Origin: Cyanidiococcus yangmingshanensis
Lineage: Eukaryota > Rhodophyta > Bangiophyceae > Cyanidiales > Cyanidiaceae
NCBI GenBank assembly: GCA_013995675.1
Contig: VWRR01000001.1
Location: 930,001-994,000 of the forward strand
Length of the DNA: 64,000 nt
Direction: 5' to 3'
In this document: positions 1-64,000 of the stretch, piece after piece
Position numbering within the stretch: position 1 is the first letter of the stretch
Layout: each line of letters begins with the position of its first letter
Program-made: the position numbers and the translations under genes
The notes under the pieces: model-generated
Database searches by the model: none
Told to the model about the DNA's origin: nothing
Seen by the model: only the letters and a program-made list of their open reading frames with translations

Positions 1-768
1 ACTCGATTGAAATGGGTTCTTCGCAGGCGACTCCAGGGTATGCGCTCTCCGTGAACTATATAACCAGCACGTTGATCGCGGTTTCACGGATGGATATGAG
101 TGGTCGATTCAACGGGCGGGTCTTTTACACCCATACACCACGTCTGATCTCGAAACTTTTGATCAGTCGTCAGCCGGCAGAGGACCCTGCAGCGGCGGCA
201 GCGATGTTGGCGGCAGCAACTGGTGGGGCAACTGTCGCATCGCCTTCGAATACAGCAACGACCACGGTGATGTATGATCTGGACTATCGAGGGAGCGACT
301 ACTCGGCGAATCTCAAGGTCGGCACCGGTGGGGTCGTCTCGGTCGCGTACATGCAGAGTATTGTGCCATCATTTTCTATGGGCGGCGAGGGATTCTTCCA
401 GATGCGAACAAGTTCAGTGCGTTGACGGCGGCGGCACGATATCTCACGACTGATGGGATTTTCTCAGCGACCGTGGCGAGTTTCGGACCAGTTGTAGCAT
501 CCTACGTGCATCGAGTGAATCCTCGAGTCTCTTTAGCTGCCGAGCTCTTCTGGGATGCTCGCAGTCGAGAGTCGTACTTGACTGCTGGCTATAAATTCGA
601 TCTGCGATCCGCGACCGTGATCGGACAGGTGACCTCGCTGGGAAAGTGGCAGCCATGTTGGAAGAGAAGCTGAGCCCCGGTGTAAGTTTTCTTCTCTCAG
701 GGGAGATTGATCACCGCCAACAACAATACAAGTTTGGGTTTGGCTTGCAGATTGGTGGCTCTGCCTAA
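1..768 (+). CDS. TOM40: Mitochondrial import channel Tom40 (C-terminal part; 5' end outside window)
   Basis: This is the C-terminal part of the beta-barrel channel of the TOM complex, which passes nuclear-encoded precursors across the mitochondrial outer membrane. The frame is already open at base 1 and no start is visible, so the N-terminus is missing. Alternating beta-strand segments typical of eukaryotic porins are visible, with Tom40-like phrases such as SVAYMQSIVPSFSMGGEGFF, LTAAARYLTTDG, SYVHRVNP and the final strand KFGFGLQIGG before TAA at 766-768. The reading moves between frames twice, near 400 and near 643. Each break is explained by one missing base (a G at about 398 and one in the GGGAAA run), and the protein is conserved across both points. 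The gene converges on the TEN1-like gene. Family assignment is firm in outline; sequencing error is more likely than a pseudogene. Confidence 0.75.
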
Positions 769-1128
769 CCGCGTCGCCTCGGATCGCATGCATGAATGAT
801 AGGCCTTGTGTGGCCATTCGGGTACCATCTCTCCAGTGCACTGCCCGAACGGGATGTATTCCAAAGCAACAACTTCACAGGCCCGTATCTCGAGCAACAA
901 AAGAGCACAGAAGCGAGCCTCGAACGCTCTCTCTACCCGCGAACGCTAGGTTCGCTCCACGCGTGATACACGACGCAGGCCCAAGCCAGCCAGTGCCGCG
1001 CGCGTAACGTGTGCTCACCACGCCCAAGGACAAGCACCATGGCGAGATGGAAAGGATGCGCTCACTTCCCAGACTCCGAAGCGAGACTACAACGCGCTCA
1101 ACGAGTGGTCATATCGGTATCGATTGGT
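769..1128. other. Intergenic gap between convergent genes
   Basis: About 360 bases lie between the TOM40 stop and the end of the TEN1-like gene. No convincing coding or RNA signal is seen. The short open frames here have no recognisable protein character. Confidence 0.5.
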
Positions 1129-1741
1129 TCAGCGGTCTCGTCGAGACCCTGTCGCGAAGATGCCTCTGCCGCCTGATCCTACAAAGGCAGTCGCAGCTTC
1201 CACGCAGGCGAAATATTCTCGTAAATATGCCTCCCGCTCGCGCAGGACCTGCTCGTACAGAACCATATCGAGTCCGTCCACACAACGTAGAGCGACTGCG
1301 TCGAGAAGGACCTTGGCTGTGACGTGGGACTGGTGGTCGTTCGGCCGCCCCCCGACGGTACCCCCGTCACGCTCAGGGGAGTATCGAAACCCAACGAAGC
1401 TTTCGGTGAAAAACCATTTGGGTAGACGGAGTTTGGGGTGCGTCGCCAGGCTGCTCCACGTTGCGGTTGGCGGCGTGTCGGGTACCGAATAGAGTCGACC
1501 AGTGACTTCGACCAGCGCGCCAATACGAATGCCTTCCGGTAGATGACCGCCCATATGAACACCTAGTCGCCACGTTCTATACTCTAGTACCAGGAACGCA
1601 ACGTCGGGGCAAAACTGGGCCAAGCGAGCAACAACCCGCACAGTCGTCTGCGTTCGCGTCAAGTGAGCCGCTTCCGCAACGAGCCTCTCAAAAGTGATCA
1701 GGAGCGCAGGCTGCAAGTCCGCTGTCCGTCGCAGCCATCAT
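1129..1741 (-). CDS. TEN1: TEN1-like telomere-capping OB-fold protein (CST complex)
   Basis: This is a small protein of about 200 residues that I read as the TEN1 subunit of CST (CTC1-STN1-TEN1), which protects telomere ends and helps fill in the C-strand. An OB-fold pattern is visible: VRVVARLAQFCPDVAFLVLE, then IRIGALVEVTGRLYSV, and a helix near the end reading LRCVDGLDMVLYEQVL. The last segment matches the TEN1 C-terminal signature (VDG-D-x-LYxQxL). The long frame (1129-1716) has no upstream ATG. An ATG at 1739-1741 in another frame gives a sensible N-terminus (MMAATDSGL then QPALLITFERL) if one base is missing near 1715. The residues after the signature helix are a nonconserved tail. No other CST gene is in the window. 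The call rests on remembered motifs, so an unrelated OB-fold protein is possible. Confidence 0.6.
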
Positions 1742-2907
1742 GCCGCGTGGCCCCGAAACACAGCAACAACAAACCGAAACAACTTGTGTAGAACGTGACG
1801 TCCGACTGCAACGTCCTCGTTCGAAGGTCCGAGCTCCGTTACTGCGCTGGTAGAAGCGCGCGTGACCTGAACGAACGTCCGTCTCGAGTTTTCTATTGTT
1901 TCTAGTCGCTTGGTCGGTTTCGGGTCTTGTTATCGCAGTTTCGGTCTCAACGAGCAGAGAAAAGCGATGCACTGTAGAAAAAAAAGTGTCCGCATCACAT
2001 TTTTAGAGGAAAACAACAAGCCGTTTGGTTTTGTTGTGTAGGTTGACGTTTTCGCCGAAAGCACAAGTTTAGGTCTGAGCCTGTACCTGCTTGTCGTGGT
2101 CGTTCCGCTCGGAACAGTGACAGTGCTCCAGAGATGTGTTCCGAAAACCCGGTAACTCTAATAATGTTCGAACGGATACTGCATCTGTTGACCGAATGGC
2201 CTGGTAGCGAGTCGGCGTTCGGGCCAGTGACGTTACCGTTGAGCTGACACGGTCGAGAGGCGTTGGTGACCAGCGCAGCGCGTCACACCGACCCTAAAGC
2301 GACCCTCGGACGAGACCGCAAACGAGTAAGGATGCAGTGTCGATCAACTGAGAGGATCGCGCTGTTCCGTGAAAAACTCTTCTTTCATGCCCAACACGAG
2401 TGTCTCAGAGGCGGGTGTTCGCTTCCCCCGCCAAGAAGCAGTCTTGTTGACGTCCGAGGCGGGTATTCACGACCCAAACCCCGGAAGCAAGGACCATTCT
2501 ACTCGACACCCTCGTTTACCGTTGACGTTGTTCACGAAGGCCACGTTTGCCAAATCCGAATGGAGCATACCTGAGGGCGCCTCGGTCTCTTCCGAGTGCG
2601 TTCGACCCTGGCGTGGCCGCTGCAGTCCGATCGACGATTCATCACCGAACCTTGTCCGGATGGTACGCATGCGGGTAGCCATAGACCCTGTCGTGTTTAC
2701 ATATATAAGCGTCTGAAGCAACATCGAGAGACAGCCCAGGAGCGGTGCCGCTCGACGAGCGAGTGTAAGCTATCCATGAGGGACCGTGTTCGTCTCCGAG
2801 GCACCGGGCCGCTCCTTGGCTACAACTTGTTGCCGACTGGTGCTACCTCGAAGAAACACTCAGTTGCATTGGTCGCGGATGCCTTACCCACACTCTTGCC
2901 GATCAGG
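1742..2907. other. Intergenic, no supported gene
   Basis: About 1.2 kb lies upstream of the TEN1-like gene and downstream of the formin. Overlapping open frames of 85-115 codons occur on both strands, but none shows conserved protein features. An A/T-rich patch at 1975-2040 may belong to the TEN1 promoter. A short indel-broken gene cannot be excluded. Confidence 0.4.
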
Positions 2908-5900
2908 TCAGCGATATAGGCCCGAGCGAAGCGCTTCGCTCGATGACGCGTGCTCTCTTCGAGGCGCTTGCAACTCCGAGCGGCAGCGATCAAACATATC
3001 CATAAAACGATACAGGATCACGAAGAGCGTCTCTGGACCGTCGTGAGGGTCCATGGTCTCTGGACCTGCGCTGATACCACCATTCGCTCTACTCGGACTA
3101 CCGCCTAAGTAGGTGGTCGCTCGCTCCAGTTGGCGACGCATGCGCGCATAGGCTTGCTCCACCCGCTCTACGTTCGGTTCCGATCGCTGCAAAAAGCCCT
3201 GGACAATACTAGACGAGTCATCTGTCGACTCTTTGCGCACCTAGTGCCACTGCTAATCGCAAGGCTCGAACCTCTGCCTCCAATTCGACAAAGTCAATCC
3301 GTGATGCCGTCGTTACAGCGGAGAGGTCGTTCGTAAAGAGCGCTGCATCGGGCATCCGTCGAGAGACGAACTTGACGAGGTAATGGAGCAGTGTTGTACG
3401 TCGATCCGATGTTGCTCGCGTCTCGCTCAGTTTCAAAACACTCGAGAGACGAAACCCCAGTGCGTTGCCTCGATTGGTTCCCTGATTCAGATAGTTCCCG
3501 ATAGCCAGGATTGCACTAAGCACCGAGGCGAGTCGATCGCTTTCAAAGATCTGACGACATGCGGTCAGTACGACCTCGATCTGCGATGCAATGTCCTCGA
3601 GTTGATGGTCGAGTTGGCGGATAGCAATGGCTGCGTCCAGTTTCGCACGTAGTCTTTGCTGCAGGGAACTATTTGGGGTACCTGTTGGCGTGTTCGAAGC
3701 GAGTGCATGGAAGCGACGAGCCATTTCATATACCAAACGCTCGGCGCGGCTACTTAGGACTCCTTCGGGCGTCTCGGTTCGTTTTCCCGGACTGGCGTTG
3801 TCGGTGTCGCTCGTCAAGGGGCCTTCCTGTTGCGTGGCAGGCACGCTCGCCACTGCTCTAGTCATGGGCACCCGACTGAGCGCCATTTCTAGCTCCTCTT
3901 CCTTGGGCATATTCATTCGCAAGGCCAGGAGATTCTCCGTTGTCAGAACAGGGGTTTCTGTTGCATCCAGGCTCATGATCGCTTCGATGATGGCAACAAG
4001 GTCCCCATTGAATTTGCTCAACATGATCTCAAAGTTTGTTGCCCGCTTGCTCTCCAGGAAGTAGAGTTGAGGTCGTTTGGCAACACCGTTCTCTTGCACC
4101 GAGGCGCTGCTCCCGGGTGCTCCCTGTGACACCCCGCTCCGATGACCATCACCGGCTGGTCGATTCATGAACATCGAGTCGATCTCAGAGGATGACTTTT
4201 CCAGGTCCGAATCAAGCATGCGATGCAATCCGCGAGAAAAGATGGTCTGAGGAACCTGATGTGCAGGTATCGTGCTCCAGTGGAGTTGTTTGACGTTCCG
4301 GCGTGGCTTGCGAGCAAAACGCGCTGCACCCAAAATGCCTCCAGTGTCGGGTCCAGTCCGCGAGTAAGAAGTGGTGGTGGCGGTGGCGGTGGCGGTGGCG
4401 GCGGTGGCGGTATCATTCCCCCCGCTGTATCCATCGACATCGTCCATGTAGCGGTCCCAGGACTTGAACTGCTACCCAAATGAGCGCAATCATTGGAAGG
4501 CACCACCGTGCGTTGTTGTGGCGGTGGCGGCATCATGGCAGCACCGGTCGATGTTGGCGGCCCTGGCCTCATCAGTGGTGGCGAAGCTGGCGCACGATGA
4601 CTCTGCCGCAGAACTGGTTCTGGTCGCCGTTCGGTTAGGCCTCCATCACCGCCAGTGCTGAGCGTTTCGGATGCATTGATTCCGGGTGTCGACAGCGACC
4701 CTGCTGCTGGGCGCGATGGCGAATGACTTGCAACAGCGGAAGCGATGAGTCCATTTGCCTCAACGAATAACGTTCGGTGCTCCACTGAGTGCGCTTCGTC
4801 GCGCTCCAAGGCGGCATGATGACTAGACGAGCTCGTTTGCATCGAACGAATGTTCGCTCTTGGCGGCCTGCGCACCTTTTTCGAGCCAATCAGGTGATTC
4901 TGCTTCAGCTCCGGTATGGAAGGTGCTTCCTCCAGATAGGCTCGTCGTCGCCATGGCCTGCATGATTGGCGAAAGGCGATCGTCGAACGGATCCTCCGCC
5001 ATCTTTGAGAAAGAGGCCGCTCCATCGGGCGTTGGAGTCGCTGGCAGTTGTCTTTCAACGATATCGGAGGGCGTTGCTGCGTACGCTGATGTTGCTACCG
5101 GTGCCATATCGCTGGTATCATCAACAGCGGCCGTGAAACTGATGCTCGTGATGAAGCTCGAATGCTGGTCACTCGTTATGGCACTTTGGGTCCCATCGGC
5201 GTGTTGCGAGCGCATCTCAGGCTGACTTTCGGTGCTCTGGAGGAACAAGTCACGCCGTTTCTGGAGCGTTTCGCGTGCCGCACTCAATAGAACGCTTCGC
5301 TGCGCTGGTGACAGGCGCTGGCCCTCTTCGCCGAGCAAAAACGTGGCCACAGCTTCCTCGTCCACTTGGACGCTTCTTTCCTGTGCAGACGACGTTTTCC
5401 ATTCTGATTCGGTGCGTTTCCAGCGTCGACGCCAGCCCTGTCGACGACGCCCCTGATATTGTTGCCGTCCTCGACCTGACCAGAACGCTGATGCCGAGTA
5501 CGACGAGGATGACGATGGGGACGAGGACGTCAACGGAGGCGAGCCAGTGGATGCCTCACTCATTTCCTCGTTGGCTGACTCCACAACGGATGAGGAGTCC
5601 TCCGCTGAGGACAGATGCGTTGATACTCGACTTGGAATCCGATCTGCTGAGCTGGCTCCGACCAAGCCATTCATTGGACATCGGTCGGCTGCAATGGCAT
5701 CGGTACGATCTCCAAGGATTGAATCATGCGCCCGATTGTCGTCGGCACTGTCCTGCAACAGCGCATGGAGTGAAATCACCTGTTGCCCAGCTGCTCCGAG
5801 TTTTCGGCGAGTCTGTTCAGTCGCGCAGTTCGGAGAGGAAGGGCGACGATGCGGTTGGCCGAGCTCGCCAGGCTCCTACGCCTCGACCTCGTCGTTGAGA

Positions 5901-7274
5901 AAACGAAGCATGTAGCGATCGGTTCCGAGCGATATATTTCGGATCGAGAAGGGGTGCCCGTGAGAACGCCGTCTCGAGCGCCGCGATTTCGGCTTCAGGC
6001 AACGCTCTGGGCCTGTTCCAGCTCTGCTGCCGAGATGGGTTCATCCGCGCAGCTCTCGCCAACCATTTCCTCCAGGTAAAGATCAATGGCGAAATCAGCG
6101 GCTACATGAAGTCGCAGCTGTTCATAGCCGTTGCATATGTCCATATCTTCATGCCGAATGCGACAAACTGGAGCGCGCAGGGTGCTCGTATGTCGAACGA
6201 CGCCGAGGAGCACCAAACACCCGTCCAGCTCTAGGAGGATTGCAACGTCACCGACGACCACGGTTCGCAGCCGATAACTCATGATGCCATCCCCTGGAGC
6301 ACATTCGTTCTCGAATCGCTCATCCAGAAGCACTTCATCTCCATCACCTACTTGGTTGCGAATGCGCAACGTCAGGTGTGCGGGTTTATCACCGAGCAGC
6401 ACCTCACCGTTCACAATGGCTCTTCGAAGGAGCACCGGTGCCCGGTTGGGCAACTCAGACGGATGCAGTTGTTGTAAATGTTCCGGCAAAATTGTCGACA
6501 TGTGGATCAGGTATCCGAACAGCGTCGCATATTCACACACAGCGGCAGTGACGAGGTCGGTGCGCTTCGGGAGCATCCGCGCACGCGTTCGTCGTTTGTA
6601 GCGACGAAGACCCTTAAGCTTGCCTTCGCACCTGCGTACTCAATGGCATCCATGCCGTTATCGAACATCCCGATAAAGAGCAAATAACACGCGACAAATA
6701 GTGTCGCGACAGTATGAGGCCTCGCCAAAATACCCCCGTGAGTCCTCCCCGAAGTCGTCAACACACAGACGCAGGAACATTCGCCGGCCGCATAACCGCC
6801 CAGAATCCACTTGTACACCAGTTCGCACAACTCCACCATCTGATCAATGCCAGGAACGAGCAGATTCCGAAAGGGTGCGAACGGAATCACCGTGGTGGTC
6901 GCGGAGCCGATCTCGCCGACGCCTGCGCTCGGCAGGAACGCTGCACCCGCGTGCTGCGCCAGAAACCCCGTTGGCGTCGCATCCAAGTACAACCAGTTCA
7001 CCCGACCGCTTTGGGCCAGTTCCCGTTCCAACTTCCCAGTCAATTTCTCAGCTAGATGGAAAAATGACTCTGGCGCAACCGCATCATAGCAGCCACAGAA
7101 GACTCTGGCGCGACTGGCGTCAACCAAGTACGCGCTCGCACTACTCGCTCCCGAGGCAGGCCCAGAACTCCCACTCTTGTTGCGATGAATCCCAACAGAA
7201 GAAAGAATGGACTCTGCCAAACTCTGTGGAAAACTAGATGCAGTCGTTCGCCCGCTCCATAGCAGCTTTTTCAT
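2908..7274 (-). CDS. Class II formin: PTEN-like domain, FH1 and FH2 (frame-disrupted)
   Basis: This is an actin-nucleating formin of the plant class II layout. From the ATG at 7274 (MKKLLWSG) the N-terminal 250 or so residues form a PTEN/tensin-like domain (YLVDASRARVFCGCYDAV), followed by a C2-like part (APVLLRRAIVNGEVLL; DVAILLELDGCLVLLG). In plant class II formins this unit targets membranes. A long low-complexity linker follows, then FH1 with about 13 consecutive prolines near 4400, and FH2 (RRNVKQLHWSTIP; ILAIGNYLNQGTNRGNALGF; LLHYLVKFV), ending in an acidic helical tail. The PTEN P-loop is degenerate: the segment CSCVCVLTTSGRTHGG lacks the HCxxGxxR(T/S) pattern, so it is probably not a phosphatase. 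The reading changes frame at roughly 6.55, 6.0, 5.9, 4.85, 4.37 (inside the FH1 repeat) and 3.23 kb. The domain order is collinear throughout, so this is one gene. Confidence 0.8.
4375..4418. repeat. GGT/GGC trinucleotide tract encoding FH1 polyproline
   Basis: A run of GGT and GGC triplets on the + strand reads as consecutive prolines on the formin strand. The two halves of the formin are in different frames on either side, so the length of this tract is a likely site of an assembly or replication indel. Confidence 0.8.
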
Positions 7275-7396
7275 GGAAACCGCGTCACGTTCAGAACGAC
7301 CCACTCGAGTCGGAGGAGTAACGCAGCCGTTGCCGTTCGGCCACTGGCCGGGCAGGCGATGACGCCGGAAACGGGTGCGCCCCGCGAGGCTGGCGT

Positions 7397-7428
<32 letters not shown>
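7397..7428. repeat. (CCAG)8 microsatellite
   Basis: Eight perfect tandem copies of the tetranucleotide CCAG lie about 125 bases upstream of the formin start. Confidence 0.95.
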
Positions 7429-7429
<1 letters not shown>

Positions 7430-8055
7430 AGCGGCGCCTCGGAGACCTGTCTGGGGGGCCATTCGCGCGTGGCGATCGCTTCTGCGGTGGCACGTAACGG
7501 GTTGCAAACGCATGTGTCTCTTTTGGATACATTCGTACCTTCTTGAGTTTGGATGTGTCGCGGGTCGGTCATGACGAGGGAATGCAGCGTCGCGCACAAG
7601 CGCCTGGGGCGTGTGCCAGCCTCCTGCACGCATCCTTCACTGGATCGCTGCTTGTTCGCTGGGACAGGACGCGCTCACTCGCTGCCGCTCTCGGTGGTTG
7701 ATCGATACACCTTGTGCTGCCCGAGTCCTAGACACGGTGCTGCCGTCTGGACGACCCGGTTTCGAATGGATCGGCCAATGGACGATGCCTCGTTGATGAT
7801 GATCTTATGGCGCTGGCTGGTTCAGACCCGATGACCATTCGCGTCACGAGCATTGGACTGTCTCTGGGCCCTTGTGTCGCGCGGTGATCAACGAGGATCT
7901 GGTGCAGTGGCGCGACAGAGCGGGCTCGTGCGCCATGCCATCGCGTGTCCCTTTCGCGGCCCGCACAAACGCATCCGACGGCGGCATTCGACGAGAACCG
8001 CTCGATGGATGCACGCGTTTTCGTTGTACGAAAGAGCGTAACGTGTTGACGTCCT

Positions 8056-8073
8056 TGTGTGTGTGTGTGTGTG
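8056..8073. repeat. (TG)9 microsatellite
   Basis: Nine perfect TG dinucleotides lie about 80 bases upstream of the PNO1 start, in its presumed 5' leader or promoter. Confidence 0.95.
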
Positions 8074-8150
8074 AAGGGTATTCAGAACGGTTTTGTTGTG
8101 ATTGCAGGGTTTTTCCCATTAATCTGTTTCTATTAGAATAGGAGTGGTGC

Positions 8151-8801
8151 ATGGTCGCAAACATCATGGCGACCGAGTCGGCTGTCGCGACGGCACCTGC
8201 TGCACCCATCGACGAAGGGGGACAAGGTGTTGCAGGGCGGGTGTCTGCTTCTGTACCTGGTGAACTGCGTCGCATTCCCGTACCTGCACACCGTTACGCT
8301 CCACTGAAGAGCCATTGGATGGCTTTGTACGAACCATTGACCAAGGAACTTGGTTTGCAAGTGCGTATGAACCTAAAACAACGGGTCGTGGAGCTACGGA
8401 CAGGCGATCGAACGCGAGACCGCACGGCGCTTCAGCGCGGTTCCGAGTTTGTGCAAGCCTTTCTGCTTGGTTTTGCGGTCGACGACGCCATTGCACTTAT
8501 TCGCTTCGATGATCTGCGTATTGATTCTTTCGAAGTGCAGGACGTTCGACGGCTACAAGGTGATCACCTTGCGCGAGCGATTGGACGTATCGCTGGGACT
8601 GGCGGACGTACCAAGTTCGCAATTGAGAACGCCTGTCGAGTGCGAATCGTTTTAGCTGGCGCCAAAATACACATTCTTGGTGGCCACATGCAAGTCCGCC
8701 TCGCACGGGACGCGATCTGTTCGCTCATTCTGGGCACTCCGCCCGGGAAGACGTATGAGAAACTCCGCCGAGTGAGTACACGGCTGAAGGAGCGATTCTG
8801 A
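8151..8801 (+). CDS. PNO1: PNO1 / Dim2, KH-domain ribosome assembly factor
   Basis: This 216-residue protein is partner of NOB1, a nucleolar RNA-binding factor needed for 18S rRNA 3'-end maturation and 40S assembly. The frame is intact and the length is typical once a short N-terminal extension is allowed for. Conserved blocks are HRYAPLKSHWMALYEPL, the internal VQAFLLGFAVDDAIALIR, and the KH core GRIAGTGGRTKFAIENACR followed by IHILGGHMQVRLARDAICSL and LGTPPGKTYEKLR near the C-terminus. Two in-frame methionines are available (8151 and 8166); I keep the first because the upstream sequence is noncoding. It is divergent from the formin. Confidence 0.93.
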   Translation: MVANIMATESAVATAPAAPIDEGGQGVAGRVSASVPGELRRIPVPAHRYAPLKSHWMALYEPLTKELGLQVRMNLKQRVVELRTGDRTRDRTALQRGSEFVQAFLLGFAVDDAIALIRFDDLRIDSFEVQDVRRLQGDHLARAIGRIAGTGGRTKFAIENACRVRIVLAGAKIHILGGHMQVRLARDAICSLILGTPPGKTYEKLRRVSTRLKERF

Positions 8802-8869
8802 GTGCTCATGTGCGAGACCGACCAGAGCTGGAAACAATGCGGCTCGCGATGCATGGTGCCAATGGGCCT

Positions 8870-10000
8870 GAACCTGACTCACGATATATGGATACGCAGT
8901 TTCGAAGCGGTTTCCGACGTCCGACTGACAATGATGATGACGATGGTGGCGGTGGCGGCATCGTTGCGGCTGAATTCAAGATACTGTCCCCTGCACCGGC
9001 CTTGTTGCGAGAGCGACCGGTGCTCCCGTTTTTGTTGTAGGTCTGCGTTTTTAGAAAACGGCAAACCAGGCGACAGCCTTTCGGCTGCTAAGGCGACAGT
9101 CCTTGGCATTGATCGCTGGGCAATGATTTGAGCCGACAGAGCTTTGTGAGCAATCTGACAAAATTGGGGTGCACGCACATGGGTATTTGGGGCGGCAGAA
9201 TGATCGACAGGCGTTCAAGCAACCAATCGAGCTCAAACAGATCCATGCACTGTTCGGACACTGCTGACGGAGACGCAGCGCTTGTTTCGTGAACTGTTCG
9301 ATGTTTCCAAGCAAGCACCGAATAACGTCGTCATGCTTTGGTCAATAGTCGGGGAGCTCGTCATTGTCTCGGCCGTGGTGTATTCATCGCCACTGGATTG
9401 TGCGTAGGCCACGCTCATCGAATCTGTGAAGTTGGGAATGGCATCGGGTTCCAGGATACTTGAGGGGACTTTCAAATCCCGTCAAGACTCATTGCGCGCG
9501 AGGCATACACTTCAACGCGAAAGAGATTCTCTCCATTGTCGTCGATGGGATAGGTGGCGAAGAAGTCGACTCGATCTGTCTTTGGTCTCGGTGTTTCAAT
9601 CGATCGATTGCGATGATGATCCGATAACGACCAGGATTGGCTGAGCTTGTCTGGCCGCTCCCATGCTCTCGTGGGGAAAGCATCCCTATTTGATTATCGC
9701 ACAACAAGGGACTCGATCGCTCTCATCGGAGTATTCATGAAGAGGATTTGGATCGAACAGGATGCTAGTATCCCATACGAATTCATCGATACTACCTAGG
9801 AAGAGGCATTTTCGCCGGCGCTCGCAGCGCACACGAACAATATTGTAAAGAATCTAGCTCCTTGGTGGTCATCTGGATGCTCGATTCCATGAAATCGATC
9901 AGAAGCTGCATCGAATCATAATCGGGGAGGACAGAGGCAACAGATTCGCCCACGTGCGACACCGAGGATCGCGACTCAACGCAACCGTGCGTCCAAGGCT
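8870..10000 (-). CDS. Uncharacterised reverse-strand gene, heavily frame-disrupted
   Basis: Protein-like segments follow one another collinearly on the reverse strand but in shifting frames: SVLPDYDSMQLLIDFMESS and KELDSL near 9880-9950, FLGSIDEFVWDTSILFDPNP near 9760, GRYRIIIAIDRLKH near 9600, VDFFATYPIDDNGENLF near 9550, VIRCLLGNIEQFTKQALRLR near 9290, and MDLFELDWLLERLSIILPPQ near 9220. I do not recognise the family. The strand-turn rhythm around 9600-9480 suggests a beta domain and the later part is helical. It sits immediately downstream of the NBS1-like gene and could be its C-terminal part, though nibrins do not usually end this way. At least five frame changes in about 1 kb make decay as plausible as sequencing error. 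Limits are approximate. Confidence 0.4.
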
Positions 10001-10029
10001 GCGCTTGTCCGGTTTGCGCTTCTCCAATG

Positions 10030-12021
10030 AACCACGCGCGTCACGACCGCTGTGGCATCTGCTCGGCGAAATCCTGCATGGGATCGTCGTTGAATCGTGC
10101 GCCAGACTGCGTTCAAAAAAGAAGCTCTGGAACGTTCGACGGACCGTGATCCGTGCTCGCACCGCGCTCTTTCACGCGCATGTTGACGGGACGTTTGCCA
10201 CGCCGGTACGCGTTCACGCACAATGGTGAACGCAGTTGCTTTCATTCTGATGATTGGCATCCGCCGAAGGGACAACCATTCTGCTCGAGACGTCCGAGCT
10301 ATCGGAGATCGGCTGGGATCTCGTAATGCAGGCACTTGCTCGGCTGAGTCGTGTGGTGGCCATGCTGCCATGTTCGAATGCTCGTCCCGAGGATTCGACC
10401 GGTTCGCGCTCACGCCTGCAGAGACATCATTTCCTGGCATCGGCGCGGGTCGGACATGCTCATCATCAATAGGCAACGGACATTCTGTTGGTATCCGGGT
10501 TGGCCCTACAGCTGGTCCCTGGTCCTGATTAGGACCTTGCATCAATGCACTGTCCGACACATCGTTCTGAAACGCGTGGTCGAGGTGGCGTCGTCGCCTC
10601 CTCTCCCTCGTTGCCCTCCGAGCAGCAACCGTCGTCGACTTCTAGCGCGCGCGCTTGCCTGAATCTTTCCGACGAGGAATCGCTCCATAAGCCCTGATGA
10701 TCCACGCTTGCATCGTGAGGGCGCCTCGCTGGGTCACAATTCGCGTCGAATGGCCGGGCTCGTGATCTCGTGTCTCGTGTCTCAGAGCCAGAGACGGCAT
10801 TCCGCTGGCCTGATCTGTGCCGGCTCGACCGAGGCGTCCCTGGAATTCGAGTCATTCGGATTTGTTGCGCTACTGATGCATGCGTTGACATCGATGTGCC
10901 ACCTGGGGCAAGCTCGACTGGAGCCGTCGGTCGTATCTCTGGAAGCGGATAGGCACCAGATCTAGTTTTGAATGGCTCAAGAGACTTGCCCTTGTCGCTG
11001 AGTTTGCCTCCTGAGTCGCTCGTCTCCATGGGGATAGAGGGCAGCGACGACTGACGAATGGCCTTCAGGATTGGATGGGTTGTCGTTTCTGGCTCCAGAG
11101 GCGGGCGATCATCACCACAGACACACCTCGTCGGCTGCGGATCGAGTACCGGGGACAGCACCCCCGTCTCAACCCGACCATGGGGATGCATCGCGCTCCT
11201 TGAAGGTGAGCACGTTTGCTCCGACGACGTATCGTCCGATGCAGCGCCAAGATCGCTGCATGCCGCGTGAACAAGTGGTGGACGTTGCACTGGCGACGAT
11301 CGCTGCAGTCGATCCCGAAACCAAAACAAAAAACGCTGGTTTGCCAAATACGCTTGGCGGGCGCTGATTCCACGCAAATGATGCAGCGCTTTTTCATCCT
11401 GATGCTGATTTATCGCGAATGGCGGTTTGCGAGTTCGCTGCTCTGGTAACTGGTCCGTAAAATGCACCCAGAACGATGCGTCGCTGGGGACATACGCCCA
11501 CAGCTGCCCCGCGACCTGAGCAGGCTTCCACCACCACTCATCCAGCTGTCGTTTCCAAGATGCCCGTACTCATCTCCAGTAAAGAAACCGTATTCGGCAC
11601 TATAGACGATAGGTAGAAACCCCAGACGAAAACGCAGCGGCTCCAAGCTGCGCGCTGTTGCCCCGAACGAGAGTATGTCTCCTGGAGACAGACGGCGCTC
11701 TTCTGCCGGTCCGACCCACTCAGCCGGCGCGTTACGCGCCCTCGGATATACTCGAAGACCGTAACGAGAGATAACTAGCACAAATAGCGGTTGCGTGGTC
11801 CAAGCGCCCTCTCCAGCAGCACGCAACCACTCCTGGAAGCGACAGTGAACCCGCGACACACACCGGGCCTCGAGACCCACGGACTCTATATCGCGCCGTC
11901 CAAAACGCTCCGGCTTTCCTATGGGTCTTCCTATCCATATAATCTTTGGATTGCTTAGTAGCTCGATTCCGTTATCCGAGTGTACGTTGCTGTTCTCGTC
12001 GAATGGTTGCAGGTACCACAT
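10030..12021 (-). CDS. NBS1/nibrin-like protein with N-terminal FHA domain (frame-disrupted)
   Basis: The N-terminus from the ATG at 12021 begins MWYLQPFDENSN, runs through an FHA domain with IIWIGRPIGKPERFGRRDI, VSRVHCRFQ and RRLSPGDILSFGA, and continues with LRFRLGFLPIVYS. The MW start, the SRxH phosphothreonine-binding pattern and the 'SGDxIxFG ... FR' ending match nibrin, the MRE11-RAD50 partner that recruits ATM to DNA breaks. The next segment (RQAYLANQRFLFWFRDRLQR near 11330) could be BRCT, but this is weak. A long polar Ser/Pro/Arg-rich region follows, which is normal for NBS1. Near 10100 another frame gives an acidic stretch (FNDDPMQDFAEQMPQ) where an MRE11/ATM-binding tail would be expected. 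Frames change near 11450 and again near 10500 and 10100. Other FHA proteins remain possible. Confidence 0.55.
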
Positions 12022-12805
12022 GCACGAAAAGCGCGCGTAAACCGATGCGTGCGCCAGCGCTTGTTCCGTTTCGCTTCCGGCGGCGATCGATCCGCGTCGT
12101 CCCGGTCACGCGGTGCTGTTTCGGGTCATCATCGATGCTCTTCTCCAGGATTCGTTCTACGGTGTTTCCCCTTAACGGGGATCGGTATTGTCGAAATTGC
12201 TTATTGTGCGCGTCCTTGTCCACAAGCGGTCAAGATGCGCCATGCAGTTTTCGATCTGAACCACAACATCGCGTTCAAGGCATTATCCGGGAGAGTGACC
12301 CATTGCACAGGAGCATCGAGATACTGGTATTGTTCCGCCGCTTCGTGGCTTGCATAAACAGAGCCGCTATGTTCTCGTGGATCCCATTCATAGCACCCAT
12401 CGATGGAGGCGATGTACTGGCCCGGTCGTGCTACAGACTAGATCAGCTCATCATCGCATGCATTCGCGGAGTCTGGATCGATGGCGAGCAACCACAGCAG
12501 CGTGTTCGGTGCACGGGTGCCGCTGGCCACCGTGCTCGACGCGGTGTTCGAACGACACCCAAGCGGCCGTGACATCATTCCAGTGGAGGCCTCACCGACC
12601 AGTGGAATGCGGAAATGGGACAATCCGGTTCCACAGGGGATCCACGCACGATCGCGCATCGCCGGGCGGACATCCCGTGCGTCCCACGAACCGTACCTAT
12701 TCGAGGTCGCTCTCGCTGCGAGGCACGCAACGACTCTTCGTTTTTGAGGCTTTGTGTCGCTTGTGGTTGAGGGTTCATCTTCCGGACTGTATAGTCCTGG
12801 AACTC
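12022..12805. promoter_or_regulatory. Divergent intergenic region, NBS1-like / zinc transporter
   Basis: About 780 bases lie between divergent starts. The transporter frame is open back to 12350, but that part has no conserved character and I treat it as noncoding. A separate 88-codon open frame (12481-12747, beginning MASNHSSVFGARVPLATVLD) looks mildly protein-like and may be a small or upstream ORF. Confidence 0.35.
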
Positions 12806-14119
12806 ATGCTTGACGAAGAGCAGTCATTGCTTCCGTCTATCGGAGGAATGGGCGAATTGGTAGACTCGGAAGGGCGACAGCTTCGTACCCGAAGCCAACG
12901 GCTCGAGCGAGTCGCCCGCGACCGCCGAGCTCGACGGAAGCTGGTCTTCTCTGCTGTGCTCTGCTTTGTCTTTATGATCGCAGAGCTTCTTGGCGGCTAC
13001 ATCACGGGTTCTTTGGCCGTGATGACGGATGCGAGTCACCTCTTGTCAGACTTTGCTGGCTTCATCATCTCCTTGGTTGCCCTGCAGAAAAGTCGAAAAA
13101 GGGCGAATCAGATGCTCACATACGGTTACGGACGAGCGGAAGTGCTTGGCGCCTTTACCAGCATTCTATTGATCTGGACACTGACCGCAGTCCTGGTGTT
13201 GGAGGCCGTTCGACGAATCATCCATCCAGAGCCGGTCAAGGGCCGGCTCATGTTCATAATTGCTGTGGCGGGTATCTTCATCAACTTGGCTATGATGACC
13301 GTTTTGGGTCACGGTCATAGCCATGGGCACGAGCATGGTGGTCATGGACACGGCATACACGAGCACGCTGGCCACGACCACGTGGTGACTGACGATCATC
13401 TCAATTGTCCTTGGAAAGGGATCGACGCAACCCAGTCGTTCGAAACGACGAATCGGACGAGTCCAGTGGTCGTACCTGCTGCTGGCGACCAGCACCAGCA
13501 TCATGGAGAAGTAGACGAGTGTGAAGATGTATCCGTGGATATCGAGGCCCGGTCTACTTTGGGGAGCGCGGATCCAAGCAACACCGCGAAGCGAACGAGC
13601 TCCGTCGCCCGCACAGTCTCCGAAAGTGTCAATGTTCATGCTGCCTATTTGCATGTTCTTGGTGATTTGATCCAGAGCATTGGTGTTGCGGTTGCCGCGC
13701 TTTTGATTTGGTGGCGCCCTCAGTGGTCATTGGCAGACCCGCTATGCACGCTTTTCTTCTCCGCCATTGTGCTGTACACAACGCTGCGACTGATTGGCGA
13801 CATTGTCCAAGTGCTCATGGAAGGTACCCCTTCTAATATCAACACCCGTGACGTGTACGCGGCACTCGTCTCGATTGATGGCGTCTCGGAGGTCCAGGAT
13901 CTGCATATTTGGAGTCTATCAGTGGGGCGGGCCGCGTTGAGTGCCAAGTTGCGATGCGACGCCAGTGTCACAGACGCTCACCAGGTAACCATGGCAGCCG
14001 AGCAGGTTTGCGCGCAACAGTTCGGGATCGAACACGCGACGATTCAGGTTAATTGCGTTAACCCATCATGTTGCCCGCCCATCGAACATTTTGAATGTGT
14101 TTCGCCCGGCAAAGGATGA
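12806..14119 (+). CDS. Zinc transporter of the CDF family (ZnT/MTP type)
   Basis: This 437-residue cation diffusion facilitator exchanges Zn2+ (possibly other divalent metals) for protons across an internal membrane such as the vacuole. Six membrane helices are evident, beginning VFSAVLCFVFMIAELLGGY. The first metal site is in TM2 (MTDASHLLSDFAG: HxxxD) and the partner site in TM5 (YLHVLGDLIQSIGVA: HxxxD). Between TM4 and TM5 lies a histidine-rich cytosolic loop (GHGHSHGHEHGGHGHG, then HEHAGHDH) followed by a polar insert. The C-terminal cytosolic domain includes VSEVQDLHIWSLSVG and ends with a Cys-rich CVNPSCCPP. The ATG at 12806 is chosen because conservation begins just after it. The frame is intact. 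Metal selectivity is inferred from the His-rich loop and the HD-HD sites. Confidence 0.9.
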   Translation: MLDEEQSLLPSIGGMGELVDSEGRQLRTRSQRLERVARDRRARRKLVFSAVLCFVFMIAELLGGYITGSLAVMTDASHLLSDFAGFIISLVALQKSRKRANQMLTYGYGRAEVLGAFTSILLIWTLTAVLVLEAVRRIIHPEPVKGRLMFIIAVAGIFINLAMMTVLGHGHSHGHEHGGHGHGIHEHAGHDHVVTDDHLNCPWKGIDATQSFETTNRTSPVVVPAAGDQHQHHGEVDECEDVSVDIEARSTLGSADPSNTAKRTSSVARTVSESVNVHAAYLHVLGDLIQSIGVAVAALLIWWRPQWSLADPLCTLFFSAIVLYTTLRLIGDIVQVLMEGTPSNINTRDVYAALVSIDGVSEVQDLHIWSLSVGRAALSAKLRCDASVTDAHQVTMAAEQVCAQQFGIEHATIQVNCVNPSCCPPIEHFECVSPGKG

Positions 14120-14160
14120 ACATCTAGGATCGGTATGATGGAGCGCAGTCTCCATGTAGC

Positions 14161-15860
14161 CTAGCGTCCTTGCTCGACTCCGTTCAGGGTTGGAAAGTGA
14201 TTACCCGTCCATGGTTTGAACCCAAGATCCTGCATGGTCTTCATCAGGAGGGACGTTGCCTTGGATGAACGGACGAGATTCTCTTCTGTTCGAAGCGAGT
14301 GCTCGCTACTGGATAACGATTGCGGGCGCTCTATATCACGTTTGCTTTTCTCATGATGAACATGAACGCAGTGCACCAACCATCTGGAGCGACTGCACTT
14401 TGAGGAACCCCATCCGAGTGACGAGCGGTAGATTGCGATCCTTCTCTGAAGGAGGACGAAAACGAACGCGTAGGTTCCACTGGGACAGCGCCCGTCAACT
14501 GCCGTATCCAGACTTGGTGTCGGGTGAATGCACGAAACACAACTGCATTTGTATTTGAGCGATCGAGTCTCTCTTGTCCGTATCGATCAACGCTCCGATG
14601 AGGGGATTCCTCCCTTACGACCTGAGCAGTCATTGTGTGGATCTATCGGGGCGTGGTCGGATAGTGCTTGATGCTTTCGAGAAGAGAGGCACTCTGTATG
14701 GCTTTGTGTGTGCACTCCGCCTTCCCGAACGGATAGCGCGGGTCGCACTCGTGCTCCGTGGCGCGGTCAAATGGACTCGAGACCGCTTGATTTTCGCTAG
14801 TATGTTCACTGTTGGTTCGCGTTCGTCCTAGAACCATCGTTCTTATTGCCACGACCGCGATGCTTCATGGAGACAGTGGTGGTCTCGACGCTTGCCGCAT
14901 TCCAGGTCATGCTATGGACGATATCGCTGACACGGTTCAGAGGGCGTCGCGATATATCCAGCTATGTAAGACAGGTGTTTAAAGCAACTCGTCTATCATT
15001 TCGGCTGTGTTGGACACCTCTGGACACCAGATCTCCCGAATGCAGCGATGTTCAAGTCGCATTCTTTGTGAAATCTCCTGTCGACAGAAAAAAAAACATG
15101 TTCAGGCGGCCTACCGTAGCTGGCGTCTTCGGAATGGAACACACCATTCGGCTCGGATGAGTCCATCGTACGATCAGGAATCAGCTCGTTCGGCTGGTTT
15201 TGCGACGCTCTCTCGAAGACCAAACTGTGGCTTGGAGATAGCGAAACAAGCCGGAACGCGTTGGCTCGAGGCGCTGGCATCTTCGGCTGGCCAGCACACA
15301 AACCCCGACTCCTCTAAGCAAAGGAAGGCCTCTCAATCGGTACCCTTTCGGATCGGTGTCGATCAAGAGTGCAGTTCGCCCTACATGATGATATGTGCTG
15401 AAGACGACACATGCAACATAGTCTCTGGACACCTGAGCATTCACCCAGTCCTTTTCATTGCCCACGAAGCTAAAGGCTGTGATTTGGTCTCGTCAGCAAA
15501 CCCCAACCAGCGACGAAAGAAATTTCAAACCAGAACCCCTACTGGCTGCTCTGGGGTTCCGCTTCGGCTTGAGCGCATCGGCACCACCACCAAATGCGCC
15601 CCAGCGACCATCCAAAGAGATGAGCAGACCACCAGTGACCCATCTAACGCGTCCATCACTCGAGTGAGACCGGTGTCATGATGAATGCTCTGGGACGATA
15701 CCGAATCGAACACCACGACTCGACGATGTGGCATCGCTCCAGCCATCTTCGCGCCCCAGTCCCTACCTAGGAACAGACCCATGGATAGACGGGTCTCCTG
15801 GACGTCGAGATAACGATCGCCACTCGTCTCGTATGGCGTTCGGCTCAACACCAGAGACAC
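14161..15860 (-). CDS. Uncharacterised reverse-strand gene, frame-disrupted
   Basis: Several protein-like stretches lie in order on the reverse strand in different frames. They include DWGAKMAGAMPHRRVVVFDS near 15750, LLISLDGRWGAFGGGADALK near 15600, FVGNEKDWVNAQVSRDYVAC near 15440, GRTALLIDTDPKGYRLRGLP near 15350, and a final LLMKTMQDLGFKPWTGN near 14200. I cannot name the family. The region has at least five frame changes, so it may be a decayed gene or an error-rich assembly patch. It lies downstream of the zinc transporter in convergent orientation, with stop-to-stop spacing of about 40 bases. The start is uncertain; 15860 is simply the upper end of the first long open segment. Confidence 0.4.
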
Positions 15861-16668
15861 TTGGGAAACGGAGCAATTTCAATTCACGAATGATGAGGAT
15901 ACGAAACCCTCTTCGAAAAATTCGAATCTGATCTCTGTCTGTCTGTCTGTCTCTCTCTCACTGGGCAAACGTCGATCCCCTCACGAGAGGATACCACCAC
16001 TTGACCGTACAAGTCATGGCTCTGGTGACTGCCGCCTCGCATGCGCACCACTGTTTGTTTCTGGTACGGAGTCGTGGTTTCGCTGCTCGGCACGGCGTTG
16101 CGACCGACCTCGAGCCTTTGGTGAAACGCTTTGTTTGCACCGAGTATGCTCCCGACGATCCGTTCTTGATGGTGACACTGAGCGTCTTTCAGAACCTTGA
16201 CAATATTCATCGTACCATCCTTGTCGACGAGTCGTCTCGCCAGTATTCATTCGTCACTGATGAGAAACGCTATTTTCGGGGCAGCATGCCAGCAAGAAAT
16301 CGAAAAGAGAAGCGAGCATGAACGAGAGAGATCAGGAAAGCGTCTGCGCTCCTGACAAGCCTCACGGAGACATCCGCCTATTTTCCTCAACTGGAATGCT
16401 TGACCAGCATTGAGCCTATCGAATCGCCAATGGGATGCTTTTGAAAAAAAGAGTCTGGTAGGGTCGACTCGTGCAAAGTTCGCAAACGGATCACCGCAGT
16501 GCGGTGTCCCGGTTCTAGGCGGCCGGACACGAGAGATGCGGCCACGGAAACCAATCGCAATCTCCAGGCAAGCGAAGCGAATGATCGACTCTGTTGCGGG
16601 ACTAGTTAGCAGTGTCGAACGATCGAATATAAACGACTGGAAGAGAATGAAGCAAGCGTTTATCCTCA
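15861..16668. other. Gap with a tetranucleotide tract and a possible small + strand ORF
   Basis: It holds a TCTG/TC-rich microsatellite around 15931-15959. On the + strand an open frame at 16001-16321 reads protein-like in its second half (APDDPFLMVTLSVFQNLDNI) but has no recognised relatives. It may be an upstream exon-like or broken part of the PyrP2-like gene, or a separate small gene. Confidence 0.35.
15931..15959. repeat. TCTG/TC microsatellite
   Basis: Several tandem TCTG units are followed by a TC run, in the gap between two genes. Confidence 0.85.
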
Positions 16669-17954
16669 GTGCGAAGGTTCACTGGAGGATACGGACCTCG
16701 GGTGTTGTCAGCAAGCAGCGGTGTCTGGCCACGTCTCTGTCACGCGCGTCGATTCCAGGCCCAGGAGCTTCAGCGTTTTGCGGAGCGCACGGCGCACGCA
16801 TCCGTACTCGATCGCGCCAAGGAAGCGCTCATCAGGTCAATGAACTTGAAGAAAACAGCACATACCAAAATCTACTTCCCTACGGGACCTCTTAGACTGC
16901 ACGCAGTGTTTCTGCCTCCTGACGACGAGACCGAGACCTCGGGGACACGCTCGGGGCAGCCTCGAAACGTCAACAAGAGCCACGTCGTCTTCAGCTCAAG
17001 CCGGAGATAGCCGTCTACAAGACGAAAACGACGATGAAGAGGTTGAGGAAGACGACGAGGGCGCGGCGCTGGATGCGGAACAGGAACTGCTTGCCGATAT
17101 CACGGAACGGTACGAGACTTGGAAGAGCCAGGCACAGCGCAAGTCACTCAGTGCCATGCGTGCTGGCGAGGAAATCTACATGGACGCATACGATCTGAAT
17201 GAGCGATTTCGACCGGATTACTGGCAACGGTTGCGTATCGTGCTGGAGCCAGAGGAGGCCTTTGCCAATATATTCAAGTTAGAGGGTGTTATGAGTGCGA
17301 ACGCACACGCGATTGAGTATGCGGACTTGGAAACAACTCGCTGACGAGCTCGGTAAGGAGGTGCCTGACGAGGATATTGTCCAACATGCCTATCATTTGC
17401 GACCGGAACGAATCGTTCAAGGGATCCTTCGCTGGACAGATAACTGGCGTGAGGTCAGAAGGATTGTCTATCGTCAGAGCGAAATCTACAGAGAACGTTT
17501 CCTCGCGGAGCAGCATCGGCCGACAACTGGCCTGCTGAACTGGCTCCAGCTGCTTCATAGATACGATATGCCATGTGTCGTGTTCAGTCGGATGGATCGG
17601 CTGAGTGTCCACAAAGCCCTGTCCGACATGGGCGTCGAGAGTCTTTTCCCTGTCCGAGTCACGGCGGAGGATGAGGTTGAGACAGCAATCCAGTATCTTC
17701 TGGTGGCTTGCATGAAACTGAAACGCGCGCCCCAGAAATCTGTGGTCTACGAGGATAATCCGCGAGGGATCCTGGCTGCCCACGAGGTGTTTAGCAAGGC
17801 CGTTGCGCTTGTCGGTCTCTTCCGCGCCTACGACCTGAACGCAGCTGACCTCACCATTGAGGACTTTGAGGAGCTGCGGGTCATGAATGTGAGACGACTC
17901 TTCTCCGATCAGGAGGAGCTTGCACCCCAGTTCGAACTGGATCGTTGGCGGTAG
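16669..17954 (+). CDS. HAD-superfamily protein, plant PyrP2-like (riboflavin pathway phosphatase family)
   Basis: The C-terminal 270 residues follow the plant plastid HAD protein identified as pyrimidine phosphatase PyrP2, which removes phosphate from a riboflavin precursor. Matching blocks are VLEPEEAFANIFKLEGVMSA, WKQLADELGKEVPDEDIV, RIVQGILRWTDNW, PCVVFSRMDRLSVHKALSDM, APQKSVVYEDNPRGILAAHE, and DLTIEDFEELRVMNVRRL near the end. The HAD nucleophile motif DxDG appears as KLEG here; the plant relatives as I recall them also carry a Glu-type variant. The N-terminal 120 residues are basic and Ser/Arg-rich, fitting a plastid transit peptide, followed by an acidic stretch (ENDDEEVEEDDEG). Frames change near 17005 and at 17325 (one extra base within the HAD core). 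The start at 16669 is a best guess. Confidence 0.65.
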
Positions 17955-18109
17955 GCATTCGCCTCCTGTTGCAGCCATTTGGAACGCCGATACCAGCGCA
18001 TGCAAGATCGGATCCTGGTCCCGACTGAATTCAGAGAATCAGTGGGCCAACGCTACCCTTGGATGATCCATGATACCGTGCAGCAGCGAACCCGCTCCTT
18101 GCAATACGT

Positions 18110-18662
18110 TTAGCAAATTGACTCTAACAGGGCCTGAAGCTCGCGAGAGCGTTCCCGGGTGTGCAGCAGGTCGTCGATACCGGTCGAGTCCGGATGCCGC
18201 CAGCAATGCACCATTGCGTCGGAATGCGAGCTCGCAAGCCACTCCTTGAAAAATGAACTGCCCCAGCGGCAGACACAACGTCTCTACAATTATTTCGATG
18301 AATGCAGCAGTCGATTCTGCCGAAGCATCTACCGACAGGGACACGAACCCGCCCTCATCCGTTGCGCCCGCAACCGCAAGTTTATGCCCCGGCTCCGAAC
18401 ATCGCTCGAACCGTGTACGAACGAGCGACTCGGGAAACTGACACGAGTAATGAAAGGAGACACACTCATCTTGCTGCCAAGACCTGTTCGTTAAAAGGTG
18501 GGAACCCTTATTCAGGAAGAAAGTTCGATCACTCCCTGTAGACTGCGAACATACGAGCAGATGCGTTTTCTTCGTCCCGTCGTTCAACTCTGATAGCGCA
18601 GCTGATACTGGTTCCTTCATCGTTCCAGCAGAACCTCTCTTCCGTAAACCTTGTCCAGTCAC
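18110..18662 (-). CDS. Uncharacterised small protein, frame-disrupted
   Basis: A reverse-strand gene of about 180 residues. The start MTGQGLRKRGSAGTMKE leads to a hydrophobic-amphipathic middle (DEGGFVSLSVDASAESTAAF; IEIIVETLCLPLGQFIFQG). After a frame change near 18240 it gives a coherent C-terminus (SHSDAMVHCWRHPD, then IDDLLHTRERSRELQALLES) and a stop at 18110. The second frame is preferred because its helix is much more protein-like than the extension of the first. I do not recognise a family. It is convergent with the PyrP2-like gene, about 155 bases away, and divergent from the NADH dehydrogenase. Confidence 0.45.
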
Positions 18663-18874
18663 AGATGATCCATCGTATGTCGTGAAGCAAGCGAGCCAGG
18701 CTGATGCGCTGGCCTTCTATCTGCAGCGTCTCTGGTACAGGTGTCGGGCGAGGCCAGTCTCAAAACGCCGCCCTTCATATCGATCGAACCACAATCATCG
18801 GCTCGATCGAGCATCCGCGCTCACCGCCATCGCTTCGAGACACTCCTATTTACGAGACCGTGCTAGGCTTCGAA

Positions 18875-20837
18875 ATGCCTATTCATCGCTCTGGCATGGC
18901 GTTCGTGGGTGCTGTCCTTGTTCAGAATGGGCAACTAGAATCCTTTACATCATCATATGGGTTAGACAGGCGGCATCGTTCGTGGGTGACGGGTGCGCAG
19001 CTGGCTCGTCAACCGCTGCGGCGATCTGGTGATCGACGTCCCCTTCGTTTGTCGTTGGACGAGGAGCGCTCCGTGAAGACCGACGAAAAGCCTGTGAGAC
19101 AACCGGAACCCTTGCCGACGAAACCAGGTAATGGTTCGGAAGCGTCACCACCTCCGCCCGTAGAGACGCGTGGGCGACGCAGTACAGTACCTGGGGTTGT
19201 TGTGGGATCGCACGCTCGACACGTTCGAGGACGCCCTATTGCACCTTCGTCGCCAGTTTTTCTGGCAAGGCGAGTTCCTTCGCTCGAGCGAGCGTCCAAA
19301 GCCGCGGTTGGTCATTTTGGGGACCGGCTGGGTTGGTCATGCGATGGTGAAAATTGTCGATATCGACAAGTACGATGTGATCGTGATATCACCACGAAAC
19401 TATTTCCTCTTTCAGCCGATGTTGCCATCCTCAGCACTCGGAATTGTCGAATTTCGCTCGTGCTGTGAGCCGATTCTTCGTGCGAATCCGTTTATCATCT
19501 ATTACGAGGCGGAGGCGGTGGCCGTCGACGTCGAGCGGCGGGTCGTCAAGTGTCGCGCCAAAGTTCGTCGTCGTGGGGCACTGTCTGTGGGCTCCGAGGA
19601 TAACGGCGGTGTGTCGTCTACTCCCGAAACGAGCCGTGAGCAGCACGCGCTGGAACCACGCGCTCAGGCGGTGTCGAACACGGATGAGATCATCGGTGTC
19701 CGTGAGTTCGAGGTACCCTACACGTACTGCGTCGTCGGGATTGGCTCCGCAGTGAACACATTCAACACTCCTGGCGTGAAGGAAAACTGTTTCTTTCTGA
19801 AAGAGATCCCAGATGCTCGAAAAATCCGTTCGGAAGTGGTGCGTATTTTTGAGGAGGCCAACCTACCGGAGACCTCGGACGAGGAGCGGCGTCGTCTCCT
19901 GCATTTTGTGGTTGTTGGTGGCGGTCCAACAGGGGTCGAATTTGCTGGCGAACTACACGATTTCCTTGTCGAAGATGCGGTGAAATACTACAAGAAACTG
20001 TTGAAGGATGTTCAGGTCACGTTATTGCAGTCTGGTCAGACCATTCTGAATCAGTTCGACAAATCACTACAGGATCGCGCGCTCCAGAACATGCGAGCAG
20101 CCAAGATCAACGTTCGCACCGGCTGCCGAGTCGTTAGGATCACCGACACCGACATCTATCTCCAGGACGGCTCAGTGCTGCCCTATGGGATGTGTGTTTG
20201 GGCGGCGGGTGTCGGGCCGCAGAAACTCGTCACTGATCTCATTCAATCGATTCCGGCACAGAGAGATTTCAAGAAGCGCCAGCTTGTCGTGGATGATTGG
20301 CTGCGAGTGATAGGCGCAGAGGGCGTGTTCGCGGCCGGCGACTGTGCAACGAACCTTCACGAGCCGTTGCCAGCGACCGCGCAAGTGGCAGGACAACAGG
20401 GTGCCTACCTCGCGCGTCTCCTGAATCGGGAGTACTGCCTCGATTGCGATATCCCTGAGCGCACCGAATATACGCGCACCTGGATTGATCGTGCCCGTTT
20501 CGCAAAACCCTTCCAGTTTCTCTCGTTTGGCCTACTTGCCTACATCGGTCGCGAACGGGCCATGGCTCAGATAGAAATGGGTGATGCCTCAGTCAAACTC
20601 AGTGGTACGCTCACTTACTTGATCTGGCGCTCCGTTTACGCGGTGAAACAGGTCAGCATGCGCAACCGCATCCTGATCACTTTGACTGGATCAAGGCTTC
20701 GATCTTTGGCCGCGACATTAGTCAGTTCTGATGCGATGACGGCGGGACTCAGCTTCATTCGCCGAGGAGACGAGTCGGTGACGGACCGGAATCGGTATGC
20801 AAATACGCTTGTTGTGTCGAGCTATAAATACTTTTAA
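18875..20837 (+). CDS. Type II NADH dehydrogenase (NDH-2, alternative NAD(P)H:quinone oxidoreductase)
   Basis: This is a single-subunit FAD enzyme that passes electrons from NAD(P)H to quinone without pumping protons, normally on the mitochondrial inner membrane. Two Rossmann motifs are clear: RLVILGTGWVGHAM (FAD) and FVVVGGGPTGVEFAGELHDF (NADH). Further family blocks are SPRNYFLFQPMLPS, CVVGIGSAVNTFNTPGVKEN, GVFAAGDCATN and a C-terminal segment GTLTYLIWRSVYAVKQVSMR. I see no EF-hand insert. From 19170 to the stop the frame is intact (about 550 codons), but it is bounded by an in-frame stop at 19161 and has no ATG. An ATG at 18875 in another frame supplies an Arg/Ser-rich presequence-like N-terminus, so one indel near 19165 is likely. 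Confidence 0.9.
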
Positions 20838-21882
20838 AGATTGTGATTCGTGGGCGTTACAGCCGCTACCCGATTGCATTGGTCTGTGGTCCAGATACCG
20901 GCATTGCCGTCCGCAACACCAGATACTGTCCATTGTCGCGGTTTTGTTGTCAGGACAACTCGGATCTCTATGAATGCAAAACAGTGGTCCCGCAAGTCGG
21001 GCGTTTGTATCGGAAACGAGACAGCGCTCGCGGTACAGCAGCCTAAACGAGAATATCGACCCTGAATGAAGGAAGCGTTGGTGGGAGCTCGTTAGCGGTA
21101 TGGCGTGTGCTGCCGAATCCCAGCATAACATCATCTGGAGACGGCCAAGCTCGGCTCCGAAGGTTGCAAGTGCTGTCTTCAGCAATGAGTTGCAAGTTCA
21201 AGCTGTCTCGTCGAACTCACAACCTTGGGGAAAAGCCGTTCCTTTCAAAGAACGTCGTATCGAACAGGCCACGTTCAAAAAGAGCGTCTATGCAGCGTTC
21301 CAAGTTACTCTAGTTACGCCGTTCGCTTTCGAAACGTTCCGTTTTCCCGCACCACACTGGTGTGTTACTGTCAGTAAACGATCGCAAGTCGGAGCCACTC
21401 CCCAGGTTCAAATTTCGCTCAGATTATAGGTGGATAGTGTTTATGCTCGCATAAGACGCAAACCCGCTTCATGAAAAACTTCATCGGGCCACGCGCACTG
21501 ACATGCGTGTGTGCACTTAAGCACGCGGTCCGCTGAACTCGTCCGCGCCAGCAAGACCCTACAACCATCCACGTCCTCTTTGTCAAGTCCACGACCATTC
21601 TACGGATTGATCACGAGTCTAAGCATCCACACCCAGACCGAGAGAGTCCTGTCGTACGTGGTGAACGCGGCTACGAAGGAAGATGCGTCTCCTACACCCG
21701 TTCTATTGTAGACGCTGCAGAATGGACCGAGCCGCCGCCTGGCCACGACGGCGGGGCAGCGCGGCGTCATTTCGATTCGCGCTGCTCCTTCGAAGACACG
21801 TTCTCGGTCTGTTATCGCTCGTCACTCTCGTAACTACATCATTCATATTTCAGGGGCGCATCTCTCGGGAGCTAGAGCTATT
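20838..21882. other. Gap of about 1 kb, no supported gene
   Basis: Short overlapping open frames occur on both strands (for example + 21100-21429 and + 21683-22000), none with recognisable domains. The last contains one hydrophobic stretch ([17 protein letters not shown]) just before the GTP cyclohydrolase start, which might be an indel-separated N-terminal extension of that gene. Confidence 0.35.
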
Positions 21883-22737
21883 ATGCCGAGCTGCTCGCCC
21901 TCAAAGGGCCAGGAGCCGTTTTCTTCGGTGCGTCAGCGGCTGGACGCTGCGCTGGACTCGCATCGGTCACGCTGTGCGACGGCACCGGTTGACGCCGTGA
22001 ATGGAGAGCAGCACACCTCGAGCTCCTCAATGAGTGACGTGCTCGGAGTGCAAGGTCTTTATGTGAGTTCAGGGAACGGAATGTTCGCGGCTCAGAGAGT
22101 CGATGAGGAGACGGAGCGTCTGCGAAAACCAGCAGGTGGCGTGGCGTCCGTTACTGAGAAAGGGCAAACAGATGACCAAGCCCGTTGTCGCCGCATCGCT
22201 GGGGCCGTCGCCATGATTATGCAAGAACTTGGCGTTGACCCTGAGCAGTGCAACTTGCGTGATACACCCGAACGATATGCCCGAGCGCTTTTGGAGTTCA
22301 CGGCTGGCTACGCTCAGTCTGCGGAGGAGACGCTGAGCGGCGCCGTTTTCCCTGAAACCTACTCTGATATGGTTGTGGAACGAGACATTGACATTTGGTC
22401 ACTCTGCGAGCACCACATGGTTCCTTTTTTTGGAAAATGCCATATTGCGTATATTCCTCAGGGGCGAATTCTGGGCCTGAGCAAGTTGGCACGGGTTGCG
22501 GAGATGTATGCGCGTCGTCTCCAAGTCCAGGAACGTTTGACCCGACAGATCGCGGACTGTATCGAAGAGTATCTACGCCCGCGTGGTGTAGCGGTCTACA
22601 TTGAGGCGACTCATTTATGCATGTCGATGCGGGGTATTCGCAAAACGGACGCTAGGACTACGACCATTACGACTCGAGGTATATTCGCTGCCGACCACAG
22701 CCTTCAGCAGCAGTTCCTCGATCTCGTGAATCGGTAG
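21883..22737 (+). CDS. GTP cyclohydrolase I
   Basis: This enzyme converts GTP to 7,8-dihydroneopterin triphosphate, the entry step to folate and pterins. The frame is intact at 284 residues. The catalytic domain occupies roughly residues 105-284: [38 protein letters not shown] (zinc Cys and the His pair), [32 protein letters not shown], and the second zinc Cys in [14 protein letters not shown], ending [10 protein letters not shown]. The first 100 residues are polar and nonconserved and could be a targeting or linker segment. Start 21883 is the first ATG of the frame. Confidence 0.95.
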
Positions 22738-23230
22738 CGGATCCATGGACGGGGATGTCGGGGTCGAGCAACGGCCCCGGTGAGGAGCGAACGAAGCTGT
22801 ACAGTGTGCGGCTGCGTTTCGCGGAGCCACGTGAAAATGCTTCAATCCAGCACAGACAGAGACGATTCTCCAACAAGCGCGTGATTTCCTGCGAACAAAA
22901 ACAACAACAGGACCTGCATCAGTCATTGGGTGTACTGGCAATCAACCCCGTCCACAACGAATTCGTGCCCAAACACCAACCTGATGGTTATCCAGCATGG
23001 ACGACTGCATTGAAACATCGCTTGATACCAATACAGCTAAACGATTGTTTTTTTCGTGGTTTGCCCAGGACATGTTCGGCTGCTGCTCGACGACGCGCTC
23101 TCCTTACGTGTTCATACGACAGTTGAGTCACGATCCAGCGAACTCGACGCGATTGCATTGATGCCGAATGACCAGTGAACGTTCAATTTCCCCGAAAGTA
23201 GACGCGTCGTTAGCTCCCAACCAGAATATT
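22738..23230. other. Gap, no supported gene
   Basis: A + strand open frame of 123 codons (22755-23126) begins soon after the GTP cyclohydrolase stop. It is Arg/Gln-rich, with no recognised family and no second line of support. Confidence 0.35.
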
Positions 23231-23709
23231 CTATCCTTTTCGCGAGTCTGTTAGCAACAAACTGCGTGTCTCACGGGTTTCGATCCGAGTCGACGTCTGC
23301 TTGGTACGCATTACTGGCTGTACACGCTTCTGCACCCTACCTTCATACCATAAAGCACACAAGCGTATCAGGACATTCATGTCGGGGCACACCAGAACGC
23401 CTCGCGGCACTGTACACGTATCGATAAGCCAGCGAGCGACTGCCTCTGCTGCAGCATCGCTCGCTGGTGGCGCTTGTCCGCAACCTCCTTCCAGCACAAC
23501 CAGTCCCGCCGAACTTTATCCCCAAAAGCAATGACTCGCCAATACCGTTTCGTAGGCGCTACATCGCGACCGTTTCCGTTTCAATCCCAACGCGAAAACG
23601 AGCCGCCCGCCAGGTCGGCGTCTGCACTGACGGTTGCTTGGCTCCAGCCAGTCTCAGCGCAGCCTTCGCGCGCTCCGTCGAGTCGGAGTTCCAACCGTCC
23701 AGCCACCAT
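23231..23709 (-). CDS. Uncharacterised protein, frame-disrupted
   Basis: From an ATG at 23709 the reverse strand reads MVAGRLELRLDGAREGCAET and SADADLAGGSFSRWD. After a frame change it continues DVAPTKRYWRVIAFGDKVRR, and after a second change ASDAAAEAVARWLIDTC and PRGVLVCPDMNVLIRLCALW. The opening beta-strand with Asp-Gly-Ala and the later helix-strand-Asp pattern vaguely recall an RNase H-like fold, but I would not assign function on that. Two frame changes lie in about 480 bases, and the upper end abuts the GTAC repeat. Confidence 0.4.
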
Positions 23710-23733
23710 GAGCTGGGAGAAAGCCCAGTCCTA

Positions 23734-23753
23734 GTACGTACGTACGTACGTAC
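23734..23753. repeat. (GTAC)5 self-complementary microsatellite
   Basis: Five perfect GTAC units form a 20-base palindrome able to extrude a hairpin, just upstream of the reverse-strand gene ending at 23231. Confidence 0.95.
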
Positions 23754-24065
23754 TCGTCACCCCTCAACGCTCCGAAAGCATCAACACTGCAGCACGTCCC
23801 AATAAAAAAGAGTCCATTGCGTCACATTCCTAAAACGACTTGCATCCTGATCCGAAATCGAATGAAAAGTGCTTTTCATACACTCAAGTCTAGGAGTGTG
23901 CACGTGGACGTGCATTGGGAGGTTCCCTCATCTCCAGCCTTCTTGTTCGTCAACGGAACGGGTTTCGCACCAATGCTGCTCGTCTCGGCTGACTCGTTCC
24001 CGAGAAAGGAACTCGAGCTGTCCAATTGCTTGTCTATATATACCAATTTTGCGCGCATTCCCTCT

Positions 24066-24161
24066 GTCGAGAAATTCCCGCCGTCTCCAGTTCCAACGGG
24101 GACGTGGCTTAGGGGTTATAGCGCCCGCTTTGCAAGCGGGAGGACGCGGGTTCGATACGAC
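24066..24161 (+). tRNA. Permuted tRNA-Ala(UGC) gene (3' half upstream of 5' half)
   Basis: The 5' half runs 24098-24156: acceptor GGGGACG, D-arm, anticodon arm CCCGC-TTTGCAA-GCGGG (anticodon TGC at 24131-24133), variable AGGAC, T-stem GCGGG and loop TTCGAT. The sequence after it cannot pair to finish a tRNA. The missing 3' half lies upstream at 24076-24089: T, CCCGC (T-stem), CGTCTCC (acceptor) and discriminator A. It pairs fully with the 5' half and gives the G3-U70 wobble that identifies tRNA-Ala. Eight bases (gttccaac) separate the two. The halves sum to 59 + 14 = 73 nt with a normal 7-nt T-loop. The junction forms a bulge-helix-bulge: GCGGG/CCCGC, bulge ATT, AGAA/TTCG (one A-G mismatch), bulge ATA, then GTCG/CGAC. 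Cutting after the second bulge base gives exactly 59/60. CCA is not encoded. Confidence 0.92.
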
Positions 24162-24168
24162 TCTTTTT
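24161..24168 (+). terminator. Candidate RNA polymerase III T-run terminator
   Basis: Five Ts follow the permuted tRNA precursor directly (cTCTTTTTc). Runs of four or more Ts end Pol III transcripts, so the primary transcript would just include the CGAC strand of the bulge-helix-bulge. Confidence 0.5.
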
Positions 24169-24732
24169 CGCTGGCATCTGCAACTGACTCGTTCCGTCCG
24201 CACTTTTACGATCCGAGGCGTTGGCGATACACTCTGGGAAGAGGCGCGTCGGCCTAGACGCTTCTCGTCCTGTAGTGCTCATAGGCGCTGGGACTGCGAC
24301 GCGCCTCGTCCACGAGCACGGCCGCTGTGTCGTGTGCTTGCTCCCTCGGCGACCCGGTTTACTCGCCCGACTAGCCACGCCACACACGCTACGCGAAAAG
24401 AATTGAATCCGTTAGAGCAATGGTGTCCGTGGGGAGTCAGTGCGGATATCCAATACAGCTGCAACGGGCCATTCTTATGAAGATCGCACGAGACCGTTAT
24501 CCAGCTGGCCCGGCGGGAAGCGAGCGACACCCGTTCGAACAAGTCCAAGGAGCTTTTCTCGATATGAATAGCGGTCTGGTTGAGTTGGTCACCTCGCGGA
24601 GGGCAGCGCGCTTCCGACATGGTTGCAGAAACGGCTCACTCGGTGGTCATGTCGCCAGCACGCCCTGCCGCTTGCTGTATCCGAGTCGCCTTGGGGCGGT
24701 CGCTCAGAGCATGCTTAGCGGTGCTGACCTGC
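24162..24732. other. Gap downstream of the permuted tRNA
   Basis: No supported gene. Open frames on both strands here have no conserved features. A short T-run (CTCTTTTT, 24161-24168) right after the tRNA could act as an RNA polymerase III terminator. Confidence 0.35.
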
Positions 24733-25130
24733 TTACGGCGGGAGACACCGCGTTCTATGCTCGGGCTCGAAGAGGACTCGGTTGCGCCTCCTCTCGACGA
24801 CGGTAATCGTCTCTGCGCTGAATGATGAGACGCGTACCAGCCGAGTGTGTATCGGGGAGCGCATGCCCTGGAGAAGTGCCTCCAACTCGGACTCGATCAC
24901 ACCTCCTGCGCTTGAGGCAAACACTTTCTCATCCGTCGTAGTGCTGCAACATTCGACCAGAACCGTTCTGGGTGTACTGAACTCAGTCGATCGGTTCGTG
25001 GCGCTGCCGATCAAGCACATCCCTGTCCCGAATGAATGTCGAGCCAGAACCCCTCCTCTATGTCTGATGACTTGGGCGGCCTCTTGGAACGCAAGTCGGG
25101 TTGCAGACAGCGTCGTCTTTTGGACAGCCT
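24733..25130 (-). CDS. Uncharacterised protein-like segment downstream of the lipase
   Basis: An open reverse-strand frame, distinct from that of the lipase C-terminus, reads coherent protein: EAVQKTTLSATRLAFQEAAQ, VIRHRGGVLARHSFGTGMCL, TVLVECCSTTTDEKVFASSA and VIESELEALLQGMRSPIHTR. No family is recognised. A stop codon precedes it at about 25137 and no clear ATG opens it, so it may be a separate broken gene or the true end of the upstream gene after an indel. Confidence 0.35.
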
Positions 25131-28100
25131 CGAGCGATCATGCTGCCCGTCCCCATTCGTGAACACGATCTCCACCCTGACTGTCCATGGATTGCCATAG
25201 AAAAGAGTGGTACGCGTTCGTCCTCGTCGAGATCGCTTTCGTCTTCGCTGCGGTCCGAATCCGAGAAGGCGAAACTGAGCTCTCGCATAGCCTGGCGAAA
25301 GGCGTTAGACTCAGATAGAGGCGTCTCTGAGGTCGCGTCGACCCCGCTTTGACGATCGTTCGGCGTCGTGCCCGGTGTCCAAGGCGATGACGGTGTCGGA
25401 TGATCACCGCACCAAGGTACCTGAAGCAGTTCGCTCATCCAGGAGGTGACCTGTCCGACTGCCTCCGCAGCCTTGCGAATGGCACCGCTCATGCTTAGAA
25501 AGCCATGCGGCATGCCGTCGTAGACGCGCAGCCGAACCCATTCCACGCCATCCTTGTCGCGCTTCACGAGACGCAAACGATGCGCGAATACCGCCGAATC
25601 GTCTAGTAACGGGTCGTAGGAGCCACATATCATATAGACTGGGGGAAAGGCCTCGAGCAACGCGTCCGAAGCAGCGATAGCACGGGCTCAGACACGGATC
25701 GCGGCTCGCATCCACGTCCGCTGGAATATACGATTGGAGAATCAATTCTAGCAAATCGATAGAGAGCAGCGGGTCAAAAGCCGACATCAGACGCGACGGC
25801 GACCACTGAAGCGTTAGGTTCAGGGCCGGATAAGCCAGTATAAGCCCGTCCGGGATTCGCAAACCATGTTCAATGATCTGAATCGTGACTGCAACAGCAA
25901 GGTTGCCACCAGGCGCTATCCCCAGCGAGAACAACCCGCTCGGCCCGGGTCCCCAGACGGTCTGCATGCTCGAGTGCCCAGACGTACCCGTGCAGACACT
26001 CGTTCACCGCAGTCGGGTAGGGAAACTCTGGTGCTAGTCGATAGTCAATGGACAGAACGACCGCATCCTGCACGTCATGCGCTATCTGTTTCAACAGGCT
26101 CGTATGCGTGAGGGAGCTCTGTCCAATGAAACCGCCCCCGTGCATAAAGATAATCAGGGTTCGTGCCGGCTCTCCATGGACACGGCTCCGCAGTAGGAGG
26201 TCGATCCTGGCGCCCAAGGTCCGCATAGAGGCACTGATTGCGGATGTTAGACGCGAACCTGACGGTTCTCGTCGCATGATGGGCCTTTTCCGTTCTATCT
26301 TGAGACGAGACGGATCCATGGTTGAACGGCAGGCGTCTGACGGCGCCTGAGACGTAGTTTCTCTCTTGTTCGGTAGCGACGCAGGCATTTCTGGCTCAGC
26401 GCGTCCTCCGAAGCGAGTCACTTGTATTGGCTCGTCACGGTCAAGCTTCTGGTCCAGTTCACACTCGGCTTTTTCATCGACGGCAACAGGCGCATTGTGC
26501 TCCAGAGGAGGAGTCGCATTCGCAGTGTTCGGCATCGAAGGTTGCGGCAGCAGGTTTGCATGGGGGACTCGTTGCAAAAGTGACGCCGTCTTCGGCTGGC
26601 CCCTGACCGAGGCCGCTCAAGAGATACCGATGCATCCCGACCTGTCCACGTCGTCGACGAGTCCGCCACATACACGATCTGCTCGTCCTCTTCGTATGCT
26701 GCTTGCCAGCAATCCGCATCGACGGTTGTCGGAGGACGAGGCCGATCGACTCGCTGTGGCGCCGCTTTCAGCAGTTTCCTCTCTTGCCCATAGAGGGCGA
26801 AGCACGGGATAGCTCTACCTGCGCAGGGCGCGATGCGTACGAAAGCAGTCGGACTTTAATGGGGCCGTCCAGCGAACTCGGCACCTGCACCCGACATGGG
26901 CCCCGCTCAGGATCCAATGGAGCCAGCTGGCCCTTCCAACCACACGTCTGCTTTGTAGCGTTGCCGTGCGGGGCCCGGCCTCGCGAAAGCATTTCGAGGA
27001 CGTGTTTCATCGTTTCGGCAGCGTTGGTGATCTCGAAGTAACGGTCGAGCGCCACCTCCTTGTCCCGCATCAGCGCAAATCCCATGAATATGGGGTCCTC
27101 TGATAAGTTGAAGAACATGCGTGCCTCGTCGAGGCTCACCAGCGCTGGGCGTAATGATGACTCAGTCGAGCTTGTCTCGCGGTCCTCGGACAGCCAGCTC
27201 ATGGTAGAGGGATTCGCTCCGAATGTGTTGGCGAGCTTTTCAATGATCTGCTGAGCCGAACTGGTACTGTACCCGTAGTTCTCTAACAGCGCTAGATGGA
27301 TGTAGAACCAGCCCCAGGATAAAAAAGCGATTTTGCGGGCCAAGGTACTCTTTCGAAAGTACTCACTGGAGACAGCGCGATGAACAGCACTGCGAATCAC
27401 CTGAACGATGCGCAGGACAGTTCTCACGTCGCGATTGTATTGAAACCCGAAATGAACTCCTCGGAAACTGTCCAGTTTCACCGCTGGTGCCCATACCCGA
27501 TGGTCAAACTCGGCCTCGTGGGGCACAAAAAGCGTACGGGCGACCTCGCTCTCCTGAACGCATCGACAGGCGAGATGGATCATGGCATAGAACTGTTTCA
27601 GTTGGAGATGATGGCCAGCGAGACGACCCAACGGAGTTAGCTGGTTCGCACTTGTGCGTTGAGCGAGCCATCGACGTTCTAGCTCCCGCCAGTCCAATGG
27701 AGTCGTCGTGTTGAGACCAAAGTCCGCGAAGACCCTCGGAGAGCGCCTGGAAGCACGCTGTCGCGCCCGTCGTTCCGTCGCTTCGCGGTTTGTCAAGGCG
27801 GTTTCCACCTCGAGTCGCTGCAGCAGGTGCCAGATGATACACAACAACGATTCGTAGCCGTTTCCGGGGCTTCCGTGTGCACCGCCCCAGCCGCGACCCA
27901 CGAGCGGCGATCGACGCCGCAAACCACCAGCTTGACCTGCAGCGTCACAGACAGTCGTTGGACTGGAGTCTGACTCTGTCTCAGTCGCGTTATAGAGCGA
28001 TAACGAGGGCTCGCCGGCGACCACCGCTAGGAGGCGTTCCACCTCGGGGAAGATGGCATCGCAGGTTAGTTTGAGCGCTTCGGCCTCTCGAGAAACGCTC

Positions 28101-28315
28101 TGGGCTATAACAAAGGCTCGAGTACTCCTCCTCAAGGGACTAGGTCCTGAACCGGAGACTTGTTCTTCCTCTGCGGGTTGGCGCAACAACCACCCTACTT
28201 TTGAAGCCAGCTCGGCTGCTGACTCGCGTACAAACACCAAACTAGAGCGCACATTCTGCGTCAGTGCTAGTGTATAGGCTACGTACGGTCCATCACTCGT
28301 TTCATTCGTCGACAT
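25058..28315 (-). CDS. Hormone-sensitive lipase homologue (HSL_N plus alpha/beta hydrolase)
   Basis: The N-terminal 515 codons (28315-26768) are intact and resemble the HSL_N domain of hormone-sensitive lipase (FHALNLxxx-type helices; here GVHFGFQYNRDVRTVLRIVQ, KIAFLSWGWFYIHLALLENY). A polar linker follows, then a catalytic alpha/beta hydrolase of the HSL/arylacetamide group: the oxyanion motif FMHGGGFIGQ near 26150, nucleophile elbow GDSA-GGNLAVAV near 25910, acid segment ICGSYDPLLDDSAVFAHRL near 25600, and base DGMPHGFLSMSG near 25505. All triad residues are present. Frames change near 26750, at 25912 inside the GDSAGG elbow, and near 25690. The role inferred is neutral lipid or ester hydrolysis in the cytosol or at lipid droplets. 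The C-terminal 80 residues (acidic SDSDRSEDESDLDEDE) look variable. Confidence 0.75.
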
Positions 28316-29097
28316 GCGTCAAGATTCTGTCGACTGAAAGGCCATCAAGTCGCCCGTTGGTAGCGTTCAACAGAGCCCGGTCACAGAAACAGTCCGCGAC
28401 CAGCGCCTTGTGGCGCTGCCAGCCATGGCCTCGAGCGTCTACTGAACCAACGCGCTGTTTCCCAACAGAACGCTGCGCTTGTCACCTCGTTCCATCGGGT
28501 CACTAGTTTAGACTGGCACACAGACTGGCGATGGAATGCGTGTTGACGAATCTGGCTTGAGATTTGTCGTTTCATCGTGTTGTATACGGGAATTGGTTGG
28601 ATTCTCCTCTTCGGTGAACAAGGTTCTTGCTACCTGTCGCGGACCGTTCGTGTCGTCTGCCTGCAATCGTCATGCTCTCGTTCTTAGCGCTTCCAGGATG
28701 TTCTGGGAAGGCAAGTGATCACGCTGTTTGCCGTCCAGCTTCGAAACTGGCCTTGTCTTGGACTTGGTGTGATTGGGCGCTTGGGCAGCGCCGGTCACTG
28801 GCTTGGCGTCGTCGATCGCGGTGTCGCAACGCCGAAACCGCTCTGTTGCTCAGCGCAGCCATCGGAGACGCTTTTCATCATCAGTATCGTCAAGCTCACG
28901 CGCCGACCGCCACTCGAAAGAGAGCGGATAAATGTTCGCGAACCATTGTTGTGCCACGTACTTGTGCTTCCGCCGCGTCACGACTCCTTTCGGAAACAGT
29001 GCAGAGCGCGGCGAACGAGTCGCTTTTGCATAGAGGGACCTTGTTCAAAGAACGAGAGTTCGACCATCCACGACGTGACTCTTTGGTTCAACGAGGC
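28316..29097. promoter_or_regulatory. Divergent intergenic region, lipase / synaptotagmin-like
   Basis: The synaptotagmin-like frame is open back to 28627, but the part before the ATG at 29098 is not protein-like. No discrete regulatory element is identified. Confidence 0.4.
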
Positions 29098-31009
29098 ATG
29101 GAAACTGGCTTCGTGTCTCCGGCGGCATTGGAACGCACTCGAACGCATCTGCAAAACTGGTGGACGCATACACTTGCGGCCCTGAAGAGACTTGGGCGAG
29201 AACTGTGGCTTCGTTTCGAAGACGCTCGTCGTCGTCAGCCGGTAGACCCAGCATCGGCGGCTCGCCCGCCGCTGTACCCTGACGGGCTCTATGTTCTGCT
29301 CGGTATGTGGATCGTGACGTATCTCGTCGTTCGTCTCGGGCAGCTCGTCTGCGATGTGCTCGCTTTTGTCATTGCGATCGTGATTTCAGTATTCTATGTG
29401 CCAGGTCAACGAGGCCGGCGCCAACAAAGTTCAGCGGACGCAAAATCGCCAGCAACAGCTCCAGAACGAGCTTCTGGTTCCCCGGCGGAGGAGGCTGCCA
29501 GCCAGAGCTTGGTCGGTACGCCCAGCCTCAGCCGAGAACGTCATCGCTTGCAGGCAATTGCTGCGCGGGAAACTGCTGAGGCCGAGTCAGCCGAGTGGAT
29601 TAACGCAGCATTGAGAAAAATGTGGCGACTTTACAACGCAGAGCTGTCCTTCTGCAGGCAAATTGATCCTTCAGGACCTGATTGATGCAAATCTGAAAAA
29701 TAATCGTCCTCCGTTTGTTCAGTCGGTGAACGTGGAGCGGCTGGAGTTGCACGACAGGGCGCTGCGTCTTCCATCGGTGGAGAAACTACCTACCCGATCG
29801 GATGGCGACCTGGTGCTTCTCGTTGGTGTACGTTATGACGGGGACGCGCAGCTGCATCTGCGAGTGAACTTTGGGGTTACGCAACGAGCTTCTTTCGCTG
29901 TTCCCGTTGTGGTCAGCGGCCTAGATATTGATGCTCAAGTGTGGATTCGAGCGCGAATGATCCCCGAAGCGCCCTATCTTGGCGATGTGAACGTAGCGCT
30001 CCTGCGACGACCTCTGATTGATCTGCAGCTGCGACCTTTCAAAGTGGTGGATGTGATGGAGATTCCTGGTTTGCGGCCGTTTCTGCGCAAGCTCTTAACT
30101 TGTGATATCCCCGATTTGTTTGTTTTACCTCGTCGAATGCCGATCTTGCGGTTGGGTAGTCTCGAGCAGTTGCGGCGTTTTGCCCGCATGGGTGCCTGGG
30201 ATGGATCTCGTTCGGATCCTTGCATGGGCGCTTTAACGAAAGCGCGCTTTCAGCGACGCGCTCAGAGGGCACTGGCTGGTCGGGAAGAAACCGACACTGG
30301 AGAGCTGTCGTTTGTTGATGATGCCGCGACGGAGATCCTGGATGATCCGAGTCTCGATGCTGGCCTTGTTGTTGTAATGCTCTACGGCGCCCGGAATCTC
30401 AGCGGCACGACATCGCTGGGCCTGAGCAATCCCTTTTGCTACCTGTCGGTCGATGGTATAACCGTTCGTAGCAAGCCTGACAAGAGCACCAGCGCCCGAA
30501 GTGTTCGCGGTCAACCGATCTGGAACCAGCTTTTTGAGTTGCCGGTTCGGAATCCGAGTACGTCACGTCTGCATATCGAGGTAGCGGATCGATACGGCCT
30601 GAAACACCGTATCATCGGCTCTTTCAGTATGGCTGTGGCTGTACTCAAGGACGGTCAGCGGCGCGATATGTGGGTACCGCTGCGCGGATCAGTTGGTGCC
30701 GATAGTCGCCTTCACATTGGTGTACAATACCAGGCCTACGTTGATGCAGATAATGACGATCTGTTAGCAACCGACGCGACGACGGATGGTTCGAGGACAG
30801 CCACAAAATCATCGATGGCGGCGCTGACCCGATTGTTCCCGCTGGGGCAGTCGCGATCACCCTCGACATCGTCCACGTCGGCCAATCATACGGATGGAAC
30901 GAACAATGTGGAAGATGAATCGCTGAGCGGTGGTTCACGCACGCATTCCGATGATTCGAGCCTCACGCCAGTACAGGTAGAGATCATCCATCCTCATAAA
31001 GAGCAGTAG
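29098..31009 (+). CDS. Extended-synaptotagmin/tricalbin-like protein (TM, SMP, C2)
   Basis: This is a tether and lipid-transfer protein of ER-plasma membrane contacts by family. From the ATG at 29098: an amphipathic N-terminal helix (TRTHLQNWWTHTLAALKRLG), a membrane hairpin near residues 60-100 (YVLLGMWIVTYLVVRLGQLV; VLAFVIAIVISVFYV), a polar linker, then an SMP domain starting EWINAALRKMWRLYNAELSF and continuing LILQDLIDANLKNNRPPFVQ. One C2 domain follows (LVVVMLYGARNLSGT, LSNPFCYLSVDG, GQPIWNQLFELPV). The usual C2 calcium Asp in D-P-Y is Asn here (SNPF), so calcium binding may be weak. A Ser/Thr-rich tail ends the protein. One frame change lies near 29665, in the SMP domain, explained by one extra base. 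Plant synaptotagmins normally have two C2 domains. Confidence 0.78.
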
Positions 31010-31438
31010 GGACCGGGCGGATCGTATCGCATGTTGAGCACGTTCGGCTCGTGGTGTCTGCGGCTAATCATGCCGACCCAGCTCAAGCGCGTGGGGCCAC
31101 GCGTGCTGTTCGACATGGCGACAACAACCCAGCCGAGCGGGTGAAGCAACCCATCGATGTTTGCTCGCTTGTGTGGAACCTAAACACTTCTCGACCAAAA
31201 GCCAGGCACAGGAGAGCACCCGGGCTTGTGCCATACGCGTCTGTACGTTGGCGTTGCGTCATATTGAAGAAATAAGCCCACATAGTGTGCCCCCCAATGG
31301 ACCGTTCTCCAAGGCGACGCAGCGCTGTGTGCTCTACGGCATTGGGCCACTCATCGTTCCCCGTTTGCAGTCGGTACGAATCGATTCGACCACCCTCTGG
31401 AACGTAGCCAGTTGTCGCTGGAACGTGGCGTTGGACAC
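31010..31438. other. Gap, no supported gene
   Basis: A reverse-strand open frame (31083-31442) abuts the end of the unknown gene above it and may be its continuation after an indel, but it has no recognised motif. Confidence 0.35.
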
Positions 31439-33191
31439 TCACGGCGGGCGATTCTCAGAAAATTCGAGTCGACGCACCACCGGTGGTATATACTCGGAAG
31501 GCGAGTCACTGTGTTCATTACCGTGGTCACGCAACCATCGACGCCACTCGGGCGTGTCTTCGAAATTCGCTCTGGATGCGAGTGCTGTTGATGCTGCTGC
31601 TACTGATGATGATGATAGCTCTATTGTTACGAGGGGAGTCCGGACTGGGTCCTGTGCACAGCCCCTTCCGGGCACAACGCGCTCGTACTGGCTCTCTTCT
31701 CTGCAGGACAAAACGGGTCCACACGCATGAACAGTTCCAGAGATGCACTGCTTCCCGTTGGTATCCCCACTTGAAAAACTGGAGTCGGCCTGGTGAAAGG
31801 GCTGCTGTACGTAGTGAACGAGGTCTGCCGCTCGCCAATGACAGCAACTGTTTGGTGAAGTGCTGCGATCGTTACCAGCGCACGTGTGCGTTTCCCCCAA
31901 GCCGTTCTCCAAGCTCAGTGTAGCCACCTCTGAGCCAGAGAAACCGCCACGCCGACTTGTTAACGATACCCGACGGGAACGAATATCGTTCCGGTGATAG
32001 CCTGAAGGAGCTCTCGTAGATAGCCCCAGCGGCTCGGCAAGGCCGTTCCTCGGCCTCGCGGAAACTTTGGGATCCGCCTCCCAGCTGAAACCCGTTCCAT
32101 AAACCATTCGATCTGAGTAGCTCGCAAGAAAAACCTCTCTCCATGGTCTATGTGTTCTGCGCCTCTGACGAGCCAAAGGTGCCGGCGTCCGTAGAGGACG
32201 ACTCCCACAGCATCCCATAAAAGGGGAAGAGAAAACAAATTTGGCGCCATTGGGCTGGCGCGCACCGGTGCAGTTCCGCGGAGCGGCACCCGCTGGTTGG
32301 CATGCCGTCCCAGCGGCGCTCTTCCTCGCGAACGCGCAGACTCGATGCCCGATAACCAGCCAGCGTAGGGATGTTTTTCTGTTTGAGAAGCGGTTTATAC
32401 ATGAGTGAAATCCACTGTCGGTTGCGTATGCTGAGTCCACGTCAACCATCAAGGAGCGTAGACGACGAGGTATCAAGTCGCGAGATCGTTTTCGGTCTTG
32501 GAAACAGCCTTGGACGATTCGCAAGAATGGAGAGCCCTCCTCGTCGTAGCGGTCGCACCTATCGAACAATCATGAGGCAAAGTTCCTGGTATACGACTTG
32601 GGTCCATGCTTGTTGCGCACGTATCCGAGCAACGCGCGACTAGGGCCGCCACGGCCGTTGTGTACCCGATTCGTGACAAGTTTGGTTTCACTGACACTGA
32701 AACAAGCGCTATCGCGAATCGCTGCAGGCACGTCTTCCGTTCCAACCCATCTACTGCCTATAATCCAATCCACTGAACCAAATTTGTAAACACCACGACC
32801 CCATGCAGATGAGCGCATGAACCAGAACGTCTCGGTCGGCAGTGTATATCGTGCGCCCTGTCGAGGCCGCTGCTCCTCTCCCAGTGCTGATGGTGGCAAA
32901 GGAACGTACCGATCCAGCGCGCGCTTCACTTAGGATACGCTCGCCCGCCCTGATGCCAATGTACAGACCGTATCGTTGCACGGAGGCCAGTCTGTCCGTG
33001 GTTGCCGCATCATGTTGCGTGCGCATACACTTCACCCGTCCATGCACCGAGATCGATCCGCGCGAGCGAACGAACACGCATCGATTCGTGCGCGCATCCG
33101 CCGCCGGCAGGCAACGATCGGCGAGGGACGACGTCCCAGGAACGAATCGCTCAGCGAAAACGGGCAACGGACGCTCCGTTTCGCGTGACAC
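31439..33191 (-). CDS. Uncharacterised reverse-strand gene, frame-disrupted
   Basis: Protein-like blocks follow in order on the reverse strand: SVQRYGLYIGIRAGERILSE near 32940, ETFWFMRSSAWGRGVYKFGS and GSRWVGTEDVPAAIRDSACF near 32800-32700, EEGSPFLRIVQGCF near 32530, NLFSLPLLWDAVGVVLYGRR near 32200, YGRRHLWLVRGAEHIDHGER and FFLRATQIEWFMERV near 32150, ESSFRLSPERYSFPSGIVNK near 32000, and FEDTPEWRRWLRDHGNEHSD near 31540. A single TGA at 32570-32572 interrupts an otherwise shared frame, and at least three frame changes occur besides. The many Trp and Arg residues and the lack of transmembrane segments suggest a soluble enzyme or nucleic-acid protein; I cannot name it. It is divergent from the PH-kinase gene. 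Confidence 0.45.
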
Positions 33192-33488
33192 GAGTTTGCG
33201 GTTGGTTTTCGCTCAGCGGCGCGTCGTGCCGTGCGCGGCCGTCCGCCACCCTGGATTGCCGCAGGTACCCGGACGAGGCGAATCTTGGGCGACGTTCTCG
33301 CCTGGCGGAGGCCAACGCGTACACCACCCGGATAGATAGATACCCTCGGTCGTGGTCGGCTTGTAGTTCGGGGTCTCGACTTTAGAAGCTGCTTCATACT
33401 GGAGCATACTTTGAACAAGCAGCGCATTGAACTGCTGTAACGCTTTGAGGTCGAGGAGAGTGCGCATCCGAGCGCTGCAATCGCTTCC
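33192..33488. promoter_or_regulatory. Divergent promoter region, unknown gene / PH-kinase
   Basis: About 300 bases lie between divergent starts. No discrete element is recognised. Confidence 0.35.
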
Positions 33489-34775
33489 ATGAACACCGAA
33501 ACTTTGGTAACGATGCGTCACGGGCCGCCGGCGCAGTACCGGGGCTACTTGATTAAAAAGTGTCGTACTTTTTCCACCGCGAAGCGGTGGGTGGTTGTCG
33601 CGGGATCCACGGTCAGCAACTACCGCGACCGAGACATGTTCGAGCCGAGCTGGCGACTCAACGTGCTCGGCGCGCAGCTGGAGCGTATAGGGAAGCGCAA
33701 GTTGAAGCTCGTTACCAAGGAGCGGACCCTAGATTTCACTGCGCTCTCCGATGACGAGGCGGAAAAATGGTATGATGCGTTTAAGCAAGCGGTTGAGCGC
33801 TCTTTCGAGCGCGACTATGAGCTGGGAAGCAAGCTCGGTGAGGGCGCCTTTGCGGTCGTGTACAATGCCTACGACAAAGTGACTGGCGAAGAGGTTGCTG
33901 TGAAGGTGATTCGGAAAGCGAGCCTAGACTCGGCGGACGTGGCGCTTCTCTCACGCGAGATGCATATTCTGATGACGGTTCAGCACCCGAACTGTGTGGC
34001 GACCTACGATATTTATGATGCCCCAGACGCGATCTACATCGTGATGGAAAAAATGAAGGGCGGGGAGCTGTTTGATCGGATAGCAGCAGCAGGGGCGTTT
34101 AGTGAACGCGACGCCGCCCATGTTTTTCGGCAGCTCATGCGCGGCGTGGCCTACCTTCATAGTCGCGGGATTGCTCATCGCGACCTCAAACCTGAGAACC
34201 TCTTGACAACAGATCGGGACGTTCCGCCGGCCAAGATGCATCTTAAAATTGCTGATTTTGGCCTTGCAAACATGATTGGAAAGGATACCGAGTCGCTCAT
34301 GCGTACCTGTATTGGGACACCTGGTTACGTGGCGCCGGAAATTGTGAAACACCAGCCGTATACGATCAAAGTCGACTGTTGGAGCGCTGGTGTTATCTTG
34401 TTTATCATGTTGAGCGGAAAGATGCCCTTTTACGGCAAAGACGACTACGAGATCATGCGTCGAATTGTTCGTGCTCAGTACAAGTTTCGTGACTCGGAAT
34501 GGGCGCAAGTGAGCGACGAAGCCAAGTCCCTGGTTCGTTCCCTATTGCAGGTGGATCCGGAACAGCGTCTCTCGGCGGAGGGGGCGCTCAGACACCCGTG
34601 GTGCACATCGAACACACTGTCGGTCGCCAGCCTGTCGAGTACAGCGGGTTTGCGCGCCATGCAAGAAGCGAAACGGAACAAAATGAAAGCCGCCGTCAAG
34701 GCCGCAGCGGATGGTACGCGAATGGCACAGCTGGCGCATGAGCTGGAAACGATGGATGTACAACAAAAAGCTTGA
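33489..34775 (+). CDS. PH-domain CaMK-type serine/threonine protein kinase
   Basis: 428 residues, frame intact. Residues about 17-105 form a PH domain (YRGYLIKKCRTFSTAKRWVV ... DEAEKWYDAFKQAVERS), which would bind phosphoinositides or proteins at membranes. Residues about 110-370 are a complete kinase: glycine loop LGEGAFAVVYNA, VAVKVI lysine, IAHRDLKPENLL catalytic loop, IADFGLANM, GTPGYVAPEIV, and DCWSAGVILFIMLSGKMPF, all typical of CaMK-group enzymes. The C-terminal tail (KRNKMKAAVKAAADG) is basic and helical, possibly autoregulatory or calmodulin-binding by analogy. The start at 33489 has a second Met eight codons on; the first is kept. Confidence 0.92.
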   Translation: MNTETLVTMRHGPPAQYRGYLIKKCRTFSTAKRWVVVAGSTVSNYRDRDMFEPSWRLNVLGAQLERIGKRKLKLVTKERTLDFTALSDDEAEKWYDAFKQAVERSFERDYELGSKLGEGAFAVVYNAYDKVTGEEVAVKVIRKASLDSADVALLSREMHILMTVQHPNCVATYDIYDAPDAIYIVMEKMKGGELFDRIAAAGAFSERDAAHVFRQLMRGVAYLHSRGIAHRDLKPENLLTTDRDVPPAKMHLKIADFGLANMIGKDTESLMRTCIGTPGYVAPEIVKHQPYTIKVDCWSAGVILFIMLSGKMPFYGKDDYEIMRRIVRAQYKFRDSEWAQVSDEAKSLVRSLLQVDPEQRLSAEGALRHPWCTSNTLSVASLSSTAGLRAMQEAKRNKMKAAVKAAADGTRMAQLAHELETMDVQQKA

Positions 34776-35508
34776 GGTTGCGACTGGTGGTCTGCTGTGG
34801 AAACTCCTCTAAGCGAGCAACGCAACGCTTGATAAGCCATGGCGAACTGGATCCGAGACGAGGCAGCACGGGAGACAACACGAGCCGTCTCAGTCTCGTA
34901 TTTGTATGGACTCCAAATCGATGATATCCATTGAAATAGACACGTATGACTGTATCACAGGGCACGAGATCTCGTCCAGACGGATGCGTAAACCCGTCGA
35001 TCTGGCGCCCAAGCTTGCCGTGCGTCGAACGCATTCCGTTCGCGGCACGATTTGACTCTATCGGGGCACTTGCCGGCGGCTTGAGAGCAACCGCGGCCGA
35101 TGACACCCCGAATGGGGCGACTCGACCTTTGCACGACGCTAGCGATCCATATGATGTTCTCGGCAGGGGCAGTACAAGACGCGTTCGAGGAGCAGCATGG
35201 ACCCAACCGAGCGGTACGTCGAAGGGTGCGCGGATTGCACGCAGGCGTGTCGATGATGGTTGCGTGCGAATCGCTCGGATCAGTCGTGCATGCATGAGCA
35301 GCGCTTTTAAGACGCATACTATGGTACCTGTTGCATGAGACCTCGAACGAGACCCGAAGAGTCTGACACGACCAGATATTGCGTAGGTGCGTACATGTGA
35401 TCTTGAACGGATATCGATGTAACCGCTTACCGCTGGACAAGATCGTGGCAGATGAGCGAGGGACTCCCCAAAGATGCTTCCTAGTCCGCCAAAAATGCAT
35501 CAAAACCT
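34776..35508. other. Gap, weak reading frames on both strands
   Basis: Reverse-strand frame 34696-35295 and + strand frames 34946-35338 and 35100-35297 each have protein-like patches (for example, reverse SYGSLASCKGRVAPFGVSSA; + MMFSAGAVQDAFEEQHGPNR), and they overlap. I cannot decide between them, so no gene is called. Confidence 0.3.
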
Positions 35509-35832
35509 TCAGAATGTGACGAATGCGCGCGTGATCCCCTCGAGTTCCTGCTGTATCCGTTTCGGTCGATTCTGTTCGAAGAGGGAACCAAGGCATATCA
35601 TGGCGCCCCAGAGGCTCCCCTGCGGTACTGAATGATAGATGCATGGCCCGCTGGCCGCGAGTACGAGTGTCGGCTCAACCGAGACGTGTCGATCCTGCCA
35701 ACGGCAGCAAATCTCTGGAAACACCCGGTCTCTACGAGCGTCATGGTCGTCATATTTCATGGCGTTTTTCGCATAAACATTGAAACGAAGCAAAGTCCAA
35801 TCACCGCCAAAGCAGACGAATAAACTTTGCAC
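35509..35832 (-). CDS. Hypothetical small protein (weak)
   Basis: A reverse-strand open frame of 107 codons reads FVCFGGDWTLLRFNVYAKNA and PTLVLAASGPCIYHSVPQGS, with SLWGAMICLGSLFEQNRPKR after it. It looks coding in composition but has no recognised relatives, and a 63-codon + strand frame overlaps it. It lies just upstream of the SET-domain gene's 3' end. Confidence 0.3.
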   Translation of the reverse strand: MQSLFVCFGGDWTLLRFNVYAKNAMKYDDHDARRDRVFPEICCRWQDRHVSVEPTLVLAASGPCIYHSVPQGSLWGAMICLGSLFEQNRPKRIQQELEGITRAFVTF

Positions 35833-35884
35833 CCATACTATCGCATACTCGATCAGCTGCAGAGGAGCACAAACGAAAACTCAC

Positions 35885-37312
35885 TCACGACTGAATTCGT
35901 TCCGCTGCGTCCAATAGTTCGAGGCACTTTCGAGCTGCACCTACGATGGCCCGGTTGAAAGCGCGGACTCGATCCGAAGGGACACTCAGCGCCTCGGTCT
36001 CTCGAGCCAGCACCGCTTCGCAGCGTTCGCGGACTTGTTCTCGATGTGTTGCTGAGAGCAGATCCGGTCTCTGTACACCATCTTGCGGTAGAAAGAGCTG
36101 CAAATCCGCCGGGTTCGGGTCAACCACAAAACCATAGTCCTGCAATAACCGATCATTGCTCACAAAGCCGCCTCCATACGCAATACGAATCTCTTCGGAT
36201 CGCCGAATCGGTTCACCCGCGATGAGCACAAACTCATCAGTGGCGATCCGATAGCGAAGCTCATGCTTCGAATCCATTTGACAATTCATCATGTCAAGAA
36301 GAGGGATTAAGTAGCGCTGCGCCTCGTTACCAGTGCGTACGGCAAGCGCGCGACTCACGACCAGGTACACCGCCCAGAGGTATCGCTGGAATTCCGGCAT
36401 GTTCTCAAGGTCATTTGTCGCCGTTCCGGCGCCGGGCTCACCGGGGTTAATCCGAAGAAATTCCCGCAGAAACGTCTCTCGCAGTAGTTCACGGCGACGT
36501 CGCGTCTCTGCCGCTGTTGGCTCGTGAATCATCTGAGACAGCTCGTCCTGCGTAAAAAAATCAGTGGTAACCTTGCACACCTCGGGGCGGGGTAGTACAT
36601 CAAAATACGCTTGAAATTTGCGAACCGTCTCACCGTCGGTCATCATCCGCAACAGGTACAGCGCCGGCAAGCCCGGGTTTTCGCCCTCGTTACCGAGACA
36701 AATGGCGAGCCGACGTGGTATGCGACAAACCGTCTCTCCAGAGCGAATCGGTGCAGTGGCGAAGAGGCCACGCATTCCCGACTGCGAGTGTCCAGCGCTC
36801 TGGACTTCTGCCAGTGTCACTTTCGGGAAGTGTGCTTCCCTCAAATATTCGTAGAAGCGAAACGTGCGACTGTCCGAAAGTACTCGAATCTGGCCTTGCC
36901 GTCGCCCTCGACCTGTATCCGCTTCCCGAGTCCAGTCTCTCGTAAAGGCTCCAAAACCACGCGCTGTGCCTGCTCCCGGTTGTGACACGTTCGCAGTCTG
37001 GGAACCCCGTTCATCAAACGACTCGTTATCATACGTGTAGTCAGACTCCGCAAACACGCATAGCCGTCGTGTCGAAGCAACGTTGCGCCGATAACGAGCT
37101 CGGTAGCTACAAACATGCCCTGCGAAGCGATAACACTGACCCCAAATCGAAGGACTCGTCCCGAACGCTGCTGTGGCCCCGTCACGAGAAGCGCCCAACT
37201 TGTGGCGTGCCCTCGGGACCCAGTTTGCTACCCTATCTCTACGCCAATTCACGAATAATTGAGCTGCGACGTTTGTATCCAGAAAACTTGGTGTTGAATT
37301 AGCAGCTTCCAT
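35885..37312 (-). CDS. SET-domain protein lysine methyltransferase (Rubisco LSMT/SETD3 type)
   Basis: 475 residues, frame intact. The SET region begins near residue 160 (SGMRGLFATAPIRSGETVCR, IPRRLAI), includes ALYLLRMMTDGE, the LIPLLDMMNCQMDS segment (where relatives have an Asn-His of the cofactor site; here Asn-Cys), and RIAYGGGFVSNDRLLQDYGF, with the catalytic Tyr region. A helical substrate-binding C-terminal domain follows (REQVRERCEAVLARETEALS). The first 100 or so residues are Arg/Ser-rich and look like a plastid transit peptide, which fits plastid targets such as Rubisco large subunit or aldolase. I chose the ATG at 37312 (MEAANST) although the frame stays open to 37516, because the extra part is not protein-like. 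Confidence 0.85.
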   Translation of the reverse strand: MEAANSTPSFLDTNVAAQLFVNWRRDRVANWVPRARHKLGASRDGATAAFGTSPSIWGQCYRFAGHVCSYRARYRRNVASTRRLCVFAESDYTYDNESFDERGSQTANVSQPGAGTARGFGAFTRDWTREADTGRGRRQGQIRVLSDSRTFRFYEYLREAHFPKVTLAEVQSAGHSQSGMRGLFATAPIRSGETVCRIPRRLAICLGNEGENPGLPALYLLRMMTDGETVRKFQAYFDVLPRPEVCKVTTDFFTQDELSQMIHEPTAAETRRRRELLRETFLREFLRINPGEPGAGTATNDLENMPEFQRYLWAVYLVVSRALAVRTGNEAQRYLIPLLDMMNCQMDSKHELRYRIATDEFVLIAGEPIRRSEEIRIAYGGGFVSNDRLLQDYGFVVDPNPADLQLFLPQDGVQRPDLLSATHREQVRERCEAVLARETEALSVPSDRVRAFNRAIVGAARKCLELLDAAERIQS

Positions 37313-38687
37313 CGCTTCTCGCGCCGGTTGTACGGTCCCTGGAAATGTGGCTCTACAGCGACGTCGTGGAGGCTGGACTCGAACGGAATCGTCTGGCGCG
37401 GATGGGCATCGAGGCTGGCGCGCCGACCATTTTGGATCTGCCACGGATCCGCTGGCTGACCCGAACGAGATGGTTGTCCGATCCAAGTAGAAGCTGGTTC
37501 TCGATCCGGTGTCCATTGGCCAGCCATCGATCGGTGCTATATTGAGGTCATCGATTGGGTACGAAAGATCACGGGAATGATGGAACGCTTGAAGACAAGC
37601 AACTGGCAGAGGGGATTAGTCGGCGAGCAGGTCGCTCGATTGCCTTGTCTGCAGGCCAGCGAGAAGACGCTGAGGGACGCTCATATGGTCACGCATGCAA
37701 TTGTGACGCACCGAGGTATGTGCGTTGCCCTTGAATTAGTGGAATATGGTTTATGGTTGGGTTACGAGTCTGGTGGGCTTGCGTTGCGGTGCTTTGAACG
37801 CCGGTTGCTTTGGTGCTGTCTAGTTGTTGTCTGTGCTCGTGGGCTGCTTGTGCTACGCGTGTGCATTCTTTATCGAAACGGCGATACGCTTGGCGTTCAG
37901 TGCTCTTGGGTCTCTATGACTGGCAGGCAGAGATAGACATCGGCATACGGACTGCATAGATAGACGCGGGCGACAGCAACGGACCGGCGCGTGGCTCAGC
38001 GGCGTACCTCGAATGCAACCTCCACTCGTCATCGGTTGCATTCAAGGTACTGCGCGCATTGGACTCGACAGATCACGACGAGCCTGTGGAAGGATAAGAT
38101 TAAGGTATTTGTGCGCAAACCTATCTGATGATTGTCTGGAGGCATAGTGCATCGACGACTGGATCATTTCCCGATGAATACGCGTCAGGACATTGATCGA
38201 TACCGGGATTCACCGGGTGTTCGTCAATGCTTTAGAGGCATATCTCGTCGAGTGCACATGGCTGGATCTTTACAGAGGAGACGTTCTTGGACCCATGGCG
38301 CGGTTCGTGACGCCTCCGTGTGAACCTCCCGCGACTGCCGACTGGCGTGCACACCTGGAACCGCCGTAGCGAGAACGTTTCCCTCTAAAAAAGAGGAGAT
38401 TCGTGTCGTTGGATGTGCACGCCTCGCCGCTCGGTCCCTGAGGCCCGAATGGAGATTGATAGGGTCCAGGACTTGGGATATCTATGACCGTGGCCGGGTC
38501 GGCCAAGCGACCATCCAAGCTCAACTTTTAGGCTGCGATCGTCGAAAGCATCTGCCTCCTGCGTGAAATCACATTGTCTCTAGGATATGCGTGGTGTGTA
38601 CTCATAACGTTCTTAAGACAGTGGTCGCTCCCGCTTCCCGGTTCGCATTTCCGATGCAGCGACACCTGTCCCTGTCTGTCCCTTTCT
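37313..38687. other. Long gap, no supported gene
   Basis: About 1.4 kb lies between the SET-domain start and the end of the BAR-WW gene. A 119-codon + strand frame (37577-37936) includes a hydrophobic LLWCCLVVVCARGLLVLRVC stretch but no conserved feature. No tRNA-like cloverleaf or repeat was seen. Confidence 0.35.
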
Positions 38688-39776
38688 TCAGACCCGCACC
38701 GACTCTGGAGTCATTTTTTCGATATGGGGTTTGGGGGCTTTGAGCGCCTTTTCGTATTTCGGTGGCGTCGGCGGCACCCAACTTGTAGTCTTCTCTGCAT
38801 GGGAGATGTAGAAGATACGCCCAGTTGCTGGATCGATCCGCTCCTCCCAGCCCGGTGGCAGCGGCACTTCCGATGGCTGTTTTTCGAACTTCTTTGCCGC
38901 CTCGTATGAAGTGAGCGGGATATCCGGATCATCACGTTTCACTTCGCGGTCCTCTTCCGGAATCGCAGGTGACATGCTCTGCACATCCAAAGTCTTCGCC
39001 AGTTCAATATTATTCGATACCTGTTGTTCGACCATTTCCGAGACCTCCTGAATTGCCTCTGATGCGCTCATTTGATAAGACCAGAGCGCTGCGAGTACAG
39101 CACGGCACAGCGGTGGGTATTTGTAATACAGCGCCCGCGCGCTGTCAATGTAGTTACGTTTCCGCGCAACGTACCGATCACGGGCGCGCTCGAGCTTCAC
39201 GCGATTCCGAACCAACCGCTCCGATTCCGCTTCGGTCATCCGACGCTGACGAGCGCGCTGACTGATCGCCTCACACTTGTTGTAGTAATGATCAAATTCC
39301 AGACGCGCATTCTCCACATCTTGGCCGATGTAGGTGAGCAAGGTGCGACATCCCTCGATATATTGACGAACTTCGCTCAACATGTGCGACAGGGTGGTGC
39401 CGCCAGTAAACAACTCCCGTCCGCATAGGCTCTCGAGCGCCCCTGTGGCCTCCTCGGAGAGCTGCGCAAACTCCACGAAACCCGGGTCCACGTTGTGAAA
39501 ATCGTCCTCCACCACCTGCTTCTTGCGCCCAACTCCCTCCACCGCTTTCACTTTGGCACTCTTGGCCGTGACTCGAACAGACTTCAAAACCGACTTCCAC
39601 GCCGGCGTAACCTGCGACAAACCTCCCTCCAGGCGCTCCGCGTGCCTCATCGTGCGACGCAGTTTCGCCTCCCATTCCGCTTGGACCTCGGAGAACTCAC
39701 CCTTCTCCAGACCAGCACGTTGCGTACTCGACAAGAAAAACAGCTTTGCGCTATGTAAAAACCCGGTCATCTTCAA
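38688..39776 (-). CDS. BAR-domain protein with C-terminal WW domain
   Basis: 362 residues, frame intact. Residues about 15-260 form a BAR-like antiparallel coiled coil: GGLSQVTPAWKSVLKSVR, LSHMLSEVRQYIEGCRTLLT, DVENARLEFDHYYNKCEAIS, RDRYVARKRNYIDSARALYY and MSASEAIQEVSEMVEQQVSN. This fold senses or makes membrane curvature as a dimer. Residues about 305-340 are a canonical WW domain (LPPGWEERIDPATGRIFYIS ... TTSWVPP) with both tryptophans and the central aromatics, so it should bind proline-rich ligands. The formin FH1 in this window is one conceivable type of ligand, but that link is only inference. The usual start MKMTGFLHSAKLFF is kept. Confidence 0.85.
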   Translation of the reverse strand: MKMTGFLHSAKLFFLSSTQRAGLEKGEFSEVQAEWEAKLRRTMRHAERLEGGLSQVTPAWKSVLKSVRVTAKSAKVKAVEGVGRKKQVVEDDFHNVDPGFVEFAQLSEEATGALESLCGRELFTGGTTLSHMLSEVRQYIEGCRTLLTYIGQDVENARLEFDHYYNKCEAISQRARQRRMTEAESERLVRNRVKLERARDRYVARKRNYIDSARALYYKYPPLCRAVLAALWSYQMSASEAIQEVSEMVEQQVSNNIELAKTLDVQSMSPAIPEEDREVKRDDPDIPLTSYEAAKKFEKQPSEVPLPPGWEERIDPATGRIFYISHAEKTTSWVPPTPPKYEKALKAPKPHIEKMTPESVRV

Positions 39777-41293
39777 ACACTAAAACGTGAACGCAACGTT
39801 AGCAACGTATTGTTTATTGACAATGAACATCCCGAAATGTTGATATCTGGTGCGCAACGAAGATTTTCGTCGCACATTGCATCTCGAGCGTCCATTTCGT
39901 CCATGATTTCCAGTGAACCATGTACAGGGATAAACTTGATCTCGATACGTGGACGGCGGCGGGTGCGCGTGATCGCCGGCCGAGGCGCGCTGTCGATCAA
40001 CGGATGGATGGCCAGCGTTGCCGTCGGGGGCGCGACGTGGTGCGATCACGTCGGCAGCTGTTTGCTGGAACGGGACGGGGCTAAGCCACTGTTCTCGCGA
40101 TGGATATCGCGGTCGATTTATCGTGTGTAGGTCGATAAATGGATGGGAGTGGATGTAACGAATCAGATACGGTTTTGGGGGGATCGCGTGTATGCATCCC
40201 CAGAAGAGTATTGGTCCTGTATCAGGATTTTCAGAACAATGTATTGTGCGTAGGTCGATAAATGGCTGCAGACAAGAGTTCCTTCGGTGTTCTTTTTGAT
40301 TTGCTCTAGAGATGGGCTTGCATGATCATGGCGATGGTCGCTCGATGAGTTGAAGCATCCCGAGTATGGGATTCGGTTCACCGATGCGCTGGCTCGTGAC
40401 ATTGCATGAAACTGGACGAGTAGCTAGTTGTCTGATACGGACTGGGACATGGGCTCAGCGCAGACATCCATCTGGGACGCGATCGTTTCGCATTCGTACT
40501 TGATGAGTCGGTAATTCCAAAATTCTGGGGCCTGCCTAGCGAATGCGATCATGCGATGGGATGAGAGGCTCAAAGACGCTCGTCCAGCTCGAACGCGTAG
40601 GCATCGGGTTCCTATACCTCTGTTTCTTTCCGTTCGGTGCGAATGCTCGTGAGCGCCCCATCAACTGAGGCGACACGGCAGCATAGTTCCATCGGCGCTT
40701 GGCGTCTCGCTATTCCGTCCCAACGAAAGGCATCTTGTTCGAGCCGAGCAGAGTGGTGATCCATTGCGCAGACAGATCGGATGTCCAGTCGTGTTTGTCG
40801 GTGCTGCATGGACTTTCGGAGAGGAGAGATGCACTCGCCTGAATAAAAAGAGGGTCGAAAAGGCGCTGCCAGCCCGTGCTGACTCGCACCAACGCTCAGA
40901 CGCAGATCCGTTCATCCATGATGTCACGGAAAATGCTCGACTATTGCCAGGCTTTTCCCGTTCTCGAGAGTTCTCATCCTTGGAAATGACGTAAATAACT
41001 CGACCGAGACGATTTGGCAGGCTGAGCGTCTCTCTGAATACGGCGTCAGCGCCAACTGACCATGATACCACCTGAGCGCGTCATCCGGTAGAGGCGACCT
41101 GTCTTGCTTTTCGTCGTTCCGAATTGTTGGTGCTCAGCGACGGCAGCTTGAGCTTCAGTGCTAGGGCGGAGCGCTGCGGCTGTGCAACTGCCGGGTGGTG
41201 TCTGCGAGAACCCTCTGGCAGAGCACAGCTGAACGGGAGCTGAGGGCGGTCACCTTGTGGTCAAGCGCACACCGAGGACGCTAACAGCAGTGA
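39777..41293. other. Long gap with small repeats and a possible broken reverse-strand gene
   Basis: Reverse-strand frames at 40661-41071 (MVSWSVGADAVFRETLSLPN, LGRVIYVISKDENS) and 40612-40809 (MELCCRVASVDGALTS) are protein-like and could be parts of one indel-broken gene. I cannot connect or name them. The rest of the stretch shows only a short direct repeat and hairpin. Confidence 0.3.
40127..40265. repeat. 16-bp direct repeat pair plus hairpin
   Basis: The sequence gtaggtcgataaatgg occurs at 40127-40142 and 40250-40265, 123 bases apart. The first copy is preceded by an inverted match (atttatcg / cgataaat) that can form an 8-bp hairpin. The function is unknown. Confidence 0.7.
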
Positions 41294-42238
41294 ATGTGGG
41301 TGTCGGCGCTTGTCTCGCCAAGCTGGTTACGGGCACGAATAGCCCAGTGCTGCGTACTGGACGCCACCTGGTACCTGCCCTCAGTGGGCAGGGATGCCCG
41401 TCTCGAGTTCACCAAGGCACGGATTCCTGATTCCATTCGTTTCGATATCGACGAAGTTGCGGATCCCGAGACCTCGCTTCCCCATATGCTTCCACGGTCC
41501 GCGGAGGCATTCCAACAAGCCTTGCAGCGTCTGGGCATTCGTCCACGAACTGCAGACCCAGCAGAGACCGCTATCGTGTGCTACTCAAGAAACGGTGCGT
41601 TTATTGCTTCGGCTCGAGTGTGGTGGACGTTTCGGGCCTTCGGCTTTGATCGCGTCTTTGTTCTTGATGGTGGTTTCAAAGCATGGCTCGACGCCGGTTA
41701 TGAAATAGAGGCTGGTGAGCCTCGTCCGAACAGAGAAAATGGAGAATGCTCCGCACAAGCAGGGTCTTTTCCAGTCGGCTTTCGTCGTGACCTCCTCTGC
41801 TCGCTTACCGAAATTCGAGAGTATATCCGGGGAGTTCGAGCAATGCAGCTCATGGACGCCCGACCACGTGGTCGTTTCCACGGCATTGAACCTGAGCCTC
41901 GGCCCGGTCTGCGTCGTGGTCATATACCAGGTGCGCGGAGCATACCCTATGAGACACTCATCTGCAATGAGGGCTATTCGCTGCGACCACCAGACGAGTT
42001 GCGGCGAATTTTTTCATCACATATCCGGCACGCTGCTCTCGGCACAACAATGTCTATAGATGGCGGTGCGGAAGCACCACTCATTGCGTCTTGTGGCTCG
42101 GGGGTCACTGCAGCTGTCGTGGCGCTGGCACTGCACGAGCTTGGGGTCCCCGATTGTGCTATCTATGATGGCAGCTGGACTGAGTATGGAGCGCTCGCTG
42201 ATATGCCGCTGGAAACGACTCAAGAGCCGCCAGTGTAA
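41294..42238 (+). CDS. 3-mercaptopyruvate / thiosulfate sulfurtransferase (tandem rhodanese)
   Basis: 314 residues, frame intact. This enzyme transfers sulfur from mercaptopyruvate or thiosulfate to thiol or cyanide acceptors and takes part in cysteine breakdown. There are two rhodanese domains. The first (residues about 10-145) is the inactive structural one, with YSRNGAFIASARVWW where a catalytic Cys loop would be, and VFVLDGGFKAWLDAGY. The second (about 170-310) has RRGHIPGARSIPY and the active loop SCGSGVTAAVVALALHELG, whose CGSGVTA matches the mercaptopyruvate type rather than CRKGVT rhodanese. It ends in YDGSWTEYGAL. No obvious targeting peptide is seen, so it is probably cytosolic unless the N-terminal WVSALVSPSWLRARIAQ serves. 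Confidence 0.92.
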   Translation: MWVSALVSPSWLRARIAQCCVLDATWYLPSVGRDARLEFTKARIPDSIRFDIDEVADPETSLPHMLPRSAEAFQQALQRLGIRPRTADPAETAIVCYSRNGAFIASARVWWTFRAFGFDRVFVLDGGFKAWLDAGYEIEAGEPRPNRENGECSAQAGSFPVGFRRDLLCSLTEIREYIRGVRAMQLMDARPRGRFHGIEPEPRPGLRRGHIPGARSIPYETLICNEGYSLRPPDELRRIFSSHIRHAALGTTMSIDGGAEAPLIASCGSGVTAAVVALALHELGVPDCAIYDGSWTEYGALADMPLETTQEPPV

Positions 42239-42332
42239 GCTGTATCGCGTCATCGCTATCTTTCCAGAGCGCCATTGCCGGGACCCGTTCAGGTCGTGCG
42301 ATGCGGACAAGATATGAACAAGGAGCACCGTT

Positions 42333-43130
42333 TCAATCCCTGGAGGGCATCGAAGGAAACATGGGCTTATTCACACAACACAGGGGGCACGGATGCTTGC
42401 CAGTAGCCCGACATCGAGGGCAGGCGTCCCACGCGTACGGGTCGATGCCAGTACCTTTGCAGCGTTCGCATTGGACGACTTTTGCGTTGCGACAGCGTCG
42501 GCATCGATATTGTCGCAATGCCCGTAACTTTTTCACCCGTCGCTCTCTGCTAAAGACATCACGTTTCGTGTATCGAAGTAGACATCCCAGGGGACGGGCG
42601 AGAAACGACTGACGACGGAGTTCCTCTTCGTAACGCGAAGCCGCATATTCCCAAAGCATCTCGTACCATAAAACGATTAGGCTTGGCGCAGCCGGATCTC
42701 GCTCGTAGATGAGGTTTCGCAAATACCTCTCTGGGAAGAAAAAAAAGAGGATCGCTTCGACGCGCCCCATGGCCTCTAGGCCAGCCCAGAGGCGACTGTG
42801 CAGCGCTGTTCGCCAGTGTCGTAGTCGCGCCCACTGACCTCGGGCCGGCTGTTTGTTCGAGCCAGGGTCGCCTTTCTCTTCCGACTGATCCTGGGGCTGA
42901 TGCATCCGCAACGCCACAAACCTGCTTTTCCCGAAGCTCCGTCCGAGACGCCATGTGAAGCGCTGCTCGTTTCGCAGGCCACGCTTGAGTTGAGACCTAC
43001 CTCGCGCCGAGGCACCCCCGAGTGCCTCTGCCCAGCCTAGACAGACAATAAAACCGGTTGAATCGCTGACTGATAACGAATGGCTGCATTCGTCACGCGG
43101 GCGAGCGAGGCGAGCAAGCCTTGGTATCAT
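42333..43130 (-). CDS. DnaJ-type zinc-finger protein (J-domain-less), probably organellar
   Basis: 265 residues, frame intact. The C-terminal 55 residues carry four CxxC pairs, YRCRRCRNAKVVQCERCKGT, ACPRCRATGKHPCPLCC, with the CxxCxGxG flavour of the DnaJ central zinc finger. There is no J domain. Stand-alone zinc fingers of this kind in plastids (BSD2/LQY1-like) act as thiol chaperones in Rubisco or photosystem assembly. The N-terminus is Arg/Ser-rich, as in an organelle transit peptide, and the middle is aromatic-helical (LWYEMLWEYAASRYEEEL). Plastid location is inferred. It is convergent with the sulfurtransferase, about 95 bases stop to stop. Confidence 0.7.
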   Translation of the reverse strand: MIPRLARLARPRDECSHSLSVSDSTGFIVCLGWAEALGGASARGRSQLKRGLRNEQRFTWRLGRSFGKSRFVALRMHQPQDQSEEKGDPGSNKQPARGQWARLRHWRTALHSRLWAGLEAMGRVEAILFFFFPERYLRNLIYERDPAAPSLIVLWYEMLWEYAASRYEEELRRQSFLARPLGCLLRYTKRDVFSRERRVKKLRALRQYRCRRCRNAKVVQCERCKGTGIDPYAWDACPRCRATGKHPCPLCCVNKPMFPSMPSRD

Positions 43131-43738
43131 AACAGCCTATCGTCTACCTGAAACCGAGTCCGCTCCGGCACGCTGTCGTCACTGGACTGGCATCGGACCC
43201 TTCTCGCAATGGAAAATGCTCAGCATGAGTGATCATCGCTGAGGCGTCACAAGGCACTCGCCAAGAGCGCTCCGTCCCCCAAACACAGCCGATATCAGCA
43301 GACGAACACAGAATACGCCTCGAGTATTCCTGTCCACCGGCATATATCGCATGCATGGACCTGCGAGTGCAGCCGATGTCGTACAGCGGTGAACAGCTGA
43401 TGCTGGTCCATATGTCGCCGATTCAGAATCATAGGCTTGTATTGCGCATGTCACTTTCGAATGTGGGGGCGGTGCACTGGCTCCAGTCGCTCAAACGCTG
43501 ACAATACGGGAAGAATATCAACCCGGTCGCTGGAGTACGAACCGTCCAACGTCGTCGAGCGAAACGCGAAGCGAGCCGCAGGCGTTTTTCGCGCGCTTCC
43601 GCGAGCCAATCGGTGTCGCGGAAAGCCAAGCTTCGTTCTCGACGAGGCTTGTGCGAGTTCTTTGCCCACCGCCAAACCGAAAAAAAAACGAGGACAAACG
43701 CAGCTGTCACAAAAGTCAGAATCTATGTCGAAAGAATC
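43131..43738. promoter_or_regulatory. Divergent intergenic region, zinc-finger protein / TBCD
   Basis: About 600 bases lie between divergent starts. The TBCD frame is open back to 43613, but conservation starts at the ATG at 43739. No element is recognised; an A-run lies at 43680-43689. Confidence 0.35.
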
Positions 43739-46700
43739 ATGGACGCGAACTTGAAGGAAACGAGTCTCACCGAGGAGTTTCACTCGAGCGAGTGCGAGAT
43801 AGAGCACTGGCTGAGCACGGCTTGTCGCAACGATGTCAAGGCCTATACCCGGCTCGGCACTCTGCTTGACGCGCACCAGGAGGATGCCATGGCGCTAGAC
43901 GCAGTGCTGGAACGACTGGTTGTTGTGCTTGGAGACACACTTCTGGGTGCTTTTCAGCAGGGGGTTGGTGCGCACGAACTTGTTTGCGCCTCTAGCGATG
44001 CGCTCTATCGCCTGTGCAAGGTGCGCGGCCTGAGCGCAGTGTGCCAGTTGCTTCCGGTGGAACGCCGAATGGCAGATCGAGTATTCCACGCGATACTGGC
44101 TCTAGTAGGCGGATCTTCAGTCACAGACACCCCTTGGCAAGTTGCTTACGCCCTGCTGGGCTGGGGCGAGATGGCTGTACGCGTCCCATTCCCGCTCGAC
44201 GAGCGCCTTGTGCTTAACCTGACACAGGTCGGGCGACTCTGGGTGCTCTCGGGGAGCGCTGCTAGCACTGCTGCAGCCCGTTTCGTGAGCCGTCTGGTGA
44301 CCCGATCGGACCGGCCAACCACGATCGACTTGTTCCGAGACCAGCTTGCTTGGCTTGCGAGTCAGACCGAGGCTCAAACCGCAACGGGCAGTGCGCATGC
44401 TGTGCAAAACCTCGGCTACCATTTGGCCTTGTTATTAAAGCACGCGCAGATACAGGAAGATGTTGCTCGTGCCGTGATCGCTGGATTCGCCTTGCTACGC
44501 AGCGGCTCGGCATTGCTCACGGGACGTGCCCGCGTCAAGTTGCTCAAACAGCTCGGCCGAAAGCTGATCAATGATCCGAATTCGCGAGATGCCTTGTCCA
44601 TTGAAGCATGTGAACAGCTCTCCTGGGTCCTTCAGCGTCTCCTTGAGACCTGGGTCTCTGATGATACTCGCGATCGGTGGGCTGCCGCCAATGCCCTGGC
44701 ACAGATCGGCAGCATGTTGCCACCGGGATCTCGAGACGATCTACTGGGCCAGCTGTTGCAGATCGTCAGGCAGACGCCATCTGATGATGAGATCGCTGGC
44801 CAAAGTGCCTGCATACTGCTGGCAGAGCTCGCTCGTGTTCAACTCATTGATCCTGGAACGCTCCTCGAACTTGTACACTGGACGCTCGACGCCCTCTGCT
44901 TTGGACAAGATCGACCTTGTCTGCGCATAGGCGCGAGTGCACTTCGTGATGCGGCCTGTTATGTATTGTGGTCATTCTCTCGACATTTGCCTTCTGGAGA
45001 CTTTGCGGATTGTGCTCCGGCCGTAGCTGCTCGTCTGCTCTGCACAGCTCTTTTTGATCGCGAAGTTCAGTGCAGGCGGGCGGCAGCAGCAGCACTGCAA
45101 GAGTGCGCGGGGCGCTGGCATGATGCGATACCTGGAGCGATGATCCTCGCAGATCGAGTGAACTTTTACACTGTCTCGGATCGTGACCGGGCCTTTGGCG
45201 AACTTGCCCGCGAGTTGAGCACCATTGCCGGTCGTTACTACGCGCCCGCCATGCGATCTTACTTATACCGATACAAGGTCTTTACTTCTCCGGATCCCAT
45301 GGTTCGTCTCCGTGCAGCCCAGGGATTGGCATGGCTGCTCCTAGCGGACGAGCTGCCGCACCAGAGAGAGGCCACAGAGCAGCCGTTAGGGTCAGCTAGC
45401 GGGGCATCCACGGCTGGCATCCAATCGGCCAAAGAACAAGCAGGAAAAACGATAGGCCTGACCGAGATATATGCGCTTCTCCAGTCGTATGTATGGGCGA
45501 CGGAGACGATGGACGTGCCATGCACCTCCGCTGCTCATCATGGAGCGCTTTGTACCCTGAGCGCTCTCGTTCGACTAGCGCCAAAATTCGATGCAGGACC
45601 CTTTCGAGACCTCCGATCCTGGATGGAATGTCCTGTACGAGTCAGCGATCAATCTGAAGCGGAGCAGATCGTTCACGCTCGCTGCGATCTCCTGTTGGCA
45701 CTCTTACAGACCGGTGATGAGCGCGTCTCCTCCGATCCGATGCTACCAGAATACCTTCTGCGCTCTCTCGAGCTCCATGCCGAGAGGTTGACGGTGGTCG
45801 CGCGCCATGCCCTGTTGCTCTATTTCCGTCACAATCGTGCGCATCTTCAGGAAGCAGGTTCTTGGCAACGACGTTGTCTAGAGACTATACAGACGCGAAG
45901 ACAGCGTGCGCCCGCAGTGTCGCCTCGTTCACGCTCTGCGGTGACGGACCCCGTCTGTTATGCTGCCTGTGTGATGTTGAGTGTGCTCGTCGCAACGAAT
46001 GACGATCCAACCAGTATCGCTTCTCTGATCGATGCACTGGACGATTGTGCGACCGCCAAGGATCATGCTAGTGCACGAGCACTTGTAGAGGGTCTACCAT
46101 TCTTGGTGGACGCGTTGGGCACTCGATGGAATGACGAGAGGAAACAAACTGCTGCATGGAGTATCCTCGTTAAGATGTGGAAAGCGTCGCTCGCTTTCTT
46201 CGTCTCCTCAGATCGAGGCGATGGTGGATGCCGCGTCCGTGAGGCCGCCCTCCAAGCGCTGCAGCATCTATTCACCAGCGAGCTTTTGGACGAGGCCCTC
46301 GTCAAGGCCCTATTCACGCTCCTGCCATCGATTCTTTTTTTGTGTTTCGACCGTATCGACCGTGTTCGAGAGGCAGCATGGAGCGTCCTGCGCAGCGTGT
46401 CACGTCTGTCGAGCCATATGCAGTTGGTGCCGCTCCTGGCGTCTGCACCTCAGCAATGGACACCAGAAACGGCATTCGCACACTTCGCAGAGGTGCTTCT
46501 GGCCTCGGATACGCACCCATCCTGTGTTCGCGCCCTCACGGATGGATTCCTCTGGGCAGCGGCGAGTCCGGGGAATCGTGGCGTGGCAACAGACGCTTTG
46601 CGTGCCTTTGCGACGGCGCTCTGTGTCGCAAGTCGCCAGCGTATTCTAGACGTGGCCCAGCGGCTGAATACTATTTGGTGCACCCCCAAAGATGAACGTC

Positions 46701-47110
46701 ATCTGTCAGGTCATTTACGCTGGCCCGCTTTGATTGTTTACAGTGCTCTTCCACGGATAAGTGATTCCGTTCGGTTTCTCGATGAGCAATGCGGTGCGAC
46801 CGCGCTGGCGGTAGCATCCGAGTGCGCTCAGCGCTCACGGGACGGCAAACGGCTACGTATCTCTGCCACCATTGCTATCCAATTGACTTGGTACCCGACG
46901 TACCGCACGAAGACATCGGTGGCCATAGAGATGCTGTTGCGGCGAGATTACCCATGGCTCGTCGACCAGATGCTCGAGCAGGCGCACAGCTATGGACTTG
47001 CGTTACTCCCCGCTGACCATGAATTGTTTGCTGGGCATCATGCAGCCTCTGGACAGGTCACAACGTGGTTTCAAGCGTTTGCCCGGGCAATTGAGGCTCC
47101 AGGTACCTGA
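43739..47110 (+). CDS. TBCD: Tubulin-folding cofactor D
   Basis: An unbroken 1123-residue protein, close to the family's usual length. With cofactors C and E, cofactor D carries beta-tubulin and assembles or dissociates the alpha/beta heterodimer. HEAT-type helical repeats run throughout. Family blocks include RDRWAAANALAQIGSMLP, SACILLAELARVQLIDPG, LRDAACYVLWSFSRHLPSG, the signature FDREVQCRRAAAAALQECAG, DRVNFYTVSDRDRAFGELA and SPDPMVRLRAAQGLAWLL. The C-terminal third (VREAALQALQHLF; RIDRVREAAWSVLRSVSRL) continues the solenoid. The ATG at 43739 is chosen because the upstream part of the open frame is Lys/Arg-rich and unlike the family. This intact gene is a good counter-example to the broken ones nearby. 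Confidence 0.9.
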   Translation: MDANLKETSLTEEFHSSECEIEHWLSTACRNDVKAYTRLGTLLDAHQEDAMALDAVLERLVVVLGDTLLGAFQQGVGAHELVCASSDALYRLCKVRGLSAVCQLLPVERRMADRVFHAILALVGGSSVTDTPWQVAYALLGWGEMAVRVPFPLDERLVLNLTQVGRLWVLSGSAASTAAARFVSRLVTRSDRPTTIDLFRDQLAWLASQTEAQTATGSAHAVQNLGYHLALLLKHAQIQEDVARAVIAGFALLRSGSALLTGRARVKLLKQLGRKLINDPNSRDALSIEACEQLSWVLQRLLETWVSDDTRDRWAAANALAQIGSMLPPGSRDDLLGQLLQIVRQTPSDDEIAGQSACILLAELARVQLIDPGTLLELVHWTLDALCFGQDRPCLRIGASALRDAACYVLWSFSRHLPSGDFADCAPAVAARLLCTALFDREVQCRRAAAAALQECAGRWHDAIPGAMILADRVNFYTVSDRDRAFGELARELSTIAGRYYAPAMRSYLYRYKVFTSPDPMVRLRAAQGLAWLLLADELPHQREATEQPLGSASGASTAGIQSAKEQAGKTIGLTEIYALLQSYVWATETMDVPCTSAAHHGALCTLSALVRLAPKFDAGPFRDLRSWMECPVRVSDQSEAEQIVHARCDLLLALLQTGDERVSSDPMLPEYLLRSLELHAERLTVVARHALLLYFRHNRAHLQEAGSWQRRCLETIQTRRQRAPAVSPRSRSAVTDPVCYAACVMLSVLVATNDDPTSIASLIDALDDCATAKDHASARALVEGLPFLVDALGTRWNDERKQTAAWSILVKMWKASLAFFVSSDRGDGGCRVREAALQALQHLFTSELLDEALVKALFTLLPSILFLCFDRIDRVREAAWSVLRSVSRLSSHMQLVPLLASAPQQWTPETAFAHFAEVLLASDTHPSCVRALTDGFLWAAASPGNRGVATDALRAFATALCVASRQRILDVAQRLNTIWCTPKDERHLSGHLRWPALIVYSALPRISDSVRFLDEQCGATALAVASECAQRSRDGKRLRISATIAIQLTWYPTYRTKTSVAIEMLLRRDYPWLVDQMLEQAHSYGLALLPADHELFAGHHAASGQVTTWFQAFARAIEAPGT

Positions 47111-47159
47111 TGGATGCTCCAACAGCCCTTTATTTGGATCGTGCGGCTCAACCGCCCTG

Positions 47160-47792
47160 TTACATGCAACGACAACAGCTCGCAGGTCTCGTCGATACAT
47201 GCTGCTGCCGTTCCGCGCGATTCTGAAGCATCGTTCCCGGCCTCCAAGAGCGTCGAGACTCTCTATACTGGGGGACGCTTTGCCGTGCGAGCGGTGGTGG
47301 TGGTGGTGAGGGCGGCCGCTGCCAGCCCTCGCAGACAACCTGCACCAGCCAGCTGTTCGTGATCGCCTCCTCTGAACAGGCCTGCAGTGCTTGCACGACA
47401 GAGCGACGTAAACCGAGCGCAACCGCCTCACGCACAACCTGTTGTTTCACGCGCCTCTGATCGACAGCGCCCCCAGCGCGGGCCTCGGTATCGTAGTCGT
47501 AACGAACAAAAACCGCCCGACTGTACTCGACCGCCTCGATCAGCGCATTCAAAGTCTCTATCCTTTTCCGGAGCGTGCCCTCGTCTAAACAAGACACAGA
47601 ATCAACTTTGTTTTCCAGGCACGCAGTCGAACCAGTATTGGGGTCGTCGTTCTCGGCGAGCGCTGGTGACAGTCGGAGCGAGTCACGGCGCTGAAGTAGC
47701 GCTCGACCTTCGGCCAAGGTCAGCGGCAACCGAAAACCCGCTCGACCGTTCTCTCGAATCGTAAAAACAACCCGGTCCGAGATCGTTTTCAT
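47160..47792 (-). CDS. Uncharacterised 210-residue protein
   Basis: This open frame is intact and begins MKTISDRVVFTIRENGRAGF. The middle is helical (GTLRKRIETLNALIEAVEYS, RAVFVRYDYDTEARAGG, QQVVREAVALGLRRSVVQAL), and the last 50 residues are low-complexity (Pro run, then Arg/Gln-rich) and may be overextension. No family is recognised. It converges on TBCD with only about 50 bases between stops. Confidence 0.55.
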   Translation of the reverse strand: MKTISDRVVFTIRENGRAGFRLPLTLAEGRALLQRRDSLRLSPALAENDDPNTGSTACLENKVDSVSCLDEGTLRKRIETLNALIEAVEYSRAVFVRYDYDTEARAGGAVDQRRVKQQVVREAVALGLRRSVVQALQACSEEAITNSWLVQVVCEGWQRPPSPPPPPLARQSVPQYRESRRSWRPGTMLQNRAERQQHVSTRPASCCRCM

Positions 47793-49024
47793 CCCACCTT
47801 GCCTTCGATTTCCGCCTAGAAATAATCATGACCCCATTCGGGATACAACAAGTGTCCTGTGCAGCACTCAGATCGACGAGTTCGAGTCAAACGAAGCGTT
47901 CCGTGCCAATTTCCCTATCGGGCAGGCATTTCAAATGCGCCGTTCTGCTCGGCGCTGGACGCGTCGCGCTGGCGAGCAAGCGCCGTCGCTGCCAGCCTAA
48001 CACCCCTGGCTCGACTCGTGGCAGCGACCCCTATTCAGTGAGTTTTCTCATCTCTGGTCCCAAGTAGTTTTGCACGAGAGTCGCCTGTCTCGTACGACGA
48101 TCGCTGTGTTGCATGTGTTCATGAAGCGACTGTGTCGACGAGCACGCCTTCTCGTTGGGCCTCTGTCCGGTGAGAATCGACGTGCATTTGCTTAGATGGC
48201 GCACGTCCGTCACCGACCATTTGAGAGGCGTTCTCAAGCTGCAGCTCGATACGCATTTTCACCAGGTTCTGACGATCTTGGAACGCAAGCGCTGCACTGG
48301 TCGGTGCACCAGGTCACGACGAAGGTGCTCGTTGGCTCTAGCAGTGTTGCCACCCTACGAGCGATTGCGAGTCGCATGGAGGGTGACGCCTGCATTCAAC
48401 CTTGATCCGATAATCTGCACATCTCCTGAACCAAAGGAACGGTCGCGAAACACAAGCTCGTTCGCTGTTTTGGGATCTCTCGGCCTTGACCGTGAAAGTA
48501 CTTGGAGTGTATTGCAGGCCACCAGGCGAGCTAGACTGGTCGCACGCGCGAGCAATCGGGCCTCACTGGACGCGCGAAGGGGTGTTGTTCCCGGCGCGCC
48601 ATCCTTTGACCGCTTTGTCGCTATTGTTACATACACAGATGCTGACACGTCACGTAAAGGCAGCCTGGCGTTGTTGCGGGCGCGCCATTCCCTGATCGCT
48701 TTGTCGCTATTCTTCCGCTGTCGGATGTGATCGGGCCTATTCAGGGATCGATCCAGTGAGCGGATGATCGCATACGGTCTTTTTTGCGAGATCAGATAAC
48801 CTCTGGCTTAAAGGGTCAGAGCGGACTCTTCTTTCACCCGAGGCGAGGATGAGTTTGACGTTTCGAGTACCAATCAAAAGTGGATAAACCTTGTGTGTTG
48901 TTTTAGAAGCAGTGGTTCAAGTTTTTACCGCACACTTTGTGTCGAAGCGTCTTGTCTGGCTTTACCGTGTTGACTGATCACCAATTAGCGTGGAAAACTC
49001 TTTTTTGTTGTTGCGTGGGCGGCT
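47793..49024. other. Long gap containing an imperfect direct repeat
   Basis: There is no supported gene. Several + strand open frames (longest 191 codons, 48155-48730) overlap and include the repeat at 48582-48711. Low-complexity AT-richer sequence (48780-48990) precedes the mannosidase and may hold its promoter. Confidence 0.4.
48582..48711. repeat. Imperfect 44-bp direct repeat, two copies 86 bp apart
   Basis: Copies at 48582-48625 and 48668-48711 share GTTGTT, GGCGCGCCAT and CGCTTTGTCGCTATT, differing by a few substitutions and compensating single-base changes. The 86-base period hints at an ancient tandem duplication. Confidence 0.8.
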
Positions 49025-51031
49025 ATGTGGGTGCCCCGATCCAGCGTCGCGCCTATGGCGGCCTGTGGTCTGCTCCCAAGATCTGATAGTTTTGGCGCCA
49101 ATGAAGCGCCAGAGCCTCCCAGAGGACGGCGGCCGAGACGATATTATACTAGACGACTGGACTGGCGCAGCGGACCGGTGCGTGCTCGCTGGCTCAGACA
49201 GTTGCTGACGCTGCTATCCTTCCTTCTCCTGGTATGGGCGTATTGGAAAGCAAGTTTCTATGATCTAAAACAAGAGCGCGTCTCCAAAGAGCGCGTTACT
49301 TCGGTGATGGCTGGTCTATGGAAGAAAGCGGTGCCTTCCGGCTTGGCGAGAAAACCCAGCAAAGCGTCATGGACGTGGCCGCCCTTGACACGGCCTGACC
49401 TCGTTATGGGCAACGAGCGTTTCCTTGATCAATCAGCTCGAAATGAAAGACGACGCGAGGCCGTGCGCCAAGCAATGCAACACGCCTGGCAAGCGTATCC
49501 GTCGCGATGCCTGGGGTCACGATGAGCTGCGTCCGCTCTCACACAGCTTCGAGGACAGCATGAATGGGGTTGGCCTGACCATGATCGACTCGCTGGATAC
49601 GCTGTATCTGATGGGGCTCATGGATGAGTTCCGCGAGGCCCGCGACTGGCTCGCTAGCTCGCAACATCGTTTCGCACAGCCACAAGCCAGGGCAGTCTCC
49701 ACCTTCGAGATGAATATTCGTCTGCTTGGAGGACTGCTCTCGGCGCACCAGCTCAGTGGTGATGCCATCTTCTTACACAAGGCCGAGGAGCTGGGACATT
49801 TGCTCGCCCATGCGTTCCTGGGACGGCCGCCTCCGCGGATGCCCCACCCTGCCTGTCGTTTCATGGCGCGCAACGAGAATGCAACATCCGGTGAAGGAGA
49901 CACCACAGTCGTCGTTTGTCGTGCATCGGACAGGGCTGTTTTGAGCGAATGTGGCACGCTGCAGCTAGAGTTTCGGGCACTCGCTGCAGGCAACCCATGA
50001 TCCCTTGCTCAAGGGGGTTGCGCTCCGAGCCGATCAGGTGCTTCGGGATATTCTGGACACGAGCGCCGGCAAATGCTCTACCGAACATCCTTCTCCAGAG
50101 CAGCAACGGTCGTAGTCTGGTGGATAACTCGTCTGACTTTATACGCCATGTGAACCTGGGTGCTGCTGGGGACTCGTACTACGAATATATCGTCAAATCT
50201 TATATCCAACTTGGTCGCTCAGATCCTTTTTGGCGGCATGAGAGCGAACGAGTGATCGACGCCCTCGAACGAATCGTCTTTCGTCGTGGTGTTCTGCTCG
50301 ATACGACCGAGCCATTGGTGGACGCCGAGTCTGAGGGCTCGAGTGCTGGCGTACACTTCCAGTCGCTCAAGCGCTTTGTGAATGTAAGCTGGCCCGTCAT
50401 TCTGTCGAACACTGATGTACTTCATCAGCCGGATCACCTATCCTGTTTTGCTGCGAGCCTCTTTGTACTGGAGGTGCCACCCAGCGAGTGGAGTGCCTCG
50501 CCAACGAGTGCCCGAGCACGACATCTCCTCCGCCTCGCGGATGAGCACGCGCGATTCTGTTACGAAATGTATCTTGTGAATGCAGGCCTCAGCGGCGAGA
50601 GTGTTGTCGTCCAGAAGATGACGCCGAACGACTCGCCTTATCCGGATCGTCCCCAGGTCAGCATTCAGAGCTACATCACTCGTTACCATCAACGTCCAGA
50701 GACGTTGGAGGCGCTTTTCTACTTGTGGCGAGCCACCCATAACCCCAAGTATCGAGAATGGGGTTGGACCATATTTCAAGCAATGGAGTGGTACACGCGC
50801 GTGCCATCTGGAGGCTACATCGGCTGCAATGATCCGCATCTGGGCTGCAAGGACCCGATCGACAAGATGGAGAGCTTCTTCCTAGCGGAGACGCTCAAAT
50901 ACGCATACCTGCTCTTCTCCGATGACTCGATTCTAGACATCAAAGCCGATTGGGTACTGAACACGGAGGCGCATCCGTTACGCATATCAAAGAATAGCGG
51001 ACAGGATTTGACCTCAGCTGTACATTCGTGA
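49025..51031 (+). CDS. Class I alpha-1,2-mannosidase (GH47), ER/Golgi type II membrane protein
   Basis: This enzyme trims alpha-1,2-linked mannose from N-glycans in the ER or Golgi, or acts in ER quality control. The N-terminus has a basic cytosolic tail then one membrane anchor (LLTLLSFLLLVWAYW, about residues 60-75). The catalytic GH47 domain shows RDAWGHDELRPLSHSFEDSM, TMIDSLDTLYLMGLMDEF, TFEMNIRLLGGLLSAHQLSG, VNLGAAGDSYYEYIVKSYIQ, HQRPETLEALFYLWRATHNP, KMESFFLAETLKYAYLLFSD and the terminal WVLNTEAHPLRI, so the conserved acidic residues are kept. Frames change near 49500, 49990 and 50070, each by a single base. The last 330 codons are intact. The anchor and domain order suit ER mannosidase I or Golgi mannosidase I; I cannot separate the two. 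Confidence 0.88.
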
Positions 51032-51036
51032 GGCAA

Positions 51037-51830
51037 ATCAAGCTGCATCTACCGAATAGGGATCCCGACTGTCGGACCCGAGAGATGCTGAGCGCTCTCC
51101 GGACAAGTCACAGCCGGAACGCGTCGCCGTGGTCGGCACTCCTTGGGCGGCGGCGGGTACACACGCCCAGTCCATCTTTGAATTCACGCGGTCGCAAGCT
51201 CCTTCTATTGTTGGCGTGAATGAACGCACATCAACGCATCCTGATTTCGCTCCTCTATGGCCGAACCATGAATACTCCGACGAAAGCATTCCCATATAGC
51301 CAGGGAACAACCACGCGTTGGGGGTACGTCCAATGCCCAGGACTCGACACGCTGGGTGTATCGCGCTGAAGCATGTTTTTGTCATCGCTCCTAGGTATCC
51401 CTCCTATGACTGGCTTCGCATTGATCTTGTGAATCAAGCTCTGTCCATGGTGCAGTGAACCTAAAACGTTACAGGTTGCGCTCCGAAAACGCTGCCTGTA
51501 TTCAAACGACGCGGCCTATCGTACAGGCGACCGGCACCAGACGAAGCCCTTGTCCATCCTTGTTTCGAGTCGTGGGTATATGCCAACTGTTTCGGCGGCA
51601 ATCCCACCGTTCATCGAAAGAATCAGGTGAAGCTATCGCGTTTTCAATCGTTGCACGAAGCAGAGTTGGGATTGGACTCAGAGCGTCTCACGGAATCACA
51701 GCTCGAGCAGTTCGTAGTTTCTTGGACGAGTACGCGAACCACGGGCCGGGACCGTCGACGAAGCTGTCATCGCTGCTCGTCGCGGACGCTTCTGAAACAG
51801 CTTTTAGGAGACATTGAACGGTGAACAAGT
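51037..51830 (+). CDS. Uncharacterised + strand gene, frame-disrupted
   Basis: Coherent protein segments appear in order: ERVAVVGTPWAAAGTHAQSI, FEFTRSQAPSIVGVNERTST, PLWPNHEYSDESIPI, GTTTRWGYVQCPGLDTLGVS, ALKHVFVIAPRYPSYDWLRI, DLVNQALSMVQ, then KLSRFQSLHEAELGLDSERL, TESQLEQF and SFLDEYANHGPGPSTKLSSL. The first block has the look of a beta-strand plus Gly-rich loop of a Rossmann-like or hydrolase fold. I cannot name the family. At least three frame changes occur in 800 bases. It lies between the mannosidase and glutathione synthetase genes, all on the same strand with short spacing. Confidence 0.4.
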
Positions 51831-51855
51831 TTGGAGACGCTCTAGGTGTTTGACC

Positions 51856-53594
51856 ATGTCGAAAACAGCGTCGGAGGAGAGGCTTCCTTTTCTACTGCAC
51901 CCACCGACCCAGGCTGATGTGCTGGAACTCGCCGAGTACGCCCAGAGTGCGGCAGTGCTTTACGGACTGGTTATGGCGGCGAGTGCTTCCTCGAGTTCTG
52001 GCTCAGGGCAAGCGCCGACCTGGACAGCAATGCCGGTGCCAATGACGCTTTTTCCAACCGTGGTACCTCGTTCGTGTTATCACCAGGCGCGAAGCTTGAT
52101 GGTGCCTCTGCAACGCTGCATGGATAGCCTCGCTCGAGATACGCCGTTCCTGCTCCAGTGCCTTCGCGTGACCGCGACACAAGACCCTTTCACGGCGCGT
52201 TTATGCGAGCTTGCGCGACAGAACCCAATGGAGGATGATCGACCGGCCTTGGGTATCCTCCGAGCAGACTATTTCATCACAACAGACAGGAGGTTGCGTC
52301 TCGTAGAGATCAATACGATCGCAAGCTCCTTCGGTGCGCTGGGAAGCCACCTGCGCTCGCTTCACACCCACGTGTTGCACCGGGCCGACATTCTCGGACT
52401 CTTCAGGGATTTGCCGCACAGGGCGCATTCGGATCTTCCAGGCCACATCGATGCTGCCGTGGCCCAGCTTGCCTCATGGCGACGTGCTCAGTGCGAAAAT
52501 AACATGCCCGAGAACGGTGCTCTGGAGGGGATAGCAGAGGCCCTAGCGCACGCCCATCGATGGTGGCGAGCGCAACAGGAGTCGCAGTCGTTGGACGTTG
52601 ACACGGCAGTCGTCCTTTTTGTCACGCAGCCAGGTGAACGCAACATTTATGATCAAAAATGGGTTGAATTCACACTCTGGAAGGAACATAGTATTCGGGT
52701 GCGGCGTGCAACGCTCTCACAAATTGCAGAACGTGGGCAACTTGTCACCACAGGCTCTGGAACACGTCCGGCATTGACGCTCGCGATGGGCGCTGCAGGT
52801 GATCCTCGGGCGGAATTCGTCTCTGTAGTCTACTATCGTGCTGGCTATATACCCCAGGATTACCCGAGCGACCAGTGAATGGGAGGCTCGAGCGATGATC
52901 GCGCGCTCCAGTGCCAGTAGAATGCCCTACGGTTGCCTACCAACTGGTCGGCAGCAAGCGCATGCAGCAGATTCTCGGCGAACCGGGTGTCTTTGAGCGC
53001 TACCTGAGCGACTCGCCCGACTCGAAGTGGCACGCACAGGACGCTGCATCTACCCAGCTGGAGGAGCGTGCGCATTCCAAAGCCGAAGCCGTGCTTGAAA
53101 CCTTCGTGGGGATGTACGCTTTCGATGATCCGAGCAATCGCGCGGCGATTGTGCAACGTGTTCTGGACCATCCCGATGAGTTTGTCCTCAAGCCTCAACG
53201 CGAAGGAGGCGGGAACAATCTCTACGGTGCTGATATGGTCAAATGCATTGAGGCCTACTGGAACGCTCCAGAGATGGTTCCTCGTCGCCAGGACCCGGAG
53301 CATCCCCTCTGTGCCTACGTGCTGATGGATCGAATTCATCCAGCGTCGTCGGAAAATGTGATTCTGCGAAATGGGAACGCTCCAGTCCGGAGCGAATGTG
53401 TCTCCGAGTTAGGTATTTTCGGAATCTTTTTCGGCAATGCTCGGCATCGTGGGAGCGCATCCACGAGCACGATCATCGATATCTTGAACCAGGCGGTTGG
53501 GCACTTGCTACGGACCAAAGCAGCGCGACAAGATGATGGCGGAGTGGCAGCAGGTGTTGCAGCACTCGACTCGCCCTGGCTCGACACCGTCTAA
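51856..53594 (+). CDS. Glutathione synthetase (eukaryotic GSS family)
   Basis: This ATP-grasp enzyme joins gamma-glutamylcysteine and glycine to make glutathione. Family blocks in order: FPTVVPRSCYHQARSLMVPL, GILRADYFITT, LRLVEINTIASSFGALGSHL, GERNIYDQKWVEFTLWKEH, VSVVYYRAGYIPQDYPS, VAYQLVGSKRMQQIL, the ATP-binding FVLKPQREGGGNNLYGAD, and YVLMDRIHP, SELGIFGIFFGN. The Gly-rich loop is intact. The start ATG at 51856 (MSKTASEERLPF) agrees with the family N-terminus. Between 52870 and 52925 the reading changes frame twice (EWEARAMIARSSA lies in the middle frame); otherwise the gene is full length. It acts in the cytosol or plastid; no clear transit peptide is seen. Confidence 0.92.
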
Positions 53595-53646
53595 ATACTG
53601 ATAGGGGATGTCTCCAAGTACTACAAGTTTAGGCTGATCTCCTAAA

Positions 53647-53947
53647 CTACAGCGGATTTACGCCCGACTTGGGCGTTCGGCCGAAACCGATCCCTGTCGT
53701 CTTTTCTGGTGATCCGGTTTGAATCAAGGATATCCGAGCGCCCCCTTTCCAGTCAGTATCTCGATTGAAACACTGGAGCGTCCAAGTCGTTCGCTGCGTG
53801 GGTCGAGGGTTTCCTGTCCCGGAAGGAGTCGCCTCTGGAGACTCTTGTAACGCTCCTAGCGTCCACGAACTCGAGGATGCTCTCATGAAGAGCATTGGCT
53901 ACAGCTCGTTCGCGCTTCGATTCAACAGACAACCCCAAAGTGAACAC
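53647..53947 (-). CDS. Small uncharacterised protein, frame-disrupted
   Basis: From the ATG at 53947 the reverse strand reads MFTLGLSVESKRERAVANAL and HESILEFVDARS. After one frame change it continues TTWTLQCFNRDTDWKGGARI and SLIQTGSPEKTTGIGFGRTP to a stop at 53647. It is about 100 residues long and lies between glutathione synthetase and PDCD5. The family is not recognised. Confidence 0.4.
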
Positions 53948-54084
53948 TCAAGCGCGACCATGAAAAAAGCTCGGGCGTGCCTCGACAACGAGCACTGTCT
54001 CCAAAAAGAGACACTCGAGTGTCTCTTCGTCTATCAAGCGCCTGGCGACTGACGACTGCAGCGAATCAAGCCCCATCATCATTC

Positions 54085-54534
54085 TCAATCATCCTCATCA
54101 TCCGACCAAGTTCGACGTCTGGCAATGGTCACACGCGGTCTGACGTCCGAATCCGAGTGCAAGCGCTGAAGCAGGGCGATGAGCTGAGTTTCGGTAACCC
54201 GCGTTCCTGGTGCCAGTTCGCCAAAGCGCACTGCACGCAACAGATAGTCCTCTACAGCCCTTGCCTTGTCCGGTCTAACAAGTGCCACTCTAGCCAGGCG
54301 TTCGCTCGCCTCGTCACTCAGAATCAGACGTAGCAAACTGCGTCTTCGCTCCGCCTCTGCTGCCTCTGCCGCTGCTCGTTCACCGGCCTCGTCGGTTGTT
54401 TGTCTCCCAGTCTTACCCGAGTCAAGCGTTGTACCAGCTTCCGGCGTCATCGCCTCAGAAAGCGATGTCTTCTTGGAACCATGGTCTAGCCATGGAAATC
54501 CATTTGGCTGCATCGAGACTGACAAAGTCTCCAC
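54085..54534 (-). CDS. PDCD5: PDCD5 / TFAR19 DNA-binding protein
   Basis: 149 residues, frame intact. The conserved core is LLRLILSDEASERLARVALV, RPDKARAVEDYLLRAVRFGE, RVTETQLIALLQRL, followed by VTIARRRTWSDDEDD, which is the typical PDCD5 ending with basic then acidic residues. Family members bind DNA, histone acetylase Tip60 or the CCT chaperonin and are conserved from archaea to animals. The N-terminal 50 residues (Ala/Glu-rich helix before the core) match the usual PDCD5 leading helix. Start at 54534; a second Met seven codons later is possible. Confidence 0.9.
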   Translation of the reverse strand: METLSVSMQPNGFPWLDHGSKKTSLSEAMTPEAGTTLDSGKTGRQTTDEAGERAAAEAAEAERRRSLLRLILSDEASERLARVALVRPDKARAVEDYLLRAVRFGELAPGTRVTETQLIALLQRLHSDSDVRPRVTIARRRTWSDDEDD

Positions 54535-54993
54535 TGGGTGAGGCGGTTGCGAGCGTGTTGCCGCCCTTTCTGGAACGCCAGGCGTTGTCCTCGCGGCGCA
54601 CGTGCGCGGGTACAGGTTCTGTACGGCGCGCGTTCCCGTTGTGGACGCTCATGTTGGTTCTGTAACAACGACACGGGGAACGAGACACAGGAGTGCCGAA
54701 CCTGCACGTGACCTTTCTCGTCCTGGTGAATATATTGTGTGGGTGTATAAACCAGTGTCCCTGAAATCGAAAACTTTTTTGTGGAACGGTGAGAACGGCT
54801 TTGGGAGTCGCTCTCCGAACTAGATTGACAAGGTTCGACGTCTGGCGGTAGCGCTTGTGGCCACGAGGCTTCGTTTTCACTAGGTAAGGCTTTCTAGATC
54901 GACAGACACTCTTAAAGACTGTTCGAGAGGATTTGCGTGTTCTGAGCCAGTGTTTCTCAGCGCTCAGCGAGTGGGTTCGTTCTCGACGCGTTC
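54535..54993. promoter_or_regulatory. Divergent intergenic region, PDCD5 / AT-hook protein
   Basis: About 460 bases lie between divergent starts. There is an AT-richer patch at 54730-54790 and no other recognised element. Confidence 0.4.
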
Positions 54994-56512
54994 ATGGAGC
55001 AGCGTGCCGCGCCTCATCCCGCCGTGGCTGTCGGCACCGAGATGGATGCTGGCTCTAGTTTAGAGAGCGACGCTGGCGCTACGCGTGCGGACAGCAAGGT
55101 CGTGGAGCACGATCAAACAGCACCGACGACGTCGACGACGACAATAACAAGAATAAGCGCGAAACGTGACATCACGGAAATGGACCATCACTTGGGAGAC
55201 GATGCCGCGCCGTCGAGCGCAGTGCCACAGCAGCAGCGTCGAGCGCAGCGCGAACTGTTGGACCGGGAGCGCTCAGCTTTGGAGACATCACTGCCCTCGC
55301 CGTCGTCTTTGAATACTCAGGATGCCTCGCCAAGGACTGGGCAGGTTGGGGTCAGCACCACCACAATGCAGCCGACAGCAAGCAGCGCTGGTGCGACGCC
55401 AACCACCACAGATGCTTGTGCGGATGCCAGCGCTGCTAGCGGCATCGTCGTTGCGAATACGGCTCCATTGCTGCTGCCCCGTCGCAAACGAGGTCGTCCT
55501 CGCAAGGAAGAGCTTCTCGCCCGGAAGCAGCAGTTGGTGACAGAGACGTCGGCGCCCGTGCTCAACAACAGTCATCAGCGATGGAGAGCGAGCATATCCT
55601 CCGTCGACATACCTCGGACTGTCCACATCATGTACGACTATCCGGAAACCAAAAACCGTCACGGCGTTGGTGCCATCTCGCGTCCAGTTGAGCGATGTAT
55701 CTCCGTAGAGGAACTCGAATCGCTGTCGGGAAAGAAACAGCCAGAAGCGCGCGTGCCTGCCATCAAGCTGAGTGAACCCTTTCCAGCGAGTGCCACCGTG
55801 CGCGTCCTCCGCATACCGCGACGAGTCGACGAGGCGCTCTCGATGGCGACCAAGACGAGAATCTCCGTCCAGACAGCGACAGACAAGTCACTGCTTGAGA
55901 ACGCCGTTTCGAGCGAGGAGAATTTTGCCTCCGATCAAGTCATTGAGTTGGTTTCGAGCAAAACTGCAACACCTAGCGCTCGCCAATCCAAAGGAATATA
56001 ATGTCGCCCATGAGATCGGTCGAGTGCTGGAGTACACTCGATCCGGAGACGCTTGTCGCGCACTGGCCACGAAACTGGTGCGCCAGATTTCCCGACGATA
56101 TGCTGGAAACGCTCCCGCGCTAGGGATGCTGCTGTCGCAGAGCTCCGCGAAATCAAGCCGCTTCTTTCACTACCCGATGCCATGCTCTTCCAATCGAATG
56201 GGCAACCTTCCGAGTCATTGTTTACGAACTGGGTAGGACCCCAGACTCAAGATCCTAAAGCGCTACCACTTCGAGATCAGCCGCACTTGCGGTCCATCTC
56301 AGTGGACTCTCGGTCACAAGAACCCACCAATAGAACTGTTACGAACACTGGCGGGTACGGAACAGGCAGCCAGTGAAGCGATCATCGCTTTTGCTCGATT
56401 CGTCTTCGATAGTCCCGTCCTCTGCGGGCATGACATGTTCGGTATCCGATTCATTCAAAGGCATCGATTATCGTCAGAGCGAGCATCGCGTTCCACCTGC
56501 CCGGCCACATGA
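54994..56512 (+). CDS. AT-hook protein, C-terminal part frame-disrupted
   Basis: The first 335 codons (54994-56001) are open and mostly disordered (Thr/Ala/Gln-rich) with one AT-hook at about residues 163-170 (RRKRGRPRKEELLARKQQ), which binds the minor groove of AT-rich DNA. The segment VDIPRTVHIMYDYPE and RVLRIPRRVDEALSMATK looks folded. Beyond 56001 coherent stretches continue in other frames: WSTLDPETLVAHWPRNW, ELREIKPLLSLPDAMLFQSN, PIELLRTLAGTEQAASEAII and FARFVFDSPVLCGHDMFGIR, to a stop near 56512. I infer a larger nuclear or chromatin protein with at least three frame changes. No family is named beyond the AT-hook. Confidence 0.5.
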
Positions 56513-56809
56513 AAGACTTTTTTGGGCGTTCCCCTCAGCAACGATCGTCGTTGAGACGAATGATTGCTCGTTCTCGTTCGGCAGTCGGTTTGGTGATCTG
56601 GAACAATCGGCATTGGTCGTAGGCATGCTAATCATCGCCGATCGTTTGGATTCAGTTCAGCAGCTTGCCGTCGCATCACGACTAGTGATTTTAGGAGTCG
56701 CACGATGTCCGACCAAGATGGTTCATCTCGTCGATGGCAAACGGCCGTATGCGGAGAATCCATTCCCGGACGGTATAAGCCTGCCCCACGAGAGGCGTTT
56801 CCAAAGCCC

Positions 56810-57778
56810 TCAAGCATCGCCAGCCTTGTCTGGTCCCTCGTCGACAAGTCGACCCAGTCGTCTTTTCAACTCATTCAGCTGGCGTTCAGAAAACTCACCT
56901 GCATACTCTCGATCTGGAGGTCCATTCTCGGGCGCATCGCGGAAGTAACGTTCGTATCCAGGCATGTTGTCTTGTGGTGGTACAATCATCATACCCGAGG
57001 GAACCAGGCCCATGCGAAGTCCCGTCTGCTCACAGAACTCATAGACCTGAGCGATACGAAGTTTTTCTACTTCGGCTTCAGGGAACTCTTGCGCGGCCAG
57101 CAAGTGCGCATAGTGCGTCGCCTCTACATTGCGCTCGAACGCGAGAATAATATCCTCATCGCCGAGTCGCAGACTATAGATTCCAGCTCCTCGTGGCGCT
57201 GATCGGAACACCAAGACGTAGACCTCCTTTCCAGGGTCGTAGAGAGCTTCCTCACCCTCGACAATGGTGGCCTCGACCTCGAACACCGACCGTCGCTCGC
57301 CTTGATCGCTAGCCACGATGTCGCGTGTTCGATCCGCGTCCTTGTCAGCGTCCTCATCAGACTGTTTCACCTTCCGTATACGCTTTTGGAGCTCCTCAAG
57401 AGGAAGCCAAGTTTCAGGTATGTCGTGAAACGTTCGTTCTCCCGTGTCGGTGGACTCTTCCGCGCCTCCGTCCTCATGTTTCCCGTCCTCAGCGGCAGCA
57501 GCAGCAGCAGCAGCGTCGTCGTCATCCCATGCGTCGGCATTTGCGTCCGCCGAGTCCAGCGTCGCACGCAGTCGACTCGCTGACCGCCAGGCGAACAGGT
57601 TAAGCGCTCCTCGAAGGCCAGCTTGGCGACGAGCATTCACCAGATTTTGGTGACGCCACCGACAACGAGAACAGGCCACAGCAGACCTGGTCGTTAGGGA
57701 CGCGTTCAGTGTCCTTCCGCTCCAGTCGCCCGAAGCAACCGCGCTACCACAGACCAACCAAGCAGCAGAGACAAGCAT
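56810..57778 (-). CDS. DUF3110-domain protein, plastid-type
   Basis: 322 residues, frame intact. The N-terminus (MLVSAAWLVCGSAVASGDWS, then Arg/Ser-rich) suits a plastid transit peptide. An acidic alanine-rich linker follows. The C-terminal 150 residues have the DUF3110 pattern known in cyanobacteria and plastids: KEVYVLVFRSAPRGAGIYSL, EDIILAFERNVEATHYAHLL, AAQEFPEAEVEKLRIAQVYE, FCEQTGLRMGLVPSGMMIVP, and a final helix QLNELKRRLGRLVD. Function is unknown. Its presence supports a plastid-bearing host of cyanobacterial ancestry. Confidence 0.75.
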   Translation of the reverse strand: MLVSAAWLVCGSAVASGDWSGRTLNASLTTRSAVACSRCRWRHQNLVNARRQAGLRGALNLFAWRSASRLRATLDSADANADAWDDDDAAAAAAAAEDGKHEDGGAEESTDTGERTFHDIPETWLPLEELQKRIRKVKQSDEDADKDADRTRDIVASDQGERRSVFEVEATIVEGEEALYDPGKEVYVLVFRSAPRGAGIYSLRLGDEDIILAFERNVEATHYAHLLAAQEFPEAEVEKLRIAQVYEFCEQTGLRMGLVPSGMMIVPPQDNMPGYERYFRDAPENGPPDREYAGEFSERQLNELKRRLGRLVDEGPDKAGDA

Positions 57779-58397
57779 AGCTTCGAGAAAATCACTTGAA
57801 GAAGCAAGTGATGTCCGTGGGCCTCAGCAACCGCTCAACTGGAGAATATCGTCAAGAACGGAACCTGACATCGATACAGAGCGCGGCGCAAGACCGTCCG
57901 GAACACTCGGCTAGGCCAGCATTCATGTGCAGTATTGCTGTTCTCCCTGGCGTCGAAAACCCGCAAGCCTTGAGCTTGTCTTCTGTCCGGAAGGAAAGCG
58001 AGGATACAGCTTGGGTGCTGGAAAAGGCCCCTGGCTGGAGAGACTGGAAACGACTGGAGGGCACAAGGCGAAAGATCGGAATCAAGTCAGAAGTCGGTTA
58101 CTGTCGTCGGGGAGCCGCCAGCAAGGTGCCATTAACATCTTTACCACCTGTCGGTGCACCGAATGCCTCTAGAGCTCATAGACGTCACTGTTTAAGAACA
58201 GACGAGGCGCAGTGAATCCGAACACGTCGTAAGCGAGCAAGCTGGGCGATCGTTGGTCTCGGGGGAAAACGTTTGCGCGCCCCGGCCCCTTGGTCGTTTC
58301 TGAGCACTAGCACGGACGAACGAGCGTACACCTGAGTGCACATTGGGCGGGGCGCTCGTTCTTACTTGCCCAACTACGGAGCATCGAACGTTGTTTC
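57779..58397. other. Gap with a possible small + strand gene
   Basis: Two overlapping + frames (57796-58215 and 57927-58172) carry protein-like phrases (ASLELVFCPEGKRGYSLGAG, then MPLELIDVTV just before a stop near 58194). Together they suggest a small indel-broken gene, but I cannot identify it. Confidence 0.3.
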
Positions 58398-58907
58398 TTG
58401 AGACTCATGATTGAGCGGCTCTATTATTTTGTGATCGTCGGTCCGAATGATCGCGTGCTCTATGATCTCTTTTACCCAGCGTCACTATCAGAACTGGACT
58501 GGCGAACGAGTTCGGATGCATCGAGCCCCACTGAACGAGGAGGTTTCGAATCCCATCATTTCGTCCCCAGCATCCAAGCAGTTTTACAGTTCGTTGCCTA
58601 CAGCGCACTTGATCACATCGACGAGAAACTCTGGATAACTTCAGCGCGTAGCTTGAAACATGTGTTTCGGTTCCGTGAATGGTCTGCGTCTGTTCATCTG
58701 ACACCGAACGCGAGCACTCGCTTTGTCTTGGTACACGGCTCCAGTGAGGATGCGGCTCGCAACGTGCGTGCCTTCATGAACGCAGTCTACGAAGTCTATG
58801 TTCCATGCGTTCTCTGCAATCCCTTTCAGGACGCAGAGGCACCAATTCAGAGTCAACGATTTCATGAAGTGGCCAAGAATCTGGCTAAGAGGTATCTCTC
58901 TGGCTAG
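58398..58907 (+). CDS. TRAPPC2: TRAPPC2 / sedlin, TRAPP tethering complex subunit
   Basis: 169 residues, frame intact. It is a longin-fold core subunit of TRAPP complexes, which tether ER-derived and Golgi vesicles and activate Rab1/Ypt1. Conserved blocks are LYYFVIVGPNDRVLYDLFYP, LQFVAYSALDHIDEKLWITS, HVFRFREWSASVHLTPNAST, RFVLVHGS, and the end NAVYEVYVPCVLCNPFQDAE, with PIQSQRFHEVAKNLAKRYL. The insert SSDASSPTERGGFESHH in the first loop is longer than in animals. The ATG at 58398 (MRLMIERLYYF) is kept; an alternative Met lies three codons on. Confidence 0.92.
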   Translation: MRLMIERLYYFVIVGPNDRVLYDLFYPASLSELDWRTSSDASSPTERGGFESHHFVPSIQAVLQFVAYSALDHIDEKLWITSARSLKHVFRFREWSASVHLTPNASTRFVLVHGSSEDAARNVRAFMNAVYEVYVPCVLCNPFQDAEAPIQSQRFHEVAKNLAKRYLSG

Positions 58908-60157
58908 AAGTTGCGTGTTTCGCCGGAGAGAGCACGGGAGCTAGGCTGCGTCCCTGTTTCAGGATGCACTCATCCGCCGAACCTGCTTTGGGATGCATCC
59001 AGCAATCCGCATGCAGCAACTATGCTCCCGACAACTGGTGGCCATGTTTTTAGACCAGTGCCGAAAAAGACGAGGTTGGCGCACCACCTGCTGCGACAAT
59101 GCAGCTGGGGCATTCTATAGGAATTATTCCTGTCCATCGCCGGCCAGTGGACAACCTTTCCTCTCTGCTCGGAACAAGGCATACTCGCCAGCATACGTAT
59201 CAACTCATTCAAAGAGTCTTTGGATTGGTGTGGGCAACCAGTTCGGTCAATGCGTTTGCCTCGGATGTGTGATTGCGACCACGTATGGTATTGGGAAAGC
59301 GTCAGAGAACTGTGGCGTGCTCTTTCCTGTCTCCGTCCACAGATCAAGTGTGCCTCTGGTGATAGTTCCTCGTACATGACGTGGCTGAGGCCGTTGTGAA
59401 ACTGTAGAAAAGAGGCACTCAGGCGGCTTGAGGTCCGCCCTCTCTCGCCACGAGTAGGAAACCCAGTGTTCGAGGCTGGCGCCTATTCCACGGGCACGTT
59501 CACAACAGATGATGTACGTCGATATAGATATGTCATGAGACTGCATTCACTTCTGCTGGGATGGCTTGCGGTTCGTTACTGCTGTGTTGCACTTCTCCAG
59601 CGTTTGTTGCACCCATAACGCCGCACTGGTGTCCAGCGAGTGACTCGCGCGCCCCTCGCTCATCGCAACCCTTTCGCTGCCACAACTGGGAGTGCCTCCT
59701 CCTGAACTATACAGATAAAGCGCTCCACTACGACTATTCCTTGCTCTTGCTTCGAGGGGTAGTTCGCCAGATGGCGTTCGACACGCTTCCGCAACGGACG
59801 CCACCCGCGGAACCTGCGCCTTCGAGCTCGATCGAGAGCCAAGTGCTCATCCTACCCCAGTGCCGGACATCACCTCTTTTCATGCATCCGCCACCACGAA
59901 GACACAGTCAAGGAGTTCACCAAGACGCTTTGATCGGTACGAACGAGTCAGCGAGCGCCCTCGTTGCCAACTAGAGCGCGTCCTGCATAATGCTTTTCGC
60001 CGAGACTCGACCGCCGGCAAAAATGCACCCTCGAGCGACTTGTCTCCAAGCGTTCGAGTGGCAACCGGTCTCGCCCGACTGACTGACAGAAAATAGAGAG
60101 GTTCGCTTGGTGGTGGTTTGTGTTGTTTTATTGGCGAACGTCCTATAGACACGCGCC
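58908..60157. other. Long gap, no supported gene
   Basis: About 1.25 kb lies between TRAPPC2 and CTR9. Overlapping frames up to 137 codons occur on both strands, without recognisable features. A T/G-rich leader (60110-60140) precedes the CTR9 ATG. Confidence 0.4.
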
Positions 60158-63083
60158 ATGGCGTCCTTTACCTCGAATGACGGAACCTGGCGGCTATTGA
60201 TTGAGTCGCTCGAACGCGAGCAAGCACCATGGAGTCGTTGGCGATCCTGCTTTCTGACGCTCTGCGCAGAGCGGCGCTGGAACGAAGCCATCCAACTCGT
60301 TCAGGCAATGAGTCTTCGGTGGCCTGAGGCAGCGGCGGTGCTTGAGGCTGCTCTTGGGGTGACGTTAGCTTCGGAGCGCGTGGACGCAGCCGGAACGGTG
60401 CTGGCCCGCGTGGAACGACTTGGTGTTGCGTTGCCACCTGTCTGGCAGGGACTTGTTCGTTTTGCTCAAGACGACTACAGAGGAGCACAGCAACTCTTTG
60501 AAGAGAGCGCGCGCTCGGTTTCGCCACAAACGAGCCCTGTAGTCGCGCTCTTGACCCGATTCGGTCTTGGTCGTGTGCTGCTCGAGCGCAGCGATATCGA
60601 GCCACAGCTTGCGCAGCAAGCAGCAGCCTGGTATGCAGATGCCATCTGGATGTATGGCGAGGCATCGCCTGGTGACTGGTGGCGCTCCTACGGCTACGCA
60701 TTGGCAGCAGCTGGGAAGTGGGTTCTCGCAACGCAGGTCTTCAGCTGGCGCCTTGCACGAGAATGTGAGCGGATCGACCCTGACGATGCCGACTCTAGCG
60801 GTGCAGTCTACGCCCAACCGCATGTGGAGACATTGCTTGGACTTTGGGCCTGTTTACGGGCATTGCATGGCTCGTCAAAAGCATCTCCCGACCGGGATGC
60901 TTGCTCGCGAGACGCGGATGCGGTGGCTCGGGAGCTGCTTCGCGAGGCGTTTGTACTGTATCCGCAGGACCGGCGGGTTCGAAATGCCATCTCCCTTGAG
61001 CAACGAGAATGGGCGAATCGCTATCTGGAGACAGAGCGACTAAACCGACTGGACGGGGTAACGCGCAAAGCCCAAGCGCGCTCGGAGTACATTCTCGGGA
61101 GATGGGAAGAGCGACGGGGCGACTGGATAGCAGCCGAGACGCACTATGGAACCAGCGTGCAGTACTGGGCGGATATGGCGCCAGCTCGTCTTGCGCTTGC
61201 TCATTCACTCTTGCGCCGAAAAGAGCTTCGCCAAGCGATGGAACAAGTCGACTACGTGCGCATCCAAGGATCGCGCATGCTCTCCAGCCAGCTTGATGCT
61301 TATCTGCGGGCGCTCTCGGCGGTGATTATCCAGGAAGAAGCAGCGCCAGGGGCAAGCACTGGCGCATCTGCGGTCTCAAAAGCGAGCGAGCAAGCGCTGC
61401 GTCTGCTGCAGGGCACCGAACCGCAGCAGCTGCCGCCAGAAGCGCTGGCTGTATATGCCGAGCTGGTGGATCACCAAGATCCAGATTTTGCTCTTCGACT
61501 CTATACGCTCTTGACGAAGCATTGGAAGGATCCAATGATTTGGAATAACATTGCCGCGCTGAACGCGCGTCGCTCCCGATACGAGGACGCCCACGCGGCG
61601 TTGCAGCAGGCGTTTCGGCTGCTCACCAGTGACCAGGACTTGTCCATGGGGTGCTGGATGCCGGGTCCATCTTTTCTTCGAGACAGCCCGTCGCATCTCA
61701 CTTTTGCATACAATCTCGGTCGTTTGCTGGAGAGTATGGGAGATGTGACCCGAGCCGAGGAAATCTACCGTTACGTTCACGAGCAGTTCCCGTCGTATGG
61801 GGATGCGACGCTTCGTTTAGGCGTCTTGGCCGAGCAATACGCCAAGGACTCGAGCGTTGCGGAAACCTACTACCGTCAGGCAGTGCCGAATCCGCGAGCG
61901 GTAACAGCGCTTGCCTTTTTAGCTCAGGCGCGTGGCCAAGTCGAGGAGGCACAACAATGGTTCGAGTACTTTATTCGCCGAAAGAAGCTGCACAAGTCCC
62001 TGGATACGCAATATGAGGCGCGGAGCTATTGCGATATGATTACGGCTGCGTATTACATCACCTTGGCGCGTGCGACCGCTCGACACCATCAGCATCGTCG
62101 CCACAAGTTTCTCGTCGCGGCGGGTAATTTGCTGCTTGGCGTCCTCGAGAGGTCACGCGACAACGTCGCGGCAATGCTGCTGCTAGGGGTCTATTTCCGT
62201 GAATTGAACTTGCTCACGGAAGCAGAAGAGGCTCTCTCTGCAGTCGTTCAGCTGGGGCCCGTTGCCTGCTGCCGAGCCGTCCATTGTCGAGTGTGCGCGA
62301 GCGAATCTCATCGCAGTGCACCTGTTACGCGGAGCATCAGCGCCGACCTCGTTACGTAACGTTGTTCGGCTCGTGGAGGAGCATCTTCTGTTGGTGCCGA
62401 ATGAGAACGCTGCTCTGGTGGCCCTGGCGGCAGCGCATTTCGGCCTCGCTCAATATCGAGCCAGTATGGATGTGCTACAGCGCGTGATCCGCCTCCAGCC
62501 GACAGCGCTATCGATATGGTTCGACTTTGGTCTCGCACTCGCGCGCGAGGCGCGCTCCCGTCTCGATCGACTCGACTACGTGGCCGATCTACAGGCCGGC
62601 ACCCTCCTCCTCGAAAGCGCTGGAGGGTGCTTCCACGCGCTCGAGTCGAGCCTCCGAAACATGCAGCGGTCGGTATCCGAGGACCGCTATCGGCAATGGC
62701 AGACTGCGTTGGCTGGTCCGACCAATCGGGTTGTTTCAGCGGACGCTGCGCGCGTCAACGGCGCCTGGTGCTTCCGCTGCTTGCCCGAAGCTCGTGAACG
62801 TCTCGCCTATGCAACCGAACGCACGCATCGCAAACGCGAGGAACTGCGTCAACAGCAGCAGCTTCGCGAGGCTGCAGCTGCGCGTCAAGCGGAGGCAAAC
62901 CGTCAGCGCCGTGAAGCCCAGCAGCGCGAGGCGGCCGAGCTCGAAAAACTCGCTCGCGAACAACAGCTCGAGTTCCTCCGTCGACAGGAAGAGTGGGAGG
63001 CTCAACGTGGAAAAAGCCGCCGCAAGTCTCATGTCATGGTCGACCTCGACGAGGATCTAGGCGAGAATCGCGAGACGACTTGA
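60158..63083 (+). CDS. CTR9: CTR9, TPR scaffold subunit of the PAF1 complex
   Basis: About 970 residues. It is the scaffold of the PAF1 complex, which travels with RNA polymerase II and promotes H2B ubiquitination and H3K4/K36 methylation. The protein is built of tetratricopeptide repeats: YILGRWEERRGDWIAAETHY, DMAPARLALAHSLLRRKELR, PMIWNNIAALNARRSRYEDA, LTFAYNLGRLLESMGDVTRA and VTALAFLAQARGQVEEAQQW, then NENAALVALAAAHFGLAQYR. It ends in a long Arg/Gln/Glu coiled coil (RQAEANRQRREAQQREAAEL) and an acidic tail, as in CTR9. One frame change lies at about 62261, explained by one extra base in CCCGTTG (LGP then LPAAEPSIVECA). The rest is open. Confidence 0.85.
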
Positions 63084-63731
63084 ACCAGTTCCTTCCTTAA
63101 AGACCCTCAAAAAGAGTACATGTCATCAGTGGTTACGCCTGATTTCGCTCAATGGCCTACGCCCGAGCGAATCGCCGTTGCGGGAACTCGGGCCTCGAGT
63201 CGAATACCGGAACACTTCTTGATGATCGCCGCACCCAAAAAGACAGTCCTCGGTTCACGAGAAAGCAGAACGCTATCGGAATCATGCCCTGTGGTCTCCT
63301 AGTTGATCAAGCAGTAGGCGATCGAGAAGCGTCCCCATGGTTTCATGTTCAAAAAGACACTGTCCAGATAATGCATATTGATCCATGTTCAGTACGGCCT
63401 CCCGTCTGCGCCACCTGTAACCGGCGCGCCCTGCCTCGTGGTGCGCGTACCGACCCGTCCATCGCGGCGGCGTTAAATGCCCAGTGTGAGGGTGGCGCGC
63501 CACCGTCGCCACCTCGGGCCAGATGGCGTGTGTCGCCGCCGGCCGGTGCGATCCGAACTCGTCCGTCGTCCGCCGCCGTCCGCCGCCACCGTCGGCACCG
63601 CCTCGTTGTACTGCACGCACTGCACGCACTGCACGCATTGTTTGACTGCGTGTGACGCTCTTTTTCTGTATACGTCTCGCTTTACCGCGAGTATCACTGA
63701 CGCTCGACTTGAGCGTACGCAACGATTAAAT
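63084..63731. promoter_or_regulatory. Gap upstream of the last gene, with a 9-bp tandem repeat
   Basis: There is no supported gene. The overlapping open frames on both strands at 63152-63772 are low-complexity (Arg/Pro or Gly-rich) and driven by a GCC-rich patch at 63540-63600. Confidence 0.45.
63611..63637. repeat. Three perfect copies of a 9-bp unit (ctgcacgca)
   Basis: There are three tandem copies, and a near copy follows at 63645 (ctgcgtg). They lie about 95 bases upstream of the terminal gene's ATG, so they may be a promoter repeat. Confidence 0.9.
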
Positions 63732-64000
63732 ATGACGTTTATTTCCAATGTCCTTTCGGGAATACAGTCCACAGGTCTGTTTTCACGGGCGGGTTCGTGG
63801 GGTGATCCGATGACGCGTCTCTGCGGTCAGCCGTCTCGGTTTTGCAACTCGATAGGCTTCTCGCTACGTCACAACCAGGCGAAGTTTACGTATTCTCCTC
63901 ATAAACATGTGCCTACGCGGCGCTGTTCGACGCTGATGAAAGTTCCCTTGCCAGCGGGTGAAGCGGAGGCGGTGTCCAACGGCTCTGCAGTGGACGCTGT
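63732..64000 (+). CDS. Start of an unidentified gene, probably organelle-targeted (3' end outside window)
   Basis: From the ATG at 63732 (MTFISNVLSGIQSTGLFSRA) the frame stays open for 89 codons to the window edge. The N-terminus has Ser, Arg and hydrophobic residues but almost no acidic ones (RLCGQPSRFCNSIGFSLRHN; THVPTRRCSTLMK region), as in a mitochondrial presequence with a possible cleavage near the RCST. After it comes an acidic stretch (GEAEAVSNGSAVDAV). The mature protein is not yet visible, so the function is unknown. Confidence 0.6.
   Translation, partial: MTFISNVLSGIQSTGLFSRAGSWGDPMTRLCGQPSRFCNSIGFSLRHNQAKFTYSPHKHVPTRRCSTLMKVPLPAGEAEAVSNGSAVDA

Follow-up and report, generated by a model that had tools for sequence, protein, structure and literature searches.

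A circularly permuted tRNA-Ala(UGC) gene is found at positions 24076-24156 of the window, the 64,000-nucleotide stretch of DNA analysed here, which corresponds to bases 930001-994000 of the first contig in an assembly of 12,072,675 bases and 20 contigs. The gene is real, and the observation made in the first-pass annotation is confirmed: the 3' half lies 5' of the 5' half on the same strand, and a full cloverleaf is obtained once the two halves are swapped. The locus comprises the following elements.

24034..24049, plus strand: upstream promoter element CTATATATACCAATTT, whose first base is 42 bases upstream of the 3' half and which has one mismatch to CTTTATATACCAATTT
24066..24075, plus strand: leader side of the bulge-helix-bulge, with GTCG of the outer helix, AGAA of the central helix and AT of the ATT bulge
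24076..24089, plus strand: 3' half of tRNA-Ala(UGC), positions 60-73, 14 nt, TCCCGCCGTCTCCA, with no CCA encoded
24090..24097, plus strand: intervening spacer GTTCCAAC of 8 nt between the acceptor-stem ends, which processing is expected to remove
24098..24156, plus strand: 5' half of tRNA-Ala(UGC), positions 1-59, 59 nt, anticodon TGC
24157..24161, plus strand: trailer side of the bulge-helix-bulge, with the final base (A) of the ATA bulge followed by CGAC
24164..24168, plus strand: TTTTT, a run read directly that is a probable RNA polymerase III terminator

When swapped, the halves give a 73-nt sequence that ARAGORN identifies as tRNA-Ala(tgc). In the restored tRNA the acceptor stem has 7 bp, one of them the G3-U70 pair (g+t at 3-70), and the T and anticodon stems have 5 bp each; no acceptor pair (7 of 7) or T-stem pair (5 of 5) is lost across the split. 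Coordinates and ARAGORN thus agree with the initial description of permuted halves with pairing arms, a G3-U70 pair, a length of 59 + 14 = 73 nt and an 8-base spacer. ARAGORN predicts no tRNAs in the window in its native order, and the Rfam tRNA model scores 29.7 bits over 24098-24165, next to a gathering score of 29. Permuted genes are missed or merely grazed by ARAGORN or the Rfam tRNA model alone.

The sequence CTTTATATACCAATTT is an upstream element common to many tRNA genes of this genome. With up to three mismatches, it occurs at 52 places in the genome, versus 33 for the reversed pattern, and CTTTATATNNNNATTT with one mismatch occurs at 50 (24 when reversed). The two patterns combined yield 76 places. 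Those listed precede 18 of the 21 tRNA-model loci by no more than 250 bases, an agreement that is not independent because the consensus was read from those same loci; of the remaining 58 places, 12 pointed to tRNA genes that could be identified by eye. The shared element could be a useful handle for locating split and permuted tRNAs. At the tRNA-Ala(UGC) locus, the TATA-like element is located within about 50 bp upstream and a T-stretch is located downstream, and neither falls in the 8-nt spacer. Permutation leaves the internal B box interrupted (GGTTCGATACG), and GGTTCRANYCC, the pattern used to search for this box, has no match at the locus among the 100 of 150 genome places listed. A broken B box fits the use of an upstream promoter. 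The TFIIIC B-block subunit family has no matches in the genome, a weak negative given that the control matched 8 of 14 prokaryotes. Transcription from upstream promoters has been proposed for the permuted tRNAs of Cyanidioschyzon merolae (PMC3978253), and the promoter element, T-run and broken B box of the present gene fit this model.

The sequences flanking the gene can be drawn as a bulge-helix-bulge. In the outer helix, GTCG (24066-24069) pairs with CGAC (24158-24161) at 4 of 4 positions. In the central helix, AGAA (24070-24073) faces TTCG (24151-24154) with 3 of 4 pairs, where the A at 24070 and the G at 24154 are unpaired at one end. The bulges, ATT and ATA, are 3 nt each. With bulges fixed at this size, 947 of 200,000 random flanks pair equally well. 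Folding of 24066-24161 gives an energy of -30.8 kcal/mol when constrained to the bulge-helix-bulge, versus -35.3 kcal/mol for the best fold, in which a shifted 6-bp helix, GTCGAG/TTCGAT, forms instead. Pairing probabilities at the locus are 0.03 for the central helix and about 0.43 for the outer helix; the central helix CGAA/TTCG of a permuted Lys(TTT) gene in the same genome reaches 0.86-0.99. The flank pairing and the 3-nt bulges are as originally described, but the motif had also been called complete, and this word is too strong because one central pair is an A-G mismatch and a different fold is lower in energy. The exact junction is also subject to interpretation. The letters for A58 and T59 are present on either side of the cut, and positions 58-73 of the restored query match the upstream piece, so that the letters permit a junction at 57/58, 58/59 or 59/60. 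The proposed 59/60 junction, ambiguous by two bases on this basis, is the one that bulge geometry and C. merolae precedent favor.

It is extremely improbable that the locus reflects a chance resemblance or a misassembly, and no evidence in favor of either emerged. Both strands of the window were scanned for type IV permuted tRNAs (U8, U33, GG in the D loop, TTCRA, a spacer of 0-80 and 21 possible pairs), which is the kind of permutation-tolerant search that the first-pass annotation had recommended. The only place with at least 19 pairs has exactly the coordinates of the tRNA-Ala(UGC) gene, with 20 pairs. None of 300 first-order Markov windows equals this score, and one hit reaches 19; also, the same arrangement has been published independently for a related genus (PMC3978253). 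It is very unlikely that the locus is a dead relic, that is, a rearranged and unexpressed tRNA-Ala gene, with GCA and GCG codons decoded by other alanine tRNAs. The imperfect bulge-helix-bulge is in keeping with decay, and Ala(AGC) and Ala(CGC) genes (L013 and L036), both G3-T70 as read by eye, are present in the genome. However, the split leaves every acceptor (7) and T-stem (5) pair intact, the promoter element and T-run are retained, and the same type and spacer length recur in C. merolae (PMC3978253). Moreover, when the restored 73-nt sequence was used to search the genome DNA (E up to 10, with common words skipped by the tool), the only matches were the two halves at their own locus, at 100%. 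This search detected neither a second UGC copy nor an ordinary contiguous tRNA-Ala(UGC) gene of identical mature sequence, the finding that had been named at the outset as counting against a permuted gene.

Alternately, the gene might be expressed and permuted, but cut without the bulge-helix-bulge as drawn, either because the endonuclease recognises a relaxed structure or because the junction is at 57/58 or 58/59. The 6-bp helix GTCGAG/TTCGAT of the minimum-energy fold, the two-base junction ambiguity and the various bulge-helix-bulge types present in C. merolae (PMC3978253) make this conceivable. Nonetheless, the drawn geometry places a 3-nt bulge on each side at the 59/60 junction known from publication, and the frequency of random flanks that equal it (947 of 200,000) argues in the same direction. 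We regard cutting without the drawn motif as unlikely.

We are highly confident that the locus represents a functional circularly permuted nuclear tRNA-Ala(UGC) gene of the red alga Cyanidiococcus, the counterpart of the C. merolae type IV (59/60) tRNA-Ala(TGC) gene. The gene is very probably functional, and a circular RNA is very probably the means by which the order of its halves is corrected. RNA polymerase III probably initiates from the upstream TATA-type element and would end at the T-run. The linear precursor would then fold with leader and trailer flanking the T loop, and cutting, joining and circle formation would presumably follow, with the spacer GTTCCAAC expected to be excised between the acceptor-stem ends. 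For C. merolae, permuted tRNAs are indeed described as maturing via a circular intermediate, as the first-pass annotation had stated; circular intermediates were detected by RT-PCR and sequencing, and the products were aminoacylated, in an account that does not single out the alanine tRNA where these experiments are reported (PMC3978253). The genome contains the following candidate processing genes, two of them of the splicing-endonuclease type.

Contig C6, 417326-417559: endonuclease-type gene, PF01974
Contig C20, 206592-206837: endonuclease-type gene, PF01974
Contig C5, 165663-166977, minus strand: RtcB ligase locus, with matches in two overlapping frames that indicate an intron or a frameshift

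At least seven further permuted tRNA genes are found in the genome, each with 7 of 7 acceptor and 5 of 5 T-stem pairs. They come from a partial survey, read by eye with acceptor and T-stem pairs checked by script, that covered 100 of 150 B-box places listed and 68 promoter loci (L057 and L058 only in part), with one batch of 20 regions left out. Six of the seven (L015, L161, L020, L032, L155 and L087) have anticodons that are also permuted in C. merolae. The genes are as follows, with tabulated C. merolae values in brackets.

Lys(TTT): type IV, spacer 38 (38)
Arg(CCT): type IV, spacer 36 (23), D-loop intron of 28 nt (27)
iMet: type III, spacer 21 (74)
Thr(AGT): type II, spacer 24 (24)
Leu(CAG): type II, spacer 12 (9)
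Gly(CCC): type II, spacer 7 (7), T-loop intron of 16 nt (13)
Glu(CTC), locus L160, contig C6, 158353-158462, minus strand: type II, spacer 23, T-loop intron of 15 nt read as 59/60

A permuted Glu(CTC) is absent from the C. merolae table (PMC3978253), and this gene with its T-loop intron is the newest element of the set and the one most worth following. Leu(TAA), Gln(CTG), Thr(CGT) and a second Gly(CCC), which are permuted in C. merolae according to the same table, were not found in the partial survey. A DNA query with Thr(AGT), Leu(CAG) and Leu(AAG) matched nothing beyond the three genes themselves, with neither Thr(CGT) nor Leu(TAA) among the results. Two B-box matches on the minus strand of contig C10 (364979-364989 and 365076-365086) are 97 bases apart and possibly belong to tandem tRNA genes. 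The Ala(CGC) gene mentioned above (contig C8, promoter at 156492, plus strand) is contiguous, and by eye has apparent introns in the D arm and T loop.

The Glu(CTC) intron can form a TTCG/CGAA clamp against the T loop, as is found at the type IV junction of Lys(TTT), and the clamp is present in a mismatched form at Ala(TGC). Perhaps these algae continue to gain or lose permuted genes, although we consider this doubtful. If true, T-loop introns and type IV permutations would share one recognition site, and intron-bearing genes could yield permuted ones when a duplication is followed by the loss of the outer parts.

Most of the published C. merolae set of swapped tRNAs is also present in the related genus Cyanidiococcus, and spacer lengths are equal in both genera for Ala (8), Lys (38), Thr(AGT) (24) and Gly (7). 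A shared set in which some spacer lengths are identical argues that the permutations were already there before the two genera separated. The extra Glu gene and the differing spacers (21 versus 74 for iMet) show change since that separation. Permuted tRNAs in Cyanidiococcus are the subject of no paper that we found in the open-licence literature: in PMC13353863, the relevant words are confined to the reference list, and the tRNA annotation of C. yangmingshanensis described in PMC10496412 used default tRNAscan-SE, with no mention of permuted genes in that description. Because Cyanidiococcus is transformable (PMC13353863), editing of the only UGC alanine tRNA gene detected could test why cells retain the swapped form.

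The repeat AATGGGGGG, searched as an 18-base double unit, has 95 forward and 49 reverse matches and none in the reversed control, and the 100 matches listed are all no more than about 220 bases from a contig end. C. yangmingshanensis is reported to have a genome of 12.0-12.1 Mb in 20 contigs with the telomere repeat AATGGGGGG, and C. merolae has the same telomere repeat and a genome of 16.5 Mb (PMC13353863). Elsewhere in the window, a kinase encoded at 33489-34775 matches a C. yangmingshanensis protein at 100% (rounded), and the window's eukaryotic genes speak against a prokaryotic or viral source. On the minus strand, 25058-28315 has matches to hormone-sensitive-lipase-like and alpha/beta-hydrolase proteins that run in order through four overlapping frames, and this region may contain introns, frameshifts or a decayed gene.

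Soma et al. (Science, 2007) reportedly described a type IV permuted tRNA-Ala(TGC) of C. merolae 10D. That alga has 11 permuted tRNA genes, among which Ala(TGC) is listed as type IV (59/60) with an 8-bp intervening sequence and no intron (PMC3978253, Table 1). The Cyanidiococcus gene is likewise type IV with a 59/60 junction, an 8-bp spacer and no intron, so the comparison with the C. merolae set that the first-pass annotation had suggested reveals a gene that shares type, junction and spacer length. The two also have in common the anticodon, an upstream TATA-type element and the lack of an encoded CCA. They belong to different genera, however, and their likeness is drawn from tabulated architecture rather than from sequence letters.

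The type IV Lys(TTT) and Arg(CCT) genes of C. merolae and of this genome similarly have a T-loop junction, an upstream element and a T-run, but their spacers are longer than that of the alanine gene (38 nt for Lys in both algae; for Arg, 36 nt in this genome and 23 in C. merolae), and Arg(CCT) contains a D-loop intron. Outside of the red algae, the type IV iMet and Tyr genes of the archaeon Thermofilum pendens also have a 59/60 junction and short spacers, of 7 and 1 bp (PMC3978253). In contrast to the algal gene, they are archaeal, encode CCA and carry anticodon-loop introns (PMC3978253). By its architecture, the tRNA-Ala(UGC) gene described here is the apparent counterpart of an already published gene, and not an isolated case.
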